Assembly: GCA_027485915.1 (NCBI GenBank)
Contig: JAIXQA010000069.1
Coordinates: 1 to 49,060 of the forward strand
Source of the DNA: Alphaproteobacteria bacterium
GTDB taxonomy: Bacteria > Pseudomonadota > Alphaproteobacteria > Caulobacterales > Aquidulcibacteraceae
Length of the DNA: 49,060 nucleotides
Direction: 5' to 3'
Positions 1 through 49,060 of this stretch are shown here, piece after piece (positions within the stretch are counted from its first letter, which is position 1; each line of letters opens with the position of its first letter). The notes below the pieces were generated by a model that was not told the origin of the DNA, did no database searches, and was given only the letters and a program-made list of their open reading frames with translations. The translations under genes and the position numbers were made by a program.

Positions 1-187
1 ACACCGGGCATCAGGGAGAGTAAATCCTGATGAAACACAAGGCAGCCACGTCTGCCCTGCTTAATCCCGCTTACCAATCCCCAACAGTCGGCTTAACTCG
101 GACCGAAGCTCCTCCGCATTGGGGACTGGGGCAGATTACGTGAGGTTCTGGGAGTGGGGGATAAGTTTTGTTTTATCCCTGCTGCAA
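1..187. other. Gene-free left end with one stem-loop
   Basis: I see no supported gene here. A perfect 7-bp stem (GGGATAA at 158-164, TTATCCC at 173-179) with an 8-base loop could be a terminator-like or repeat-associated hairpin. A short open stretch on the minus strand at about 82-138 reads like a protein C-terminus but has no start codon, so it is not called as a gene. Confidence 0.4.
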
Positions 188-324
188 CACCCCTTTACCG
201 CCTTCGGCGGACATCGGCGCATGCGCCGAAACCCCGCGAGCGGGGAAGCTGCGTGTCCCAACTGCTGCCACTTGCCGCTTCCCCATTCATGGGGAAGCTG
301 TCCCGAAAGGACTGAAGGGGTTAT
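188..324. repeat. REP-like palindromic element A
   Basis: The element begins with ACCCCTTTA and ends with TGAAGGGGTT, so its ends are imperfect inverted repeats. Inside are several small hairpins: CCGCC-TTC-GGCGG near 199-211, CCCCGC-GA-GCGGGG near 232-246, and CTTCCCC-ATTCAT-GGGGAAG near 279-298. This layout (terminal inverted ends around GC-rich stem-loops, with the phrase GGGGAAGCTGT) resembles intergenic palindromic repeats common in alphaproteobacteria. Open frames crossing it are not genes. Confidence 0.6.
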
Positions 325-335
325 TCCACTACCCG

Positions 336-425
336 GTCATCCCCGCCGAAGCGCAGCGGAGAGCGGGGACCCCATGGGATTTTGCGGCACAAGGTGCCGG
401 ATCGACTAACGCCGTCCGGGATGAC
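336..425. repeat. REP-like element B, copy 1, with 8-bp inverted ends
   Basis: A 90-bp unit bounded by the perfect inverted pair GTCATCCC (336-343) and GGGATGAC (418-425). Its interior, including TTTTGCGGCA and GACTAACGCCGTC, recurs in a diverged copy near 671-758. Such units, sometimes translatable as pseudo-peptides, are typical intergenic repeats of alphaproteobacterial genomes. It is probably non-coding and non-autonomous. Confidence 0.6.
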
Positions 426-448
426 ATCCTTGAAAGTTGTTTTCATCT

Positions 449-486
449 GGAAGGCTTTGGTGCAGGCCTTGCCTTCACCAAAGGCC
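449..486. repeat. TTTGGTG/CACCAAA hairpin, copy 1
   Basis: An imperfect palindrome with GGCTTTGGTG on the left and TTCACCAAAGGCC on the right. It directly follows element B copy 1. Related hairpins with the same TTTGGTG/CACCAAA core occur at 601-640 and 785-820, so the hairpin is itself a repeated unit. Confidence 0.6.
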
Positions 487-502
487 ATCCTCGATTGTCT
501 GT

Positions 503-587
503 GGGCGATTTGACGAGTCAAGTCCAGATTTCCTTTGGAAATCTGCCGCGTAGCGGCGCGAAGCGGACTTGACGCGACCAATCGCCC
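503..587. repeat. 85-bp nested palindrome
   Basis: The outer arms, about 23 bp each, start with GGGCGATT (503-510) and end with AATCGCCC (580-587). They include the matching blocks GTCAAGTCC and GGACTTGAC. Nested inside is a second perfect stem, AGATTTCC-TTT-GGAAATCT, at 526-544. The long complementarity would form a cruciform or a stable RNA hairpin. It sits between two copies of the TTTGGTG hairpin, giving a near-symmetric composite from 449 to 640. Confidence 0.65.
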
Positions 588-600
588 GATCACGCTATTC

Positions 601-640
601 AAAGCGGTTTGGTGGACCAAAGGGATCACCAAAACCGCTT
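601..640. repeat. TTTGGTG/CACCAAA hairpin, copy 2
   Basis: AAAGCGGTTTGGTGGA is followed by GGATCACCAAAACCGCTT, an imperfect inverted repeat with a short loop. It shares its core with the hairpins at 449-486 and 785-820. Confidence 0.6.
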
Positions 641-670
641 CCAGACAAAAAACCTTCTCTTACAACCGCC

Positions 671-758
671 ACCCCAACCGGAGCGCCAACGTAGCGTGGG
701 GACTTCAGGGGACTTTGCGGCAGGAGATCCCCGATTGGCTGACGCCATCAGGGATGAC
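671..758. repeat. REP-like element B, copy 2 (diverged)
   Basis: This is a degenerate copy of the unit at 336-425. Shared blocks are GGAGCGC/CGGAGAGC, TTTGCGGCA, the GACGCCATC/AACGCCGTC stretch and the terminal GGGATGACAT. It is followed, as copy 1 is, by CTTGA and a TTTGGTG hairpin, so the whole element-B-plus-hairpin module appears duplicated. Confidence 0.5.
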
Positions 759-784
759 ATTGCTTGAGGATTTTTCCATCTAGA

Positions 785-820
785 CCCATTTTGGTGGAAA
801 CCCTGTTTCACCAAAAATGG
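785..820. repeat. TTTGGTG/CACCAAA hairpin, copy 3
   Basis: CCCATTTTGGTGGAAAC pairs with GTTTCACCAAAAATGG. The hairpin lies 28 bases past the stop codon of the minus-strand thiolase gene. It may therefore also act as that gene's transcription-end hairpin, although no clean T-tract follows. Confidence 0.55.
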
Positions 821-847
821 ATCGTCGGGGCTCACCGCCACCCGGCA

Positions 848-2044
848 TCAAGCGCGTTCAAAGATGGCGGCGATGCCTTGGCCGCCACCGACACACATCG
901 TCTCAAGGCCATAACGAACTTGTCTGCGTTGCATCTCATGCACAAGGCTGGTCATGATCCGCATGCCTGTAGCCCCAATCGGGTGGCCCAAAGAAATGCC
1001 TGACCCATTGACATTGAGGATCGAGCGATCATCCCAGTCCCAGCCTTTGAGGACCGCAAGCACTTGGGAGGCAAAGGCTTCATTGAGTTCAACCAAGCCC
1101 ATATCGGCCCATGAAAGACCTGTCTTAGCAAACAGCTTGTGAACCGCTGGCACAGGGCCAATGCCCATGCGCGATGGCTCTACCCCTGTCGCGGCCCATC
1201 CAACAAAAAAGGCTTTCGGGTCCAAACCAAAGTCTGCCAAGCGATCCTCGGCCACCACAAGACATGCAGAGGCTGCATCATTTTGCTGACTGGAATTACC
1301 TGCCGTGCAGACCCCACCTGCCACCATCGGTTTTAGCTTAGCCAGAGAGGCCGCCGTGGTGTCGGCCCTAATGCCTTCGTCTTTGGCAAAGTGGATCACT
1401 TCACTCCCACGTTGTGGAATTGGAACAGAAATGATTTCGTCATCAAATCGGCCTTCAGCCCAAGCGCGTGCCGCACGGACTTGGCTTTCAGCGGCAAATT
1501 CATCGCATGCCTCTCGGCTGATCGCATAGTCAGAGGCCAAATTCTCCGCCGTCGTGATCATGCCGGGAATCACGCCAAAGCGCTCTACGGGTTGGGAGCG
1601 CTCGCGACCCCGCTCCAAGCGGTCATACAAGGTCACGCTGCCAGACCGCGCACCACCCCGCATGGCCGTGGTATAAAACTCCACATTGCTCATGCTCTCC
1701 ACGCCACCGGCCAGCACCACATCAACTGCCCCGGTTTGTACCATCATGGCCGCTGTCGCCAAAGCCTGCAGACCCCCGCCACAGCGCCGATCGATCTGGA
1801 TGCCCGGCACTTCAATCGGTAAGCCGGCCGACAAAGCCGCCCAGCGCCCCACACATGGTGTCTCGCCACTGGCATAGCTTTGCCCAAACACGACGTCTTC
1901 AATCAACACCGGATCAATACCGCTGCGCGACACAACCGCTTTGACAACATGGGCGGCGAGGGTTTCAACCGGAACCGAACTCAGGCCGCCCAAAAATTTG
2001 CCAATCGGGGTTCGTACTGGACTGATGATCGCCGCCCGTCTCAT
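848..2044 (-). CDS. Acetyl-CoA C-acyltransferase (thiolase)
   Basis: This is a 398-residue thiolase that condenses or cleaves acyl-CoA, acting in beta-oxidation or acetoacetyl-CoA formation. The nucleophilic cysteine is in the DRRCGGGLQA segment (about Cys88). The HPIGATG histidine is near residue 354 and the second active cysteine is in CVGGGQG near residue 384, so all three catalytic elements are present. Length and the C-terminal CVGGGQG block are normal for the family. I chose the ATG at 2044 because it precedes the conserved N-terminus (RRAAIISPVRTPIGKF) and has an AGGAAAGG ribosome site. An in-frame extension to 2083 has no family similarity. The gene is monocistronic here, so substrate chain length cannot be inferred. 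Confidence 0.92.
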   Translation of the reverse strand: MRRAAIISPVRTPIGKFLGGLSSVPVETLAAHVVKAVVSRSGIDPVLIEDVVFGQSYASGETPCVGRWAALSAGLPIEVPGIQIDRRCGGGLQALATAAMMVQTGAVDVVLAGGVESMSNVEFYTTAMRGGARSGSVTLYDRLERGRERSQPVERFGVIPGMITTAENLASDYAISREACDEFAAESQVRAARAWAEGRFDDEIISVPIPQRGSEVIHFAKDEGIRADTTAASLAKLKPMVAGGVCTAGNSSQQNDAASACLVVAEDRLADFGLDPKAFFVGWAATGVEPSRMGIGPVPAVHKLFAKTGLSWADMGLVELNEAFASQVLAVLKGWDWDDRSILNVNGSGISLGHPIGATGMRIMTSLVHEMQRRQVRYGLETMCVGGGQGIAAIFERA

Positions 2045-2330
2045 GCTGAAGCCTTTCCTGCCTGAATGCGTAAACCCAACCACTCTAGAAGAAGCCTAAA
2101 GCCCTTGTCACCCAATGTCTGCTGATGCGCCGGGAAGGGGCCTGCTCGTACCGAGGTTTGCGGCCAGATAATCAAAGTATTCAGGTGTTTTGAATGACTC
2201 GGTTTTTCCAATCCGCCTCAAATTCGTAAAGGAGACAAGTAATCTGAGATCACTCCGCTGATTACGAGGCATTAACCCTGCAGCTGATATAGAGTTGGCA
2301 AGGTAAAGAAGATCGGATTGGGGTTAGGTT

Positions 2331-3461
2331 ATGCTGATACAACTGGCGCGTCCAGAGGAAGAGGCCAGAGCTGTGCGAGCAGGGCCCTTACAGCTGGCCG
2401 TGATCATCCCAACATTCAACGAAGTCGGCAATGTGGTGCCTTTGCTGGAAAAGCTAACCACCGCGCTCGCCGATTATCATTGGGAAGCGATTTTCGTCGA
2501 TGATAATTCCCCCGATGGAACCGCAGACCTTGTGCGCGAGATCGGGCAACAGGACACGCGCGTACGCGTGGTTCATCGCATTGGGAGGAGGGGGCTTTCC
2601 AGCGCCGTTGTTGAAGGCATGCTGGCCACATCTGCGCCTATCCTTGCTGTTGTCGATGGCGATCTGCAACATGATGAGATGGCTTTGCCCAAAATGGTTG
2701 CGGCTATTGAAAGTAATGAGGCCGACATTGCGATTGGCACACGTTATGCCAAAGGCGGCAGCGTGGGCGAGTGGAGCAAGCTGCGCCATCGTGCGTCGCA
2801 AGGCGCGACTTGGTTAGGTCAAAAGATATTGCAAGTGCAGCTTTCTGATCCGATGAGTGGGTTTATGGCCATCCGCCGCGAGACATTGATGGCGGCGCTA
2901 CCGCGTCTATCGGGTGTGGGTTTTAAAATCCTAATCGACATTGTTGCATCCTCGCCAACGCCGCCTCGCATTGCCGAAGTGCCATATGTCTTCCGCTCGC
3001 GCTTGAATGGCGAGAGCAAAGCAGACAGCATGATCGCGCTCGAATATATTTCGCTCTTGATCGACAAAACCATTGGCCGCTTTATTCCAACCAGGCTTGT
3101 GTCCTTCCTTGCGGTCGGCGCATTGGGTGTCGTGGTGCATCTGTCCGTTCTTGGGTCGATGCTGGCCATGGGGGCAAGCTTCATCCTAGGCCAATTTGCT
3201 GCGGTCGCCACAGCGATTGCGTTCAACTTCTTCCTCAACAACCGCTTCACCTATCGCGACCGACGCCTCAAGGGCTGGAAGATGCTAACCGGCCTAATCA
3301 CCTTCTATCTGGTGTCCGCGGTGGGTGCGGTGGCCAATATCGGGATCGGCAATTGGGTCCATCAGATGGATAGCAAGTGGTGGCTCGCCGGCATTTCAGG
3401 CGTCGTCGTTGGCGCTGTTTGGAACTTTGCCGCATCGTCCTTTGTGACCTGGCGCAAATAA
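2331..3461 (+). CDS. GT2 polyprenyl-phosphate glycosyltransferase with C-terminal GtrA domain
   Basis: A 376-residue fusion. Residues about 20-240 form a DPM1-like family 2 glycosyltransferase (VIIPTFNE at the start of the fold, FVDDNSPDGT, VDGDLQHD acidic motif), expected to load a sugar from an NDP donor onto a polyprenyl phosphate. Residues about 255-376 carry four hydrophobic segments of the GtrA type (NFFLNNRFTYRD), thought to help flip the lipid-linked sugar across the membrane. Such fusions are known among dolichol-phosphate-mannose synthases. The stop codon overlaps the start of the next gene by one base (TAATG), so the two are almost certainly co-translated. The sugar is not predictable from sequence alone. 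Confidence 0.88.
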   Translation: MLIQLARPEEEARAVRAGPLQLAVIIPTFNEVGNVVPLLEKLTTALADYHWEAIFVDDNSPDGTADLVREIGQQDTRVRVVHRIGRRGLSSAVVEGMLATSAPILAVVDGDLQHDEMALPKMVAAIESNEADIAIGTRYAKGGSVGEWSKLRHRASQGATWLGQKILQVQLSDPMSGFMAIRRETLMAALPRLSGVGFKILIDIVASSPTPPRIAEVPYVFRSRLNGESKADSMIALEYISLLIDKTIGRFIPTRLVSFLAVGALGVVVHLSVLGSMLAMGASFILGQFAAVATAIAFNFFLNNRFTYRDRRLKGWKMLTGLITFYLVSAVGAVANIGIGNWVHQMDSKWWLAGISGVVVGAVWNFAASSFVTWRK

Positions 3462-4567
3462 TGAACGGTGAGTCGCGATTTGCCTCCATTTCGAGCCGCG
3501 GCGCGAAATGGGTTTTGGGCCTTTTGTTCGCGCTTGTGCTGGCAAGCCTATGGCCCGCCTTTGATAAGTCGACGCCAGGCGTTCAAAAAGTCGAACCCGT
3601 CAAGACGCAATCAACGACTACCAAAAGCGGGGAGGCGGAGGCCGATCTGGCTTTGTACAAGGCCATTGTTCGGCGGATGCAGGCGGGTGAGAATTATTAT
3701 GATGTTGCTGCCGACGAACAAAGAACACGCGGCTATCCGTTAAAGCCCTTTGTCACGGTGCGTCTGCCCACATTGGCCTTTGTTTTGGCCACACTTGGCC
3801 AAACTTGGGGCTATGTGCTTGAGATCGCTATTGGTCTGGCCGCCTTATTTGCTTGGCATCAGAAATTGGCAGAACAGAGGATCGCCGCTTGGCGGCGTGT
3901 GACCTTTGTCGGACTTCTCGCCGCTGGGCTGTCACCCATTGTAGTCCAAGAAGCCATGTATTTGCATGAGATCTGGACCGGAGCCTTAATCGCGCTCTCC
4001 ATCGGCCTTTATCGCCCCAATAATTGGCTACCAAGCCTAGTGGTTGCCGGTTGTGCATTGATGATGCGCGAATTGGCTCTGCCCTTTGTCTTGCTAATGG
4101 CCGCCTTTGCTCTTTTCCAGCGCCGGTGGCTGGAGACCGCCGCTTGGTCTGCGCTGATCCTCATCTTCTTCGTTTGGGTGTATCTGCATTTTCAAGCTGT
4201 ATCAGACGTTGTTTTACCGAATGATCCGAAATCCAAATCTTGGCTGCTGATGGGTGGACCCGCCGCCGCGCTATCCTTTATGTGGCAAGCCTTGCCATTG
4301 GTTGAGCTACCGGCCTTTATCGCTTTCCCCCTCATCATCATCGGCCTGTTCGGCTGGCTGTGCTGGCGATCCGAGGCGGGATTATTCTGCCTGTTGCTGA
4401 TGCTGGGCTATATGCTGGCATTTGCGATCACGGGCCGACCCAATAATTTCTATTGGGGCTATTTGGTCTCGCCACTCCTGATGATGGGCTTCATCTTTGT
4501 CGGACCCGGCCTAAACGACCTGCAAGCCGCTCTCAAACGCGCAGGGGCAAAGTCACCGCAGCCTTAG
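3461..4567 (+). CDS. Multispanning membrane protein, possible GT-C glycosyltransferase
   Basis: A 368-residue protein with a short cytoplasmic N-terminus, one hydrophobic segment at about residues 15-32, and then roughly eight or more hydrophobic segments from residue 90 on. The soluble stretch LYKAIVRRMQAGENYYDVA follows the first segment, as in bacterial GT-C-like proteins that use polyprenyl-linked sugars. I do not recognise a named family with certainty. The ATG at 3461 overlaps the stop of the upstream GT2-GtrA gene (TAATG), implying a shared pathway in which the upstream enzyme makes and flips a lipid-linked sugar and this protein transfers it on the periplasmic side. That functional link is inference from gene order. 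Confidence 0.65.
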   Translation: MNGESRFASISSRGAKWVLGLLFALVLASLWPAFDKSTPGVQKVEPVKTQSTTTKSGEAEADLALYKAIVRRMQAGENYYDVAADEQRTRGYPLKPFVTVRLPTLAFVLATLGQTWGYVLEIAIGLAALFAWHQKLAEQRIAAWRRVTFVGLLAAGLSPIVVQEAMYLHEIWTGALIALSIGLYRPNNWLPSLVVAGCALMMRELALPFVLLMAAFALFQRRWLETAAWSALILIFFVWVYLHFQAVSDVVLPNDPKSKSWLLMGGPAAALSFMWQALPLVELPAFIAFPLIIIGLFGWLCWRSEAGLFCLLLMLGYMLAFAITGRPNNFYWGYLVSPLLMMGFIFVGPGLNDLQAALKRAGAKSPQP

Positions 4568-4572
4568 CGCTT

Positions 4573-4596
4573 AAGCGCAAAAGCGCAAAAGCGCCC
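4573..4596. repeat. Tandem 8-bp repeat AAGCGCAA
   Basis: Three head-to-tail copies (AAGCGCAA, AAGCGCAA, AAGCGCCC) begin six bases after the stop codon of the membrane protein gene. Nearby slippage is plausible but has no coding effect. Confidence 0.6.
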
Positions 4597-4601
4597 CACT
4601 G

Positions 4602-4640
4602 ACAATTTTGTCCCATAATCATTATTATGCGAAAAATTGT
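4602..4640. terminator. AT-rich hairpin between convergent genes
   Basis: Outer arms ACAATTTT (4602-4609) and AAAATTGT (4633-4640) are perfectly complementary. Inside lies a second stem, CATAAT with ATTATG. The hairpin sits between the stop codons of a plus-strand gene (4567) and a minus-strand gene (4673), the expected place for a bidirectional terminator. Its low GC content makes a classical intrinsic terminator only moderately likely. Confidence 0.5.
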
Positions 4641-4672
4641 ACGGAGTAGCATTCTATCAGCTAAGCCTGCTT

Positions 4673-5656
4673 CTAAAGGCACCCGCCCGACCTATACACG
4701 CCATAGGTTTGTCCAATTTCCTGCGACAAGGCTGCGATTTGCGTGCGCAAGGCTTCAGGCGCTATCGCTTCAGCTTCTGCCCCAAAACTCAAGATTAGGC
4801 GGGCGGCTTGATCCAAGGTTTCATAAGCTAAAGTGGTTTGATACCAATCGGCATGGTCGATCGGCTGGGCTGTGTCCACCGCAGCCTTGCCATAATCGCC
4901 TAAATCTCGCAGGTATCTGAGGCCCGCTTGTGACACACGGAGTTGGGCTTGATGTGGGCGAATACGGGCTTCAAATTCAGCGACCTGATCGCACCAATAA
5001 TGTGCGAGATCAAAGTCGATCGGCCTCTCAAATCCCTCCTCTAGTAGGACAAGTTCGGTGATATTCTCGACCTTATAGGTGCCAATATGTTTTGGACCTT
5101 GCGCGACCAAATACCAAGTGCTGGCCTTCAAAACTAAGCCCAAGGGGGCGAGCTGCCAAGTGCGCATCGCCTTCCAACTTTCATAGTGAAGGGAGATTTT
5201 GCGACGCTGGCTTAAGGCGCGCGTTAAGATTGGTAATTGCGGCAGACTTTGGTAGGACTTGTACCAATCAGACGGATCTATGTGAACATAGGCTTGTGTT
5301 TGCGTTGCCGTTTGGCGACCCCTTTCGGTCAATGCAGCTAATAATTTGTTTCGGGCCCCCTGCACTTCTCGGCCAAGTCCCAAATCCAGCGCAAGCTTCG
5401 GATAGCCAATCAAGAATAAGGTCTGAGCTTCATCATGATCCAACCCGGTTAAGCGGGTGCGATAATTGTCCAACAGCTCAAACCCACCTCCGGGTCCCTT
5501 GTCGCCGTAGACTGGAACACCGGCTGCGCTGAGGCGGTCTATATCGCGATAAATGGTGCGTTGGGACACCTCAAATTCGCGCGCCAAGGCTTGCGCACTC
5601 AGGCGACCACGGCTCTGCAACAAGATCAAGATGGCGAGTAAACGGCTCGACTGCAT
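4673..5656 (-). CDS. YafY-type HTH/WYL transcriptional regulator
   Basis: A 327-residue regulator. Residues 1-60 form a winged HTH (LAREFEVSQRTIYRDIDRL), the central part is the WYL domain, and a C-terminal WCX-like extension follows. WYL proteins commonly sense ligands or nucleic acids and regulate neighbouring genes. The gene is transcribed divergently from the lipocalin-like gene at 5740. A perfect inverted repeat at 5680-5696 in the intergenic space is the natural candidate for its binding site. Length is typical for YafY homologues. The effector is unknown. Confidence 0.88.
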   Translation of the reverse strand: MQSSRLLAILILLQSRGRLSAQALAREFEVSQRTIYRDIDRLSAAGVPVYGDKGPGGGFELLDNYRTRLTGLDHDEAQTLFLIGYPKLALDLGLGREVQGARNKLLAALTERGRQTATQTQAYVHIDPSDWYKSYQSLPQLPILTRALSQRRKISLHYESWKAMRTWQLAPLGLVLKASTWYLVAQGPKHIGTYKVENITELVLLEEGFERPIDFDLAHYWCDQVAEFEARIRPHQAQLRVSQAGLRYLRDLGDYGKAAVDTAQPIDHADWYQTTLAYETLDQAARLILSFGAEAEAIAPEALRTQIAALSQEIGQTYGVYRSGGCL

Positions 5657-5675
5657 GAAATCAGTTTAGCAGAAA

Positions 5676-5702
5676 ATAACTGACAGGCTATGTCAGCTAT
5701 TG
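5676..5702. promoter_or_regulatory. Palindromic operator between WYL regulator and its divergent neighbour
   Basis: The core CTGACA-GGCTA-TGTCAG (5680-5696) is a perfect 6-bp inverted repeat with a 5-bp spacer. Including flanks (AATA and TATT) it extends to about 10 of 11 matching positions per arm. It lies in the 83-bp divergent intergenic region, placed to control both promoters. Autoregulation by the WYL protein is inferred from position. Confidence 0.6.
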
Positions 5703-5739
5703 GGAGGTAAAATGGTCGCTTAGCTCGGGAGGGCACGCG

Positions 5740-6315
5740 GTGACGACAGCCACAAAGCGCACATTCTTACAGCAAAGCCGTGCGATACTTCTTGTGACCG
5801 GCTGCGTGGCGTTCAACCCAACACTTTCAGCAAGAGGAACCACATTGATGACGCCAGCCACAAACTTTGACTTTTTGACCGGCAATTGGGTGATCGCAAA
5901 TCGCCGTCTTAAGGACTATAAAGGACCCGAATGGGACGAATTTGCAGGCTCAGCCAAGGTTTGGCCCGCTATGGATGGGATGGCCAGTATTGAAGAATTG
6001 CGCGGTGCGTCTGGCAAGCTCCTAGGCATGGGGGTGCGTGTCCTTCATCAACAAACTGGGCTGTGGGCCGATCATTGGACGAGTGCAGCCTATGGCGTCA
6101 TTAACCCGCCGATGATGGGCAGCTTCAAAGATGGGGTTGCTATCTTTGAATCCGAGGATGTCGATACCGACAATAAGTCCATCAAAGTGCGCGGCATTTG
6201 GGATCAAATCACCGACAAGTCTTGCCGGTGGCAACAATTGACCAGCCGCGACGCGGGAGCCAATTGGATCCCCAATTGGATCATGAATTGGACGAGGGTT
6301 TCGGAGAGCCCTTAA
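5740..6315 (+). CDS. DUF1579/lipocalin-like protein
   Basis: A 191-residue protein with the FDFLTGNW opening and repeated Trp-rich strands of small calycin/lipocalin-like bacterial proteins (DUF1579-like). Family function is undefined. The N-terminal 35 residues are hydrophobic in the middle and could be a signal peptide if translation starts at the GTG at 5740, which has a good GGGAGGG ribosome site. A downstream ATG at 5848, with AGAGGAA upstream, would start exactly at the domain and give a cytoplasmic 155-residue protein. Divergence from the WYL regulator suggests it is that regulator's target. A four-codon ORF (ATG GTC GCT TAG) with its own GGGAGG lies just upstream at 5712. Confidence 0.65.
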   Translation: MTTATKRTFLQQSRAILLVTGCVAFNPTLSARGTTLMTPATNFDFLTGNWVIANRRLKDYKGPEWDEFAGSAKVWPAMDGMASIEELRGASGKLLGMGVRVLHQQTGLWADHWTSAAYGVINPPMMGSFKDGVAIFESEDVDTDNKSIKVRGIWDQITDKSCRWQQLTSRDAGANWIPNWIMNWTRVSESP

Positions 6316-6356
6316 ACTTTTGCCATTGGCGACGATGCGGTCCTTGGACAAACGCC

Positions 6357-6869
6357 TTAAGCATAAAAGGCCGGGTGAAAGCTGAAGCGGCCTGCCGGGA
6401 TTGTATTTGCGAGCGGCAACACCATGAAATATTGCGCAGGTTCTTTTTCGGGCGCGTTTTCAACTGCACATACAAAGCCGTGGCGGGAATAATAATTGGT
6501 ATTTCCGACAAGAATGCAGCCACGGGCTTTCTGCGTCTTCATCCAAGTTGTGGCTTTTGCAATAAGCATTTTGCCAACGCCTTTTCTTTGCAAGGCCGGC
6601 TCAACGGAAATAGGGCCTAGGCCAAACCACCCCCCTTGCCCGCTCTCGTGCGTGGCGGGAGACAGCGCAACATGACCTACGATTTTTCCATTTTCCTCTG
6701 CCACAAGTGAAAGGCTAAGCGCATGAGCTTTACGCAAGATTTCGATCAAATCCTGCTCATTACCACCTGCAAACGGCATCGGCGCAAAGGCCCGCTTGGT
6801 GACATCATAAATCGCCGAGTAATCGCTGAATTCTTCAGGTCGGATCTGAATATTCGTGCGTAGGCTCAT
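6357..6869 (-). CDS. GNAT family N-acetyltransferase (YhbS-like)
   Basis: A 170-residue GNAT protein. It has the acetyl-CoA-binding motif A (ISVEPALQRKGVGKML, with the Q/RxxGxG/A pattern) near residues 92-107 and the motif B region GNTNYYSRHGF. The arrangement is that of the YhbS subgroup, whose substrates are mostly unknown small molecules or proteins. The ATG at 6869 has an AAGGAAGC ribosome site. The gene is convergent with the lipocalin-like gene (41 bp between stops) and apparently monocistronic. Confidence 0.85.
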   Translation of the reverse strand: MSLRTNIQIRPEEFSDYSAIYDVTKRAFAPMPFAGGNEQDLIEILRKAHALSLSLVAEENGKIVGHVALSPATHESGQGGWFGLGPISVEPALQRKGVGKMLIAKATTWMKTQKARGCILVGNTNYYSRHGFVCAVENAPEKEPAQYFMVLPLANTIPAGRFSFHPAFYA

Positions 6870-7028
6870 GCCGAAAGCTTCCTTCTAATCACCAAAATAG
6901 TTTGCCTGAAAAATTGCCGGGCTTCAATCCGGTTCACATTTCAGCTGGAGACTGCGCTAAATGCCCATAATTCACCGGACCCTGTGCGTTCGAAGGCAGG
7001 CGCTCGGCACATGCTTGTCTTGGTGGAT

Positions 7029-8282
7029 TTACTCCGCCAAGCGGTCGCTAAACTCTGGCGTTGCATCAAAGTCGGCGGGAGTGAAGGGTTTGGCAAGGAA
7101 CAAATAGGGATAATAATAGGTTCTAAGCTGAGTATGATAGGCGCGAATACGGTCCTGATAAGCCGATTGTGCAGCCAAGTCTGTGTTCGCAATCCGGTGA
7201 AAGGCTCTTTGAATAGCCAAAGGCGGCAGGGCCAGAGCAACAAGCCCAGCACGTGCATCGCGCTTGGCAATCCCGGTGCGATAGAAGGTCGAAAGCGACT
7301 CAACCTGTTGATCTCCTAAATGTTGGAACGCAAAATACCATTTCCACTCAAAGGGCCTTTGCATCGGTGGTGACGACGCAAGCTCTGGATGGAATTTATA
7401 GAAACGTTGCAAAGTTGCGGCACGGTCTAAATCCCAAGCGTCGTGCACGGCCTCCCGATTCTCGCGCAAAATGGCTGCGCCGTCTGGGATTGGGGTTGTT
7501 GCATTGATGACCAGATTAGCACCGGCAGGCGCAATCAAGGTTATCGCGAACCAAACAGTCGCCAGAACGGCAGCATTGGTTGGCGAACCGCCGCGCCCCT
7601 TCGCGATCCAAGCTGCAAACAGAGTCCAAAACCCAAGCAAGGCGACAATAAGACCCGTAAAGGCGATGGTGTCGCGCAGGCCCGCGCCACTGATCAGTGC
7701 TCCAATCCAAAACACGGGTATCAGCGCGGCGCTGACCACCCCAAAGCGTGCGAGGATACGCGGAAACCACAGGTGCGATCGCGCGAGTGGCATGGCTTCC
7801 AGACTCGCTAAGCGCCCAGCTTCGCGCTCACCGGACCAAAGATCATAGAAAAGAACGATCAAAACCAGGGGTGCCAAATAGATCAACACAAAGGCAAAAT
7901 CGAAACGGCCCGGCAAAGCGAGCTCTGGATTTTGGGCTTCATTCTCGTGAATCTGGCCTTCAAGTGCTAACGCGCGAATGCGCATAATCGATGGGGCAAT
8001 GTCGCGCTGTCCAAGCGCCGCAAAGGCGAGCGGGGCTGGGGGGTTCCAAGTGGGATGGAAGCGGTAATAGGCAGCATCGCCCGCCTCTGTCGCGAAGACT
8101 TTGATTGCAGCACTATCTTGCTTCTGAAGGTCAATGACTTGGCTGATAGCAGCCTTCTGCTTGGCAACGTCGTGTAGCCCCAGTCCGACAGACAAAAGAG
8201 CCAAGCCAGCTAAAAGTGTGACGGCCCAGACGCTTGCCCTTTGTCGTAGGAGAAACCCAACTTCGCGCCAGAAGTGCTTCAT
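7029..8282 (-). CDS. ABC-2 type permease, DUF3526 (second permease)
   Basis: A 417-residue membrane protein with an N-terminal membrane anchor, a large extracytoplasmic domain (residues about 45-170), and then five to six hydrophobic segments beginning with FDFAFVLIYLAPLVLIVLFYDL. This is the DUF3526 layout of ABC-2 permeases. The correct start is the ATG at 8282, whose first bases overlap the stop of the preceding permease gene (ATGA). A longer in-frame reading to 8435 lies inside that gene. Together with the first permease and the ATPase it should form a heterodimeric transporter, co-transcribed with a siderophore-type TonB receptor. Substrate is unknown, but metal-chelate handling is suggested by context. 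Confidence 0.82.
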   Translation of the reverse strand: MKHFWREVGFLLRQRASVWAVTLLAGLALLSVGLGLHDVAKQKAAISQVIDLQKQDSAAIKVFATEAGDAAYYRFHPTWNPPAPLAFAALGQRDIAPSIMRIRALALEGQIHENEAQNPELALPGRFDFAFVLIYLAPLVLIVLFYDLWSGEREAGRLASLEAMPLARSHLWFPRILARFGVVSAALIPVFWIGALISGAGLRDTIAFTGLIVALLGFWTLFAAWIAKGRGGSPTNAAVLATVWFAITLIAPAGANLVINATTPIPDGAAILRENREAVHDAWDLDRAATLQRFYKFHPELASSPPMQRPFEWKWYFAFQHLGDQQVESLSTFYRTGIAKRDARAGLVALALPPLAIQRAFHRIANTDLAAQSAYQDRIRAYHTQLRTYYYPYLFLAKPFTPADFDATPEFSDRLAE

Positions 8283-9727
8283 AGCGCCCTCGCTCGCAAC
8301 ACACGCGCGCTCCAGCCAGCCAGCACCATGACTGAAGCCAACCAGAAGGCGAGCGTCAAGATTGGGGCGATGGCGGCTAACATGCGCTCCTTTGCGCTTG
8401 TGGGCTTGAACGCAAAATCGGGCACCTTGGCCCAATTATCGGCGGCAATGCGGGTGCGCTGCTCGGCCAGCGGATCCTTGGATCTAGCGGCATCATCAGC
8501 CTGGCTTAGCTTATCGCGATGCAGCCTGTTTAGATATTGCACCATGGCAAAGCGGTGCGCTTCGCTTTGCTGCAAAAAGCGCAAGTGCGTTTCAAGATCA
8601 GTCCCCGCCCCTGCCATCGAAATGCGGCGCACGGCAATCGCTGGGCTTGCGATGGACACCAGAGACACAATCTGACTTTGGGTACGCTGGGTTGTTGCGA
8701 GTTCCACAAAATACTTATCAAAGAGCCGCGACGTCAGCGCCTCCCCTTCGGCTGAGACAGCCCCTCGGAAGTTGAAAGGCAGGTCCTCGATTTTGGTCAC
8801 GCCATACTGAGCCAATGTCCGGGCCTTGAAAGCGGCGAAAAAGGGATCATCGGGATTGTGGCTGTCGCCCAATTGGCGGAGTTCGGCTTGTATCATTAAA
8901 TCAGTCGCGGCGCGGGTCTCTAAAGGCTCAAGACGGCCAGCCAATTCGGCTGCTCCGCGCGGGGCGACAATGGCAATAAAGCACCAGATCCCGATCAGGC
9001 TCAGCAAAGCAGCTTGCCCAGATTGGGCGAGTGCAGAAGCCGCAACAATGCCGAATACCCAGATCAGCACATATAATCCATAACCAAGCGCCATGAGGGC
9101 TGCCGCACCGGCCTCACTGGGCTCAGCAATGGCCATCATGAGAAGCGCCAACCAGGCTGGTGCTAGGGCAATTAGACCAACTAAGCCAAGCGCCAGCGAC
9201 TTGCCAAGAATGAGGTCTCGCGGCGTGACACCCGTAGTCAGCAAGAGACGAAGACTTCCCCGCATATGCTCTCGGGTGATCATCGAGAAGCCCAGAAAGA
9301 TTAACAGGAGTGGCGCGAGGGTTTGTAGCACAAAGGCCGGAGTCAATTGACCAAACCGCATCAGGCTGGAATTTTCACGCACTGCAGAAATGGTGGCGCT
9401 ATTTTGGCGATGGCCCTCGAGATAGAGCGTTGTGCCGCTAAAAGGATCAATGCCCGGCTCAAACCCTGCAAGGGGGCCAATCGGCCGGTAAACATAGCTG
9501 CCGTAATGCACCATCCGGTGAGGATGGCGGGCGGGTTGGGCCTCAAAAAGGGCATCAGTTTGGGTCTGATTGGCCAAGCGACTGAATCGCTCTTGCGCCA
9601 TATGCGCTTGCGAAGTTGCCGCCGCAATGGCCGACAAGAGCAACAAAGCGATCACGCCGATCAGGGCCACATGTGAGCGGAACATCAAAGCCAGTTCAGC
9701 CCGCGCAATTAGAACGGCGCGTCTCAT
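8279..9727 (-). CDS. ABC-2 type permease, DUF3526 (first permease)
   Basis: A 482-residue ABC-2 permease. The N-terminal transmembrane segment is at about residues 15-38. Next comes an extracytoplasmic domain with the HPHRMVHYGSYVYRPIGPL segment and a LEGHRQN motif, both hallmarks of DUF3526 proteins. Several hydrophobic segments follow from about residue 128. It starts within the stop codon of the ATPase gene (ATGA at 9724-9727) and ends within the start of the second permease, so translation of all three is coupled. It forms the membrane channel of the exporter/importer with its paralogue downstream. Confidence 0.85.
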   Translation of the reverse strand: MRRAVLIARAELALMFRSHVALIGVIALLLLSAIAAATSQAHMAQERFSRLANQTQTDALFEAQPARHPHRMVHYGSYVYRPIGPLAGFEPGIDPFSGTTLYLEGHRQNSATISAVRENSSLMRFGQLTPAFVLQTLAPLLLIFLGFSMITREHMRGSLRLLLTTGVTPRDLILGKSLALGLVGLIALAPAWLALLMMAIAEPSEAGAAALMALGYGLYVLIWVFGIVAASALAQSGQAALLSLIGIWCFIAIVAPRGAAELAGRLEPLETRAATDLMIQAELRQLGDSHNPDDPFFAAFKARTLAQYGVTKIEDLPFNFRGAVSAEGEALTSRLFDKYFVELATTQRTQSQIVSLVSIASPAIAVRRISMAGAGTDLETHLRFLQQSEAHRFAMVQYLNRLHRDKLSQADDAARSKDPLAEQRTRIAADNWAKVPDFAFKPTSAKERMLAAIAPILTLAFWLASVMVLAGWSARVLRARAL

Positions 9728-10461
9728 GCCGATGTATTTCCAATCCGCGCATGGGTAAAGGCAGCATAAAGACCTTGTAGATCAAACCTTGGGATGCTGT
9801 TTCGGGCGTGCCATTGTGATGCCAATTTGCCGTCGATCATCAACCCAATCGTATCGGCTACATCAATGGCACCCAAAAGATCATGGGTCACCATCAATAT
9901 CGCCACCCCGGTCGACTTGAGCTCTAGTAACAGCGTATGGAAATCCTGTGTCGCTTGTGGATCAAGACCCGTCGTCGGCTCATCGAGCAATAGGACCGGC
10001 GTTTGGCGCAAGAGGGCAAGCGCAATCGCTGTCTTCTGGCGCATGCCCTTTGAAAAAGCGCTCAAGCGTTGATCATGGACAGCGGGGGCCAGTCGGACTT
10101 GGGCAAAAGCCTCTTCAATTTGGGCCTTGGTGCGGATCTGGCCGGCAAGGCTTAGAAAATAGTCTACGTTTTCACGTGCCGACAAATGCTCATAAAGGGC
10201 AACAGTTTCTGGCAAATAGGCGATGGAAGCACGCACCGCTTCTGGCTGGTGCGCGGGGTCTTTCCCATCCACCAAAGCCTGCCCGCTCGTCACCGGGAGG
10301 AGACCCAAAGCAGCAAACAAGGCCGTTGATTTTCCAGCCCCATTCCCACCAAGCAGCGCGTAAATCTGTCCGGCGGGCACGGTCAGGCTCAAACCCTCCA
10401 ACACGTTGCGGTTGCCGCGTTTTACTACCAGATCCCTTAGATCTAGACCTTGGCCACCCAT
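9724..10461 (-). CDS. ABC transporter ATP-binding protein
   Basis: A 245-residue ATPase of the ABC-2 (NosF/CcmA-like) class. It has Walker A GGNGAGKST at residues 38-46, the signature AFSKGMRQ near residue 135 and Walker B VLLLDEPTTGLD near residue 156. It energises the two DUF3526 permeases encoded immediately downstream, with which it shares coupled start and stop codons. The start at 10461 has an AGGGG ribosome site and lies 11 bp after the stop of the TonB receptor gene, so all four genes form one operon. Confidence 0.92.
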   Translation of the reverse strand: MGGQGLDLRDLVVKRGNRNVLEGLSLTVPAGQIYALLGGNGAGKSTALFAALGLLPVTSGQALVDGKDPAHQPEAVRASIAYLPETVALYEHLSARENVDYFLSLAGQIRTKAQIEEAFAQVRLAPAVHDQRLSAFSKGMRQKTAIALALLRQTPVLLLDEPTTGLDPQATQDFHTLLLELKSTGVAILMVTHDLLGAIDVADTIGLMIDGKLASQWHARNSIPRFDLQGLYAAFTHARIGNTSA

Positions 10462-10472
10462 CCTTACCGCCC

Positions 10473-12599
10473 CTAGAAGTCATAGCGTAGGGCGACTGTC
10501 ACCGTGCGTGGCGCACCCGGTGCTACCCAAAGCCTACTGAAGGAATTGGTGTAAAAGGTAGTATCGGCGAGATTATTGACTTGAAGCGACAATTCCAATT
10601 CATCGGTCAAATCATAAGTCGCAAACAGTCGCAGCGTAGTATAGGCGGGCAACTCAAAGGTCGTAGCCGTTTCACCGAGACGATCGCCCACATAGAGAAG
10701 GCCGCCGCCAATCTCTAACTCGCGCCCGCCGATCTCATATTCTTTGGAGACGAGCGCGCTCAACGTGTGTTCTGGCACATTGATGAGGCGATCACCTTTT
10801 TTGATCAGGGACGCGAAATTTGGATCGAGGCCATCCTTAGCAACTTTCGCATCAACCAGGGCATAGGAAAAACGCAGGTCCAGCTCTCCTGGCAATTCTG
10901 CCGATAGGTCGATTTCAAGGCCGCGGCTCTCGGCCTCACCGATCGCTAGGGAGAAGCCTGCATTGACAGGGTCCGCCGTGATGATGTTGGCCTTGGTCAT
11001 CGAGAAGGCAGCAATGGTGGCTTCTAAATCTCCATTTAGCAACGTGATCTTAGTGCCCAATTCGAACGATTCAGACTCCTCTGGCGCGAAGGCCCTTCCA
11101 GCGAAGTCTGTACCCGAGTTTGCACGAAATCCCTGGCCGTATGACCCATAGAGACTGAAGGCTTCACTGGCTTCAAAGACGAAGCCTAGTTGGGGGCTGA
11201 ATTTTGTGTCGCTGAAAGAGGTAGCGCTATTATTGGCCCGGTTCAAACCATCGGCGGAAAAATCGTCATAGCGCCCGCCAATGCGGATATGCAGACGGTC
11301 AGAGAGCTTGATTTGATCTTGAACATAAAAACCCCAAGCCACTTGTTTGTCTAAGCGATTGGTCTGCGGACCCGGTGTTGGTAGCAGGAACTGCCCATAG
11401 ATGGGGTTGAAAATATTAATCACATTGCCCGCAGCAGGGCTTGGGTTGCCGGCGACCGAGGGTGGCCGATAGCGCAAAAATAGCTGATCATTTGAGAACT
11501 GATCATAGTCGAACCCTGCCAAGAGCCGATGCTCTATCGCACCGCTTTCTAGCCGCCCGCTGATTTCGGCGCGGTAGACCGTATGCTCGGCTTCATAAGC
11601 GCGGAAGCGGCGCTGACGGGATAAGGTTTGACCATCCACAAACACACGCTGCCGGGCTGTGGCGAGTTCAGCTTCGGTTGAAAAGCCTTCTAGATTTGTA
11701 GTGCGATAGCCAATACCGGCCAACACGCTCCAGTCATCATTTAAGTCGTGTTGAAGCTGCATCTGGTGGCCGGTCGCATCAGCTTGAAGGGGTCCGTCTC
11801 CTGGTTCGCCCAGAAAACGCGACGTTGGAACGACACCCAATTTATTGTTGAGGGAGATAACACCCCGATCAAATGGGATTTCTTGCTGTGTCACCTCACC
11901 TTCATAAGTCAGACTGGTTTTTGGGGTGATGCGCCACTGGGCAGAAGGAAAAACGCCAAGACGCGTCGTCTCGAGCGTATCGCGAAAACTATCGCTTTGC
12001 TCGTAAAATCCGTTCAAGCGTACTGCAGTGACGTCGCTTAGTGGGCCAGTCCAATCGCCATCGACACGGAGCTTATCAAAGCTGCCCACCGCAATTCCAA
12101 CAGCGCCATCAGACTCAAACTTTGGTTTCTTGGTGACTAGGTTGACGCTGCCGCCGGGCTCGCCACGTCCAAACACGGCTGCCGAGGGACCTTTCAAAAT
12201 CTCGATCCGTTCAATCCCGACAATATCGCGCGGGCCACCAAAGCCGCGACCCGCGTTAAAGCCATTGACCAGATAACCGCTTGGCAAATTCTCGTCGCCG
12301 GCAAAGCCGCGCACCGCAAAATTATCCCACAATCCACCAAAGTTGTTCTGGCGCGCCGTAGATGCCGATAGATCTAGTGCATCGGAAAGGCGGGTGACCC
12401 CAACTTCCTCTAGGGTGTCTGCTTCCAAAATATCGACAGATTGAGGCGTCAGCTTAAGAGGAATATCAGCCCGGTAAGCTTGGCGCTGAGCGGTGACAAC
12501 AATAGTTTCTTCGGGAACTGGGTCCGCAAGAGCCTGAAGTGGCGAAAACAATGCCGCAAGAATAGTACTCGCAATCAAGGTTTGTTTCAGATGAGACAT
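10473..12599 (-). CDS. TonB-dependent siderophore-type receptor
   Basis: A 708-residue outer-membrane receptor. A signal peptide occupies residues 1-25 (cut after ALA). A TonB-box-like segment (EETIVVTAQR) follows, then the plug domain with the RGF, ILKGPSAAVFGRGEPGG and VNLVTKKP motifs of the siderophore receptor family, then a 22-strand barrel ending in the aromatic VALRYDF. Length is normal. It heads the operon with the ABC ATPase and DUF3526 permeases. Co-occurrence suggests uptake or processing of a metal chelate across both membranes, but the ligand cannot be read from sequence. The upstream 330 bp holds its promoter, and I saw no convincing Fur box. Confidence 0.93.
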   Translation of the reverse strand: MSHLKQTLIASTILAALFSPLQALADPVPEETIVVTAQRQAYRADIPLKLTPQSVDILEADTLEEVGVTRLSDALDLSASTARQNNFGGLWDNFAVRGFAGDENLPSGYLVNGFNAGRGFGGPRDIVGIERIEILKGPSAAVFGRGEPGGSVNLVTKKPKFESDGAVGIAVGSFDKLRVDGDWTGPLSDVTAVRLNGFYEQSDSFRDTLETTRLGVFPSAQWRITPKTSLTYEGEVTQQEIPFDRGVISLNNKLGVVPTSRFLGEPGDGPLQADATGHQMQLQHDLNDDWSVLAGIGYRTTNLEGFSTEAELATARQRVFVDGQTLSRQRRFRAYEAEHTVYRAEISGRLESGAIEHRLLAGFDYDQFSNDQLFLRYRPPSVAGNPSPAAGNVINIFNPIYGQFLLPTPGPQTNRLDKQVAWGFYVQDQIKLSDRLHIRIGGRYDDFSADGLNRANNSATSFSDTKFSPQLGFVFEASEAFSLYGSYGQGFRANSGTDFAGRAFAPEESESFELGTKITLLNGDLEATIAAFSMTKANIITADPVNAGFSLAIGEAESRGLEIDLSAELPGELDLRFSYALVDAKVAKDGLDPNFASLIKKGDRLINVPEHTLSALVSKEYEIGGRELEIGGGLLYVGDRLGETATTFELPAYTTLRLFATYDLTDELELSLQVNNLADTTFYTNSFSRLWVAPGAPRTVTVALRYDF

Positions 12600-12874
12600 G
12601 AAAATACCTAGTTCAAGAGACTTTTAGCCGGAATGGCGCAGTACAGCCATCCACTATCGATACAGTATAACATAACATAGAAAAGATAGGAATCTCAGTT
12701 CAACGCTAAAATTTTACAGACAAGCCATTTGTCAGATTCGGGTACGATATTGGGCTATGAATTGGCAGCCGCTGGCGAAATTGCTTCCGAAGTGAGCCAA
12801 GGCGCTTTGGCTCTAGGGATCGCGCGGCCCATCGGTTTGAGCGGCCTAAGGACCCAAGGCGAATAAAATAATCA
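12600..12874. other. Intergenic region with an open stretch lacking a start codon
   Basis: This region carries the promoter of the minus-strand receptor gene. On the plus strand, positions 12690-12866 are an open frame. Its last 38 codons, ILGYELAAAGEIASEVSQ onward to a TAA at 12864-12866, look protein-like in composition. There is no ATG, GTG or ribosome site in frame, only possible TTG codons. A strong hairpin terminator follows nine bases later. It may be the eroded end of a lost gene. Confidence 0.3.
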
Positions 12875-12916
12875 ATTAGGCGGAAGAGCGTGCTACGCCA
12901 TTCCGCCTAATTTTTA
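12875..12916. terminator. Strong bidirectional intrinsic terminator
   Basis: ATTAGGCGGAA (12875-12885) and TTCCGCCTAAT (12901-12911) form a perfect 11-bp stem with a 15-base loop. TTTTT follows on the plus strand and a T-rich run (TTGATTATTTT) on the minus strand. It lies 15 bp past the stop of the minus-strand receptor gene at 12931, so it should end that transcript. It may also have served a now-degenerate plus-strand unit. Confidence 0.85.
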
Positions 12917-12930
12917 GATATTGGCCCGGC

Positions 12931-15363
12931 CTAGAGCTTGATTTTAAAGTCGAGACCGAAAGTACGCGGCTCGATATAGAAGCCTGTCAGCCCGCGCACA
13001 GGGTCCAAGCCCTTCCAGAAAAGCCTTTCGGCATCGAACAAATTACGTGCCCACAAGGAAACCGACAGTTCAGCACCGTTTGCCAGCTCGATTTGGCTAA
13101 GTGCGAGACGTCCATTGCTGACAACCCCCCCATCTCCTTTTGGCGACGGAATGGTTACCTTATTGGTGATTGGATCATAGGCAACGTCAGTCCGGCTGAC
13201 ATAGAAGCCGTCATCCGCATTGAAGCTCAAATGGGCGGTAAAATTGGCCCCAAACATCGGGCGGTTATAGTCAAACGCGATGCTGCCCGAGTTCTCTGGT
13301 GTGTTGGTTTGGCGGATCGGGATTGGAATTGTGATGATCCGACCGTCGGCTTGAGGGAACGGATTGGCTGTGTCTGGGATGGTGACTTTGTTATAAGCAT
13401 AGCTGGTTGTAATGGTCAGCGCGTCGGTTACTGCCCAAGTCCCGTCGAATTCGAAGCCTGCAATCTCGCCCTCGCCCGGAGCATTGGTAGCTTCTTGCGT
13501 GGTGCGGGTTGTTGTCAGAATATTGCCACTCGCATCGCGTTGTTGATAGCGCGCGCTAAAGTCCAGTTGAATCCCCGTATAGGTGCCGGAGTAAACGGCT
13601 GCATTAAGGCGCAAGTTGCGGTCAAACAATTCTGCCTTGCCACCGATTTCAAATACTTCAACCTCCTCTGGCCCAAATGGCGAATAGGTCAGTGACCGAG
13701 AATTCGCCCCACCAGAACGGAAACCTGTCGCATATTTTGCATATGCCATGATGGTATCGCTAAAGTCCCAAGCCACATTGACCATTGGGTCAAAGCGATC
13801 ATCCTCATAGTTCAATAATTGTGGGCCTGTGACACCATTGACTGTTGGCGCGCGTCCATTGACGATCGTCAGCGCCCCGACCTTCTCGTCATGGGAATAA
13901 CGACCACCGATCGTCAGATGAAGACGGTCGGCAAACATTGCTGGTGTGTAGGTGCCTTGGGCGAACACCCCCACACTCGTACTTTCTACATTGCTAACGC
14001 GGTCATAGGGGATTGCCGCATAATTGATCGGAAGAAGCTCAGTTGTCGTACCTTCACGATTGGTGAAGCGGTTTGTGAAGAACGCTTGAGCATTGTCGGC
14101 AACGTTTTCGACAAAGTAGGTGGCACCAACCACATATTTTAGACGCTCAGTCTCATTGGATAGCTGGATTTCGTGGCTGGTTTGATCCTGCACGAATTCG
14201 GCGGTGCTGACGCGCGAAAAAGACTGGCCTGTAAAGCCAACAGTTGCAGACTGCGACAAGCTGGTAAAGGCAGTCGGGCTCGCATTATCCCATTGGTCTT
14301 GGTAAAGTTCACGATAGGCTGAGATCGTTTTCAGCTTCATGGTGTCCGACAGGTCCCATTCAAACGTCAAGCGATGGCCAGTTTGGTCGCCACTGCTTGG
14401 CTCTTGTGGCGCGCCTACCACACCGCGTGTTGCACGGCCGGGTTGAACGATGGGAAGACCCGGCAAGGTCGCCGAACCACCTGCGATCAATTGTTGGTAA
14501 ATCGTTGTGCTTTCGTCGAAGCTGGTATCGAACGCATATTCGGCCCGCATCGTGTCGTTTGGCTTCCACAGGGCCGCCACACGCACGCCTCCACGCAGGA
14601 TTTCGCCATAGTCATTGGCTTGGGCGAGTGGATTGTCCACCAGTCCGTCGCGACCGATCAGTACCGCGTCAATCTTGGTGGAGATGCTGCGGAACTCAGG
14701 CAAATCGACGCGTAATTCAGACTTATAGGAACCAAAATTGCCAACACCAACGGTCGCCTCAGCACGGAACTTGCCGCTCGGACGACGGGTAACAATGTTG
14801 ACAGCACCCCCAGCTGTGTTGCGGCCGAACAAAGTGCCTTGCGGGCCCTTTAGAACCTCAATACCGGTGATCTCATACAAGGACGTCCCAAGACCCTGAG
14901 GGCGTCCCATGTAAACGCCGTCAATATAAACGCCCACACCCTGATCGCGGGCGGGCTGGTTAGAATCGGTCATTACACCAACGCCGCGGATATTGATGAT
15001 CAGAGCACCTGGACGGGTGAAGAACGGCTTGACCGACAGCGAAGGGATAGACCCGTCGCCCATATCCAAAAGCGATGTGACGCGCCGGTTCTCTAGACCA
15101 CGTGCTGTCAAAACGGAGATTGAAATCGGTGTGTCCTGAAGATTTTCGACCCGCCGCTGCGCGGTCACAACCACCGTCTCCAACCGTCCGTCATCCGAAC
15201 TCGCAGCTTCTTGCGATGGATCACTTGCTACAGAACTGACTTGGGCAGCGGATTGCGGATCAGCAGCCAGAACTGGACTTGCTGCCAAGCCCATGAACCC
15301 GCCCATGACTGCAAGAATGGCGCGCATGCTGGTCGTGCCAAGAATTGTGTGTGTGATGCTCAT
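12931..15363 (-). CDS. TonB-dependent receptor
   Basis: An 810-residue outer-membrane receptor. An N-terminal signal peptide (hydrophobic stretch about residues 13-33, cut after VLA) precedes the TonB box region ETVVVTAQRR. The plug follows with VLKGPQGTLFGRNTAGG and VNIVTRRP, and the protein ends with a long beta-barrel finishing in GLDFKIKL. The LFGRNTAGGAVN form of the plug is that of the large receptor family abundant in Caulobacterales and Sphingomonadales, used for many substrates. I chose the ATG at 15363, which has GGGGAC upstream and starts directly at the signal peptide. A 14-residue extension is possible but less likely. It has no obvious substrate partner next to it. Confidence 0.92.
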   Translation of the reverse strand: MSITHTILGTTSMRAILAVMGGFMGLAASPVLAADPQSAAQVSSVASDPSQEAASSDDGRLETVVVTAQRRVENLQDTPISISVLTARGLENRRVTSLLDMGDGSIPSLSVKPFFTRPGALIINIRGVGVMTDSNQPARDQGVGVYIDGVYMGRPQGLGTSLYEITGIEVLKGPQGTLFGRNTAGGAVNIVTRRPSGKFRAEATVGVGNFGSYKSELRVDLPEFRSISTKIDAVLIGRDGLVDNPLAQANDYGEILRGGVRVAALWKPNDTMRAEYAFDTSFDESTTIYQQLIAGGSATLPGLPIVQPGRATRGVVGAPQEPSSGDQTGHRLTFEWDLSDTMKLKTISAYRELYQDQWDNASPTAFTSLSQSATVGFTGQSFSRVSTAEFVQDQTSHEIQLSNETERLKYVVGATYFVENVADNAQAFFTNRFTNREGTTTELLPINYAAIPYDRVSNVESTSVGVFAQGTYTPAMFADRLHLTIGGRYSHDEKVGALTIVNGRAPTVNGVTGPQLLNYEDDRFDPMVNVAWDFSDTIMAYAKYATGFRSGGANSRSLTYSPFGPEEVEVFEIGGKAELFDRNLRLNAAVYSGTYTGIQLDFSARYQQRDASGNILTTTRTTQEATNAPGEGEIAGFEFDGTWAVTDALTITTSYAYNKVTIPDTANPFPQADGRIITIPIPIRQTNTPENSGSIAFDYNRPMFGANFTAHLSFNADDGFYVSRTDVAYDPITNKVTIPSPKGDGGVVSNGRLALSQIELANGAELSVSLWARNLFDAERLFWKGLDPVRGLTGFYIEPRTFGLDFKIKL

Positions 15364-15419
15364 TGCTAGTCCCCGACAGACGGCCAAGCGCCGTGACAGG
15401 GGCAACGACTATCGGGGGG

Positions 15420-15441
15420 TTATGTCAGGGCAGTAACATAA
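15420..15441. promoter_or_regulatory. Inverted repeat upstream of the TonB receptor gene
   Basis: TTATGT (15420-15425) and ACATAA (15436-15441) are perfect inverted half-sites with a 10-base spacer, about 57 bp upstream of the receptor start. Position and symmetry fit an operator, but the regulator is unknown and the half-sites are short. Confidence 0.35.
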
Positions 15442-15574
15442 TTTTGAATAACCATTAATCCTTTTGTCGCGGTTGAGTAAAACCATAACGACAAATTGTC
15501 TGATAACTGGCTGACTTGTCCGAGGCCGGCCTCAATCGGCGCACGAGCCTCATGTCACCGCGCTCGCGTAGAGC

Positions 15575-16426
15575 TTATCCCACGCCGCTGAGCCGGCTAT
15601 GATGCCAAGCCAAATGCTCCGCCATGAAGGTCGAGATAAAATAATAGCTATGGTCATAACCGTCTTGCATACGGATGGTTGCTTCTTGGCCCGCGGCTCT
15701 GCAAGCCTCCACCAACAAATGCGTCTTGAGTTGGGTTTCGAGGAATGGATCGGCAGTACCTTGGTCGACCAACAAGTCCGGCAGTCGTTGGCCCGCCTCG
15801 ATCAGCGCGCAAGCATCATAGGCAAGCCAAGCGCCTTGGCTATCACCCAAATAGCCAGCCAAAGCTTTTTGTCCCCATGGGCATGCAAGCGGAGACACAA
15901 TCGGGGCAAAGGCTGAGATAGAAGCAAAGCGCCCAGAATTGCGCAATGCGATCGTTAAAGCACCGTGGCCGCCCATGGAATGGCCCATCATGGCTTGACG
16001 GCCCATATCGACCGGCAGATGATCTGCGATCAGGTCGGGCAGTTCCGCCTCAAGATACGTGCACATCTGATAATTTTTGGCATAAGGCTGTTGAGTCGCG
16101 TCCACATAAAAGCCAGCGCCCAAGCCAAAATCATAGGCCCCCTCTAGATCGTCGGGCACCCCCTCCCCGCGTGGCGACGTATCCGGCGCGATAAAGATTA
16201 GCCCAAGCTCTGCGCAGGCAGCACGATACTCACCCTTTTCGGTTACATTGGCATGGGTGCAAGTCAGGCCCGACAAGTACCAAACAACAGGCAATTTTTG
16301 GCCTACTGGATGATTTGGAATAAAGGCTGAGAATACCATTTCGGTGCGCGTCGCGCGTGAGGCATGGCTATAGATCCGCTGCTCGCCTCCATGGGACTTG
16401 ATCGAAGAGATAATGGTAAGGCTCAT
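15575..16426 (-). CDS. fghA: S-formylglutathione hydrolase
   Basis: A 283-residue esterase of the alpha/beta-hydrolase fold that hydrolyses S-formylglutathione to formate and glutathione, the second step of glutathione-dependent formaldehyde oxidation. Its nucleophile is Ser150 in GHSMGG. Asp226 (DQGTADPF) and His259 (GYDHSYYF) complete the triad, and WYLSGLTCTHAN is the family fingerprint near residue 50. The start is placed at the ATG at 16426, giving the usual family length. A TTG-initiated extension to 16444 is less likely. The gene follows frmA after 27 bp on the same strand, so the two enzymes of the pathway are co-transcribed. Confidence 0.93.
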   Translation of the reverse strand: MSLTIISSIKSHGGEQRIYSHASRATRTEMVFSAFIPNHPVGQKLPVVWYLSGLTCTHANVTEKGEYRAACAELGLIFIAPDTSPRGEGVPDDLEGAYDFGLGAGFYVDATQQPYAKNYQMCTYLEAELPDLIADHLPVDMGRQAMMGHSMGGHGALTIALRNSGRFASISAFAPIVSPLACPWGQKALAGYLGDSQGAWLAYDACALIEAGQRLPDLLVDQGTADPFLETQLKTHLLVEACRAAGQEATIRMQDGYDHSYYFISTFMAEHLAWHHSRLSGVG

Positions 16427-16453
16427 GCGCGCACCCACTCTCAAATAATAAAC

Positions 16454-17563
16454 TTAAAAGACCACAACGCTGCGAATGCTCTTGCCTGAATGCAACAGGT
16501 CAAAGCCTTTATTGATTTCTTCTAAGGTCAAGACATGGGTGATCATGGGATCAATCTCGATCTTCCCATTCATATACCAATCGACAATTTTGGGTACATC
16601 TGTACGGCCACGCGCGCCACCAAAGGCAGAGCCTTTCCAGACGCGGCCGGTCACCAATTGAAATGGCCGGGTGGAGATTTCTTTGCCGGCTTCAGCAACA
16701 CCAATCACCGTCGAAACGCCCCAGCCACGATGGCAGGCCTCGAGGGCTTGCCGCATCACATCGGTATTGCCTGTGCAATCAAAGGTGTAATCTGCCCCAC
16801 CATCGGTTAGCGCAACCAAATGCTGGACCATGTCACCGGTGATCATGCTTGGATTGACAAAGTGGGTCATGCCAAAGCGCTTGCCCCAAGCTTCGCGCTC
16901 AGGATTTATGTCGACGCCGACGATTTGATCAGCCCCCACCATACGGGCTGCTTGAACGACATTGAGACCGATGCCGCCCAGACCAAAGACGATAACGGTG
17001 GAGCCCGGCGTGACCTTGGCGGTATGGACCACAGCGCCCACTCCGGTTGTGACCCCGCAGCCAACATAGCACGTTTGTTCAAAGGGCGCGTCGGTGCGGA
17101 TTTTTGCTACAGCAATTTCGGGTAGGACTGTAAAGTTCGAAAACGTCGAACACCCCATATAGTGATAAATCGGCTGGCCCTGATAGCTAAAACGGCTGGT
17201 GCCATCGGGCATTAAGCCTTGTCCCTGGGTTGCCCGGATCGCCGTACACAAATTTGTTTTGCCTGAGAGACAACTCTTGCACTGGCGGCATTCGGGTGTG
17301 TAGAGCGGAATGACATGATCCCCGGGAGAAACACTGGTCACCCCTGCCCCGACCTCGCGCACTATGCCCGCCCCCTCATGGCCTAGGACACTTGGGAACT
17401 TACCCTCGCTGTCGAGACCACCCAATGTGTAGGCGTCCGTATGGCAGATACCGGTGGCCATGATTTCAACCAAAACTTCACCGGCCTTCGGTCCCTCCAG
17501 ATCCAGTTCAACGATTTCAAGCGGTTTTCGGGCTTCAAAGGCTACAGCAGCGCGGGTCTTCAT
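16454..17563 (-). CDS. frmA: S-(hydroxymethyl)glutathione dehydrogenase (class III ADH)
   Basis: A 369-residue zinc alcohol dehydrogenase that oxidises the formaldehyde-glutathione adduct to S-formylglutathione with NAD. Catalytic zinc ligands are Cys40, His62 (GHEGAG) and Cys169. The structural zinc is held by Cys92, Cys95, Cys98 and Cys106. The nucleotide fold shows [13 protein letters not shown]. Length and motifs are those of the class III enzyme. It is followed by fghA and divergent from a LysR regulator 121 bp away, the common layout of a formaldehyde-inducible detoxification locus. Confidence 0.95.
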
Positions 17564-17684
17564 ACGGGTTTGGTCTCACCAACAAAAGCAGAGGGGCAAC
17601 AATCGAGGTGCAGACCTTACGCATTTTACAAATATGAGATAAATAGCCATAATCGCAATTCATCTTACCGTATTCGGGATAATC

Positions 17685-18572
17685 ATGAACCAGTGGCAAG
17701 GACTTGATGAATTTGTAGCAATTGCCACAACGGGTTCATTCTCCGGTGGGGCGAAACTTTTAGGTACCTCAACCACCCGCATCAGCCGCGTGATTGTGCA
17801 ATTAGAATCTCGTCTTCAGGCGCAATTATTTGACCGCACCACCCGCAGCGTGAAGCTAACTGATACTGGTCGCGCGATCCTGGAACAATGCCGCCGACTA
17901 TTGTCTGAGCGGGACGATATTCTGGCCTCCGTTACCGCTCAGGGTGAGCCGCGCGGCGAATTGCGCGTAACATGTTCGACCACCATGGGTGAGCGCTATG
18001 TTGCACCTTTGTTACGACGCTTTGCGATGGAAAATCCAGGCTTGAGTGTCGAAATGGATTTAACCAATCGTGTGGTCGACTTAATTGGCGAGGGCTATGA
18101 CTTAGCCATTCGCACCGGCCAAATGCCGGACTCTAGTCTGATCCGAACCCGGGTCGGCTCTCGCGCCCTCCTCACCTGCGCTGCCCCTTCCTACCTTGCA
18201 AGTGCCACAGAGCTTCGACAGGTCGAGCACTTGAAGGACCATGCCTGCTTGCTCGGATCTGCTACCAATTGGCACTTTAAAGATGCGCAAGGTCAGGCGT
18301 TAGAGTTCAAGCCGAGCGGGCGATGGCGCTGCAATAATGGCAATGGTGTCTTGGAAGCGGCGATTGCTGGCATGGGGGTGTGCCAATTACCGGAATTCTA
18401 TGTGTTGCCAGCCCTACGATCTGGAGATCTGGTGGAAGTGCTTGAAGCCTTCAGGCCATCGGAAGAGCCAATCTGGGCGGTTTATCCTCAACGCCGTCAC
18501 TTGTTGCCAAAAGTCCGGGGTGCCGTCAGCCTGATAAAGCGCGAACTCGCTGCCGCGATTGCTCAGCCCTAA
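17685..18572 (+). CDS. LysR family transcriptional regulator
   Basis: A 295-residue LysR protein. The N-terminal winged HTH is at residues 1-60 (ATTGSFSGGAKLLGTSTTRISRVI), then a linker helix, then the periplasmic-binding-like effector domain. It is divergent from frmA-fghA, so control of that pair is the simplest expectation, as for other LysR-frmA arrangements. The shared 121-bp intergenic space is AT-rich next to its own start. An imperfect dyad TTACC-N7-GGATAA lies at about 17668-17685. The effector (formaldehyde adduct or related) is inference. Confidence 0.88.
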   Translation: MNQWQGLDEFVAIATTGSFSGGAKLLGTSTTRISRVIVQLESRLQAQLFDRTTRSVKLTDTGRAILEQCRRLLSERDDILASVTAQGEPRGELRVTCSTTMGERYVAPLLRRFAMENPGLSVEMDLTNRVVDLIGEGYDLAIRTGQMPDSSLIRTRVGSRALLTCAAPSYLASATELRQVEHLKDHACLLGSATNWHFKDAQGQALEFKPSGRWRCNNGNGVLEAAIAGMGVCQLPEFYVLPALRSGDLVEVLEAFRPSEEPIWAVYPQRRHLLPKVRGAVSLIKRELAAAIAQP

Positions 18573-18696
18573 TTTTGGGGTCCTCTCAAGTCAGTTGCCA
18601 CCCATATTCCCGATTGACGTTGCCGCCCGAGCAAAGGCAAGTTGAAGTCCATAAAAGCGCGTCGAAAATAGGCGGCAAATCTTTGGGAGGCACATC

Positions 18697-20688
18697 ATGA
18701 CCACATCCATCCGCAAGTCCGCACATCTGCGCTCGACAGCTGGTGCGCTTTTAAGCTTCGGATTAGTTGTTTGGTCGCCCGTAGCGCAGGCCCAAACCAG
18801 CGGTGCTGCAACCCCCCAAACTATCGCCGCCAATAAGGCTTTCTCCGCCACCCTGCCTTGGAGCAATACCAGCGAAGATGAATTGGCCAAGCGCGGCTTT
18901 GTTGCCACCTTGGAAGACCCGCTCATTCGCAATGCCGCGGGCAAGGTCGTTCTTGACCTTTCCGCGTATGATTTCGCCAAAGGCCCCGCGCCAGAGACCG
19001 CCAATCCCAGCCTTTGGCGACATGCGGCGTTGTTACGCCTGCACGGCCTGTTCAAAGTCGCCCCGAAAATCTGGCAAGTTCGCGGCTTTGATATTTCGGT
19101 CATGTCGATCATTGAGACCGACACGGGCTATATCATCATTGACCCCCTGACAGTGGCCGAGACCGCGAAAGCCGCGATGGGCCTCGTGAAGAAACATGTT
19201 GGCGATAAGCCAATCCATGCGGTGATCTATACCCACAGCCACGCCGATCATTTTGGCGGCGTCAAAGGCGTTGTGAGTGAGGCCGATGTTCAATCTGGAA
19301 AAGTCAAAATCATCGCACCTTCCGGCTTTATGGAACATGCTGTCAGCGAGAATTTGATCGCAGGCCCGGCGATGAGCCGTCGCGCGGTCTTCCAGTTTGG
19401 TACCACATTAGAACGTGGCCCAGCGGGCCAAGTAGGAGCCGGGATCGGGATGGAAGTTCCTGTCGGTGGCTCTTTGGGGCTGATTGCCCCAACCGACACG
19501 ATTGAGCGCACTGGCCAGACTATGACAATTGATGGCATGCGCATTGAGTTTCAGGTAACTCCGGGCACCGAAGCGCCGTCTGAAATGAACTTCTTCTTCC
19601 CAGACCTTGGTGCGCTTTGCTTGGCCGAAAATGCCAATGTGACTATGCACAATATCTTACCACCACGTGGGGCCTTAGTGCGCGATGCAAAAGCGTGGGC
19701 AGATTATCTGACCGAAAGCATGACTTTGTTTGGTGGGCGCACAGAGGTCATGTTCGTCTCACATGGCTGGCCACGTTGGGGCCGGCAAGAGGTGGCGACC
19801 TATGTCGCCAATCACCGCGATGCTTATAAGTATCTACACGATCAGTCCGTGCGGCTTATGAACCAAGGCATGACGGCTACCGAGATTGCCGAGACGATTG
19901 CACTTCCTGAGGTCTTGACTCAACAATGGTATAACCATGGCTATTACGGCACGATGAGCCACAATTCAAAGGCCGTCTACCAGCGCTATCTTGGTTGGTA
20001 TGATGCCAACCCAGCCAATTTGAACCCTTTGCCGCCCGAGGCAGTTGCCAAGCGCTATATCGACGCAATGGGCGGGGCCGAAAGGGCCCTTGGCATAGCC
20101 AAGGCCGCCTTTGAGGCAGGCGACTATCGCTGGTCGGCTGAGCTGGCAAGCCGCATCGTCTTTGCCGAGGGCACCAATAAATCTGCCCGAGAACTTCTGG
20201 CCCAATCCTTTGAGCAAATGGGCTATCAGGCTGAGAGCATGTTGTGGCGCAATATGTATCTTAATGGGGCGCAAGAAGCCCGCAAGATCCCCAATGTGCC
20301 CAATGCTGGCACGGTCGCGCCCGATATGATCAGCGCCATTTCTACCCCACAATTATTTGACCTCTTGGCCATTCGTGTTGACCCCGAAAAAGCCAAGGGC
20401 AAGAATATCGCGGTTGCCTTTGTATTCCCAGACCGAAACGAGCGCTATCGCTTGGTGTTGCGGAATTCGGTCATGGTCAATGAAGGGCCGAGCACAGAGC
20501 CTGTCGACGCCACCGTGACCATGCCGAGGCCCGCCTTCCTTGGCATGCTGTTTTCCGGCACCAGTCCGGCAAGCCTTGTCATGCGCGGGGTGATGAAGAT
20601 AGATGGCAAAACCGATGCCTTACGCGCCTTCATGGGCAGCCTGGACACCGCTGAGCCCAAAGCCCCTTTCCCGATCGTGACACCCTAA
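18697..20688 (+). CDS. Secreted alkylsulfatase (SdsA1-like, MBL fold)
   Basis: A 663-residue enzyme with a signal peptide (residues 1-32, cut after AQA). Its metallo-beta-lactamase core carries the dizinc motif THSHADHFGG at residues 179-188. The NILPPRGALVRDAKAWADYL and SHGWPRWG segments are typical of class III alkylsulfatases. They are followed by an alkylsulfatase dimerisation domain and a C-terminal SCP2-like domain. It hydrolyses primary alkyl sulfates such as dodecyl sulfate to alcohol and sulfate, so the cell can use or detoxify sulfated surfactants, probably in the periplasm. GGGAGG lies upstream of the ATG. No partner gene is adjacent. Confidence 0.92.
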   Translation: MTTSIRKSAHLRSTAGALLSFGLVVWSPVAQAQTSGAATPQTIAANKAFSATLPWSNTSEDELAKRGFVATLEDPLIRNAAGKVVLDLSAYDFAKGPAPETANPSLWRHAALLRLHGLFKVAPKIWQVRGFDISVMSIIETDTGYIIIDPLTVAETAKAAMGLVKKHVGDKPIHAVIYTHSHADHFGGVKGVVSEADVQSGKVKIIAPSGFMEHAVSENLIAGPAMSRRAVFQFGTTLERGPAGQVGAGIGMEVPVGGSLGLIAPTDTIERTGQTMTIDGMRIEFQVTPGTEAPSEMNFFFPDLGALCLAENANVTMHNILPPRGALVRDAKAWADYLTESMTLFGGRTEVMFVSHGWPRWGRQEVATYVANHRDAYKYLHDQSVRLMNQGMTATEIAETIALPEVLTQQWYNHGYYGTMSHNSKAVYQRYLGWYDANPANLNPLPPEAVAKRYIDAMGGAERALGIAKAAFEAGDYRWSAELASRIVFAEGTNKSARELLAQSFEQMGYQAESMLWRNMYLNGAQEARKIPNVPNAGTVAPDMISAISTPQLFDLLAIRVDPEKAKGKNIAVAFVFPDRNERYRLVLRNSVMVNEGPSTEPVDATVTMPRPAFLGMLFSGTSPASLVMRGVMKIDGKTDALRAFMGSLDTAEPKAPFPIVTP

Positions 20689-20881
20689 CGAGACGGCCCC
20701 GTTAAATTGGGACATGTTCTTTATCGTGAGGCAAAAGCTGTCATCAATAAAATAGAATAGATGGGCAAATTTTGAAGAAATAAATCATTGCTGTAGGTGG
20801 TAATGCCAAATCAATCACTGGCACGTAACACAATATCAATATTACCTGATTATTACAAAAAATGATAAGAAGGTATTTGGG

Positions 20882-21184
20882 ATGACTCTGGAAGAAAAAA
20901 TAAGCGCTCTAAGCGAAGAATATCGAGACCACATTCGTCCCGAATTAGAAGTCCTTCGAGCCTATATCTCGCGCCTTCAAAGCGGAGATTATACGCCTGA
21001 AGATTTGCGAGCGCTGCAACAATTGGCCCATATGCAGTCAGGTTCTGCCGGTTCGTTTGGCTATGAGCAGCTCGCAGAAGCGGCGAAGGCAACAGACGTT
21101 GCCATGATTCAGGGGCTGGCAATCCCTGATTTGGTGCAACGTCTGAAGGCTTGGGAAACAGCCTTGAACGCCACGCTAGCTTGA
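20882..21184 (+). CDS. Hpt domain phosphotransfer protein
   Basis: A 100-residue all-helical protein. The segment LAHMQSGSAGSFG at residues 48-60 matches the Hpt phosphorelay motif, with His50 as the expected phosphoacceptor. Ser replaces the usual Lys three residues later, which is tolerated in some Hpt proteins. It has no other domain. It is followed eight bases later by a receiver-only response regulator, so the two probably exchange phosphoryl groups. The start has AAGAAGG eight bases upstream. The partner kinase is not in this pair; the regB kinase downstream has no receiver domain and is not an obvious donor. Confidence 0.8.
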   Translation: MTLEEKISALSEEYRDHIRPELEVLRAYISRLQSGDYTPEDLRALQQLAHMQSGSAGSFGYEQLAEAAKATDVAMIQGLAIPDLVQRLKAWETALNATLA

Positions 21185-21192
21185 ACCAGTCG

Positions 21193-21675
21193 ATGCAGCC
21201 GTTCCCCCAATCCCCCCAGCGAAACTATATCCGCAATCTGGATCGTCTGAGCGTGCTAATCGCGGATGACGACCCGTTTGTTGGCCGGCTTATCACCGCA
21301 ATTCTCCAAGACTCGGGCATCTACAATGTGCATTCGGTCAAAGATGGTGAGGAAGCCTTCAATCTGTTGAAAGAACGCTCTTTTGATTTAGCCATTTTGG
21401 ACATTCACATGCCTTTCGTGAATGGCATCGCATTGTCGGCCCAAATCAGGGCTCTCGACCGACTGCAGCGTCGGCGCACTGGTATCATTATCATGACGAC
21501 CCATTGCGACGCGACTCTGGTGCCGTTTGTCAGGGCCAATGAGGTGGATCAGCTTTGCCTAAAGCCGCTGGCGCGAGCCAATCTCATTCAACGAATCATG
21601 TCCGCCCTGTCCCCACGAAACCAATCACAACGAGAGCCTGAACCAGATACTGAGCTCAACGCGTTATGGATCTAG
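21193..21675 (+). CDS. Single-domain response regulator
   Basis: A 160-residue protein made of a receiver domain with short tails. It has the acidic pocket ADDD (residues 24-27), phosphoacceptor Asp70 in LAILDIHMP, the switch Thr in MTTH and Lys in LKPL. There is no DNA-binding or enzymatic output domain, so it acts by protein contact or as a phosphate sink in a relay with the Hpt protein encoded just upstream. I chose the ATG at 21193. A TTG at 21151 would extend it by 14 residues and overlap the Hpt gene, and neither has a strong ribosome site. Confidence 0.8.
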   Translation: MQPFPQSPQRNYIRNLDRLSVLIADDDPFVGRLITAILQDSGIYNVHSVKDGEEAFNLLKERSFDLAILDIHMPFVNGIALSAQIRALDRLQRRRTGIIIMTTHCDATLVPFVRANEVDQLCLKPLARANLIQRIMSALSPRNQSQREPEPDTELNALWI

Positions 21676-21803
21676 CAGTAGGCTTTGCGCATGAGGGTGC
21701 TCTCGGTCAGGACTGCAGCACCTGAGTTGTGGCGGTTAAATCACGGAGACAGCCATCGCCACAGACGCAGCGAGAGCTCTAGCGCATAGGAGGGCGCTGG
21801 CCC

Positions 21804-22014
21804 CTATCTTTTTTTGGCTTCTTCAACCTTGCTAGCCGGCAAGATATGGACACAGATCAATCTATCTTCGACGAAGTAACGTTGCGCCAAGGCTTGTAAA
21901 TCTTGGCGCGTCAAGGCGCGCAATGTGGGCGCGGAGTCTAAACGATCCTGCCAAGGGCGCACCCGCACACTCACCCTTGATTTGCACATCGCGCGGATCG
22001 GTGGCTAAACTGGT
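21804..22014 (-). pseudogene. Decayed C-terminal fragment of an M16 (insulinase-like) peptidase
   Basis: On the minus strand, positions 21804-21970 read PWQDRLDSAPTLRALTR followed by DLQALAQRYF and a HILPA ending. This is the typical C-terminus of M16 zinc proteases. Just upstream, a different frame (about 21965-22010) reads LATDPRDVQ, which also fits the family at the matching distance, implying a frameshift. The rest of the gene (about 85-95 percent) is missing, and regB begins on the other strand at 22059. It is a deletion remnant with no expected function. Confidence 0.6.
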
Positions 22015-22058
22015 GCGGCAATCTATCGCATGAGGATGAAGCAAAAGGCGTTGGGCGA

Positions 22059-23441
22059 ATGGCGACAGGTGCTTATGCTGCGCGGATGGACAAACTATCG
22101 AAAGATCAAGAGATTATCGCGGCTGCGATTGCGATTAATGCCCCCTTCGTTGGCCGTCTTCGATCGCGGACCTTGGTCGGCTCCCGCTGGTTTGCCCTCA
22201 TTGGGCAATTCATCACCGTTCTGGTGGTGCATTTTGGCTTTAAGTTCGAATTGCCGCTGTTGGCGTGTCTATTGACCATTGCAGCCAATATCACGCTCAA
22301 TATCATCATCACGGTTGGCTTGCCGGCCCAACGCTTGGTGCGCCAGTGGGAGGCAGCTGCCCAACTTACTTTTGATGTTTTGCAGCTGGCCTTACTGCTT
22401 TATCTGACCGGTGGTATTGCTAACCCCTTCTGTCTGCTACTCATTGCACCAGCCACGATTGCAGCTTCCACCCTGCAACCGCGCTGGACGCTGAGCATTA
22501 TTGCGGTAACGATTTTGAGCGTCGGGGTGCTGGCGCTTTATTCCTATCCATTGCCTTGGCTTCCTGCCGGCAGCTTTATGATGCCGGCGCTTTATCAATT
22601 CGCCATGGCGTTTGCGATCATCATCGGCCTGTTGTTTACCGCGAGCTATGCATGGCGCGTATCACTGGAAGAAAGTCAATTGGCCGATGCGCTAATTGCT
22701 ACCCAAGAAGTGCTGGCGCGCGAACAAAGGCTCGCGGCTTTAGGCGGTCTTGCTGCGGCGGCGGCGCACGAATTGGGCACGCCTCTGGCGACCATCCAAG
22801 TCACCGCCAAAGAAATGCTGCGCTCGCTGCCGCCCAATAGCCTTGATATGGAAGATGCCGAACTCATCCTGTCGCAAGCCCAGCGTTGCCGTGAAATTTT
22901 GCGCAATCTTACCAATCAAAAGGAGATTCCAGAATCTGTCACCGATACCCTGCCTTTTGGCCAGTTATTGGAAGAAGTGGCCGAGCGCCACCCCGAGATG
23001 GGGCATAAGGCCGTGCTATTTGATATTCAGGGCCCTGAGGGAGCGGGCGAACTGATGGTGATCCGTAAGCCTGCAATTCTCTACGGCCTTGGCAATATGC
23101 TGGAGAATGCCATTCATTATGCAAACCAAGCCGTCACGGTTTCCGCCAAATGGGACCAACGCAGCGTGCGGGTAACAATCACCGACGATGGTCCCGGCTT
23201 CGATGAGGCCATCCTCGACCGTTTGGGTGAGCCCTATGTGTCAACGACCCTCCAAGGTTCGGCTTCCGCGAACGCGCGTGAAGGGATGGGCCTCGGCTTT
23301 TTCATCGCTAAAACCCTGCTGGAGAGATCGGGCGGGCAAGTTTCTTTCTGGAATGGGGTGGGTCCTGGACGGGGGGCTGTGGTGCAGACGGTTTGGCCCT
23401 ATGCGGCGATTGCCGCAGAACCTTGGGATTCGGCGGCTTAA
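22059..23441 (+). CDS. regB: Redox-sensing histidine kinase RegB/PrrB
   Basis: A 460-residue membrane kinase. Six hydrophobic segments occupy residues about 45-200, containing the quinone-site heptapeptide GGIANPF at 118-124 that is diagnostic for RegB. The H-box AAAHELGTPLATIQ has phospho-His237. The redox-switch cysteine is Cys277 in AQRCREIL. The ATPase domain shows NMLENAIHYA, DDGPGF and GMGLGFFIAK. RegB autophosphorylates under reducing conditions and passes phosphate to RegA, controlling respiration, carbon and hydrogen metabolism. The cognate regA follows after 54 bp. The senC gene often found in this cluster is absent. An ATG nine codons downstream (22086) is an alternative start. Confidence 0.93.
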   Translation: MATGAYAARMDKLSKDQEIIAAAIAINAPFVGRLRSRTLVGSRWFALIGQFITVLVVHFGFKFELPLLACLLTIAANITLNIIITVGLPAQRLVRQWEAAAQLTFDVLQLALLLYLTGGIANPFCLLLIAPATIAASTLQPRWTLSIIAVTILSVGVLALYSYPLPWLPAGSFMMPALYQFAMAFAIIIGLLFTASYAWRVSLEESQLADALIATQEVLAREQRLAALGGLAAAAAHELGTPLATIQVTAKEMLRSLPPNSLDMEDAELILSQAQRCREILRNLTNQKEIPESVTDTLPFGQLLEEVAERHPEMGHKAVLFDIQGPEGAGELMVIRKPAILYGLGNMLENAIHYANQAVTVSAKWDQRSVRVTITDDGPGFDEAILDRLGEPYVSTTLQGSASANAREGMGLGFFIAKTLLERSGGQVSFWNGVGPGRGAVVQTVWPYAAIAAEPWDSAA

Positions 23442-23495
23442 GGCCTGCGACTTCTTGTCACTTGCAGATCTGCCAGATTAGGTTCACTGAAAATC

Positions 23496-24050
23496 ATGGC
23501 CACAGAAACAACCATTGACACCTTTGCTGATCGCTCCCTTCTTGTGATGGATGACGACGCGCCTTTGAGAAACCGATTGGCGCGCGCGCTCGAAAGCCGC
23601 GGCTTCTCAGTTAAGACCGCTGCGGGCGTGGAAGAGGCAATGACGATTGCGCGCGTCGATCCCCCGGCCTTTGCAGTCTTGGACTTGCGCTTAGAAGATG
23701 GGTCGGGACTATCTGTGGTGGAAGAGCTTCATGTCCGCCGCCCAGATGCACGTGTGGTTATGCTGACGGGCTATGGAAATATCGCGACTGCGGTGGCTGC
23801 CGTAAAGGCCGGCGCGGTTGATTATCTGTCGAAGCCTGCCGATGCAGACGATGTCGTCAAAGCCTTGCTCGCCCAAGCGGATCACTTACCCGACCCCCCA
23901 GCGAACCCCATGAGTGCAGACCGCATTCGCTGGGAACATATTCAGCGTGTGTTTGAACTCTGCGGTCATAATGTCTCTGAAACCGCGCGCCGCTTGAACA
24001 TGCATCGCCGCACCTTGCAGCGCATTTTGGCCAAGCGCGCGCCGCGCTGA
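23496..24050 (+). CDS. regA: Global redox response regulator RegA/PrrA
   Basis: A 184-residue response regulator. Its receiver domain has MDDDAPL at the acidic pocket and phosphoacceptor Asp63 (VLDLRLEDG). A proline-containing linker follows, then the Fis-type helix-turn-helix NVSETARRLNMHRRTLQRIL with the near-invariant C-terminus LAKRAPR. These are exact RegA/PrrA/ActR hallmarks. It binds promoters of redox-regulated genes in alphaproteobacteria. It is encoded directly after its kinase. Confidence 0.95.
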   Translation: MATETTIDTFADRSLLVMDDDAPLRNRLARALESRGFSVKTAAGVEEAMTIARVDPPAFAVLDLRLEDGSGLSVVEELHVRRPDARVVMLTGYGNIATAVAAVKAGAVDYLSKPADADDVVKALLAQADHLPDPPANPMSADRIRWEHIQRVFELCGHNVSETARRLNMHRRTLQRILAKRAPR

Positions 24051-24150
24051 AGCTTTATACCTTGACGTCGACGCCGTGCTCTCTAACGATAGGGCAAAGG
24101 ATCGCGCGCAGCCCGCGTAGAATCCACTTCATGCTCATAGGACGGCCACT

Positions 24151-25611
24151 TTGGAACATCTTGACGTATTAATCGTGGGCGCTGGTATCTCCGGCATTAG
24201 TGGAGCCTACCACCTAAAGAGCCAGTGCCCCGGCAAAAGCTATGCAATCTTCGAAGGGCGGTCAGCCATAGGTGGCACGTGGGACTTGTTCCGCTATCCG
24301 GGGATCAGGTCCGACTCTGACATGTATACATTGGGCTTTTCGTTCAAACCCTGGACCGAAGCCAAAGCGATTGCAGACGGTCCGTCTATCCTAAATTATC
24401 TGCACGAGACAGCGGACGAACATGCGATTAAATCCAAGATCCGTTTGAACCACCGCGTGGTGTCAGCGTCTTGGGATTCCGCTACCGCACGCTGGACGAT
24501 TGATTACACGTCCGGCGAAGCCCAAGAAAAAGGGCAATTGACCTGCAACTTCCTTTATATGTGCACGGGCTATTATAACTACAGCCAAGCCCACCGCCCC
24601 GAATTTGCGGGCGAAGCAAACTTTAAAGGCCAGATTATCCACCCGCAATTCTGGCCAGAGAATCTCGATTATCGTGGCAAGAAAGTCGTGATCATCGGCA
24701 GTGGTGCAACCGCGGTTACCTTGGTGCCAGCTATGGCGGACCAAGCCGCCCATGTCACCATGCTGCAGCGCTCGCCAACTTATGTTGTCTCGCGGCCGGG
24801 CGAGGACGCGTTTGCCAACTGGTTGCGAAAAGTCCTACCAGGCAAACTGGCTTATGGCTTGATCCGTTGGCGCAACGTGCTGTTCCAAATGTATTTCTAT
24901 ACGATGGCGCGCAAGCACCCTGCCCAAGTCAAAGAGCGCCTATTGGGCATGTTGAAAGAGGAATTGCCCGCCGATTTCGATATCAGCAAACACTTCACCC
25001 CGAGCTATAATCCGTGGGATCAACGGCTATGCCTCGTCCCAGACGCGGACCTATTCACGGCCATAAAGGGTGGTAAAGCTGGCGTCGTCACCGATCATAT
25101 TGATCGCTTTGATGAGGGCGGCATTGTGCTAAAGTCTGGCACACGTCTGGATGCCGACATCATCGTGACCGCAACAGGCCTGCAGCTGCAGGTCTTAAGC
25201 GGTGTGCCATTCCAAGTGGACGGCAAGGCCGTGGATTTCGCAAAGACCTTCTCCTACAAAGGTATGATGTATAGCGGCGTGCCAAACTTGGCATCCGCAT
25301 TCGGCTATACCAACGCGTCTTGGACCCTGAAGGCGGATCTAACGGCTGAATATGTATGCCGCCTGATCCAGCATTTGGATGCGACAGGTCAAACAACCTG
25401 CCGACCTGAAAAGGGCAGCGAAGCCTTGGAGCCCGCACCTTGGTTGGATTTCACTTCGGGTTATGTGACCCGCGCGATGGAGAACTTCCCCAAGCAGGGC
25501 CATATCGCGCCTTGGAAAGTGCACCAAAATTATGCGTTGGATCTGATGGCCTTCCGGTTCGGCAAGCTTGAAGATGAGGTCATGCACTTCTCTAAGCCGA
25601 CAGCCGCGTAA
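24151..25611 (+). CDS. Flavin-containing monooxygenase, Baeyer-Villiger type
   Basis: A 486-residue class B flavoprotein monooxygenase. The FAD-binding GAGISGISG is at residues 10-18, followed by GGTWDLFRYPG. The fingerprint FKGQIIHPQFWP (158-169) matches the FxGxxxHxxxWP signature of Baeyer-Villiger monooxygenases. The NADPH fold is at VVIIGSGATAVTL (about 179-191). It inserts oxygen into ketones or oxidises heteroatoms; the substrate is unknown. The start is a TTG at 24151 with AGGACGG upstream. No in-frame ATG lies nearby. It is followed 46 bp later by another FAD protein. Confidence 0.9.
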   Translation: MEHLDVLIVGAGISGISGAYHLKSQCPGKSYAIFEGRSAIGGTWDLFRYPGIRSDSDMYTLGFSFKPWTEAKAIADGPSILNYLHETADEHAIKSKIRLNHRVVSASWDSATARWTIDYTSGEAQEKGQLTCNFLYMCTGYYNYSQAHRPEFAGEANFKGQIIHPQFWPENLDYRGKKVVIIGSGATAVTLVPAMADQAAHVTMLQRSPTYVVSRPGEDAFANWLRKVLPGKLAYGLIRWRNVLFQMYFYTMARKHPAQVKERLLGMLKEELPADFDISKHFTPSYNPWDQRLCLVPDADLFTAIKGGKAGVVTDHIDRFDEGGIVLKSGTRLDADIIVTATGLQLQVLSGVPFQVDGKAVDFAKTFSYKGMMYSGVPNLASAFGYTNASWTLKADLTAEYVCRLIQHLDATGQTTCRPEKGSEALEPAPWLDFTSGYVTRAMENFPKQGHIAPWKVHQNYALDLMAFRFGKLEDEVMHFSKPTAA

Positions 25612-25657
25612 GCGGCTTTAGCCGGCCTCGGATAGACAGGCCCAGCCGACACCTGCC

Positions 25658-26932
25658 ATGAGGGATGCTCCTTGGAATCCTAGTATGAATGCGCAACCTG
25701 CCAAAGCCCCTCCCCTGCCCGTCCTGATCATCGGAGCCGGGCCCTCTGGCCTATTTGCTGCGGAGCTTTTGGCGAAGGCCGGCCATGTTGTGCAAGTATT
25801 TGACGGTATGCCTTCTGTTGGGCGGAAGTTCCTCTTAGCGGGGCGCGGCGGCCTAAACCTTACCCACACCGAAGCGCTGACACAGTTTAAGCCACGCTAT
25901 GGCACTGCCCAAGATTGGGTAGCCCCTTGGGTTGATGCCTTCACGCCCGATGACTTGCGCGCTTGGGCCGAAGGTTTAGGCCAGCCTTTATTCGTCGGCT
26001 CAAGTGGGCGTGTATTCCCCCGAGCCCTGAAAGCTTCACCGCTTCTGCGCGCTTGGCTGCAAAGACTTGCTGACTTGGGCGTTTCCCTAACGACCGGAGC
26101 ACGCTGGATAGGTTTCTCCCAAAGCGGGGCCGCGCAATTTTCCCACCGCGATGGCTCAACCAGCGAACATGAGGGTTCGGCGATCCTATTGGCACTGGGT
26201 GGGGCGTCCTGGCCTAAACTTGGGGCCGATGGCGCTTGGACACCAATCCTGCATGAGATCGGCGTGGGTATTACCCCGTTAGAAGCGTCGAATGTGGGCG
26301 TACTGGCTGCTTGGACGGCAACCTTGAAGTCGGGTTTTGGCGGTGCCGTCCTGAAAAATATCGAAGTGCGCTTAAATGAAGCCCGAGCACGTGGTGATCT
26401 GGTCATCACAAGCACCGGGCTTGAAGGCGGGCCGATTTACGCTTTATCTCCGGCGCTGCGCGCCGCCCTAACCGCAGGGCCCTGCCACATCCAAATTGAT
26501 CTGCGTCCTGATTTGGAGACCGAAGCACTTGCGCAGCGCCTCGTCAAAGCCAAAGCGGGTCAGTCGATTTCAACGGCGCTTAAGAGCCATCTGAAACTTG
26601 CCCCCCCAGCCATCGCCCTCATGCGGGAGGCGACCGGCAATAAGCTCCCCACCACAGCCATGGGGTTGGCGCGTTTGATCAAGGCCACACCCATTGAGCT
26701 CAATGGCCTCGCAAGCCTAGACCGTGCAATTTCTACGGCTGGTGGAATCCATCCAGACAGTGTGGATGGGCACCTGATGCTGAAGGCCAAGCCCGGCATC
26801 TTTGTTGCGGGCGAAATGCTGGATTGGGATGCCCCGACAGGGGGCTATTTGTTGCAAGCCTGCTTTTCAAGCGCGCAGCACGCCGCCAAAGGCATCGCCG
26901 CCTGGGTTGATGCGCATTCTGGTCAGAACTGA
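25658..26932 (+). CDS. NAD(P)/FAD-dependent oxidoreductase, HI0933/YhiN-like (TIGR03862)
   Basis: A 424-residue flavoprotein. The N-terminal Rossmann motif [16 protein letters not shown] and the [18 protein letters not shown] block define the HI0933/YhiN family. The C-terminal [22 protein letters not shown]-like region closes the FAD site. The cellular role of this family is not established. The first ATG is at 25658. A second at 25685 would remove nine residues, and neither has a clear ribosome site. Its end overlaps the convergent nagA end by ten bases. Confidence 0.82.
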   Translation: [424 protein letters not shown]

Positions 26933-28062
26933 ATGCCGCCTTGCCAAACTTCAAGAAGCTTAGCGCTGGCATCCAGCCGCACGAAGTCAGCCCTTGCTCC
27001 CGCCGCCAACTGACCGATTTGGCCCTCTAATCCGATCGCCAAAGCTGGGGCATAGCTGGCCATACTCAAAGCATGGGCTAAGCTCACTTGAGCCTCCCGC
27101 ATCATCACGCCGATGGCATCGCGCAAACTGAGATTGGACCCTGCCAAGACACCGTCTGGCGTAAAGCACGTCAGGCCACGGGCAAAGATTTTTTCACCCT
27201 TTAACTCAAACCAATCTTGGTCCGATCCCAAAGTCGGCATGGCATCACTAACCAGCACCGTTCGCTGTGGCCCAAGCAAGCGGGCAACAAGGGCCATATT
27301 GGCGGGATGGACGTGAACGCCATCGGCAATCAATCCAGAAAAAGAAGTCGCGCTGGAAAGAGCCGCCCCAACCACGCCCGGTGCCCGGCTGGACAATTGG
27401 CTCATGGCATTAAAAATGTGGGTGAAACCCCGAAGGCCTTCAGCCTCAGCCGCGATAATTTGCGCATAGCTTGCCTCGGTATGCCCGGCAAAAACGACGG
27501 CCCCGCGTTGCACGAGCGCAGCAATCGCCCCTTGGGGTGCCGTTTCAGGGGCCAAGGTGATGAGGGTTTTTCCGCGCTTAAGGCTTGTGAGAAGTTCAAT
27601 CGCCTCTAAGTCGAGCACTTTAAACTTCGACGCATCGTGCACCCCTTTGCGACTGGCATTTAAAAAGGGGCCTTCAAGATGTATTCCAATGACGCCGGGC
27701 ACACTGGCTTCTATGGCGGCGTCCACAGCTGCAATGGCTTTGGCGACTTTATCCAACTCATCAGAGATGAGCGTTGGCAATAGCGACGTTGTACCGAGTT
27801 TGGCGTGCGCCGCTGCAATGATGGCGATGGTTTCAACGCTCGGCGCATCATTGAACAAGACCCCGCCACCGCCATTGACTTGAATATCAACATAGCCTGG
27901 GGCGAGGATGTCGCCGTTTAAATCATGGCTTTGGTAGCCTGCCGGTATGGCTAAGTCAGGCCCAAACGCTTCAATCCGGCCTCCTGAGACAAGCAGGGTT
28001 TGACCAGACGCAATTTGGTCGCCAAGTGCTAAGCTAGCATTGTGAAAGGCCAAGGAAATCAT
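26923..28062 (-). CDS. nagA: N-acetylglucosamine-6-phosphate deacetylase
   Basis: A 379-residue amidohydrolase that removes acetate from GlcNAc-6-P to give glucosamine-6-P. Metal-site and substrate motifs are DIQVNGGGG, HLEGPFLNASRKGVHD (metal Glu), FAGHTEASY and THIFNAM (His ligands), and the catalytic Asp of LVSDAMPTLG. The start at 28062 overlaps the stop of the upstream SIS gene (ATGA), so the two are coupled. The in-frame extension to 28140 is not family-like. The enzyme feeds the SIS-type deaminase, forming a short aminosugar catabolic operon for chitin or peptidoglycan sugars. Confidence 0.93.
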   Translation of the reverse strand: MISLAFHNASLALGDQIASGQTLLVSGGRIEAFGPDLAIPAGYQSHDLNGDILAPGYVDIQVNGGGGVLFNDAPSVETIAIIAAAHAKLGTTSLLPTLISDELDKVAKAIAAVDAAIEASVPGVIGIHLEGPFLNASRKGVHDASKFKVLDLEAIELLTSLKRGKTLITLAPETAPQGAIAALVQRGAVVFAGHTEASYAQIIAAEAEGLRGFTHIFNAMSQLSSRAPGVVGAALSSATSFSGLIADGVHVHPANMALVARLLGPQRTVLVSDAMPTLGSDQDWFELKGEKIFARGLTCFTPDGVLAGSNLSLRDAIGVMMREAQVSLAHALSMASYAPALAIGLEGQIGQLAAGARADFVRLDASAKLLEVWQGGIQF

Positions 28063-29093
28063 TGCGTTTCGGTGACCTTGTTCAGCCAAGGCGGCGAATC
28101 GGGGTTTCGCCCACGCGCTCGGGCCAAAGCCTCTGCGCAAGCGTAGAAAGAAGATACCTGACAGAGCGGGGAAAGGAGCGGATGAATCCCTGCCAGCGTT
28201 GGCAAGCTCACCGCACCCGGAAAGGGACCGCCAGAGGCAAACACTTTGGCGTGGCGGGCGGAAAACTCTTCACTCAAGGCCGGGAAACTCGCGGCTGCTT
28301 CGTCCATCGGCGCGATCATCATAACCGGGAAGCCCGCTTCGACAATTGCCATTGGGCCATGGCGCACCTCAGCGGCGGAAAAGGCTTCCGCATGCAGCGC
28401 GCTGGTCTCTTTCAGCTTGAGTGCCATTTCATGGGCAATGCCAAAGGTCAAACCACGACCAATGACGAAAAGGCTTTTAGCGTCCAAAAGTGCGTCGCCC
28501 ACATTGGACCAATCCAAATCAAATGCCGTCTGAATCTGATCACCGGCTTTCACCAAAGCGCCCAAGAGATCGTGGTCCTCGCGCCACTCGGCCACCAAAT
28601 GCACAATGGCGGACAGAGAGGCAATGTAGGATTTAGTGGCAGCTACGGCCAATTCGGGCCCGGCATGAAGCGGAATAAAGACGTCTGCCGCTTGGGCTGC
28701 GGGCGAATTTGCATCATTGATCATGGCCACGACAAACGCGCCGGCTTGTTTGGCAAAAGCGATCGATGTCAAAAGGTCCGGGCTTTTACCCGATTGAGAG
28801 ATCACCAAAAAAACAGCGCCATCTAGATCGCGCAAAGGGGTACGAAAGATGGATGAGATAGAAGGTGCATGTGAAGCAACGAGAACACCAAGCCTTGTTT
28901 CAATCGCATATTTGGCAAAGCCAGCCGCATGGTCGGAAGAGCCCCGCGCGCAGGTCAATACCAGACGTGGCTTGTACGCTCGTAGGCGGACGCCAAGGTC
29001 GCGCATCATACCAGCATTAGCTTCAACTTGACGGCGGACAACTTGACCGGCCTCTCGCGCCTCAGTCCACATCAAAGTTCTAGATTGACTCAC
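28059..29093 (-). CDS. Glucosamine-6-phosphate deaminase, SIS type (NagB-II-like)
   Basis: A 344-residue protein with two SIS domains like the isomerase half of GlmS but without the glutaminase domain. Motifs include ARGSSDHAAGFAKYAIE, ISQSGKSPDLL and the C-terminal lysine/glutamate region near RHGPMAIVEAGFPVMMI. In nagA operons such proteins act as NagB-II, deaminating glucosamine-6-P to fructose-6-P. The start is a GTG at 29093 with AGGAG eight bases upstream. It is translationally coupled to nagA. An AgaS-type role is a less likely alternative. Confidence 0.87.
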   Translation of the reverse strand: MSQSRTLMWTEAREAGQVVRRQVEANAGMMRDLGVRLRAYKPRLVLTCARGSSDHAAGFAKYAIETRLGVLVASHAPSISSIFRTPLRDLDGAVFLVISQSGKSPDLLTSIAFAKQAGAFVVAMINDANSPAAQAADVFIPLHAGPELAVAATKSYIASLSAIVHLVAEWREDHDLLGALVKAGDQIQTAFDLDWSNVGDALLDAKSLFVIGRGLTFGIAHEMALKLKETSALHAEAFSAAEVRHGPMAIVEAGFPVMMIAPMDEAAASFPALSEEFSARHAKVFASGGPFPGAVSLPTLAGIHPLLSPLCQVSSFYACAEALARARGRNPDSPPWLNKVTETQ

Positions 29094-29197
29094 AAAGAAT
29101 CTCCTAATGCGATATCGTGTGACCTGACTCGCTGCTAGAGCCCAATTAACTGCGAGTATGTCTTGATAAAAGGTTTTTGAACTCAGGAGCTATACCG

Positions 29198-29599
29198 ATG
29201 GCCTATTGGCTTTTGAAGAGCGAGCCAGATAGTTTCTCATGGGCCGACCAAGTCGCCCGCGGCGCGAAAGGCGAACCTTGGACGGGCGTACGTAACCACC
29301 AAGCCAAAAACTTCCTGAAGCAGATGGCGATCGGCGACTTGGCTTTCTTCTATCATACAGGCGATGAGAAGCAGATTGTCGGTGTGGTCGAAGTGATCAA
29401 GGACTCTTATCCAGACCCAACCGACCTGGCTTGGTTTGCTGTCGACATCGTGGCGCGCGAGCCTTTGAAAAAGCCGATTTCTCTTGCCACCATGAAAGCA
29501 GATCCAGCACTCGCCGATCTGGCATTGGTTAAATCTCCACGCCTATCGGTCCAGCCAGTTTCGGACCTACATTGGCACTATTTGCAAAGCAAGAGCTAA
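29198..29599 (+). CDS. EVE domain protein
   Basis: A 133-residue single-domain EVE protein of the PUA-like fold: MAYWLLKSEPDSFSWAD at the N-terminus, WTGVRNHQAKNFL, then GDLAFFYHTG and the hydrophobic pocket residues. EVE domains bind modified bases in DNA or RNA, and the stand-alone bacterial form has no firmly assigned task. The ATG at 29198 has AGGAG with ideal spacing. A longer reading to 29177 is not needed. The gene ends convergently, overlapping the GtrA gene by four bases. Confidence 0.9.
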   Translation: MAYWLLKSEPDSFSWADQVARGAKGEPWTGVRNHQAKNFLKQMAIGDLAFFYHTGDEKQIVGVVEVIKDSYPDPTDLAWFAVDIVAREPLKKPISLATMKADPALADLALVKSPRLSVQPVSDLHWHYLQSKS

Positions 29600-30003
29600 T
29601 CCACTTTGGATTTGAAAATTTTGCCATAAGCTAAGAAATTGAAAGTTGAGGCAACGAGCGTACCGGCGGCCATCGCGAACAATAAGGGAAACCCCACCCA
29701 GCTAGCCCCAACAAAAACTAGGTAATTGATGAACAGTCCGATCAAGCTTGCCGCCACATAGGCGATAAGCTCTTGCCAGCTGGGCAAGCCTGTGGCCGCA
29801 AAAGTTGCCTGGCGGTTCAAGACAAAGGTAAAGAGCACGACGACGATCAGGGACAAGGCCCGGCTCAAATATTTATCCAAGCCAAAATGGACCATCGCAA
29901 AGACCAGCCCCGCGTCTAGCGCAAAAGCCAAACCACCGACCACCACAAAGCGGAGGACGCGCGACCCGGTCGATTGGGTAGTGATGAGATCCGATAGGTT
30001 CAC
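29596..30003 (-). CDS. GtrA family membrane protein
   Basis: A 135-residue protein with four hydrophobic segments (about residues 15-35, 43-60, 75-98 and 104-125) and the NRQATFA motif after the second, as in GtrA proteins proposed to flip polyprenyl-linked sugars. It is divergent from the large STT3-like protein gene 214 bp away, which could use the flipped sugar. It is the second GtrA domain in the window, the other being fused to a GT2 enzyme at 2331. Confidence 0.87.
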   Translation of the reverse strand: MNLSDLITTQSTGSRVLRFVVVGGLAFALDAGLVFAMVHFGLDKYLSRALSLIVVVLFTFVLNRQATFAATGLPSWQELIAYVAASLIGLFINYLVFVGASWVGFPLLFAMAAGTLVASTFNFLAYGKIFKSKVD

Positions 30004-30217
30004 GCTGCAACTTTCTAACGATTTCCGAGATCATACGCTTTGAAGATTAAAATCAAAACAAAGCGGCTAGGCCGCAGACTGTCTAGGTTGTCCCGGCCCT
30101 TCATCGCAGATTCAGGCTTTTGTGTCAGATGGAATTCCCACATGCTGGGTTCTGTTCAGAATTCGCAGTACAGCTTATGCATGGGTGATGTGATTTAACT
30201 TACGGTGTCTCAAGTCG
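30004..30217. other. Divergent intergenic region
   Basis: This spacer contains the promoters of the GtrA gene and of the large membrane protein gene. I see no strong palindrome, repeat or coding signal. It is more AT-rich than its surroundings. Confidence 0.4.
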
Positions 30218-32020
30218 ATGTCTCTTGCTGAATCTTCAAATCCGACTGAACAGGCCCCAAAGACTTCTCCTGTCCGCCTTATTTTTCGCTTGGTACTTGT
30301 CGCGGCGATTCTGATTGCAACTTATCAATTGCTTGAACCCTATTGGAAGCGCGTTTCTGCTTGGAATTTGGCAGATAATGATGACGCGATGCGGGTGCTG
30401 CAAGTTCGCGATTGGCTAGCCGGTCAAGCTTGGTTTGACGTTTCCCAACATCGCTTTACCGAACATCCTGTTAGCAATATTCATTGGTCTCGAATCGCGG
30501 ACTTGCCGCTGGCCTTGACCATGTTGATCACCAATGTGATCTTTGGCGTCTCCTTGGGCGAAAAGATTGCGGCTTTTATTACGCCGATCTGGCTTGGCTT
30601 GATCTATGTGATCTTAGGAACAAAAGCCTCGGTAGCCTTAGGCGGGAAAAAGGCTTTCTTGCCAGCCATCTTCCTGATCACCTGTGCGCCTGCAGCCCTT
30701 ACGTATTTCCTGCCTGGTCGGGTTGACCACCATGGACTGCAGCTGATTTTCTTAGCCGCTGCTCTTTGGGGATTGGTAGCGGGTGGCCCGAAAATGGTGG
30801 CGCTGAGTGGAATTGCCATCGCGCTGGGCATTGGGGTTGGCTTAGAGGCCTTGCCGCTGCAAATTGTCTTGATCGGTTGGGTTGCGACGCGCTGGGCGTT
30901 GCGCGGCGTGGAAGTTGAACAAGACACGCGCTGGTTTGCGGTAAGCCTAGGCCTCTGCTTAGCGATTTGTTTTGTCGCCACTGTGCCAGAAGCAAAGTGG
31001 GCTGCGCCGGTCAATGATGCCATCGGCCGCGGCCATGTCGTTTTAGGCGTGATTGGTAGCTTGTTGCTTACCTTAGCGACCTTTTTGCCGGCCGCGCGCT
31101 TGGGTGCTAAAGGCCAAATTGCTGCCCGCCTTGTTCTTTTAGCGATCATTGGCGGCGTTGTTTTATCGGGTGTGATCGTCTTTCCAGAATTGATCACTTC
31201 ACCTTACGCCCAGATTGACCCGCTGTTGAAGCGCCTGTGGCTCAATAATGTCACCGAGGCTGCGCCTTTGATGAAGACGAAGCTGAGCGTGATCCTCGCC
31301 TTTGCGCTGTTTCCAGTCTTGGCTGGTATCGCCAGCATTGTGGCGGTCCTCTGGGCCAAGGATAAAGAACGGGATTTGTGGATTCTAGCTGCTGTCACGA
31401 TTTTTGTCTCCGCAGCGCTTGCCGTCTTCTGGCAGGGCAGATCAGCCGGGCTTGCTACCACCGTTTCTGGTATCATGACCGCCGCGCTGGTTGGAAAGCT
31501 GATCGAACAGGTGAATTTGCGCACCGCTCTAATCGTGGCCCTGATTGCCAATCCCATCATTCCCGGCCTCGTAGGCTCCAGAGTGGCTGAGTATTTTGAG
31601 CCCAAAATTACCAAGTTCTCGACCGGTGGTGGTGCTGGATGCTTCACAGATCGAGCCTTTAGCGGCCTTAAAGCCCAATCACCGGGTCTGGTTGTGGCTC
31701 CAATTGATATGGGTGCACGCATTTTGCTAACGACGCCGCACAAGGTGTTGGCTGTGCCCTATCATCGCAATAATACCGGCAATCTCGCGGCCTATCGTTT
31801 GTTTATGGCCAAGCCGGACGAGGCCAAACGTATGGCGAGGGAGTTAGGCGCGACCTATGTTGCCATCTGTACCCGATCGGCCGAGGTTTCGATTCTGTCG
31901 CGTGAAAGTCCGAAGAGCCTTATGGTGGAATTGCGGGATAATCGTATCCCGGCTTGGTTGACCCCGATCGAAAAACCAAAGGGCTCCAACGTTCAGGCTT
32001 TCAAGGTAAATCTTGACTAA
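30218..32020 (+). CDS. Large multispanning membrane protein, STT3/GT-C-like
   Basis: A 600-residue protein. A first membrane segment at about residues 24-42 is followed by the DNDDAMRVLQVRDWLAG motif. A 10-12-segment membrane region then carries FLPGRVDHHGLQ, and a soluble C-terminal domain covers about residues 470-600. An acidic DxD-like motif in the first external loop and the DHH motif resemble oligosaccharyltransferase-like (STT3/PMT) GT-C enzymes, which transfer polyprenyl-linked sugars to acceptors outside the cytoplasm. It is divergent from a GtrA gene, consistent with lipid-linked sugar use. The exact reaction is not predictable. The ribosome site is weak. Confidence 0.7.
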   Translation: MSLAESSNPTEQAPKTSPVRLIFRLVLVAAILIATYQLLEPYWKRVSAWNLADNDDAMRVLQVRDWLAGQAWFDVSQHRFTEHPVSNIHWSRIADLPLALTMLITNVIFGVSLGEKIAAFITPIWLGLIYVILGTKASVALGGKKAFLPAIFLITCAPAALTYFLPGRVDHHGLQLIFLAAALWGLVAGGPKMVALSGIAIALGIGVGLEALPLQIVLIGWVATRWALRGVEVEQDTRWFAVSLGLCLAICFVATVPEAKWAAPVNDAIGRGHVVLGVIGSLLLTLATFLPAARLGAKGQIAARLVLLAIIGGVVLSGVIVFPELITSPYAQIDPLLKRLWLNNVTEAAPLMKTKLSVILAFALFPVLAGIASIVAVLWAKDKERDLWILAAVTIFVSAALAVFWQGRSAGLATTVSGIMTAALVGKLIEQVNLRTALIVALIANPIIPGLVGSRVAEYFEPKITKFSTGGGAGCFTDRAFSGLKAQSPGLVVAPIDMGARILLTTPHKVLAVPYHRNNTGNLAAYRLFMAKPDEAKRMARELGATYVAICTRSAEVSILSRESPKSLMVELRDNRIPAWLTPIEKPKGSNVQAFKVNLD

Positions 32021-32030
32021 TTGGGAATCG

Positions 32031-32047
32031 GTGGTTGATCCCCCGTC
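32031..32047 (+). repeat. Outlying iteron-like site
   Basis: GTGGTTGATCCCCCGTC matches the site at 35371-35387 at 15 of 17 positions. It lies just after the stop of the STT3-like gene, 1.3 kb from the main iteron cluster. It may mark the left edge of the replication module or titrate the initiator. Confidence 0.5.
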
Positions 32048-32214
32048 ATTGCGCTGTCTGGGCGTAGATGCTTTTAGCTTGTTCTTTGAATATTGTTGAA
32101 TTTATAGGCTTTATTGCTCTTGTGACTTCATAGTCGCAGATGGGTGAGCTCATTTGATTCGGGGTATTGCACACCGCCGCCCTGTCGTGGTTGAAGGGGC
32201 TCGCAAATGTGGAG

Positions 32215-33222
32215 ATGCCTGTGTCGAAGCGCCAGAAAGGGCCCCTGCCCTATCCAGCCCCGGGAATTGGTGCCGCTTGGCTAGGTGATCGGCCTGCTTT
32301 TGGCTTTGGCGATGGCATGGTGAAACTGGGCGAGGCGCTGGTTCAATGCCATGACGGTGGCATGCTGGCTATGCAGGCTAGTCCAGATGGCCAATCCATC
32401 TGGACAGCCGGTGATGATGGCAGGCTGGTTCAAGTCGATTCTCTGGGTGAAGTTCAGGAGAGGCTGCATGTGCCGCGCAAATGGCTCGACTCGCTCGCAA
32501 TCTCTTCGGATAGCCGCTATGTCGCGGTGGCAGCTGGCCAAACGGTACAGGTGCTAGGGCCAGATGGCACGTCCCAAGAACTCCGACCGCCCAAAGGCCC
32601 GACAGCGCTCGCCTTCGCTCAGGACGGGCAAGAGCTTGCGATCACCCATAGCGGGGGCGTGAGCCTGTTTGAGCTCTCATCTGGGGAGTTGGTACAAGAA
32701 ATTCCCTGTGCCGGTGGGCCGATCTCTGTGGCCTATGGTGCCGACGATGCGTTTTTGTTTGTCGGCCTTTCTGAGCCCGCCTTAGCCGGATGGCGGCTCC
32801 AGGACGGACAAGCCTTTAAAATGGGGGGCTACCCGGCCAAGCCGCGTTGCCTGGTTCAAAATAAAACGGGCTCGGTCCTTCTCACGTCAGGTGGCCCTGC
32901 TCTGCTGGCTTGGCCGATTGTGGCCGGTAAAGGTCCGATGGGGCAATCGGCGGGTGTATATCGTCCAAGACTAGGGCTTGTGACCTGCGTTGCTGTCCAC
33001 GAAGCCCGTGTTTTGGTCGGCTGGTCAGACGGCGGGGTGGATCAAGTGGATTTGGCTTCGGGCAAAACTGGCTTTTTGGCAGGCCCTCGCCCGCGTAACG
33101 AATTATTAGACGATCCCCGCAAGATGCGCCGCTCAATCCTCAGTTTGGCGTTTCATGCCTCAGGTAAACGCTTTGCCTATGTCGGGGAAGACGGTAGCTT
33201 TGGCCATCAATGGCTGCAGTGA
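32215..33222 (+). CDS. WD40/beta-propeller-like protein
   Basis: About 335 residues of repeated 40-residue blades with patterns such as ASPDGQSIWTAGDDGRLVQVD, SSDSRYVAVAAG and FHASGKRFAYVGEDGSFGHQW, as in WD40-type propellers. No signal peptide is evident, so it is probably a cytoplasmic scaffold. The start is uncertain: an ATG at 32215, a GTG at 32209 with AAGGGG at better spacing, or a TTG at 32167. It lies between two iteron-like sites, but nothing ties it to replication. Confidence 0.7.
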   Translation: MPVSKRQKGPLPYPAPGIGAAWLGDRPAFGFGDGMVKLGEALVQCHDGGMLAMQASPDGQSIWTAGDDGRLVQVDSLGEVQERLHVPRKWLDSLAISSDSRYVAVAAGQTVQVLGPDGTSQELRPPKGPTALAFAQDGQELAITHSGGVSLFELSSGELVQEIPCAGGPISVAYGADDAFLFVGLSEPALAGWRLQDGQAFKMGGYPAKPRCLVQNKTGSVLLTSGGPALLAWPIVAGKGPMGQSAGVYRPRLGLVTCVAVHEARVLVGWSDGGVDQVDLASGKTGFLAGPRPRNELLDDPRKMRRSILSLAFHASGKRFAYVGEDGSFGHQWLQ

Positions 33223-33242
33223 TTAGGACCAGCGCCTTAAAC

Positions 33243-33280
33243 TGGGCTTGGGCACATTTCACGATGTGCCCAATAGCCCA
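33243..33280. terminator. Strong hairpin after the propeller gene
   Basis: TGGGCT plus GGGCACAT pair with ATGTGCCC plus AGCCCA, an interrupted stem of 14 bp with a six-base loop. It starts 20 bp after the stop codon of the propeller gene. There is no T-tract, so it could instead be a structural element of the adjacent replication origin. Confidence 0.55.
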
Positions 33281-33289
33281 CTTAGAAAG

Positions 33290-33317
33290 ACTCTTAATAG
33301 AAGAGTTAAAGAGTTAA
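33290..33317. repeat. AT-rich dyad and tandem octamer next to the iterons
   Basis: ACTCTT-AATAG-AAGAGT (33290-33306) is a perfect 6-bp dyad, and AGAGTTAA is repeated in tandem at 33302-33309 and 33310-33317. This AT-rich patch lies about 55 bp before the iteron array, where a DNA-unwinding element would be expected in an iteron plasmid origin. That role is inferred. Confidence 0.45.
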
Positions 33318-33372
33318 GCGCTTCGAAAGTGCCTTTTTGTCCTATGACTTCAGAGACTTGAAGGGAGCGGGT

Positions 33373-33480
33373 GCGGGCGTTCCCCCGTGCATGAGCGTCT
33401 GATCCCCCGAAGCCCTTGTGGGTGTTCCACCGCTGGTTCGGCGCCCGTTCCCCCGACAAAAAGTGGGCGTTCCCCCGTGT
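33373..33480 (+). repeat. Iteron array, candidate oriV
   Basis: Five related sites start near 33373, 33393, 33417, 33439 and 33461, with a spacing of 20-24 bp (about two helix turns). The best two are GCGGGCGTTCCCCCGTG and GTGGGCGTTCCCCCGTG. The others keep the core (G/C)(G/T)TTCC(C/A)CCG or GATCCCCCG. The array lies 2.8 kb from the start of repA, next to an AT-rich dyad, and further copies are at 32031, 35371 and 38371. This fits RepA-binding iterons of a plasmid-type origin. Confidence 0.7.
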
Positions 33481-33482
33481 GG

Positions 33483-33845
33483 TTAAAGTTCCCAACCACC
33501 TATGCTCCAGCTGATGGTAGTTACTTTTCCATTCTCTTCACCAAGGCACACAACAGCACGCATGCGTGCGTTGTGCCAATGCTTTACCTGCTCGTTCAAA
33601 GTTGAATAGTCTTTCGAATGACACTGTTGTGGCGCGGTGAGGGCTTCATTTATGAACCCTTTGGCGATCATTTTTCTTTGAGCCTCAGCTATTGGGGTGC
33701 CTATTTCGATCCCCAACTTCTGGCCTGCAGTGATTAAGCCACTGGAACCCAAAAGGCTGTCCCTTTTTAGCTCGTCGACCAAAAGTGCTGCGAAGCAAAG
33801 TGAGAAGGTTAGTGCCAGAATAAGAATAGCCGTTCTGATCTTCAT
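33483..33845 (-). CDS. Small secreted protein of unknown function
   Basis: A 120-residue protein with a clear N-terminal hydrophobic segment (MKIRTAILILALTFSLCFAA), so it is exported or membrane-anchored. The remainder contains two cysteines (QQCHSKDY and AVVCLG) that could form a disulfide, and it ends in SWSIGGWEL. I do not recognise the family. The ATG at 33845 has GGGAGG ten bases upstream. The gene abuts the iteron array and is the first of several minus-strand small genes that look AT-richer than the rest of the window. Confidence 0.6.
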   Translation of the reverse strand: MKIRTAILILALTFSLCFAALLVDELKRDSLLGSSGLITAGQKLGIEIGTPIAEAQRKMIAKGFINEALTAPQQCHSKDYSTLNEQVKHWHNARMRAVVCLGEENGKVTTISWSIGGWEL

Positions 33846-33922
33846 GGTCTCGGAACCTCCCAAGTTTCAGATAGGAACTCCATTGAAGCGCATCGGACGG
33901 CCACCATAAAGCGGACCAGAAT

Positions 33923-34453
33923 CTAGATGTCCAAAAAATCAGTCGTGGTCAGCAGGCTATCATTCTCTGTAATTGGGTACAAAAGCATTGCGTTGGCCTC
34001 GATTCTCCAAAAATCACTATGTTCATGGGGTATGACGACTGAGACCTCCCGGTCTGGAATGAAGTGTATGGAAAAGCAGTCCATGGATCGAAGCGAAAAC
34101 ATATAGTTCGCATTCAAGTTCTTCTCGATGAAGTTTAGTGCCTCTTCGATGGATAGCAGTTTTCCAAGTTCAGCTAGTCTTTCCTTCGCATCGGGCAAAG
34201 GTTCAAAAGTTTCAAGCGCAGACTTTTCGAGTTCGCCTTGCTCAACCAGCCAAGGTACTAGCCAGAGGTTAGAGTCGACACACGTTACCCATAATGGATA
34301 GAGACCATTCTGGGGGCCATTATGGTCACTAAGCTTGACGCGCGCAAAATAGGCTTCAAGGCATTGGATAAATGCGCGAATGGCCTGCGGCTCATTAATG
34401 ATGTCACCTGTGTCTGGGCAAATCGCTCCCAAGGGGATCACGTAGACTTTCAT
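33923..34453 (-). CDS. Hypothetical cytoplasmic protein
   Basis: A 176-residue protein without signal peptide or membrane segments. Recognisable stretches are MKVYVIPLGAICPDTGD at the start, a helical middle (AKERLAELGKLLSIEEALNF), and FIPDREVSVVIPHEHSDFW near residue 135. I do not recognise the family. It lies between two small exported-protein genes on the same strand within the plasmid-like module. Its codon use looks AT-richer than neighbouring metabolic genes, suggesting acquisition with the replicon or a later insertion. Confidence 0.55.
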   Translation of the reverse strand: MKVYVIPLGAICPDTGDIINEPQAIRAFIQCLEAYFARVKLSDHNGPQNGLYPLWVTCVDSNLWLVPWLVEQGELEKSALETFEPLPDAKERLAELGKLLSIEEALNFIEKNLNANYMFSLRSMDCFSIHFIPDREVSVVIPHEHSDFWRIEANAMLLYPITENDSLLTTTDFLDI

Positions 34454-34587
34454 GGGGATTCTCGCGCACGTGCGGGTTTGTTTCTAGACACGATATGTGG
34501 GGAGCAATATTTCACCGCTCCATTTCTAACGTGCAGCATCTCTTCTGCAACGGCGGCCCTCAAAAATCCAGACGCCTTTGCTTGCTG

Positions 34588-35070
34588 TCAATGAGCATTC
34601 TCAACGGCCAGTTCACGCAGCACAACCCCACCAGTCTCAGTCACCGATAAGATCGCTCGAGTGGGGCAGTCGCCTTGAGGACCGCTGCCAATCAATATCT
34701 GGTTGCCATCTTTCACAAAGTTTAAGTCGCCGGATTGAGTTGAGAGGATCATCAGGCCCAAGGGTTGTTCGCCCAAGTCACCTGTTCTGATTAGGGCAAA
34801 CCCGACTGCTGTTTTGCCAGCCCTTATCGGCCTCTCTTCTGGATCAAAGGGCCAGAAAATCATCGTGTAAGTGCCCTTTGATACAATTTCCGCAGGTCCA
34901 AAGCCAGAAAGATCTTTGATGGAGATGTCCCCGACTGGGGCTGCTTCAAGCCTACTTTGGCACGTCGAGGACTTGGTGGGGGCTATGGGCGGTTTTGACC
35001 AAGCATTAGCAGCCCAGAGGCTTGCGAGCAAAAGGAGACAGCTGAAAGTTTTGGATGCTGATCTTTGCAT
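34588..35070 (-). CDS. Small exported protein of unknown function
   Basis: A 160-residue protein with a signal peptide (residues about 1-25, cut near ANAWS) and two later cysteines (SSTCQSR and GDCPTRA) that could pair in the periplasm. The mature part is rich in beta-strand patterns (KGTYTMIFWPF, VGFALIRTGDLG). No family is recognised. AGAGGA lies upstream of the ATG at 35070. It forms part of the small-gene group between the iterons and repA. Confidence 0.6.
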   Translation of the reverse strand: MQRSASKTFSCLLLLASLWAANAWSKPPIAPTKSSTCQSRLEAAPVGDISIKDLSGFGPAEIVSKGTYTMIFWPFDPEERPIRAGKTAVGFALIRTGDLGEQPLGLMILSTQSGDLNFVKDGNQILIGSGPQGDCPTRAILSVTETGGVVLRELAVENAH

Positions 35071-35196
35071 GGTTTCTTTATCCTCTAATCATCCATCCTA
35101 AATCCGGAGAGCGTTTGAGCCGCTGCTGATTAACCACGCAATTAGATGGTGCAACGAAAACGGTACTGTACTCTTATGCCAGTTGCTTCTTTGGCC

Positions 35197-35331
35197 TCAT
35201 TGCTTGCAGGTGCCTTGTTTCCAAGCTCCGCCGGAATCCAAGCAGGCATCCTGCGCTACTAAAGGGTTGAACTTCAAAAGCAGAATGATTGTAATCACGA
35301 TGAGGATGGTTAGAAAAGCCAATTTTTTCAT
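35197..35331 (-). CDS. 44-residue membrane-anchored or exported small protein
   Basis: The frame ATG (35331) to TGA (35199-35197) encodes MKKLAFLTILIVITIILLLK at the N-terminus, a strong single hydrophobic helix. A short tail follows with the CLDSGGAWKQGTC motif, i.e. two cysteines ten residues apart around a GG-W core. Similar CLDxGGxW tails are seen in small proteobacterial exported proteins of unknown function. A GAAGGAG site lies 14 bases upstream, rather far. Its length hides it from ordinary ORF cut-offs. Function is unknown. Confidence 0.6.
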   Translation of the reverse strand: MKKLAFLTILIVITIILLLKFNPLVAQDACLDSGGAWKQGTCKQ

Positions 35332-35370
35332 CGGATGGGCTTATGCTCCTTCAGTCGCCTTCCCCCCAAA

Positions 35371-35387
35371 GTGGGTGATCCCCCGTT
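35371..35387 (+). repeat. Iteron-like site behind repA
   Basis: GTGGGTGATCCCCCGTT lies three bases past the repA stop codon (in the repA direction). It differs from the 32031 copy at two positions and from the best array copies mainly in GATC versus GTTC. It may be an accessory RepA site. Confidence 0.6.
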
Positions 35388-35390
35388 AGG

Positions 35391-36308
35391 TCATAGGAGC
35401 AAATCGCCCTGCTTTTTAGCGATGGTGTCGGCGTATAATTGGTCAAATTCAATGATGGCGTCGGAGATGGCGGTGCGTTCACCCGCGTCGCGACGGATGA
35501 AGTGGGCGGCGGGTGAGCCGTCGGCGGCTTTCACAATCGTCATGCTATATTCGGGCAATTCGTCGCGCAGGGCGATCTTGCGCATCATGCGGGCAAACTC
35601 TTTGGGTTCAGAGTCTGAGCCTGTCTTGTCCTTGAGAACTGAAAAGCGGCAGAGCCAGCCCTTCTTTTGATCGCCTGCGTGCTTGCGGGCGATCCGGTAG
35701 AGCGCGCGTTCCAGCCCACCGGTCAGGCTGAAATAGTCCGGGTGCATGGTCAGCAATTGCTTTTCCTGCGTCACCCCTTCGTAAATCCAGTTGGACAACG
35801 TGATGCGAAGTGCGCGCGGCTGTTCGGTGATGGGGTCGACTTCAATGTCCCACTCATCAATCCAGGAGAAGCGACGGTCCCTGCCCCGCTTGGCGCGGAG
35901 CGAGGTGAAAATGGTGGTCGAGGCCAAGCGGTCGAGCGCGGCGCGCAATTCCTGATAGCCCTTGCCGCCCGTATCGCGCTTAATCGCCCGTAACAGGTCA
36001 TAGGCGGTGGTGCGCAGCGTGCGCGGTAGATCATTGACGCCTTGTTGCTTCAGGCGATTGAGGGCGCTGGCCGCCCAGATCAAAATATCGGCATCCCAAA
36101 TGGTCGCCATGCCATAGGCGGGCACGGCTTCGACCTTGACCCAGACTTCGCCATCGGGGCTGCGGTAATCGATGGGCTTTAGGCGCTTGCGCTTTTGCAG
36201 CGAGAAGAAGGGCCGCTCCATCGTCTCCCGCTGATCTTTCAACGGGATATCGTGCACCATCGGGATGAAGAAGTCGAACTGAGGATCATCTTTGCGTCGC
36301 GCGGACAT
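35391..36308 (-). CDS. repA: Plasmid replication initiator RepA (RPA family)
   Basis: A 305-residue protein of the RPA (PF10134-type) initiator family found on alphaproteobacterial plasmids and secondary replicons. Family-typical segments are FFIPMVHDIPLKDQRETMERP at the start, WDADILIWAAS, RTTAYDLLRAIKRDTGGKGY (winged-helix region), ALDRLASTTIFTS, FSWIDEWDI, and FSLTGGLERALYRIARKHAG. It binds iterons and opens the origin. The gene is followed by an iteron-like site and lies in the same orientation as parA and its partner, 282 bp downstream of them. Upstream DNA contains a partial centromere-like block, suggesting cross-control of rep by the partition proteins. Confidence 0.92.
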   Translation of the reverse strand: MSARRKDDPQFDFFIPMVHDIPLKDQRETMERPFFSLQKRKRLKPIDYRSPDGEVWVKVEAVPAYGMATIWDADILIWAASALNRLKQQGVNDLPRTLRTTAYDLLRAIKRDTGGKGYQELRAALDRLASTTIFTSLRAKRGRDRRFSWIDEWDIEVDPITEQPRALRITLSNWIYEGVTQEKQLLTMHPDYFSLTGGLERALYRIARKHAGDQKKGWLCRFSVLKDKTGSDSEPKEFARMMRKIALRDELPEYSMTIVKAADGSPAAHFIRRDAGERTAISDAIIEFDQLYADTIAKKQGDLLL

Positions 36309-36590
36309 AGTTGTCTCTCTCTTTCGAACAACGCCCTGATCTCATGCGCGAGCGGGCAGAGGCTTATCCCCGGTGACGCACCAGAAGGTGCAAATTAGGC
36401 GTGTCCCGATTCTGGGCTTTGACCAAGCCAAGAGGAGCTTTTGGAGGGTCTTGGGCTGATCCTATCTGATTCTGCGGGCGTGCAAGGTCATTCAGGTCGG
36501 ATTCGGCACACAGGTGGAGTTGTCGACCTGTCTGCGTGTGGACGCGTCTTCAGGTCGCCACGTGGTCCTTACGCTAAGGAGCGTTCAGGA
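36309..36590. promoter_or_regulatory. repA upstream region with centromere-like motifs
   Basis: This 282-bp spacer holds the repA promoter. It includes TTGTCGACCTGT at 36520-36531, a 12-mer repeated exactly at 38073-38084 in the centromere-like array. It also has TGTGGACGCG after it, and two TCAGGTCG octamers (about 36492 and 36551). CAGGT and ACCTG form a small dyad around 36511-36530. The partition repressor could bind here and link copy number to segregation. A TTATCCCCG near 36364 is only a weak DnaA-box match. Confidence 0.5.
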
Positions 36591-36980
36591 CTAGCGCTCA
36601 CCCATTGGATGTTTGCCATAATGGCGCAGGACGAAATCAAGCCCCTCACCGACCAGATGCTGGACCGTGACATCGCGCTCTGCGGCCAAGATGCGCAGCG
36701 AGCGGGATAGTTCTGGGCTGAAATAGCCGGCCACCATCACCCGGCCGTCGCGTGCTTTGGCTTTCTGGGGCACGGGCATGGCAAAATTGGGTGGCGCAAA
36801 GACAGGCGCTGGGGCCATTGGCTCTGGGCTTGCCATTTGGGCCGGGGGCGCGGCGGCAAATTGAGGTTCTGCCACGGGCTGACTGTCCTGATTTGCCGGC
36901 GCCGTCATTTGGTACGGGCTTGTGTTGGGCTGTGCGGCTACAGCTGCGAGGCGCGCTGCGAGGCTTGGTGCTTTGGCCAT
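36591..36980 (-). CDS. Ribbon-helix-helix partition partner (ParB/ParG-like)
   Basis: A 129-residue protein. Residues 1-75 are low-complexity, rich in Ala, Pro and Gln (AAPPAQMASPEPMAPAPV), and probably disordered. Residues about 80-125 form a ribbon-helix-helix fold (GRVMVAGYFSPELSRSLRIL, then RDVTVQHLVGEGLDFVL). A flexible N-terminus plus RHH C-terminus is the design of ParG-type centromere-binding proteins, whose tail stimulates the ParA ATPase. The gene lies 33 bp downstream of parA with a GGGGAG site, so they are co-transcribed. It should bind the CCACATG array upstream of parA. Confidence 0.78.
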   Translation of the reverse strand: MAKAPSLAARLAAVAAQPNTSPYQMTAPANQDSQPVAEPQFAAAPPAQMASPEPMAPAPVFAPPNFAMPVPQKAKARDGRVMVAGYFSPELSRSLRILAAERDVTVQHLVGEGLDFVLRHYGKHPMGER

Positions 36981-37013
36981 GTATCTCCCCTTCCCTCTCT
37001 GTTGAATTGGTGG

Positions 37014-37661
37014 TTAGGCCGCTTGGGCGACGGTTTGGGTTTTGGTGAGGCGGCCCATCATCCATTCAAAGACGGCATCGACTTCGCTGGCAGCCTTACA
37101 GCCTGGTTCATACTCACTGGCGGTATGGCCATCGACCACGGCGTGGCGGAAGGCGGCCCGTTCTGTCAGGCAGACAGGGGCCAGCGGCATGCCAATGCCG
37201 CGTACAACGGCAGCCGCATCTTCGACCAAGCTCGCTGCCCGGGGTGGGACGGCATTGAAAATCGTATAGGCGGGCTTTTGAGCGATCCGCATCAACTCAC
37301 CGGTTGTCTTGATGGCATGAAGGTCAAAGGCGCTGACCCGGGTTGGTACCAAAACCAAGTCTGCGGCCCGCGCAGCAGAGACTGCTGCCGCATCCGCCGC
37401 TGGCGGGCTGTCGAGGATGCATAAATCCACACCCGCTTGGGCGGCTTCCTGCAACGTGGCCTCTAGTCTTGTGTAAGGCGTGGCGACGACGGCAGGATTA
37501 TCCCCGCCCCGCCAATCGCCCCATTGTGCGGCTGTCGCTTGAGGGTCGAGGTCGATCAAAGCCACCGACAGACCCTTGCGAGCGGCTGCTACGGCGAGGT
37601 GAACCGATAAAGTGGTCTTACCTGCCCCACCTTTTTGGCTGACTATGGCTACTACATGCAT
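37014..37661 (-). CDS. parA: ParA-type partition ATPase
   Basis: A 215-residue Walker ATPase of the small ParA (type Ib, ParF-like) class. It has deviant Walker A SQKGGAGKTT at residues 8-17, Walker A' VALIDLDPQATAAQWGDWR, Walker B CILDSPPA, and no N-terminal HTH. It moves plasmid DNA by ATP-dependent polymerisation or gradient formation with its RHH partner. The start is the ATG at 37661, with a strong GGAGG. The longer in-frame reading to 37757 crosses the centromere repeats and is not coding. In small-ParA systems the RHH partner, not ParA, represses the operon. Confidence 0.92.
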   Translation of the reverse strand: MHVVAIVSQKGGAGKTTLSVHLAVAAARKGLSVALIDLDPQATAAQWGDWRGGDNPAVVATPYTRLEATLQEAAQAGVDLCILDSPPAADAAAVSAARAADLVLVPTRVSAFDLHAIKTTGELMRIAQKPAYTIFNAVPPRAASLVEDAAAVVRGIGMPLAPVCLTERAAFRHAVVDGHTASEYEPGCKAASEVDAVFEWMMGRLTKTQTVAQAA

Positions 37662-37675
37662 CTTCCTACCTCCTC

Positions 37676-38235
37676 GTGTCCACATGCGGCCATGTGGTAA
37701 GTTCGGCGCGTCGTCATCCCGGTAACCCCACGTCTGGAGGCCCCTACATGTGGGCATTGGAGACAGGACGAGGTGTCGCCCTGTCGGCGGCTGGACTTGT
37801 TGAAAAGTCGCCGCCTCCCCGTGTCCACATGTTGAAACTGTAGACTTTAAACCTTAACGATTCCTTATCGGCACTCTGAGAATTCGCCTCTGAGACGAGT
37901 TGGGTGCCGGGATGAATGTCCGCCCGTCTTTTGGCCACAAGGGGCCTGCTCGTCGATTTCTGGGCTGACTAGAGGCAGGGGAGGGTGCCTAGTCCTTCAC
38001 TTGATCGTACGCGCGGGCCAAAACGCATGCCTCATGCTTTGGTCATGCATTTTTTGGCCGAAAGCAATCACATTGTCGACCTGTGGCCGTGTCCACACAT
38101 CCACGCATCGCCATGTCGGCGTGATGGTTTCTCCACATGCCCAACCTGCAAGACGTGGACATGTCGCAGGGTGGGCGGGTCGACATGTATCATATGTCGA
38201 GGCGTCCATGTGGCGACATGCTAGCCATGTGGACA
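37676..38235. repeat. Centromere-like array (parC/parS candidate)
   Basis: At least eight CCACATG/CATGTGG sites or close variants lie upstream of parA. CGTGTCCACATG occurs at 37675-37686 and again at 37819-37830, and CGTGTCCACA at 38088-38097. CCACATG-CGGC-CATGTGG (37680-37697) is a perfect dyad. Others are at 37747, 38133, 38152 (GACGTGGACATGTCGC), 38207 and 38225. A dyad CGACAT-N7-ATGTCG spans 38181-38199. Position before parA and irregular spacing fit a type Ib partition centromere bound by the RHH protein. Two sites near 37680 also overlap the parA promoter region. Confidence 0.7.
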
Positions 38236-38416
38236 AGAAGACGCAAAAACGCGGCTGAAGGCAAGGGGAGAAGCATTGGATGCGCCTAGTTGAAACCCAA
38301 TTGCACCGAATTCACACATGCCATGCCACGTCACGCGCGCGATCAAGGGCTCCATGGCCGCCCAAAGACTCTCGGGGGATCACACACGCCCGCAGGGCAG
38401 GGGAAGCGCGTTGCGG
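38236..38416. other. Junction between partition array and glycogen operon
   Basis: There is no gene or terminator-like structure here. An inverted iteron-like site lies at 38371-38387. The end of the minus-strand glycogen operon is at 38417, so its transcript would run toward the centromere-like array unless it is ended within this stretch. Confidence 0.4.
38371..38387 (-). repeat. Outlying iteron-like site, inverted
   Basis: Read on the minus strand it is GTGTGTGATCCCCCGAG, matching 14 of 17 positions of the 35371 site. It lies about 30 bp from the stop codon of the phosphorylase-kinase-like gene, at the right edge of the replication module and opposite in orientation to the left-edge copy at 32031. 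Confidence 0.45.
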
Positions 38417-41365
38417 TTAGCAGAAAGTGGGTTCAGAAGTCGATTTATACTTCTCGCAACTGGCAAAAAGCGCCAGCGCCATTGTCTGGGCATCGGCATG
38501 GCGCGCCAAGCCCCAGATGGGTCCTGCTTGGTCCCAATCAGGCTCGCCATGGCCCGCCCTACGCCAGATCCAAGCCACCGCATCATGGATGAGATCATCG
38601 AGAATGATGTCATGATCGACCCGATAGTCTGGATCCCGTTCATGACGGTTGGCGAGGACATTAAGCGCTTCTAGGCAGAAGGTTCGATAGGCGGGGTCGG
38701 GGATTGTCTCCAGACGCACCTCGATCTCCAGCGCGAAATCCTTTTCCCACGCGGTCAGGTCAGAGCGGGCGACTGCGGCATCCAGTCGATTGTTTGCGCC
38801 AAACACGATGCCCGGGCACACATGCAATAGCGACCAAAGCCGCGCGAAGAAGTCGCTGCCCACCCGGGTCAGAATACCCAGACGCTCTCGCCATTGTTGC
38901 CAATCGCTGCCAATCGCGAGGGCAGAAGGGGTCAAAGCAAAATTGGGGGCAGGGGAGACCACAGCACGTACCGACGGAGTTTCCAGCAATATGGACTTTA
39001 CCCGGTCAAACAAAACAGACGGGGGTTCTGCCACCAGATTTTCCATGCCGCCGGTTTCTTCCTGACCTAAGCGACCTACAATTTCGGTTAAGCGGATCGT
39101 GCGCATGCCACGCACAGCATTGGAGTCAGACTTGCTGAACAGTCCCAAGGCTTGCAGCACCTCTTGGGCTATTACCGCATGCAGTTTAGAATGCAGTCCA
39201 TCCTCAATCATCGTTACCAATTCGCCCTCAGAGATGGGTCGTGTGATGACTCGTCCTTCGCCAAGGCCTAAGCGGCGCAGACGCACAACAATATCTTTGG
39301 CGGAATCTTGCAGCCGTGGGTCCGTACGGTTTAACCACGCAGCACCGCGGCGGGCCGTGGCCCAGTCGCCCGCCCGTCCAGAAGCTTCATAGATGCGCTC
39401 GATCTCGGCTTGGTCACCTGAAGCAATGGCCTCATCCAGACTGCGCCCAAAGCCCTGGTCCAACGGCTCTGGTAAGCCCTGCCTAAAGTCCGAATAAGTC
39501 CCAGATGGCAAAAGAGAGCCAATCGATTTTGGCTTGGTCTGAGCGCGCAGCACTTCGTCAATAGACACAAGCTTCGTTCTGGCAAAATCGACCTGTCCAC
39601 GTTGTACTTCGTGCAAGAGGTCGATGAGGCGATCTATACCGCTGCCTTGCATAGCGGTCGCATCGACGCACAGAATAAAAACGGGATTGTCCAAGCCGCG
39701 CCAATGGCGGGCCACATAGCGAAGATCCCCCCGCAAACGACGCGCGCGCGCTGCGGCATCATAGCGGATATGGTGGTCATGGGCCTCAAGGAGTGTAGCC
39801 GAGAACAGAACATGACGGCCTTGCGCCTCATAAACATAAGCATTGGCCAACGGCCCAAGTCGCTTTTCGGGGCGACCGGTGAGCCGTAGATGCGCGTTGG
39901 TGCCAATCTGCGTCCAAACACTGACCAAATCCCCCGCCGGTCGGATCAACACGTCGGGACCCAACTCGGACATCTGGTCACAGATAAGCCCCAGGTCTTG
40001 AAGCCTAGCTGCGGTCTGCGCATCCTCTGCCACAATTGCAAAAGCAATTTCTTGTTGGTGCTTGCGGTTAAGATGATGGCGGCGACCAAGTGGGTCGATA
40101 TCGGCCGGGGAAAGTAACCCTTCTTGCAGCATTGCTCCCAGCGCCCACAAGGATTGTGCCCAAAGTAGCGGCAAATTGGCGTTGGCAACGCGATCTTGGC
40201 TGCCAGGTGCCGCAGCTTCCGCTTCAACGGCATGGGCCTCAACATAATAGAGCTCTGGCAAAAGCGGCAAGCCATCGCGGATTTGGAACAATGGCGCCAG
40301 TCGATCTGCCCAAGCCTCAGCCCCGCGTGTGTCGCCAGTCATCTCCGCATCTACAAGAAGATAAGTAAAGAAGAGTGGCCATTCTGACTCGATATTGGCG
40401 AATTTCGAGAGTTCACCGGCGTGATAATGAAGCCGATGTTCGTCTTCCACGGTCGTCTGATGCCCATCGCGCAGAAAGCGCTTGCAGCCGTATCGTCCGG
40501 CCAGCCGATCCAAGATCCGACCGCGCGTATGGGCGATCATCACTTTGTCGTCGACCGCAAAAGCAGGCCAGCCAACCACTGCCAACAAAGCGGCATCGGT
40601 TTCCTTAGATGCGGACTCACCGGGCAATAAGACTTGTAAGGTCTCGCGCGCCCGAGCAATGTCATCGGCTGGAACCCAAATGGGGCCGCGGGCCTCACAG
40701 CCAAAGTCCAATCCATCCATCGCCTCTAGCGCAGCTTTTGCGACACCGACTGAGCTCGCATTGATTTCGACAACGCCGTCATTGGATTTGCGGCCACGCT
40801 CCCAAATCCCGTAATCGGCAATGCGGTAAGCCGGCCCGATATAATGAACAAGATTCTGAACGAAATCGACTTCATCGGCGGTCTCAACCAGTTTGAGCCC
40901 GCCCGCAGTCATTTGCGCAAGGAACAAAAGAAAGAGAGACGTGGCATCAATTTGGAGATGCCCCCAATGGGCGTCACCCACCACGGGCTGGCCAGTGGCC
41001 GCATCATATTTGGCATGCAAACCATCAAGCGGGTCTTGCGTATATTTGAACCGCTCCACCTTATCGGCTTGGCCCATCATGGCCGACAAGAGGCCCCGCA
41101 TGAGGCGAATGACACTGGTTTCAAGTTGACGCGCCCGGTCAGAGCCCGGCTCCAACCGCTTATAGGCACAAGCAAGACCCCAAACGCCGAGGATTGAATA
41201 GACATTGTCGCGCACCCAAGCATGCGCATAATCTCCATGGACCGTTTTGGCGGTACTGGCAGGCAAAAGGCCTGCTTCGGCGCTCAAGCGCTTTAGAAAG
41301 ATCGCATCTATATGGTCATACCAATGAATGAGGCGCGCTTTCATGTCCGGGGCTTGGTCGTTCAT
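38417..41365 (-). CDS. Phosphorylase kinase alpha/beta-like protein (GH15-like fold)
   Basis: A 982-residue protein colinear with the alpha/beta subunits of eukaryotic phosphorylase kinase. Nearly identical blocks are WVRDNVYSILGVWGL (50-64), LMRGLL, WGHLQIDATS (134-143), YGIWERG (185-191), NASSVG (202-207), RYGCKRFLRDG (291-301), ESEWPLFFTY (326-335), LPLLPELY and IDPLGRR. The first 430 residues form an (alpha/alpha)6 glucoamylase-like barrel with the Glu of IWERG kept. The later part also aligns, including the far C-terminus (ETIPDPAYRTFCLEALNVL), but without the phosphorylated regulatory inserts. In animals these subunits regulate a kinase; bacteria have no known equivalent role, and no kinase gene is adjacent. 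It is last in an rpiR-glgB-glgX-malQ operon, so a role in glucan sensing or hydrolysis is likely. Confidence 0.88.
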   Translation of the reverse strand: MNDQAPDMKARLIHWYDHIDAIFLKRLSAEAGLLPASTAKTVHGDYAHAWVRDNVYSILGVWGLACAYKRLEPGSDRARQLETSVIRLMRGLLSAMMGQADKVERFKYTQDPLDGLHAKYDAATGQPVVGDAHWGHLQIDATSLFLLFLAQMTAGGLKLVETADEVDFVQNLVHYIGPAYRIADYGIWERGRKSNDGVVEINASSVGVAKAALEAMDGLDFGCEARGPIWVPADDIARARETLQVLLPGESASKETDAALLAVVGWPAFAVDDKVMIAHTRGRILDRLAGRYGCKRFLRDGHQTTVEDEHRLHYHAGELSKFANIESEWPLFFTYLLVDAEMTGDTRGAEAWADRLAPLFQIRDGLPLLPELYYVEAHAVEAEAAAPGSQDRVANANLPLLWAQSLWALGAMLQEGLLSPADIDPLGRRHHLNRKHQQEIAFAIVAEDAQTAARLQDLGLICDQMSELGPDVLIRPAGDLVSVWTQIGTNAHLRLTGRPEKRLGPLANAYVYEAQGRHVLFSATLLEAHDHHIRYDAAARARRLRGDLRYVARHWRGLDNPVFILCVDATAMQGSGIDRLIDLLHEVQRGQVDFARTKLVSIDEVLRAQTKPKSIGSLLPSGTYSDFRQGLPEPLDQGFGRSLDEAIASGDQAEIERIYEASGRAGDWATARRGAAWLNRTDPRLQDSAKDIVVRLRRLGLGEGRVITRPISEGELVTMIEDGLHSKLHAVIAQEVLQALGLFSKSDSNAVRGMRTIRLTEIVGRLGQEETGGMENLVAEPPSVLFDRVKSILLETPSVRAVVSPAPNFALTPSALAIGSDWQQWRERLGILTRVGSDFFARLWSLLHVCPGIVFGANNRLDAAVARSDLTAWEKDFALEIEVRLETIPDPAYRTFCLEALNVLANRHERDPDYRVDHDIILDDLIHDAVAWIWRRAGHGEPDWDQAGPIWGLARHADAQTMALALFASCEKYKSTSEPTFC

Positions 41366-41370
41366 GTCCG

Positions 41371-42894
41371 TTAGCGTCCGTATTGCTTCGCAAGGTCACG
41401 CAGCTTTTGCCGGGCCGCAGGGGTGAAGTCGCTCGCCTGAAAGCGCCAGTTCCAATTGTCTTCAATCGTACCCGGTGTATTCATCCGGCCATTGCCATCC
41501 AGGCCAAAGACATCTTGTAACGCAATAATGGCGAGATTGGAGCCAGATTGCATGGCCAATTCAATAAAGCGCCAGTGCAGGTCACTCCCGTCACCCCCAA
41601 GCAATTCTAACGCGGCGGCGGCTTCACGCGGGGCATCCTTTGCACGCTCTGCTGCTTCGCGACCGTCATTTTTAAACCAGCCAATTACCGTATTATTGTC
41701 GTGCGTGCTGGGATAGCAGACGGTTGCGGCGGGATAATGATAGGGGTGGCGGTTATCGCGCGGTGGGCCATCGCCAAATTCAAACTCTAGGATTTTAAGG
41801 CCGGGGAAGGCGAACTTGTCGCGCAAGGCGATGACGTCTTCGGTGATATGGCCAAGATCTTCCGCAATGACTTTGAGATCGGGCAGGGCAGTCGTGATTG
41901 CGGTGAACAAAGCGTCTCCGGGAACATCAACCCATTGGCCATTGATCGCCGTTGTTTCACCAGCCGGTGTCTCCCAGCACGAAGCAAAGCCACGGAAATG
42001 GTCGATCCGGACCGCATCGGCAAAGTCCAGCAAGCGGCGCATGCGGGCGACCCACCATGAAAAGCCATCTTCAGCCATTTTGTCCCATTCATAAATGGGA
42101 TTGCCCCACAGCTGACCTGTTGCGCTGAAATAGTCCGGGGGAACACCCGCCCCAACGCGGGTATTAAAGTCCTTGTCGAGTTTGAAGAGGTCCGGTCTTG
42201 CCCACACATCGGCTGAGTCATGGGCGACGAAGATCGCCATATCGCCAATAATCATGATCCCTTTCGACGCCGCATGCTGACGCAAGCGATGCCAGCGCAG
42301 ATCAAACAAAAATTGTAAGGCCTCAATTGCGGCAATATCGTCTGCCAAGGTCTCCCGGGCTTCGGCCAAAGCAATAGGGTCCCTGCGGCGCAAAGCGTCG
42401 GGCCAATGCATCCAGCCTTGGCGCTGACGCGAAACCGAAATAGCTTCAAACAAGGCATAATCATCCAGCCAAGCCGCACCATGTTTGGCCTTAAAGGCCG
42501 CAAGGCCTGCTGCAAGTGGATGATCGGCTTGGGCGGCAAGCCGACTGCCAGCTATGCGCAATACCGCGAGGCGGGCAGGGACTGTAACTTCGTAATCGAC
42601 CTTGACTTGCGGCAGAGCCTTCAAATGACCCACTTCGTCAGCGGTCAGCAAGTTCGCGTCAATCAAGCCGTCTATATCAATCAAAAGTGGATTGGCGGCA
42701 AAGGTTGTGGTGGCTGAATAAGGGCTGGCATTATTGCCGGTCGCATTGATGGGCAGGATTTGCCATAGCTTTTGGCCAGATTCCGCTAAGGCATCGATGA
42801 AGGCCATCGCCTCATCGCCAATCTCCCCAATACCATAGGGGCCGGGCAAGCTGGTGGGGTGAAGCAAAATGCCACTGATGCGATCAAAAGCCAT
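41371..42894 (-). CDS. malQ: 4-alpha-glucanotransferase (amylomaltase)
   Basis: A 507-residue GH77 enzyme that transfers alpha-1,4-glucan segments between maltodextrins, releasing glucose. Family motifs are GILLHPTSLPGPYGIGEIG at the N-terminus, SPYSATTTFAANPLLI, VRIDHFRGF (nucleophile Asp), EDLGHI (acid/base Glu) and THDNNTVIGWF. I chose the ATG at 42894 because it precedes the conserved start and has GGAAAG upstream. The GTG at 42927 lies inside glgX. The start overlaps the end of glgX by 11 bases, and the stop is five bases from the phosphorylase-kinase-like gene, so translation is coupled through the operon. Confidence 0.93.
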   Translation of the reverse strand: MAFDRISGILLHPTSLPGPYGIGEIGDEAMAFIDALAESGQKLWQILPINATGNNASPYSATTTFAANPLLIDIDGLIDANLLTADEVGHLKALPQVKVDYEVTVPARLAVLRIAGSRLAAQADHPLAAGLAAFKAKHGAAWLDDYALFEAISVSRQRQGWMHWPDALRRRDPIALAEARETLADDIAAIEALQFLFDLRWHRLRQHAASKGIMIIGDMAIFVAHDSADVWARPDLFKLDKDFNTRVGAGVPPDYFSATGQLWGNPIYEWDKMAEDGFSWWVARMRRLLDFADAVRIDHFRGFASCWETPAGETTAINGQWVDVPGDALFTAITTALPDLKVIAEDLGHITEDVIALRDKFAFPGLKILEFEFGDGPPRDNRHPYHYPAATVCYPSTHDNNTVIGWFKNDGREAAERAKDAPREAAAALELLGGDGSDLHWRFIELAMQSGSNLAIIALQDVFGLDGNGRMNTPGTIEDNWNWRFQASDFTPAARQKLRDLAKQYGR

Positions 42895-44983
42895 GTCCGG
42901 TCTTTCCAATTGTTCTTGAGGTGTCACGCGAAAACACGATTAGGGTTCGTGTAGGAAGCTGAATGGTCTGGCCGCCAGCGGCCACTTGGTCTTGAGTTGG
43001 GCGAATGGGGTCTGCGGTAGTCAGCGCCATGCGCCAGATGCCGGACCCGGTGGGCGGCAGGATAAAGGCCGCATCCTCGAGGCTTGCATTGATCAAGATC
43101 AGCCAGCCGCGTGGTTCATAGACGGCGGCAAAGCACTGGGTCCTGTCGTCCATCCAATCGCTGTGGGTCATCAGATTGCCCCAAACACTCCACCACGCAA
43201 TGGTAGGTTCCCGTTCGCCTGGGCCATTAGGATGACCGTCTGGAAAGCTCGCAAACATCTCTTTGCGTAAGGCGATCAATTGTTTGGTAAAGGCTAAACG
43301 CTGGGCACCAAGGCGTGTGTTTGGTAAACGCCAATCCAGCCAGCTGATTTCATTATCCTGGGCATAGGCATTATTATTGCCACCTTGGGTACGGCCCATT
43401 TCATCGCCTGCCAACAGCATGGGCGTGCCGAAGCTTAGAAAGACACTGGCCAGCATATTCCGCGCTTGGCGCTCGCGCAGCTCTTCAATCACGCGGTCGG
43501 TTGTTTCGCCTTCCACCCCATAATTGGCCGAGAAATCATGATCTCCACCGTCGCGATTATTCTCCCCATTGGCATGGTTGTGCTTTTGGGAATAACGCGT
43601 GAGGTCCAACAGCGGGAAGCCATCATGGCACGCGATGAAATTGATACTGGCCTCAACTGGCTTGCCTTTATGGCGAAACAAGTCCGGCGTGCCGGCTAAA
43701 GCCTTGGCAAAGTCGCGCGCTTTATCCTTGTCGCCGCGCCAGAATTGCCGGATGGAATCGCGCGCTTTGCCGTTCCAATCGGCCCAGTCTGGCGGGAAAT
43801 CGCCGACATAATAGCCCCCGGCCGCATCCCATGCTTCGGCAATGAGTTTGACATGCTTTAGCCGCGGGTCGCCCCGGACTGCATCAAAGAAGGGGGCCTG
43901 CCGGCTGAAATGGCCTGCCTCATCCATGCCCAGAGAAGGCGCAATGTCAAAGCGGAAGCCGTCGAGACCATAGCATTGTGTCCAATGGGCCAAGGATTCC
44001 ACGATCAGGTTTCGCACGTGGGGATGGGCAGCATTCAAAGTCGCGCCACAGCCACTGATATCGGCGTAGCGGCTCAAGTCGTGTGGGTTCAGGCGGTAAT
44101 AGGACGCATTGTCGATCCCCCGATAAGACAAAGTCGGTCCATGTCGATTACCCTCACACGTGTGGTTATAGACGACATCCATCCAGACATCGAAATTGCG
44201 GGCATGGGCGTTTTGGACAAAAGCCCGCATCTCTGCGATGGGCTCACCCATGGCATAGTCGCTATGCGGGACGAAATAATTGAGCGTGTTATAGCCCCAA
44301 TAATTCTTCAGGCCCTGATCGACCAAGAAGCGGTCGTGGATGAAATGATGAATAGGCAGAAGCTCAAGCGTCGTAATCCCAAGTGCAGACAGGTAATCGA
44401 GTGCAGCTTGGCTGCCGAGGCCTGCGAAGGTCCCACGCTCCCTCTCAGACAGGCCTGGCAGCTGCATGGTAAAGCCCTTCGCATGCAGCTCATAAATTAG
44501 GGTTTCGCGCCACGGCTTGCCCTGATGGCGGGGCAGGGGGGCAAGGGCGGCGGGATCGACGACAACCCCTTTAAGGCAGGTCGCGCTGTTGTCGCGGTGA
44601 TCGGCCATCCCATCGGGGTCATGGCTTTCGTAGAAATAGCCAAAATGCTCTGGCCCCCAGCGAAATGCACCGGCGACCGCTTTCGCATAGGGGTCCAGCA
44701 AGACTTTATGCGGGTTAAAGAGATGTCCTTGGTCTGGCCGATAGGGCCCATGGACACGGTAGCCATAAATGGCGCCAGCCCCCAGCTTGGGGGCAAAGCC
44801 ATGCCAGATGTCGCCTTTGCGGGCTGGCAAATCGGCGCGCGCAATCTCTTGGCGACCATCGCTGGAAAACAAAACGAGCTCAACCCGGACGCCATGGGCA
44901 CTGAACAGCGCAAAATTGACGCCACCCTCACCGAGCGTCGCCCCCAATTGATTTGGGTTGCCTGGTTCCAATCGCAGCAGCAT
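42884..44983 (-). CDS. glgX: Glycogen debranching enzyme GlgX (isoamylase type)
   Basis: A 699-residue GH13 enzyme cleaving alpha-1,6 branches of limit dextrins. The N-terminal CBM48 domain is at residues about 1-110 (GATLGEGGVNFALFS, YGYRVHGPY, LLDPYAKA). The barrel carries VYNHTCEGN, DGFRFDIAPSLG (nucleophile Asp), IAEAWD (acid/base Glu) and FIACHDGFPL (transition-state Asp). The RTQGGNNNAYAQDNEISWLDW block is typical of GlgX/TreX. An AGGA site precedes the ATG at 44983. It lies 14 bp after glgB. Together with GlgB and MalQ it remodels stored glycogen. Confidence 0.95.
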   Translation of the reverse strand: MLLRLEPGNPNQLGATLGEGGVNFALFSAHGVRVELVLFSSDGRQEIARADLPARKGDIWHGFAPKLGAGAIYGYRVHGPYRPDQGHLFNPHKVLLDPYAKAVAGAFRWGPEHFGYFYESHDPDGMADHRDNSATCLKGVVVDPAALAPLPRHQGKPWRETLIYELHAKGFTMQLPGLSERERGTFAGLGSQAALDYLSALGITTLELLPIHHFIHDRFLVDQGLKNYWGYNTLNYFVPHSDYAMGEPIAEMRAFVQNAHARNFDVWMDVVYNHTCEGNRHGPTLSYRGIDNASYYRLNPHDLSRYADISGCGATLNAAHPHVRNLIVESLAHWTQCYGLDGFRFDIAPSLGMDEAGHFSRQAPFFDAVRGDPRLKHVKLIAEAWDAAGGYYVGDFPPDWADWNGKARDSIRQFWRGDKDKARDFAKALAGTPDLFRHKGKPVEASINFIACHDGFPLLDLTRYSQKHNHANGENNRDGGDHDFSANYGVEGETTDRVIEELRERQARNMLASVFLSFGTPMLLAGDEMGRTQGGNNNAYAQDNEISWLDWRLPNTRLGAQRLAFTKQLIALRKEMFASFPDGHPNGPGEREPTIAWWSVWGNLMTHSDWMDDRTQCFAAVYEPRGWLILINASLEDAAFILPPTGSGIWRMALTTADPIRPTQDQVAAGGQTIQLPTRTLIVFSRDTSRTIGKTGHGF

Positions 44984-44997
44984 TCAGATCCTGTTTC

Positions 44998-47259
44998 CTA
45001 TGCCGGAACGAGATAAAGGCCTGCAAGCGGTGGCAGGGTCAGAACAATCGAAGCGGGCTGGCCATTAAAGGGCATGGCTTCGGCTTCCACCAAAATGGGG
45101 CCTTCGAAATTAGACCCATCATAGGCCGATGAGTCTGTGTTCAGGATCACTTTCCAAGCCCCACCATGGGGCACCCCTACCCGATACTCGACGCGTGGAA
45201 CCGGGGTCATATTGATCAAGGCGAGCACTTTTTCCGAACGGTCGTGGTTCCAACGCAAGAAGGCAAACACCGAGACGTCCGCTGCATCGGCCTGAACCCA
45301 TTCAAAGCCGGAGGGATCACAATCGCGTTGATGCAAGGCAGGGGTCTCGCGATAGAGCTTGTTCAGATCCCGCACCAGAGACTGAACCCCCTTATGGCTA
45401 GGCTGGTCGAGCAAATGCCAATCGAGACTGCCTTCATGGTTCCATTCAGCGACTTGGCCAAATTCGGCCCCCATGAACAACAATTTTTTGCCGGGATGGG
45501 CCCACATTAGGGCGTAATAGGCGCGCAAGTTTGCATAGCGTTGCCAATCATCGCCCGGCATACGCGAAAAGATCGAGCCTTTCCCATGGACGACTTCATC
45601 ATGACTGAGCGCGAGCATGAAGTTCTCGGACCACGCATAGGCGAGGCCAAAGGTGATCTCGCCATGGTGCCACGCGCGGTGGATCGGGTCGCGGCTCATA
45701 TATTGCAGCGTGTCATGCATCCAGCCGAGGTTCCATTTGAACCCAAAGCCCAGCCCACCGTCATAAGTGGGTTTACAAACGCCAGCCCAAGCGGTGGATT
45801 CTTCGGCCACCATCATGATCCCATCGGCCTCGCCATAGCACATCTCATTCAAGCGGCGCATGAATTGGACGGCTTCAAGATTGATATTGCCGCCATAGAT
45901 ATTGGGGATCCATTCCCCATCTGCGCGGGAATAATCGAGATAGAGCATGGAGCTGACAGCATCGACGCGCAGGCCATCAATCTTGAAGCGGTCGAGCCAA
46001 AATAGGGCTGAAGATACCAGAAAGTTGACGACTTCGGGCTTGGTGAAGTCGTAAATATTGGTCTTCCAATCGGGGTGGAAGCCAAGCCGGGGGTCTGCAT
46101 GTTCATAAAGAGCCGTGCCGTCAAACCGGTTTAAGCCATGGCCATCAATTGGGAAGTGGGCAGGCACGAAATCACACAAGACACCAATTTCAGCTTCATG
46201 CAGACGGGCCACCAAGGCGCGAAATTCATCAGGCGTGCCATAGCGGCTGGTGGTGGCGAACAGGCCAACCGGTTGATAGCCCCAAGAGCCGTCAAATGGA
46301 TATTCCGTCAACGGCATGAATTGCACATGGGTAAAGCCCATGTCGCGCACATAGGGGATCAGCCAGTCACCAAGCTCGGCATAGGTCAGAGGGCGGTTAC
46401 CCTCTTCGGGCTTGCGGCGGAAAGAGCCTGCATGCACTTCATAGACGGAAATGGGCGCGTCCAAGCCATGTCGGCTGTGGCGTGTCTTGAGCCACGCTTG
46501 GTCGCTTTGGATTTGCTTTGGCGGGTCCACCAAACGGCTGGCATTGGCGGGGCGAAGCTCTGCTGCCTGCCCAAATGGGTCTGACTTAAGTGGCTGCAAA
46601 TCCCCGTTGGCACCGATGATCTCGTATTTATAGATGTCGTTCGCCGAAAGACCCGGGATAAAAATTTCCCAGATGCCTGCATCATGCAGCTTACGCATGA
46701 TGTGGCGACGCCCATCCCAATTATTGAAAGGGCCCACCACAGAAACCCGTTGGGCGGCGGGGGCCCAAACTGCAAAAGCAAAGCCTTCGACTTGGTCTAA
46801 CGTAATCGGTCGGGCACCCAAGCATTCCCAAGCACGCCACAACTGGCCTTGCCGGAAGCGCAAGATTTCCTTCGTGCTCAAAATGCCTGCAAACCGGTAG
46901 GGGTCTTCGAGACGGACTTCTTCGCCGTCCCAAGTCGCCAGATAATGATAGTTTAGAGACTGTTTGGATTTAGCAATTTTGGCGATAAACAGACCATCAG
47001 GATGCAGCTTAGTCATTGGGATTGACAGCTTCTGCTGTGGGACAACCAAGGTCACCAGCTCTGCGGCAGGTAGGAAGCAGCGCACCATGATGACATCGGC
47101 TTCGTCATCGGGATGAGGGCCCAAGAAAGCAAATGGGTTGGCGTGGGTACCGTTCACTAAAGCCAGAATTTCGCTTTGGTCTGCAAGGGCAGGACCTAAG
47201 TGGGCGGAGCCATTTAAAGCGGCCTTCGCCGGCTTTGCCCGGGTCGTCTTGGTGGCCAT
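44998..47259 (-). CDS. glgB: 1,4-alpha-glucan branching enzyme
   Basis: A 753-residue GH13 branching enzyme that forms alpha-1,6 links in glycogen. It has the full-length architecture: an N1 domain (residues about 25-130, NPFAFLGPHPDD), CBM48 (about 155-250, FAVWAPAAQRVSVVGPFNNWDG), a barrel with VHAGSF, nucleophile Asp433 (GLRVDAVSSMLYLDY), Glu486 (MVAEEST) and ALSHDEVVHGKGS, then the C-terminal beta domain. The first 20 residues are an Ala/Lys-rich extension. The start codon overlaps the rpiR stop by one base (TAATG), so regulator and enzyme are made from one transcript. Confidence 0.96.
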   Translation of the reverse strand: MATKTTRAKPAKAALNGSAHLGPALADQSEILALVNGTHANPFAFLGPHPDDEADVIMVRCFLPAAELVTLVVPQQKLSIPMTKLHPDGLFIAKIAKSKQSLNYHYLATWDGEEVRLEDPYRFAGILSTKEILRFRQGQLWRAWECLGARPITLDQVEGFAFAVWAPAAQRVSVVGPFNNWDGRRHIMRKLHDAGIWEIFIPGLSANDIYKYEIIGANGDLQPLKSDPFGQAAELRPANASRLVDPPKQIQSDQAWLKTRHSRHGLDAPISVYEVHAGSFRRKPEEGNRPLTYAELGDWLIPYVRDMGFTHVQFMPLTEYPFDGSWGYQPVGLFATTSRYGTPDEFRALVARLHEAEIGVLCDFVPAHFPIDGHGLNRFDGTALYEHADPRLGFHPDWKTNIYDFTKPEVVNFLVSSALFWLDRFKIDGLRVDAVSSMLYLDYSRADGEWIPNIYGGNINLEAVQFMRRLNEMCYGEADGIMMVAEESTAWAGVCKPTYDGGLGFGFKWNLGWMHDTLQYMSRDPIHRAWHHGEITFGLAYAWSENFMLALSHDEVVHGKGSIFSRMPGDDWQRYANLRAYYALMWAHPGKKLLFMGAEFGQVAEWNHEGSLDWHLLDQPSHKGVQSLVRDLNKLYRETPALHQRDCDPSGFEWVQADAADVSVFAFLRWNHDRSEKVLALINMTPVPRVEYRVGVPHGGAWKVILNTDSSAYDGSNFEGPILVEAEAMPFNGQPASIVLTLPPLAGLYLVPA

Positions 47260-48128
47260 TAGCGCGCTTCCTCGTAAAAAGTCCGATCATCCTTGATTGC
47301 CTTTTGCGCACTTTGCCGATCGCGTCGACGCGCGTCGGCGTAGGCATTTTCGCGTTGCGACTGCAGCATTTCAGAATCGGCTTGCGAAAAGTGTCCGCCC
47401 TTGGACAAGCGGGCTTCGATCCCAAGTCTTAAGGCTTCAATCAAAGCAGCATAGGCAATGTAGTCGGTCAGGCCCGCCTCAAACTGACCCAGCGACAGCG
47501 TGGCCGCCAAACCTGCGTGGCCAACTAAGGCAACCCGTCCGCCTTGTGCGCAGATATCCTCTAAACTCTTCCCAACCTCAGGGATGCGCACGCTCGACTT
47601 CAGAGCGATGACCAAGATGCTATCGCGTCGCCCGCTGATCTCCGCGGTGGTTTGATCACAGGCTTCCAGCCCGCAGTTGCGCAGGGCACCAACCAGAGTA
47701 TCGGCAAACAGAGTTTCTGCGCCACTGTGCAGCACAATGATTCGTCCGCTTCCCGCACAAATCTCCAAAAGTGTATCAATTTCGTCCAGCGCGAGTCCCG
47801 CACCCGTTTGGCTCAACGTCTTGGTCACCTGTTCATACAAAGCCTGGCCGAGACCGCTATGACCCTTCACATGCGGGTTCTGGCGGCTCATCGATAGGGT
47901 GCGGCGCTCTAGATCGCGCGCAAGACTGAGCTTGAAATCCATAAAGCCCATACAGCCGATGGCCTTACAAAAGCGCATGATTGTGGGTTCTGACACATCG
48001 GCGCGTTCGGCCAGATCGGCGATCGACATTTCAACAACGACCGTCGGGCGACCCAATACAAAGCGGGCAACCCGCTGCTCAGACGGACGCAAATCAGCGA
48101 GATGTGAATCGATCTGACTGATGATCAT
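47259..48128 (-). CDS. RpiR/HexR-family transcriptional regulator with SIS domain
   Basis: A 289-residue regulator. An N-terminal HTH_6 domain (residues 1-77, with LAERADVSEPTIMRFCKAIGC) is followed by a sugar-isomerase (SIS) effector domain at about 120-250 (IIVLHSGAETLFAD, ILVIALKSSVRIPEVG). Family members such as HexR sense phosphorylated sugars or 2-keto-3-deoxy-6-phosphogluconate. It heads the glgB-glgX-malQ operon. A HexR-like palindrome lies 93 bp upstream of its start, in the spacer shared with a divergent sugar ABC ATPase gene. It is likely autoregulated and controls both sides. Confidence 0.9.
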   Translation of the reverse strand: MIISQIDSHLADLRPSEQRVARFVLGRPTVVVEMSIADLAERADVSEPTIMRFCKAIGCMGFMDFKLSLARDLERRTLSMSRQNPHVKGHSGLGQALYEQVTKTLSQTGAGLALDEIDTLLEICAGSGRIIVLHSGAETLFADTLVGALRNCGLEACDQTTAEISGRRDSILVIALKSSVRIPEVGKSLEDICAQGGRVALVGHAGLAATLSLGQFEAGLTDYIAYAALIEALRLGIEARLSKGGHFSQADSEMLQSQRENAYADARRRDRQSAQKAIKDDRTFYEEAR

Positions 48129-48220
48129 CGCCTTTTTCCCTCCCGTCCGTTGTTTGTTGGCTTGATTTATACGAATATTCTGCGCCCAATGCCAGCCTTG
48201 AACGCGTGTTGCGCAGGTTT

Positions 48221-48235
48221 TGTAGTTTTGCTACA
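48221..48235. promoter_or_regulatory. HexR-like operator between rpiR and the ABC ATPase gene
   Basis: TGTAGTTTTGCTACA is an inverted repeat (TGTAG/CTACA, 5-bp spacer) resembling the TTGTARTWWWATTACAA pattern reported for HexR. It lies in the 318-bp divergent spacer next to an RpiR/HexR-type gene, a strong positional match. The consensus is recalled from general knowledge and not scored here. Confidence 0.6.
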
Positions 48236-48446
48236 TCAAATGTGCAATACCAAAACCAATGAACGGCAGGGCGACCCTCCACAGGGCGGAAACTGCAGTC
48301 GGGGAGAGAAACGGACCTAGTCGGGTATTTATCTTGGCTTTGGACCGACATTTGTCTTGTGGCCCGCGCGCCATCGGTTCAATAAATGGCTCCTCCGCGA
48401 CTGTATTTTTTGGCCTCTGCCGAGATACCAGGGGCAGGAACACGGC

Positions 48447-49060
48447 ATGGCAGGCATCACTTTTGAAACCGTCGCAAAGCGATATGGCGAAACTGATGTC
48501 ATCAAGAACTTATCGCTCGACATCAAGGATGGCGAGTTCATGGTTCTGGTTGGGCCGTCTGGATGTGGCAAGTCGACCGCCCTGCGGATGATTGCCGGCC
48601 TTGAATCGGTCTCTTCGGGCAATTTGAAGATTGCAGATCGGGTTGTGAATGATCTGAAGCCCAAAGACCGCGACGTTGCCATGGTGTTTCAGTCCTATGC
48701 GCTCTACCCCCATATGACGGTTCGCCAAAATGTCGCCTTCGGTCTTGAGGTGCGCAAAATGCCGAAAGCCGAGATTGAAAAGCGCGTGCAAGAGGCGTCG
48801 GCCATTTTGGGCCTTGACCCCTATTTGGATCGCAAGCCTAAAGCGCTTTCTGGGGGGCAACGACAACGTGTGGCGCTGGGTCGCGCCATTGTCCGCGATC
48901 CTGCGGTCTTTCTGTTTGACGAGCCTTTGTCAAACCTCGATGCGAAGCTGCGGACTGGCATGCGGGCCGAGATTTCGCGCTTGCAGAAGCGCTTAGGCAC
49001 CACCGCCGTTTATGTCACCCACGACCAGACCGAAGCCATGACCATGGGCGACCGGATCGC
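48447..49060 (+). CDS. Sugar ABC transporter ATP-binding protein (MalK/UgpC type), 3' end beyond window
   Basis: The first 204 codons of an ATPase that powers carbohydrate or glycerol-3-phosphate import. Walker [10 protein letters not shown] is at residues 37-45, the Q-loop is in [16 protein letters not shown], the signature [14 protein letters not shown] and Walker [17 protein letters not shown] are present, and the switch His is in [15 protein letters not shown]. The YALYPHMTV and [12 protein letters not shown] blocks place it in the MalK/UgpC/MsmK group, whose C-terminal regulatory domain would lie past the window edge. The ATG at 48447 has GGCAGGAA upstream. It is divergent from the glycogen operon with a shared operator region, so import of maltodextrin-like sugars is plausible. 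Confidence 0.9.

Follow-up and report, generated by a model that had tools for sequence, protein, structure and literature searches.

The protein encoded by the 982-codon gene described here is, as judged by alignment along its whole length, an end-to-end homologue of the alpha and beta regulatory subunits of phosphorylase kinase (PhK), and it is probably a cytoplasmic exo-acting alpha-glucan hydrolase that works with GlgX and MalQ. Given that its catalytic residues are kept and that a search of the genome for phosphorylase gave no match, a working glucan-cutting enzyme is the likely function of this PhK-like protein. The gene lies in an alpha-glucan operon of a freshwater alphaproteobacterium of the family Aquidulcibacteraceae, in the window, i.e., the whole 49,060-nucleotide stretch that was analysed (contig JAIXQA010000069.1 of assembly GCA_027485915.1, positions 1 to 49,060).

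Homology to phosphorylase kinase alpha and beta

The gene and the domains of its product were located as follows.

38417..41365, minus strand: PhK alpha/beta-like protein, 982 aa, ATG start (ORF list, Pfam, phmmer)
40046..41365, minus strand: GH15 glucoamylase-like domain, approximately residues 1-440 (PF00723 matched residues 28-433 at 191.3 bits)
39536..40045, minus strand: PhK domain D2 region, residues 441-610 (boundary approximate; aligned to PHKA and PHKB)
38558..38911, minus strand: KPBB_C (PF19292), PhK C-terminal domain, residues 819-936 (105.9 bits versus a cut-off of 27)

In phmmer searches of solved structures, the PhK-like protein matched human alpha (PHKA) with E=2.4e-156 and beta (PHKB) with E=1.4e-133. 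The GH15-like domain, D2 and the C-terminal block occurred in identical order in human muscle PhK alpha (8JFK chain M), with 36.0% identity over 870 aligned residues and 43.9% over 569 residues in the alignment of an N-terminal fragment; residues 31-606 paired with alpha 30-608 and residues 723-906 with alpha 953-1136. The match to PhK beta (8JFK chain B) was also full-length (32.0% over 890 aligned residues), with residues 654-929 paired with beta 765-1031. The original prediction of a full-length PhK alpha/beta homologue, with similarity continuing past residue 450 or so, was thus borne out by alignments and a KPBB_C match that ran to residue 936.

All of the motifs quoted in support of that prediction were located in the ORF, namely WVRDNVYSILxVWGL (WVRDNVYSILGVWGL, which starts at residue 50), WGHLQxDATS (WGHLQIDATS from 134), GIWERG (from 186), NASSVG (from 202), RYGCxRFLRDG (RYGCKRFLRDG from 291) and EWPLFxTY (EWPLFFTY from 328). 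The C-terminal block described as ExVLxxxPxPxYRxxxxEAxxVL-like was present as EVRLETIPDPAYRTFCLEALNVL but fitted the pattern loosely. The long insert ahead of the last block of PhK alpha, presumably the site of animal phosphorylation, was missing from the PhK-like protein, as predicted, since the columns of residues 777-834 contained 58 residues in this protein as opposed to 121 in the alpha fragment (40 in the beta fragment). The N-terminus (MNDQAPDMKARLIHWYDHI) appeared by eye to be without an obvious signal sequence. An AlphaFold2 model based on 7 close sequences was unusable (pLDDT 41).

The protein shares with GH15 glucoamylases (PF00723) the GH15 domain, at 191 bits, and the catalytic residues; unlike these enzymes, it has an extra C-terminal half of 540 residues. 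Glucoamylases of known structure were matched neither by phmmer (E<=1) nor by the family profile (E<=0.01). Identification as an ordinary glucoamylase was rejected, because the match continued through KPBB_C and because PHKA and PHKB were the sole solved-structure chains matched at E<=0.01, whether by phmmer with the PhK-like protein or by the family profile. A bacterial gene beside the E. coli ETT2 cluster, pkgA, is described as phosphorylase kinase- or glucoamylase-like in two papers (PMC3977695, PMC2808357), one of which lists it at 1059 bp, approximately one third as long as the present gene, and discusses it as a putative secreted effector. In a plasmid search the one record returned, from E. 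coli, was a weak match (26.7% across residues 38-333), and a viral scan for relatives returned 30 stretches that fitted a pattern, 0 of which were confirmed.

Operon, genome and relatives

Four genes precede that of the PhK-like protein.

41371..42927, minus strand: malQ, 4-alpha-glucanotransferase (GH77); true start maybe further in (ORF list, profiles)
42884..44983, minus strand: glgX, glycogen debranching enzyme (TIGR02100, 811.4 bits versus a cut-off of 640.9)
44998..47259, minus strand: glgB, 1,4-alpha-glucan branching enzyme (ORF list, profiles)
47259..48128, minus strand: RpiR-family regulator (best NCBIfam models RpiR-glucokinase and HexR, both under cut-off)

The order rpiR-glgB-glgX-malQ-PhK-like gene, with five bases between the last two, was correctly predicted. 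As in the E. coli glgBXCAP operon, glgB adjoins glgX, whereas malQ and the PhK-like gene stand in place of glgC, glgA and glgP, and no glgC-, glgA- or glgP-like ORFs were found in the window. Scans for promoters (2 sites versus 6.3 in shuffles) and terminators (14 versus 12.4) are reported without any claim. In the genome from which the window comes, estimated to be 99.96% complete, the search for glycogen phosphorylase (glgP) gave 0 matches (12 of 14 controls positive), and there was no match for GT5 glycogen synthase (glgA) or for a second GH15 besides the PhK-like gene. The genome contained one PF19292 gene, and so is without separate alpha and beta paralogues. Thus, unlike PhK alpha, the PhK-like protein is single-copy and encoded in a glucan operon of a genome in which no phosphorylase was found. 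The single Ser/Thr-kinase-like gene found encodes a Pkinase-USP fusion and lies on another contig.

Carriers of PhK-like genes were sparse rather than common, at 8 of 398 genomes of the phylum and 3 of 385 of the class. These counts exclude G973 (a 58-position match at 19.3 bits, under the cut-off); the cyanobacterial sample was the Synechococcus elongatus control alone, which was positive. The association with glgB, glgX and malQ recurred in distant genomes of the phylum, in support of this part of the "glycogen operon" first proposed; the word glycogen is loose given the lack of a GT5 match. Glucan-enzyme neighbours were seen in 16 of 22 carrier genomes. By genus, the PhK-like gene adjoined malQ, glgB, glgX or maltodextrinase genes, or was fused to one of them, in 8 of 13, and no glucan gene was recognised nearby in the other 5. 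One gene (L033) was fused to malQ, and another (L032) adjoined genes for a cyclomaltodextrinase-type GH13 and a GH97. In G842, the genes upstream were those for glucose-6-phosphate dehydrogenase, one further ORF and then glucokinase, an arrangement that fits release of free glucose, for which glucokinase is needed.

The GH15 family comprises several specificities. An active GH15-type enzyme directed at, e.g., alpha-1,6 links, trehalose-like sugars or imported oligosaccharides instead of starch or glycogen would agree with the lack of a GT5 glycogen synthase match in the window's genome; the starch and glycogen enzymes that adjoin the gene in 8 of 13 genera argue against such a specificity, which we regard as very unlikely. 

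In favour of a glucan hydrolase, the operon also occurs in A. paucihalophilus (L006), which uses starch and maltose (PMC5712168), and the CAZy table of that paper gives one GH15 and none of GT3, GT5 or GT35. As a point against, the same table gives, for the type strain, 8 GH13, 1 GH97, 1 GH63 and 1 GH133, which are other possible glucan cutters.

A role as regulator or partner of glycogen phosphorylase, i.e., as part of a bacterial PhK-like control module, was also proposed in the original prediction. In its favour, glgP was present in 8 of 22 carriers, including all four whose genes were nearest to PHKA and PHKB in the tree described below (G398, G406, G1010 and G1029). On the other hand, glgP was present in 0 of 11 carriers of the window's family and had no match in carriers G217, G245 and G842. 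As anticipated for the operon itself, BLAST and phmmer (with one sequence as the kinase query) found neither glgP-like nor Ser/Thr-kinase-like ORFs in 22 neighbourhood stretches, including the window, which together comprise 294 ORFs. The only kinase match of the window's genome was a Pkinase-USP fusion on a separate contig. With glgP not found in that genome, the partner role was rejected for the window, and in general appears highly improbable.

Predicted active site and function

The codons of the predicted active site are listed below.

41207..41212, minus strand: R52-D53, predicted GH15 substrate-binding pair (invariant in 15/15 bacterial rows)
40964..40966, minus strand: W134, predicted active-site tryptophan (invariant in 15/15 bacterial rows)
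40799..40801, minus strand: E189 (GIWERG), predicted general acid, in the column of human alpha Glu185 (alignment)
40253..40255, minus strand: E371 (LLPELY), predicted general base, in the column of human alpha Glu371 (alignment)

We take R52-D53 to be the substrate-binding pair of GH15 and W134 its active-site tryptophan, and assume an acid role for E189 and a base role for E371. Alignment indicated the presence of two catalytic glutamates and subsite residues, and the comparison of the GH15 glutamate pair, for which the L033 fusion was aligned with its MalQ portion removed, placed E189 and E371, as in PhK alpha, in the two catalytic columns. All five residues were invariant in the 15 full-length bacterial rows, a set without near-identical L002, L003, L005, L006 and L007 and without two short forms, and were also kept in these 5 genus rows and in both short forms. 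Across the 15 rows, 137 of 440 positions were invariant in the GH15 domain versus 27 of 542 in the remainder. PHKA retained equivalents of all five residues, whereas PHKB has lost three (R52 to Q, W134 to Y and E371 to K) and retained D53. The human catalytic numbering, Glu185 and Glu371, is that given in PMC10978961.

According to the same paper, glucoamylase activity was not detectable in the human alpha-gamma-delta subcomplex or holoenzyme; since PHKA has both glutamates, conserved residues are no proof of catalysis. An intact but apparently inactive site, together with the PhK alpha/beta domain order, the proximity to malQ and the one fusion with it, would suit a non-catalytic glucan-sensing scaffold. 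Its GH15 domain would bind the ends of chains, and GlgX, MalQ and GlgB would be organised or regulated by the protein in the way that PhK is organised by human alpha and beta. Such a scaffold seems unlikely, however, from the invariance of the active-site residues beside a weakly conserved other half and from the nearby glucokinase gene of G842. Among the three options first offered, a real glucan hydrolase fits best; a phosphorylase partner is not supported.

As a hydrolase, the PhK-like protein would act on maltodextrin or branched glucan reshaped by MalQ and GlgB, with branches taken off by GlgX. Through the inverting two-glutamate mechanism of GH15, with E189 as acid and E371 as base, it would release glucose one unit at a time from the ends of chains, and the free glucose would pass to glucokinase. 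The D2-to-KPBB_C half may hold an oligomer together or hold the polymer. We infer catalysis, substrate, cytoplasmic location and the role of the C-terminal half from the comparisons given above. The protein would in this way replace the glycogen phosphorylase that was not found in the genome, though the 8 of 22 carriers with glgP indicate that it is not everywhere a simple replacement, and glgP is scarce in the window's family anyway (4 of 49 non-carriers).

Origin of the phosphorylase kinase regulatory subunits

PHKA and PHKB paired together with support of 100/100 among single-copy bacterial genes, in a tree that had no outgroup, took its only eukaryotic rows, two in number, from solved structures and omitted four near-identical rows. 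This pairing suggests that the single-copy bacterial genes resemble the pre-duplication form, in agreement with the idea that they could serve as a model of how the regulatory subunits arose. Two ordinary GH15 proteins of G245, used as root, had branch lengths of approximately 10 and did not group together. This tree (full-length bacterial rows cut to 625 residues, four near-identical rows omitted) was too saturated to place the two ordinary GH15 rows, but in sequence searches no GH15 glucoamylase structure was matched.

The PhK-like protein may resemble the enzyme from which the animal regulator was made. More tentatively, and with somewhat less than even confidence, we suggest that PhK alpha and beta arose from a single-copy bacterial-type alpha-glucan hydrolase, which first trimmed polymer in operons with malQ, glgX, glgB and glucokinase, where it could replace phosphorylase, and which was then duplicated in eukaryotes to become the glucan-sensing control arm of phosphorylase, beta losing the active site and alpha keeping it. 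Why PhK alpha retains an intact-looking glucoamylase site while showing no detectable activity "still requires further investigation" (PMC10978961). Full-length bacterial relatives with the site kept, some of them from genomes that gave no phosphorylase match, make this question testable, and the simple bacterial version allows one to ask what the whole protein did prior to becoming a regulator. For the bacteria themselves, these relatives point to a hydrolytic, phosphorylase-free breakdown of internal alpha-glucan in freshwater species that live with algae and cyanobacteria.

PhK-like gene and its relation to PHKA and PHKB

The gene is a single open frame:

38417-41365, minus strand: PhK-like ORF of 982 residues

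In a search of solved-structure sequences, its product matched the alpha and beta subunits of phosphorylase kinase (PhK) from 8JFK, described in passages of PMC10978961 as the human muscle PhK holoenzyme, with E=2.4e-156 for PHKA (chain M) and E=1.4e-133 for PHKB (chain B). The sole further match to E=1, an arsenate reductase (E=0.094), was at chance level. Pfam placed GH15 at residues 28-433 (191.3 bits) and the phosphorylase b kinase C-terminal domain, KPBB_C, at residues 819-936 (105.9 bits; cut-off 27), while no NCBIfam model matched to E=0.01. Membership in the PhK family is thus visible at database level, since the KPBB_C model recognises the protein. A profile built from 11 bacterial relatives matched PHKA (5.3e-272) and PHKB (1.2e-232) and no other solved structure at E<=0.01. 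Together, these matches indicate from sequence that the homology spans the whole protein and is to the PhK alpha/beta family in particular; the original prediction of full-length homology was therefore borne out, and a generic GH15 fold alone was ruled out. Identity in a combined alignment, where the PHKA and PHKB rows are pieces output by searches rather than whole chains, was 36.0% between the window protein and PHKA (870 aligned residues), 32.0% between the window protein and PHKB (890) and 38.7% between PHKA and PHKB (878).

An unrooted tree (20 rows, 1018 columns) included one eukaryotic alpha and one eukaryotic beta sequence; ordinary GH15 proteins were too distant an outgroup for rooting, and PHKB formed a long branch. 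PHKA and PHKB paired with each other (support 100/100), and the pair grouped with genes of the sampled genomes G398, G406, G1010 and G1029 (96/95). The window gene grouped with those of Aquidulcibacter paucihalophilus and Phycosocius (100/100), with a weak link to G014 and G016 (79/77). Trees constrained to unite PHKA and PHKB with the window's genus (p-AU 1e-7), or to put PHKA but not PHKB into the G398 group (p-AU 5e-5), were rejected, and one joining both to G842 was borderline (p-AU 0.05), the tests being weakened by the choice of groups after inspection of the tree. The pairing of PHKA with PHKB and these constraint tests suggest that alpha and beta probably arose by a duplication later than the divergence from the sampled bacterial genes.

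No description of bacterial full-length PhK alpha/beta homologues was found in titles, abstract starts and passages of the open-licence full-text literature (including PMC10008586, PMC9200736 and PMC6282683); Pallen 2003, cited in both E. coli papers (PMC3977695 and PMC2808357), may mention further bacterial relatives. Passages of these two papers note a glucoamylase-like gene beside the ETT2 secretion cluster, at its end, and in PMC3977695 it is called pkgA, for phosphorylase kinase and glucoamylase, so that a bacterial relative of lesser length has already been published. An E. coli record, NZ_CP134663.1, gave a weak match at 3789952-3790920 (26.7% over residues 38-333).

Operon and gene neighbourhoods

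The minus-strand order is RpiR-family regulator, glgB, glgX, malQ and PhK-like gene; adjoining genes overlap or lie 5 or 14 bases apart. For the regulator, the top NCBIfam models (RpiR-glucokinase and HexR) were both under cut-off. These five genes were common to all six related loci (L002 to L007, from G001-G004, G006 and G007), L006 being the operon of the type strain A. paucihalophilus TH1-2. The loci are those of six named relatives, 78-91% identical, from Aquidulcibacter (three; Caulobacterales), Candidatus Phycosocius, Maricaulis and Hyphomonadaceae. Replication initiator protein A (RPA) is encoded, along with a ParA-type ATPase, just downstream of the operon at 35391-37757. All six related loci show this order after the operon, with RPA 93-100% identical (the contig end truncates L003), which suggests a link between the operon and a repA-parA secondary replicon.

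Of the 22 genomes carrying the PhK-like gene, 16, from 8 of the 13 genera, had glucan-gene neighbours.

Gene arrangements around PhK-like genes in sampled genomes
Window's genus (seven carriers) and G016: glgB-glgX-malQ-PhK
G014: glgX-malQ-PhK, at contig end
G015 (L033:2-3613): 1203-residue fusion of MalQ (GH77) and a shortened PhK-like part (GH15 and KPBB_C)
G013 (L032:1864-8009): 662-residue short form, KPBB_C close after GH15, adjoining a cyclomaltodextrinase-type GH13 and GH97
G608, G696: malQ divergent to the PhK-like gene
G201, G217: PhK-glgB-glgX
G842: glucose-6-phosphate dehydrogenase, 238-residue ORF, glucokinase, PhK, glgB, aldo/keto reductase, glgX, malQ

The first three genes in G842 lie directly upstream of the PhK-like gene (L076:2885-6183). 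In G398, G406, G426, G245, G1010 and G1029, no glucan neighbour was recognised in the stretch read (BLAST against window and E. coli glucan genes; Pfam for some ORFs); the G1029 gene begins 223 bases from the contig start.

Phosphorylase and synthase in carrier genomes

The window genome (99.96% complete, 82 contigs) contained one KPBB_C gene and one GH15 gene, the PhK-like gene itself (PF00723; controls positive 9/14). Searches of this genome gave no match to glycogen phosphorylase (PF00343) or GT5 glycogen synthase (PF08323), each with 12/14 controls positive. The one Ser/Thr-kinase-like gene (PF00069; controls positive 11/14), on contig 50, is a Pkinase-USP fusion adjoining metallophosphatase and chorismate synthase genes. 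These searches agree with the CAZy table for TH1-2 in PMC5712168 (GH15 1, GH77 1, GH13 8, GH97 1, GT4 10; GT3, GT5 and GT35 none), where starch and maltose are given as used substrates. A glycogen synthase of GT4 type may be present. The predicted glycogen operon stood as to gene order with glgB, glgX and malQ but, because neither GT5 synthase nor phosphorylase was found in the genome, is better named an alpha-glucan operon.

PF19292 (KPBB_C) carriers numbered 11/60 in the family, 3/385 in the class and 8/398 in the phylum sample, and 7/295 (one under cut-off) in the order of G398; these samples overlap, and pooled carriers over cut-off came to 22 genomes of 13 genera. Phosphorylase was present in 8 (G201, G398, G406, G426, G608, G696, G1010 and G1029) and without match in 14, among them 11/11 of the window's family, the absence being weaker for G014 (87% complete) and G016 (63%). 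Since glgP was present in only 4 of 49 family-sample genomes without the PhK-like gene, scarcity of glgP is also characteristic of the family. In two members of the window's genus, G005 and G008, neither the PhK-like gene nor any GH15, glgP or GT5 was matched, so the trait was gained or lost within the genus. The Synechococcus elongatus control genome (a cyanobacterium) had KPBB_C over cut-off together with phosphorylase and GT5 synthase.

Active site and favoured role

Of positions 1-440, 137 were invariant in an alignment of 15 full-length bacterial rows, versus 27 of the remaining 542, a pattern of constraint that reads as that of an enzyme for the bacterial GH15 domain. The invariant set included R52, D53, W134, E189 and E371, which the two short forms and another five rows from the genus likewise kept; R52, D53 and W134 presumably have GH15 active-site roles. 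PHKA retained all five residues and 118/135 of the invariant GH15-domain positions, whereas PHKB carried Q, Y and K at positions 52, 134 and 371 and kept 95/136. No account of this contrast, the operon or the missing phosphorylase was found in the open-licence full text available. E189 and E371 align to the columns of human alpha Glu185 and Glu371, named in passages of PMC10978961 as the two catalytic Glu. Because no glucoamylase activity was seen there for human alpha with the same residues, such activity of the window protein can only be inferred.

The favoured role of the PhK-like protein is that of a putative exo-acting alpha-glucan hydrolase. MalQ and GlgB would act on maltodextrin to give chains that are longer or branched, GlgX would take off branches, and the PhK-like protein would free glucose destined for glucokinase.
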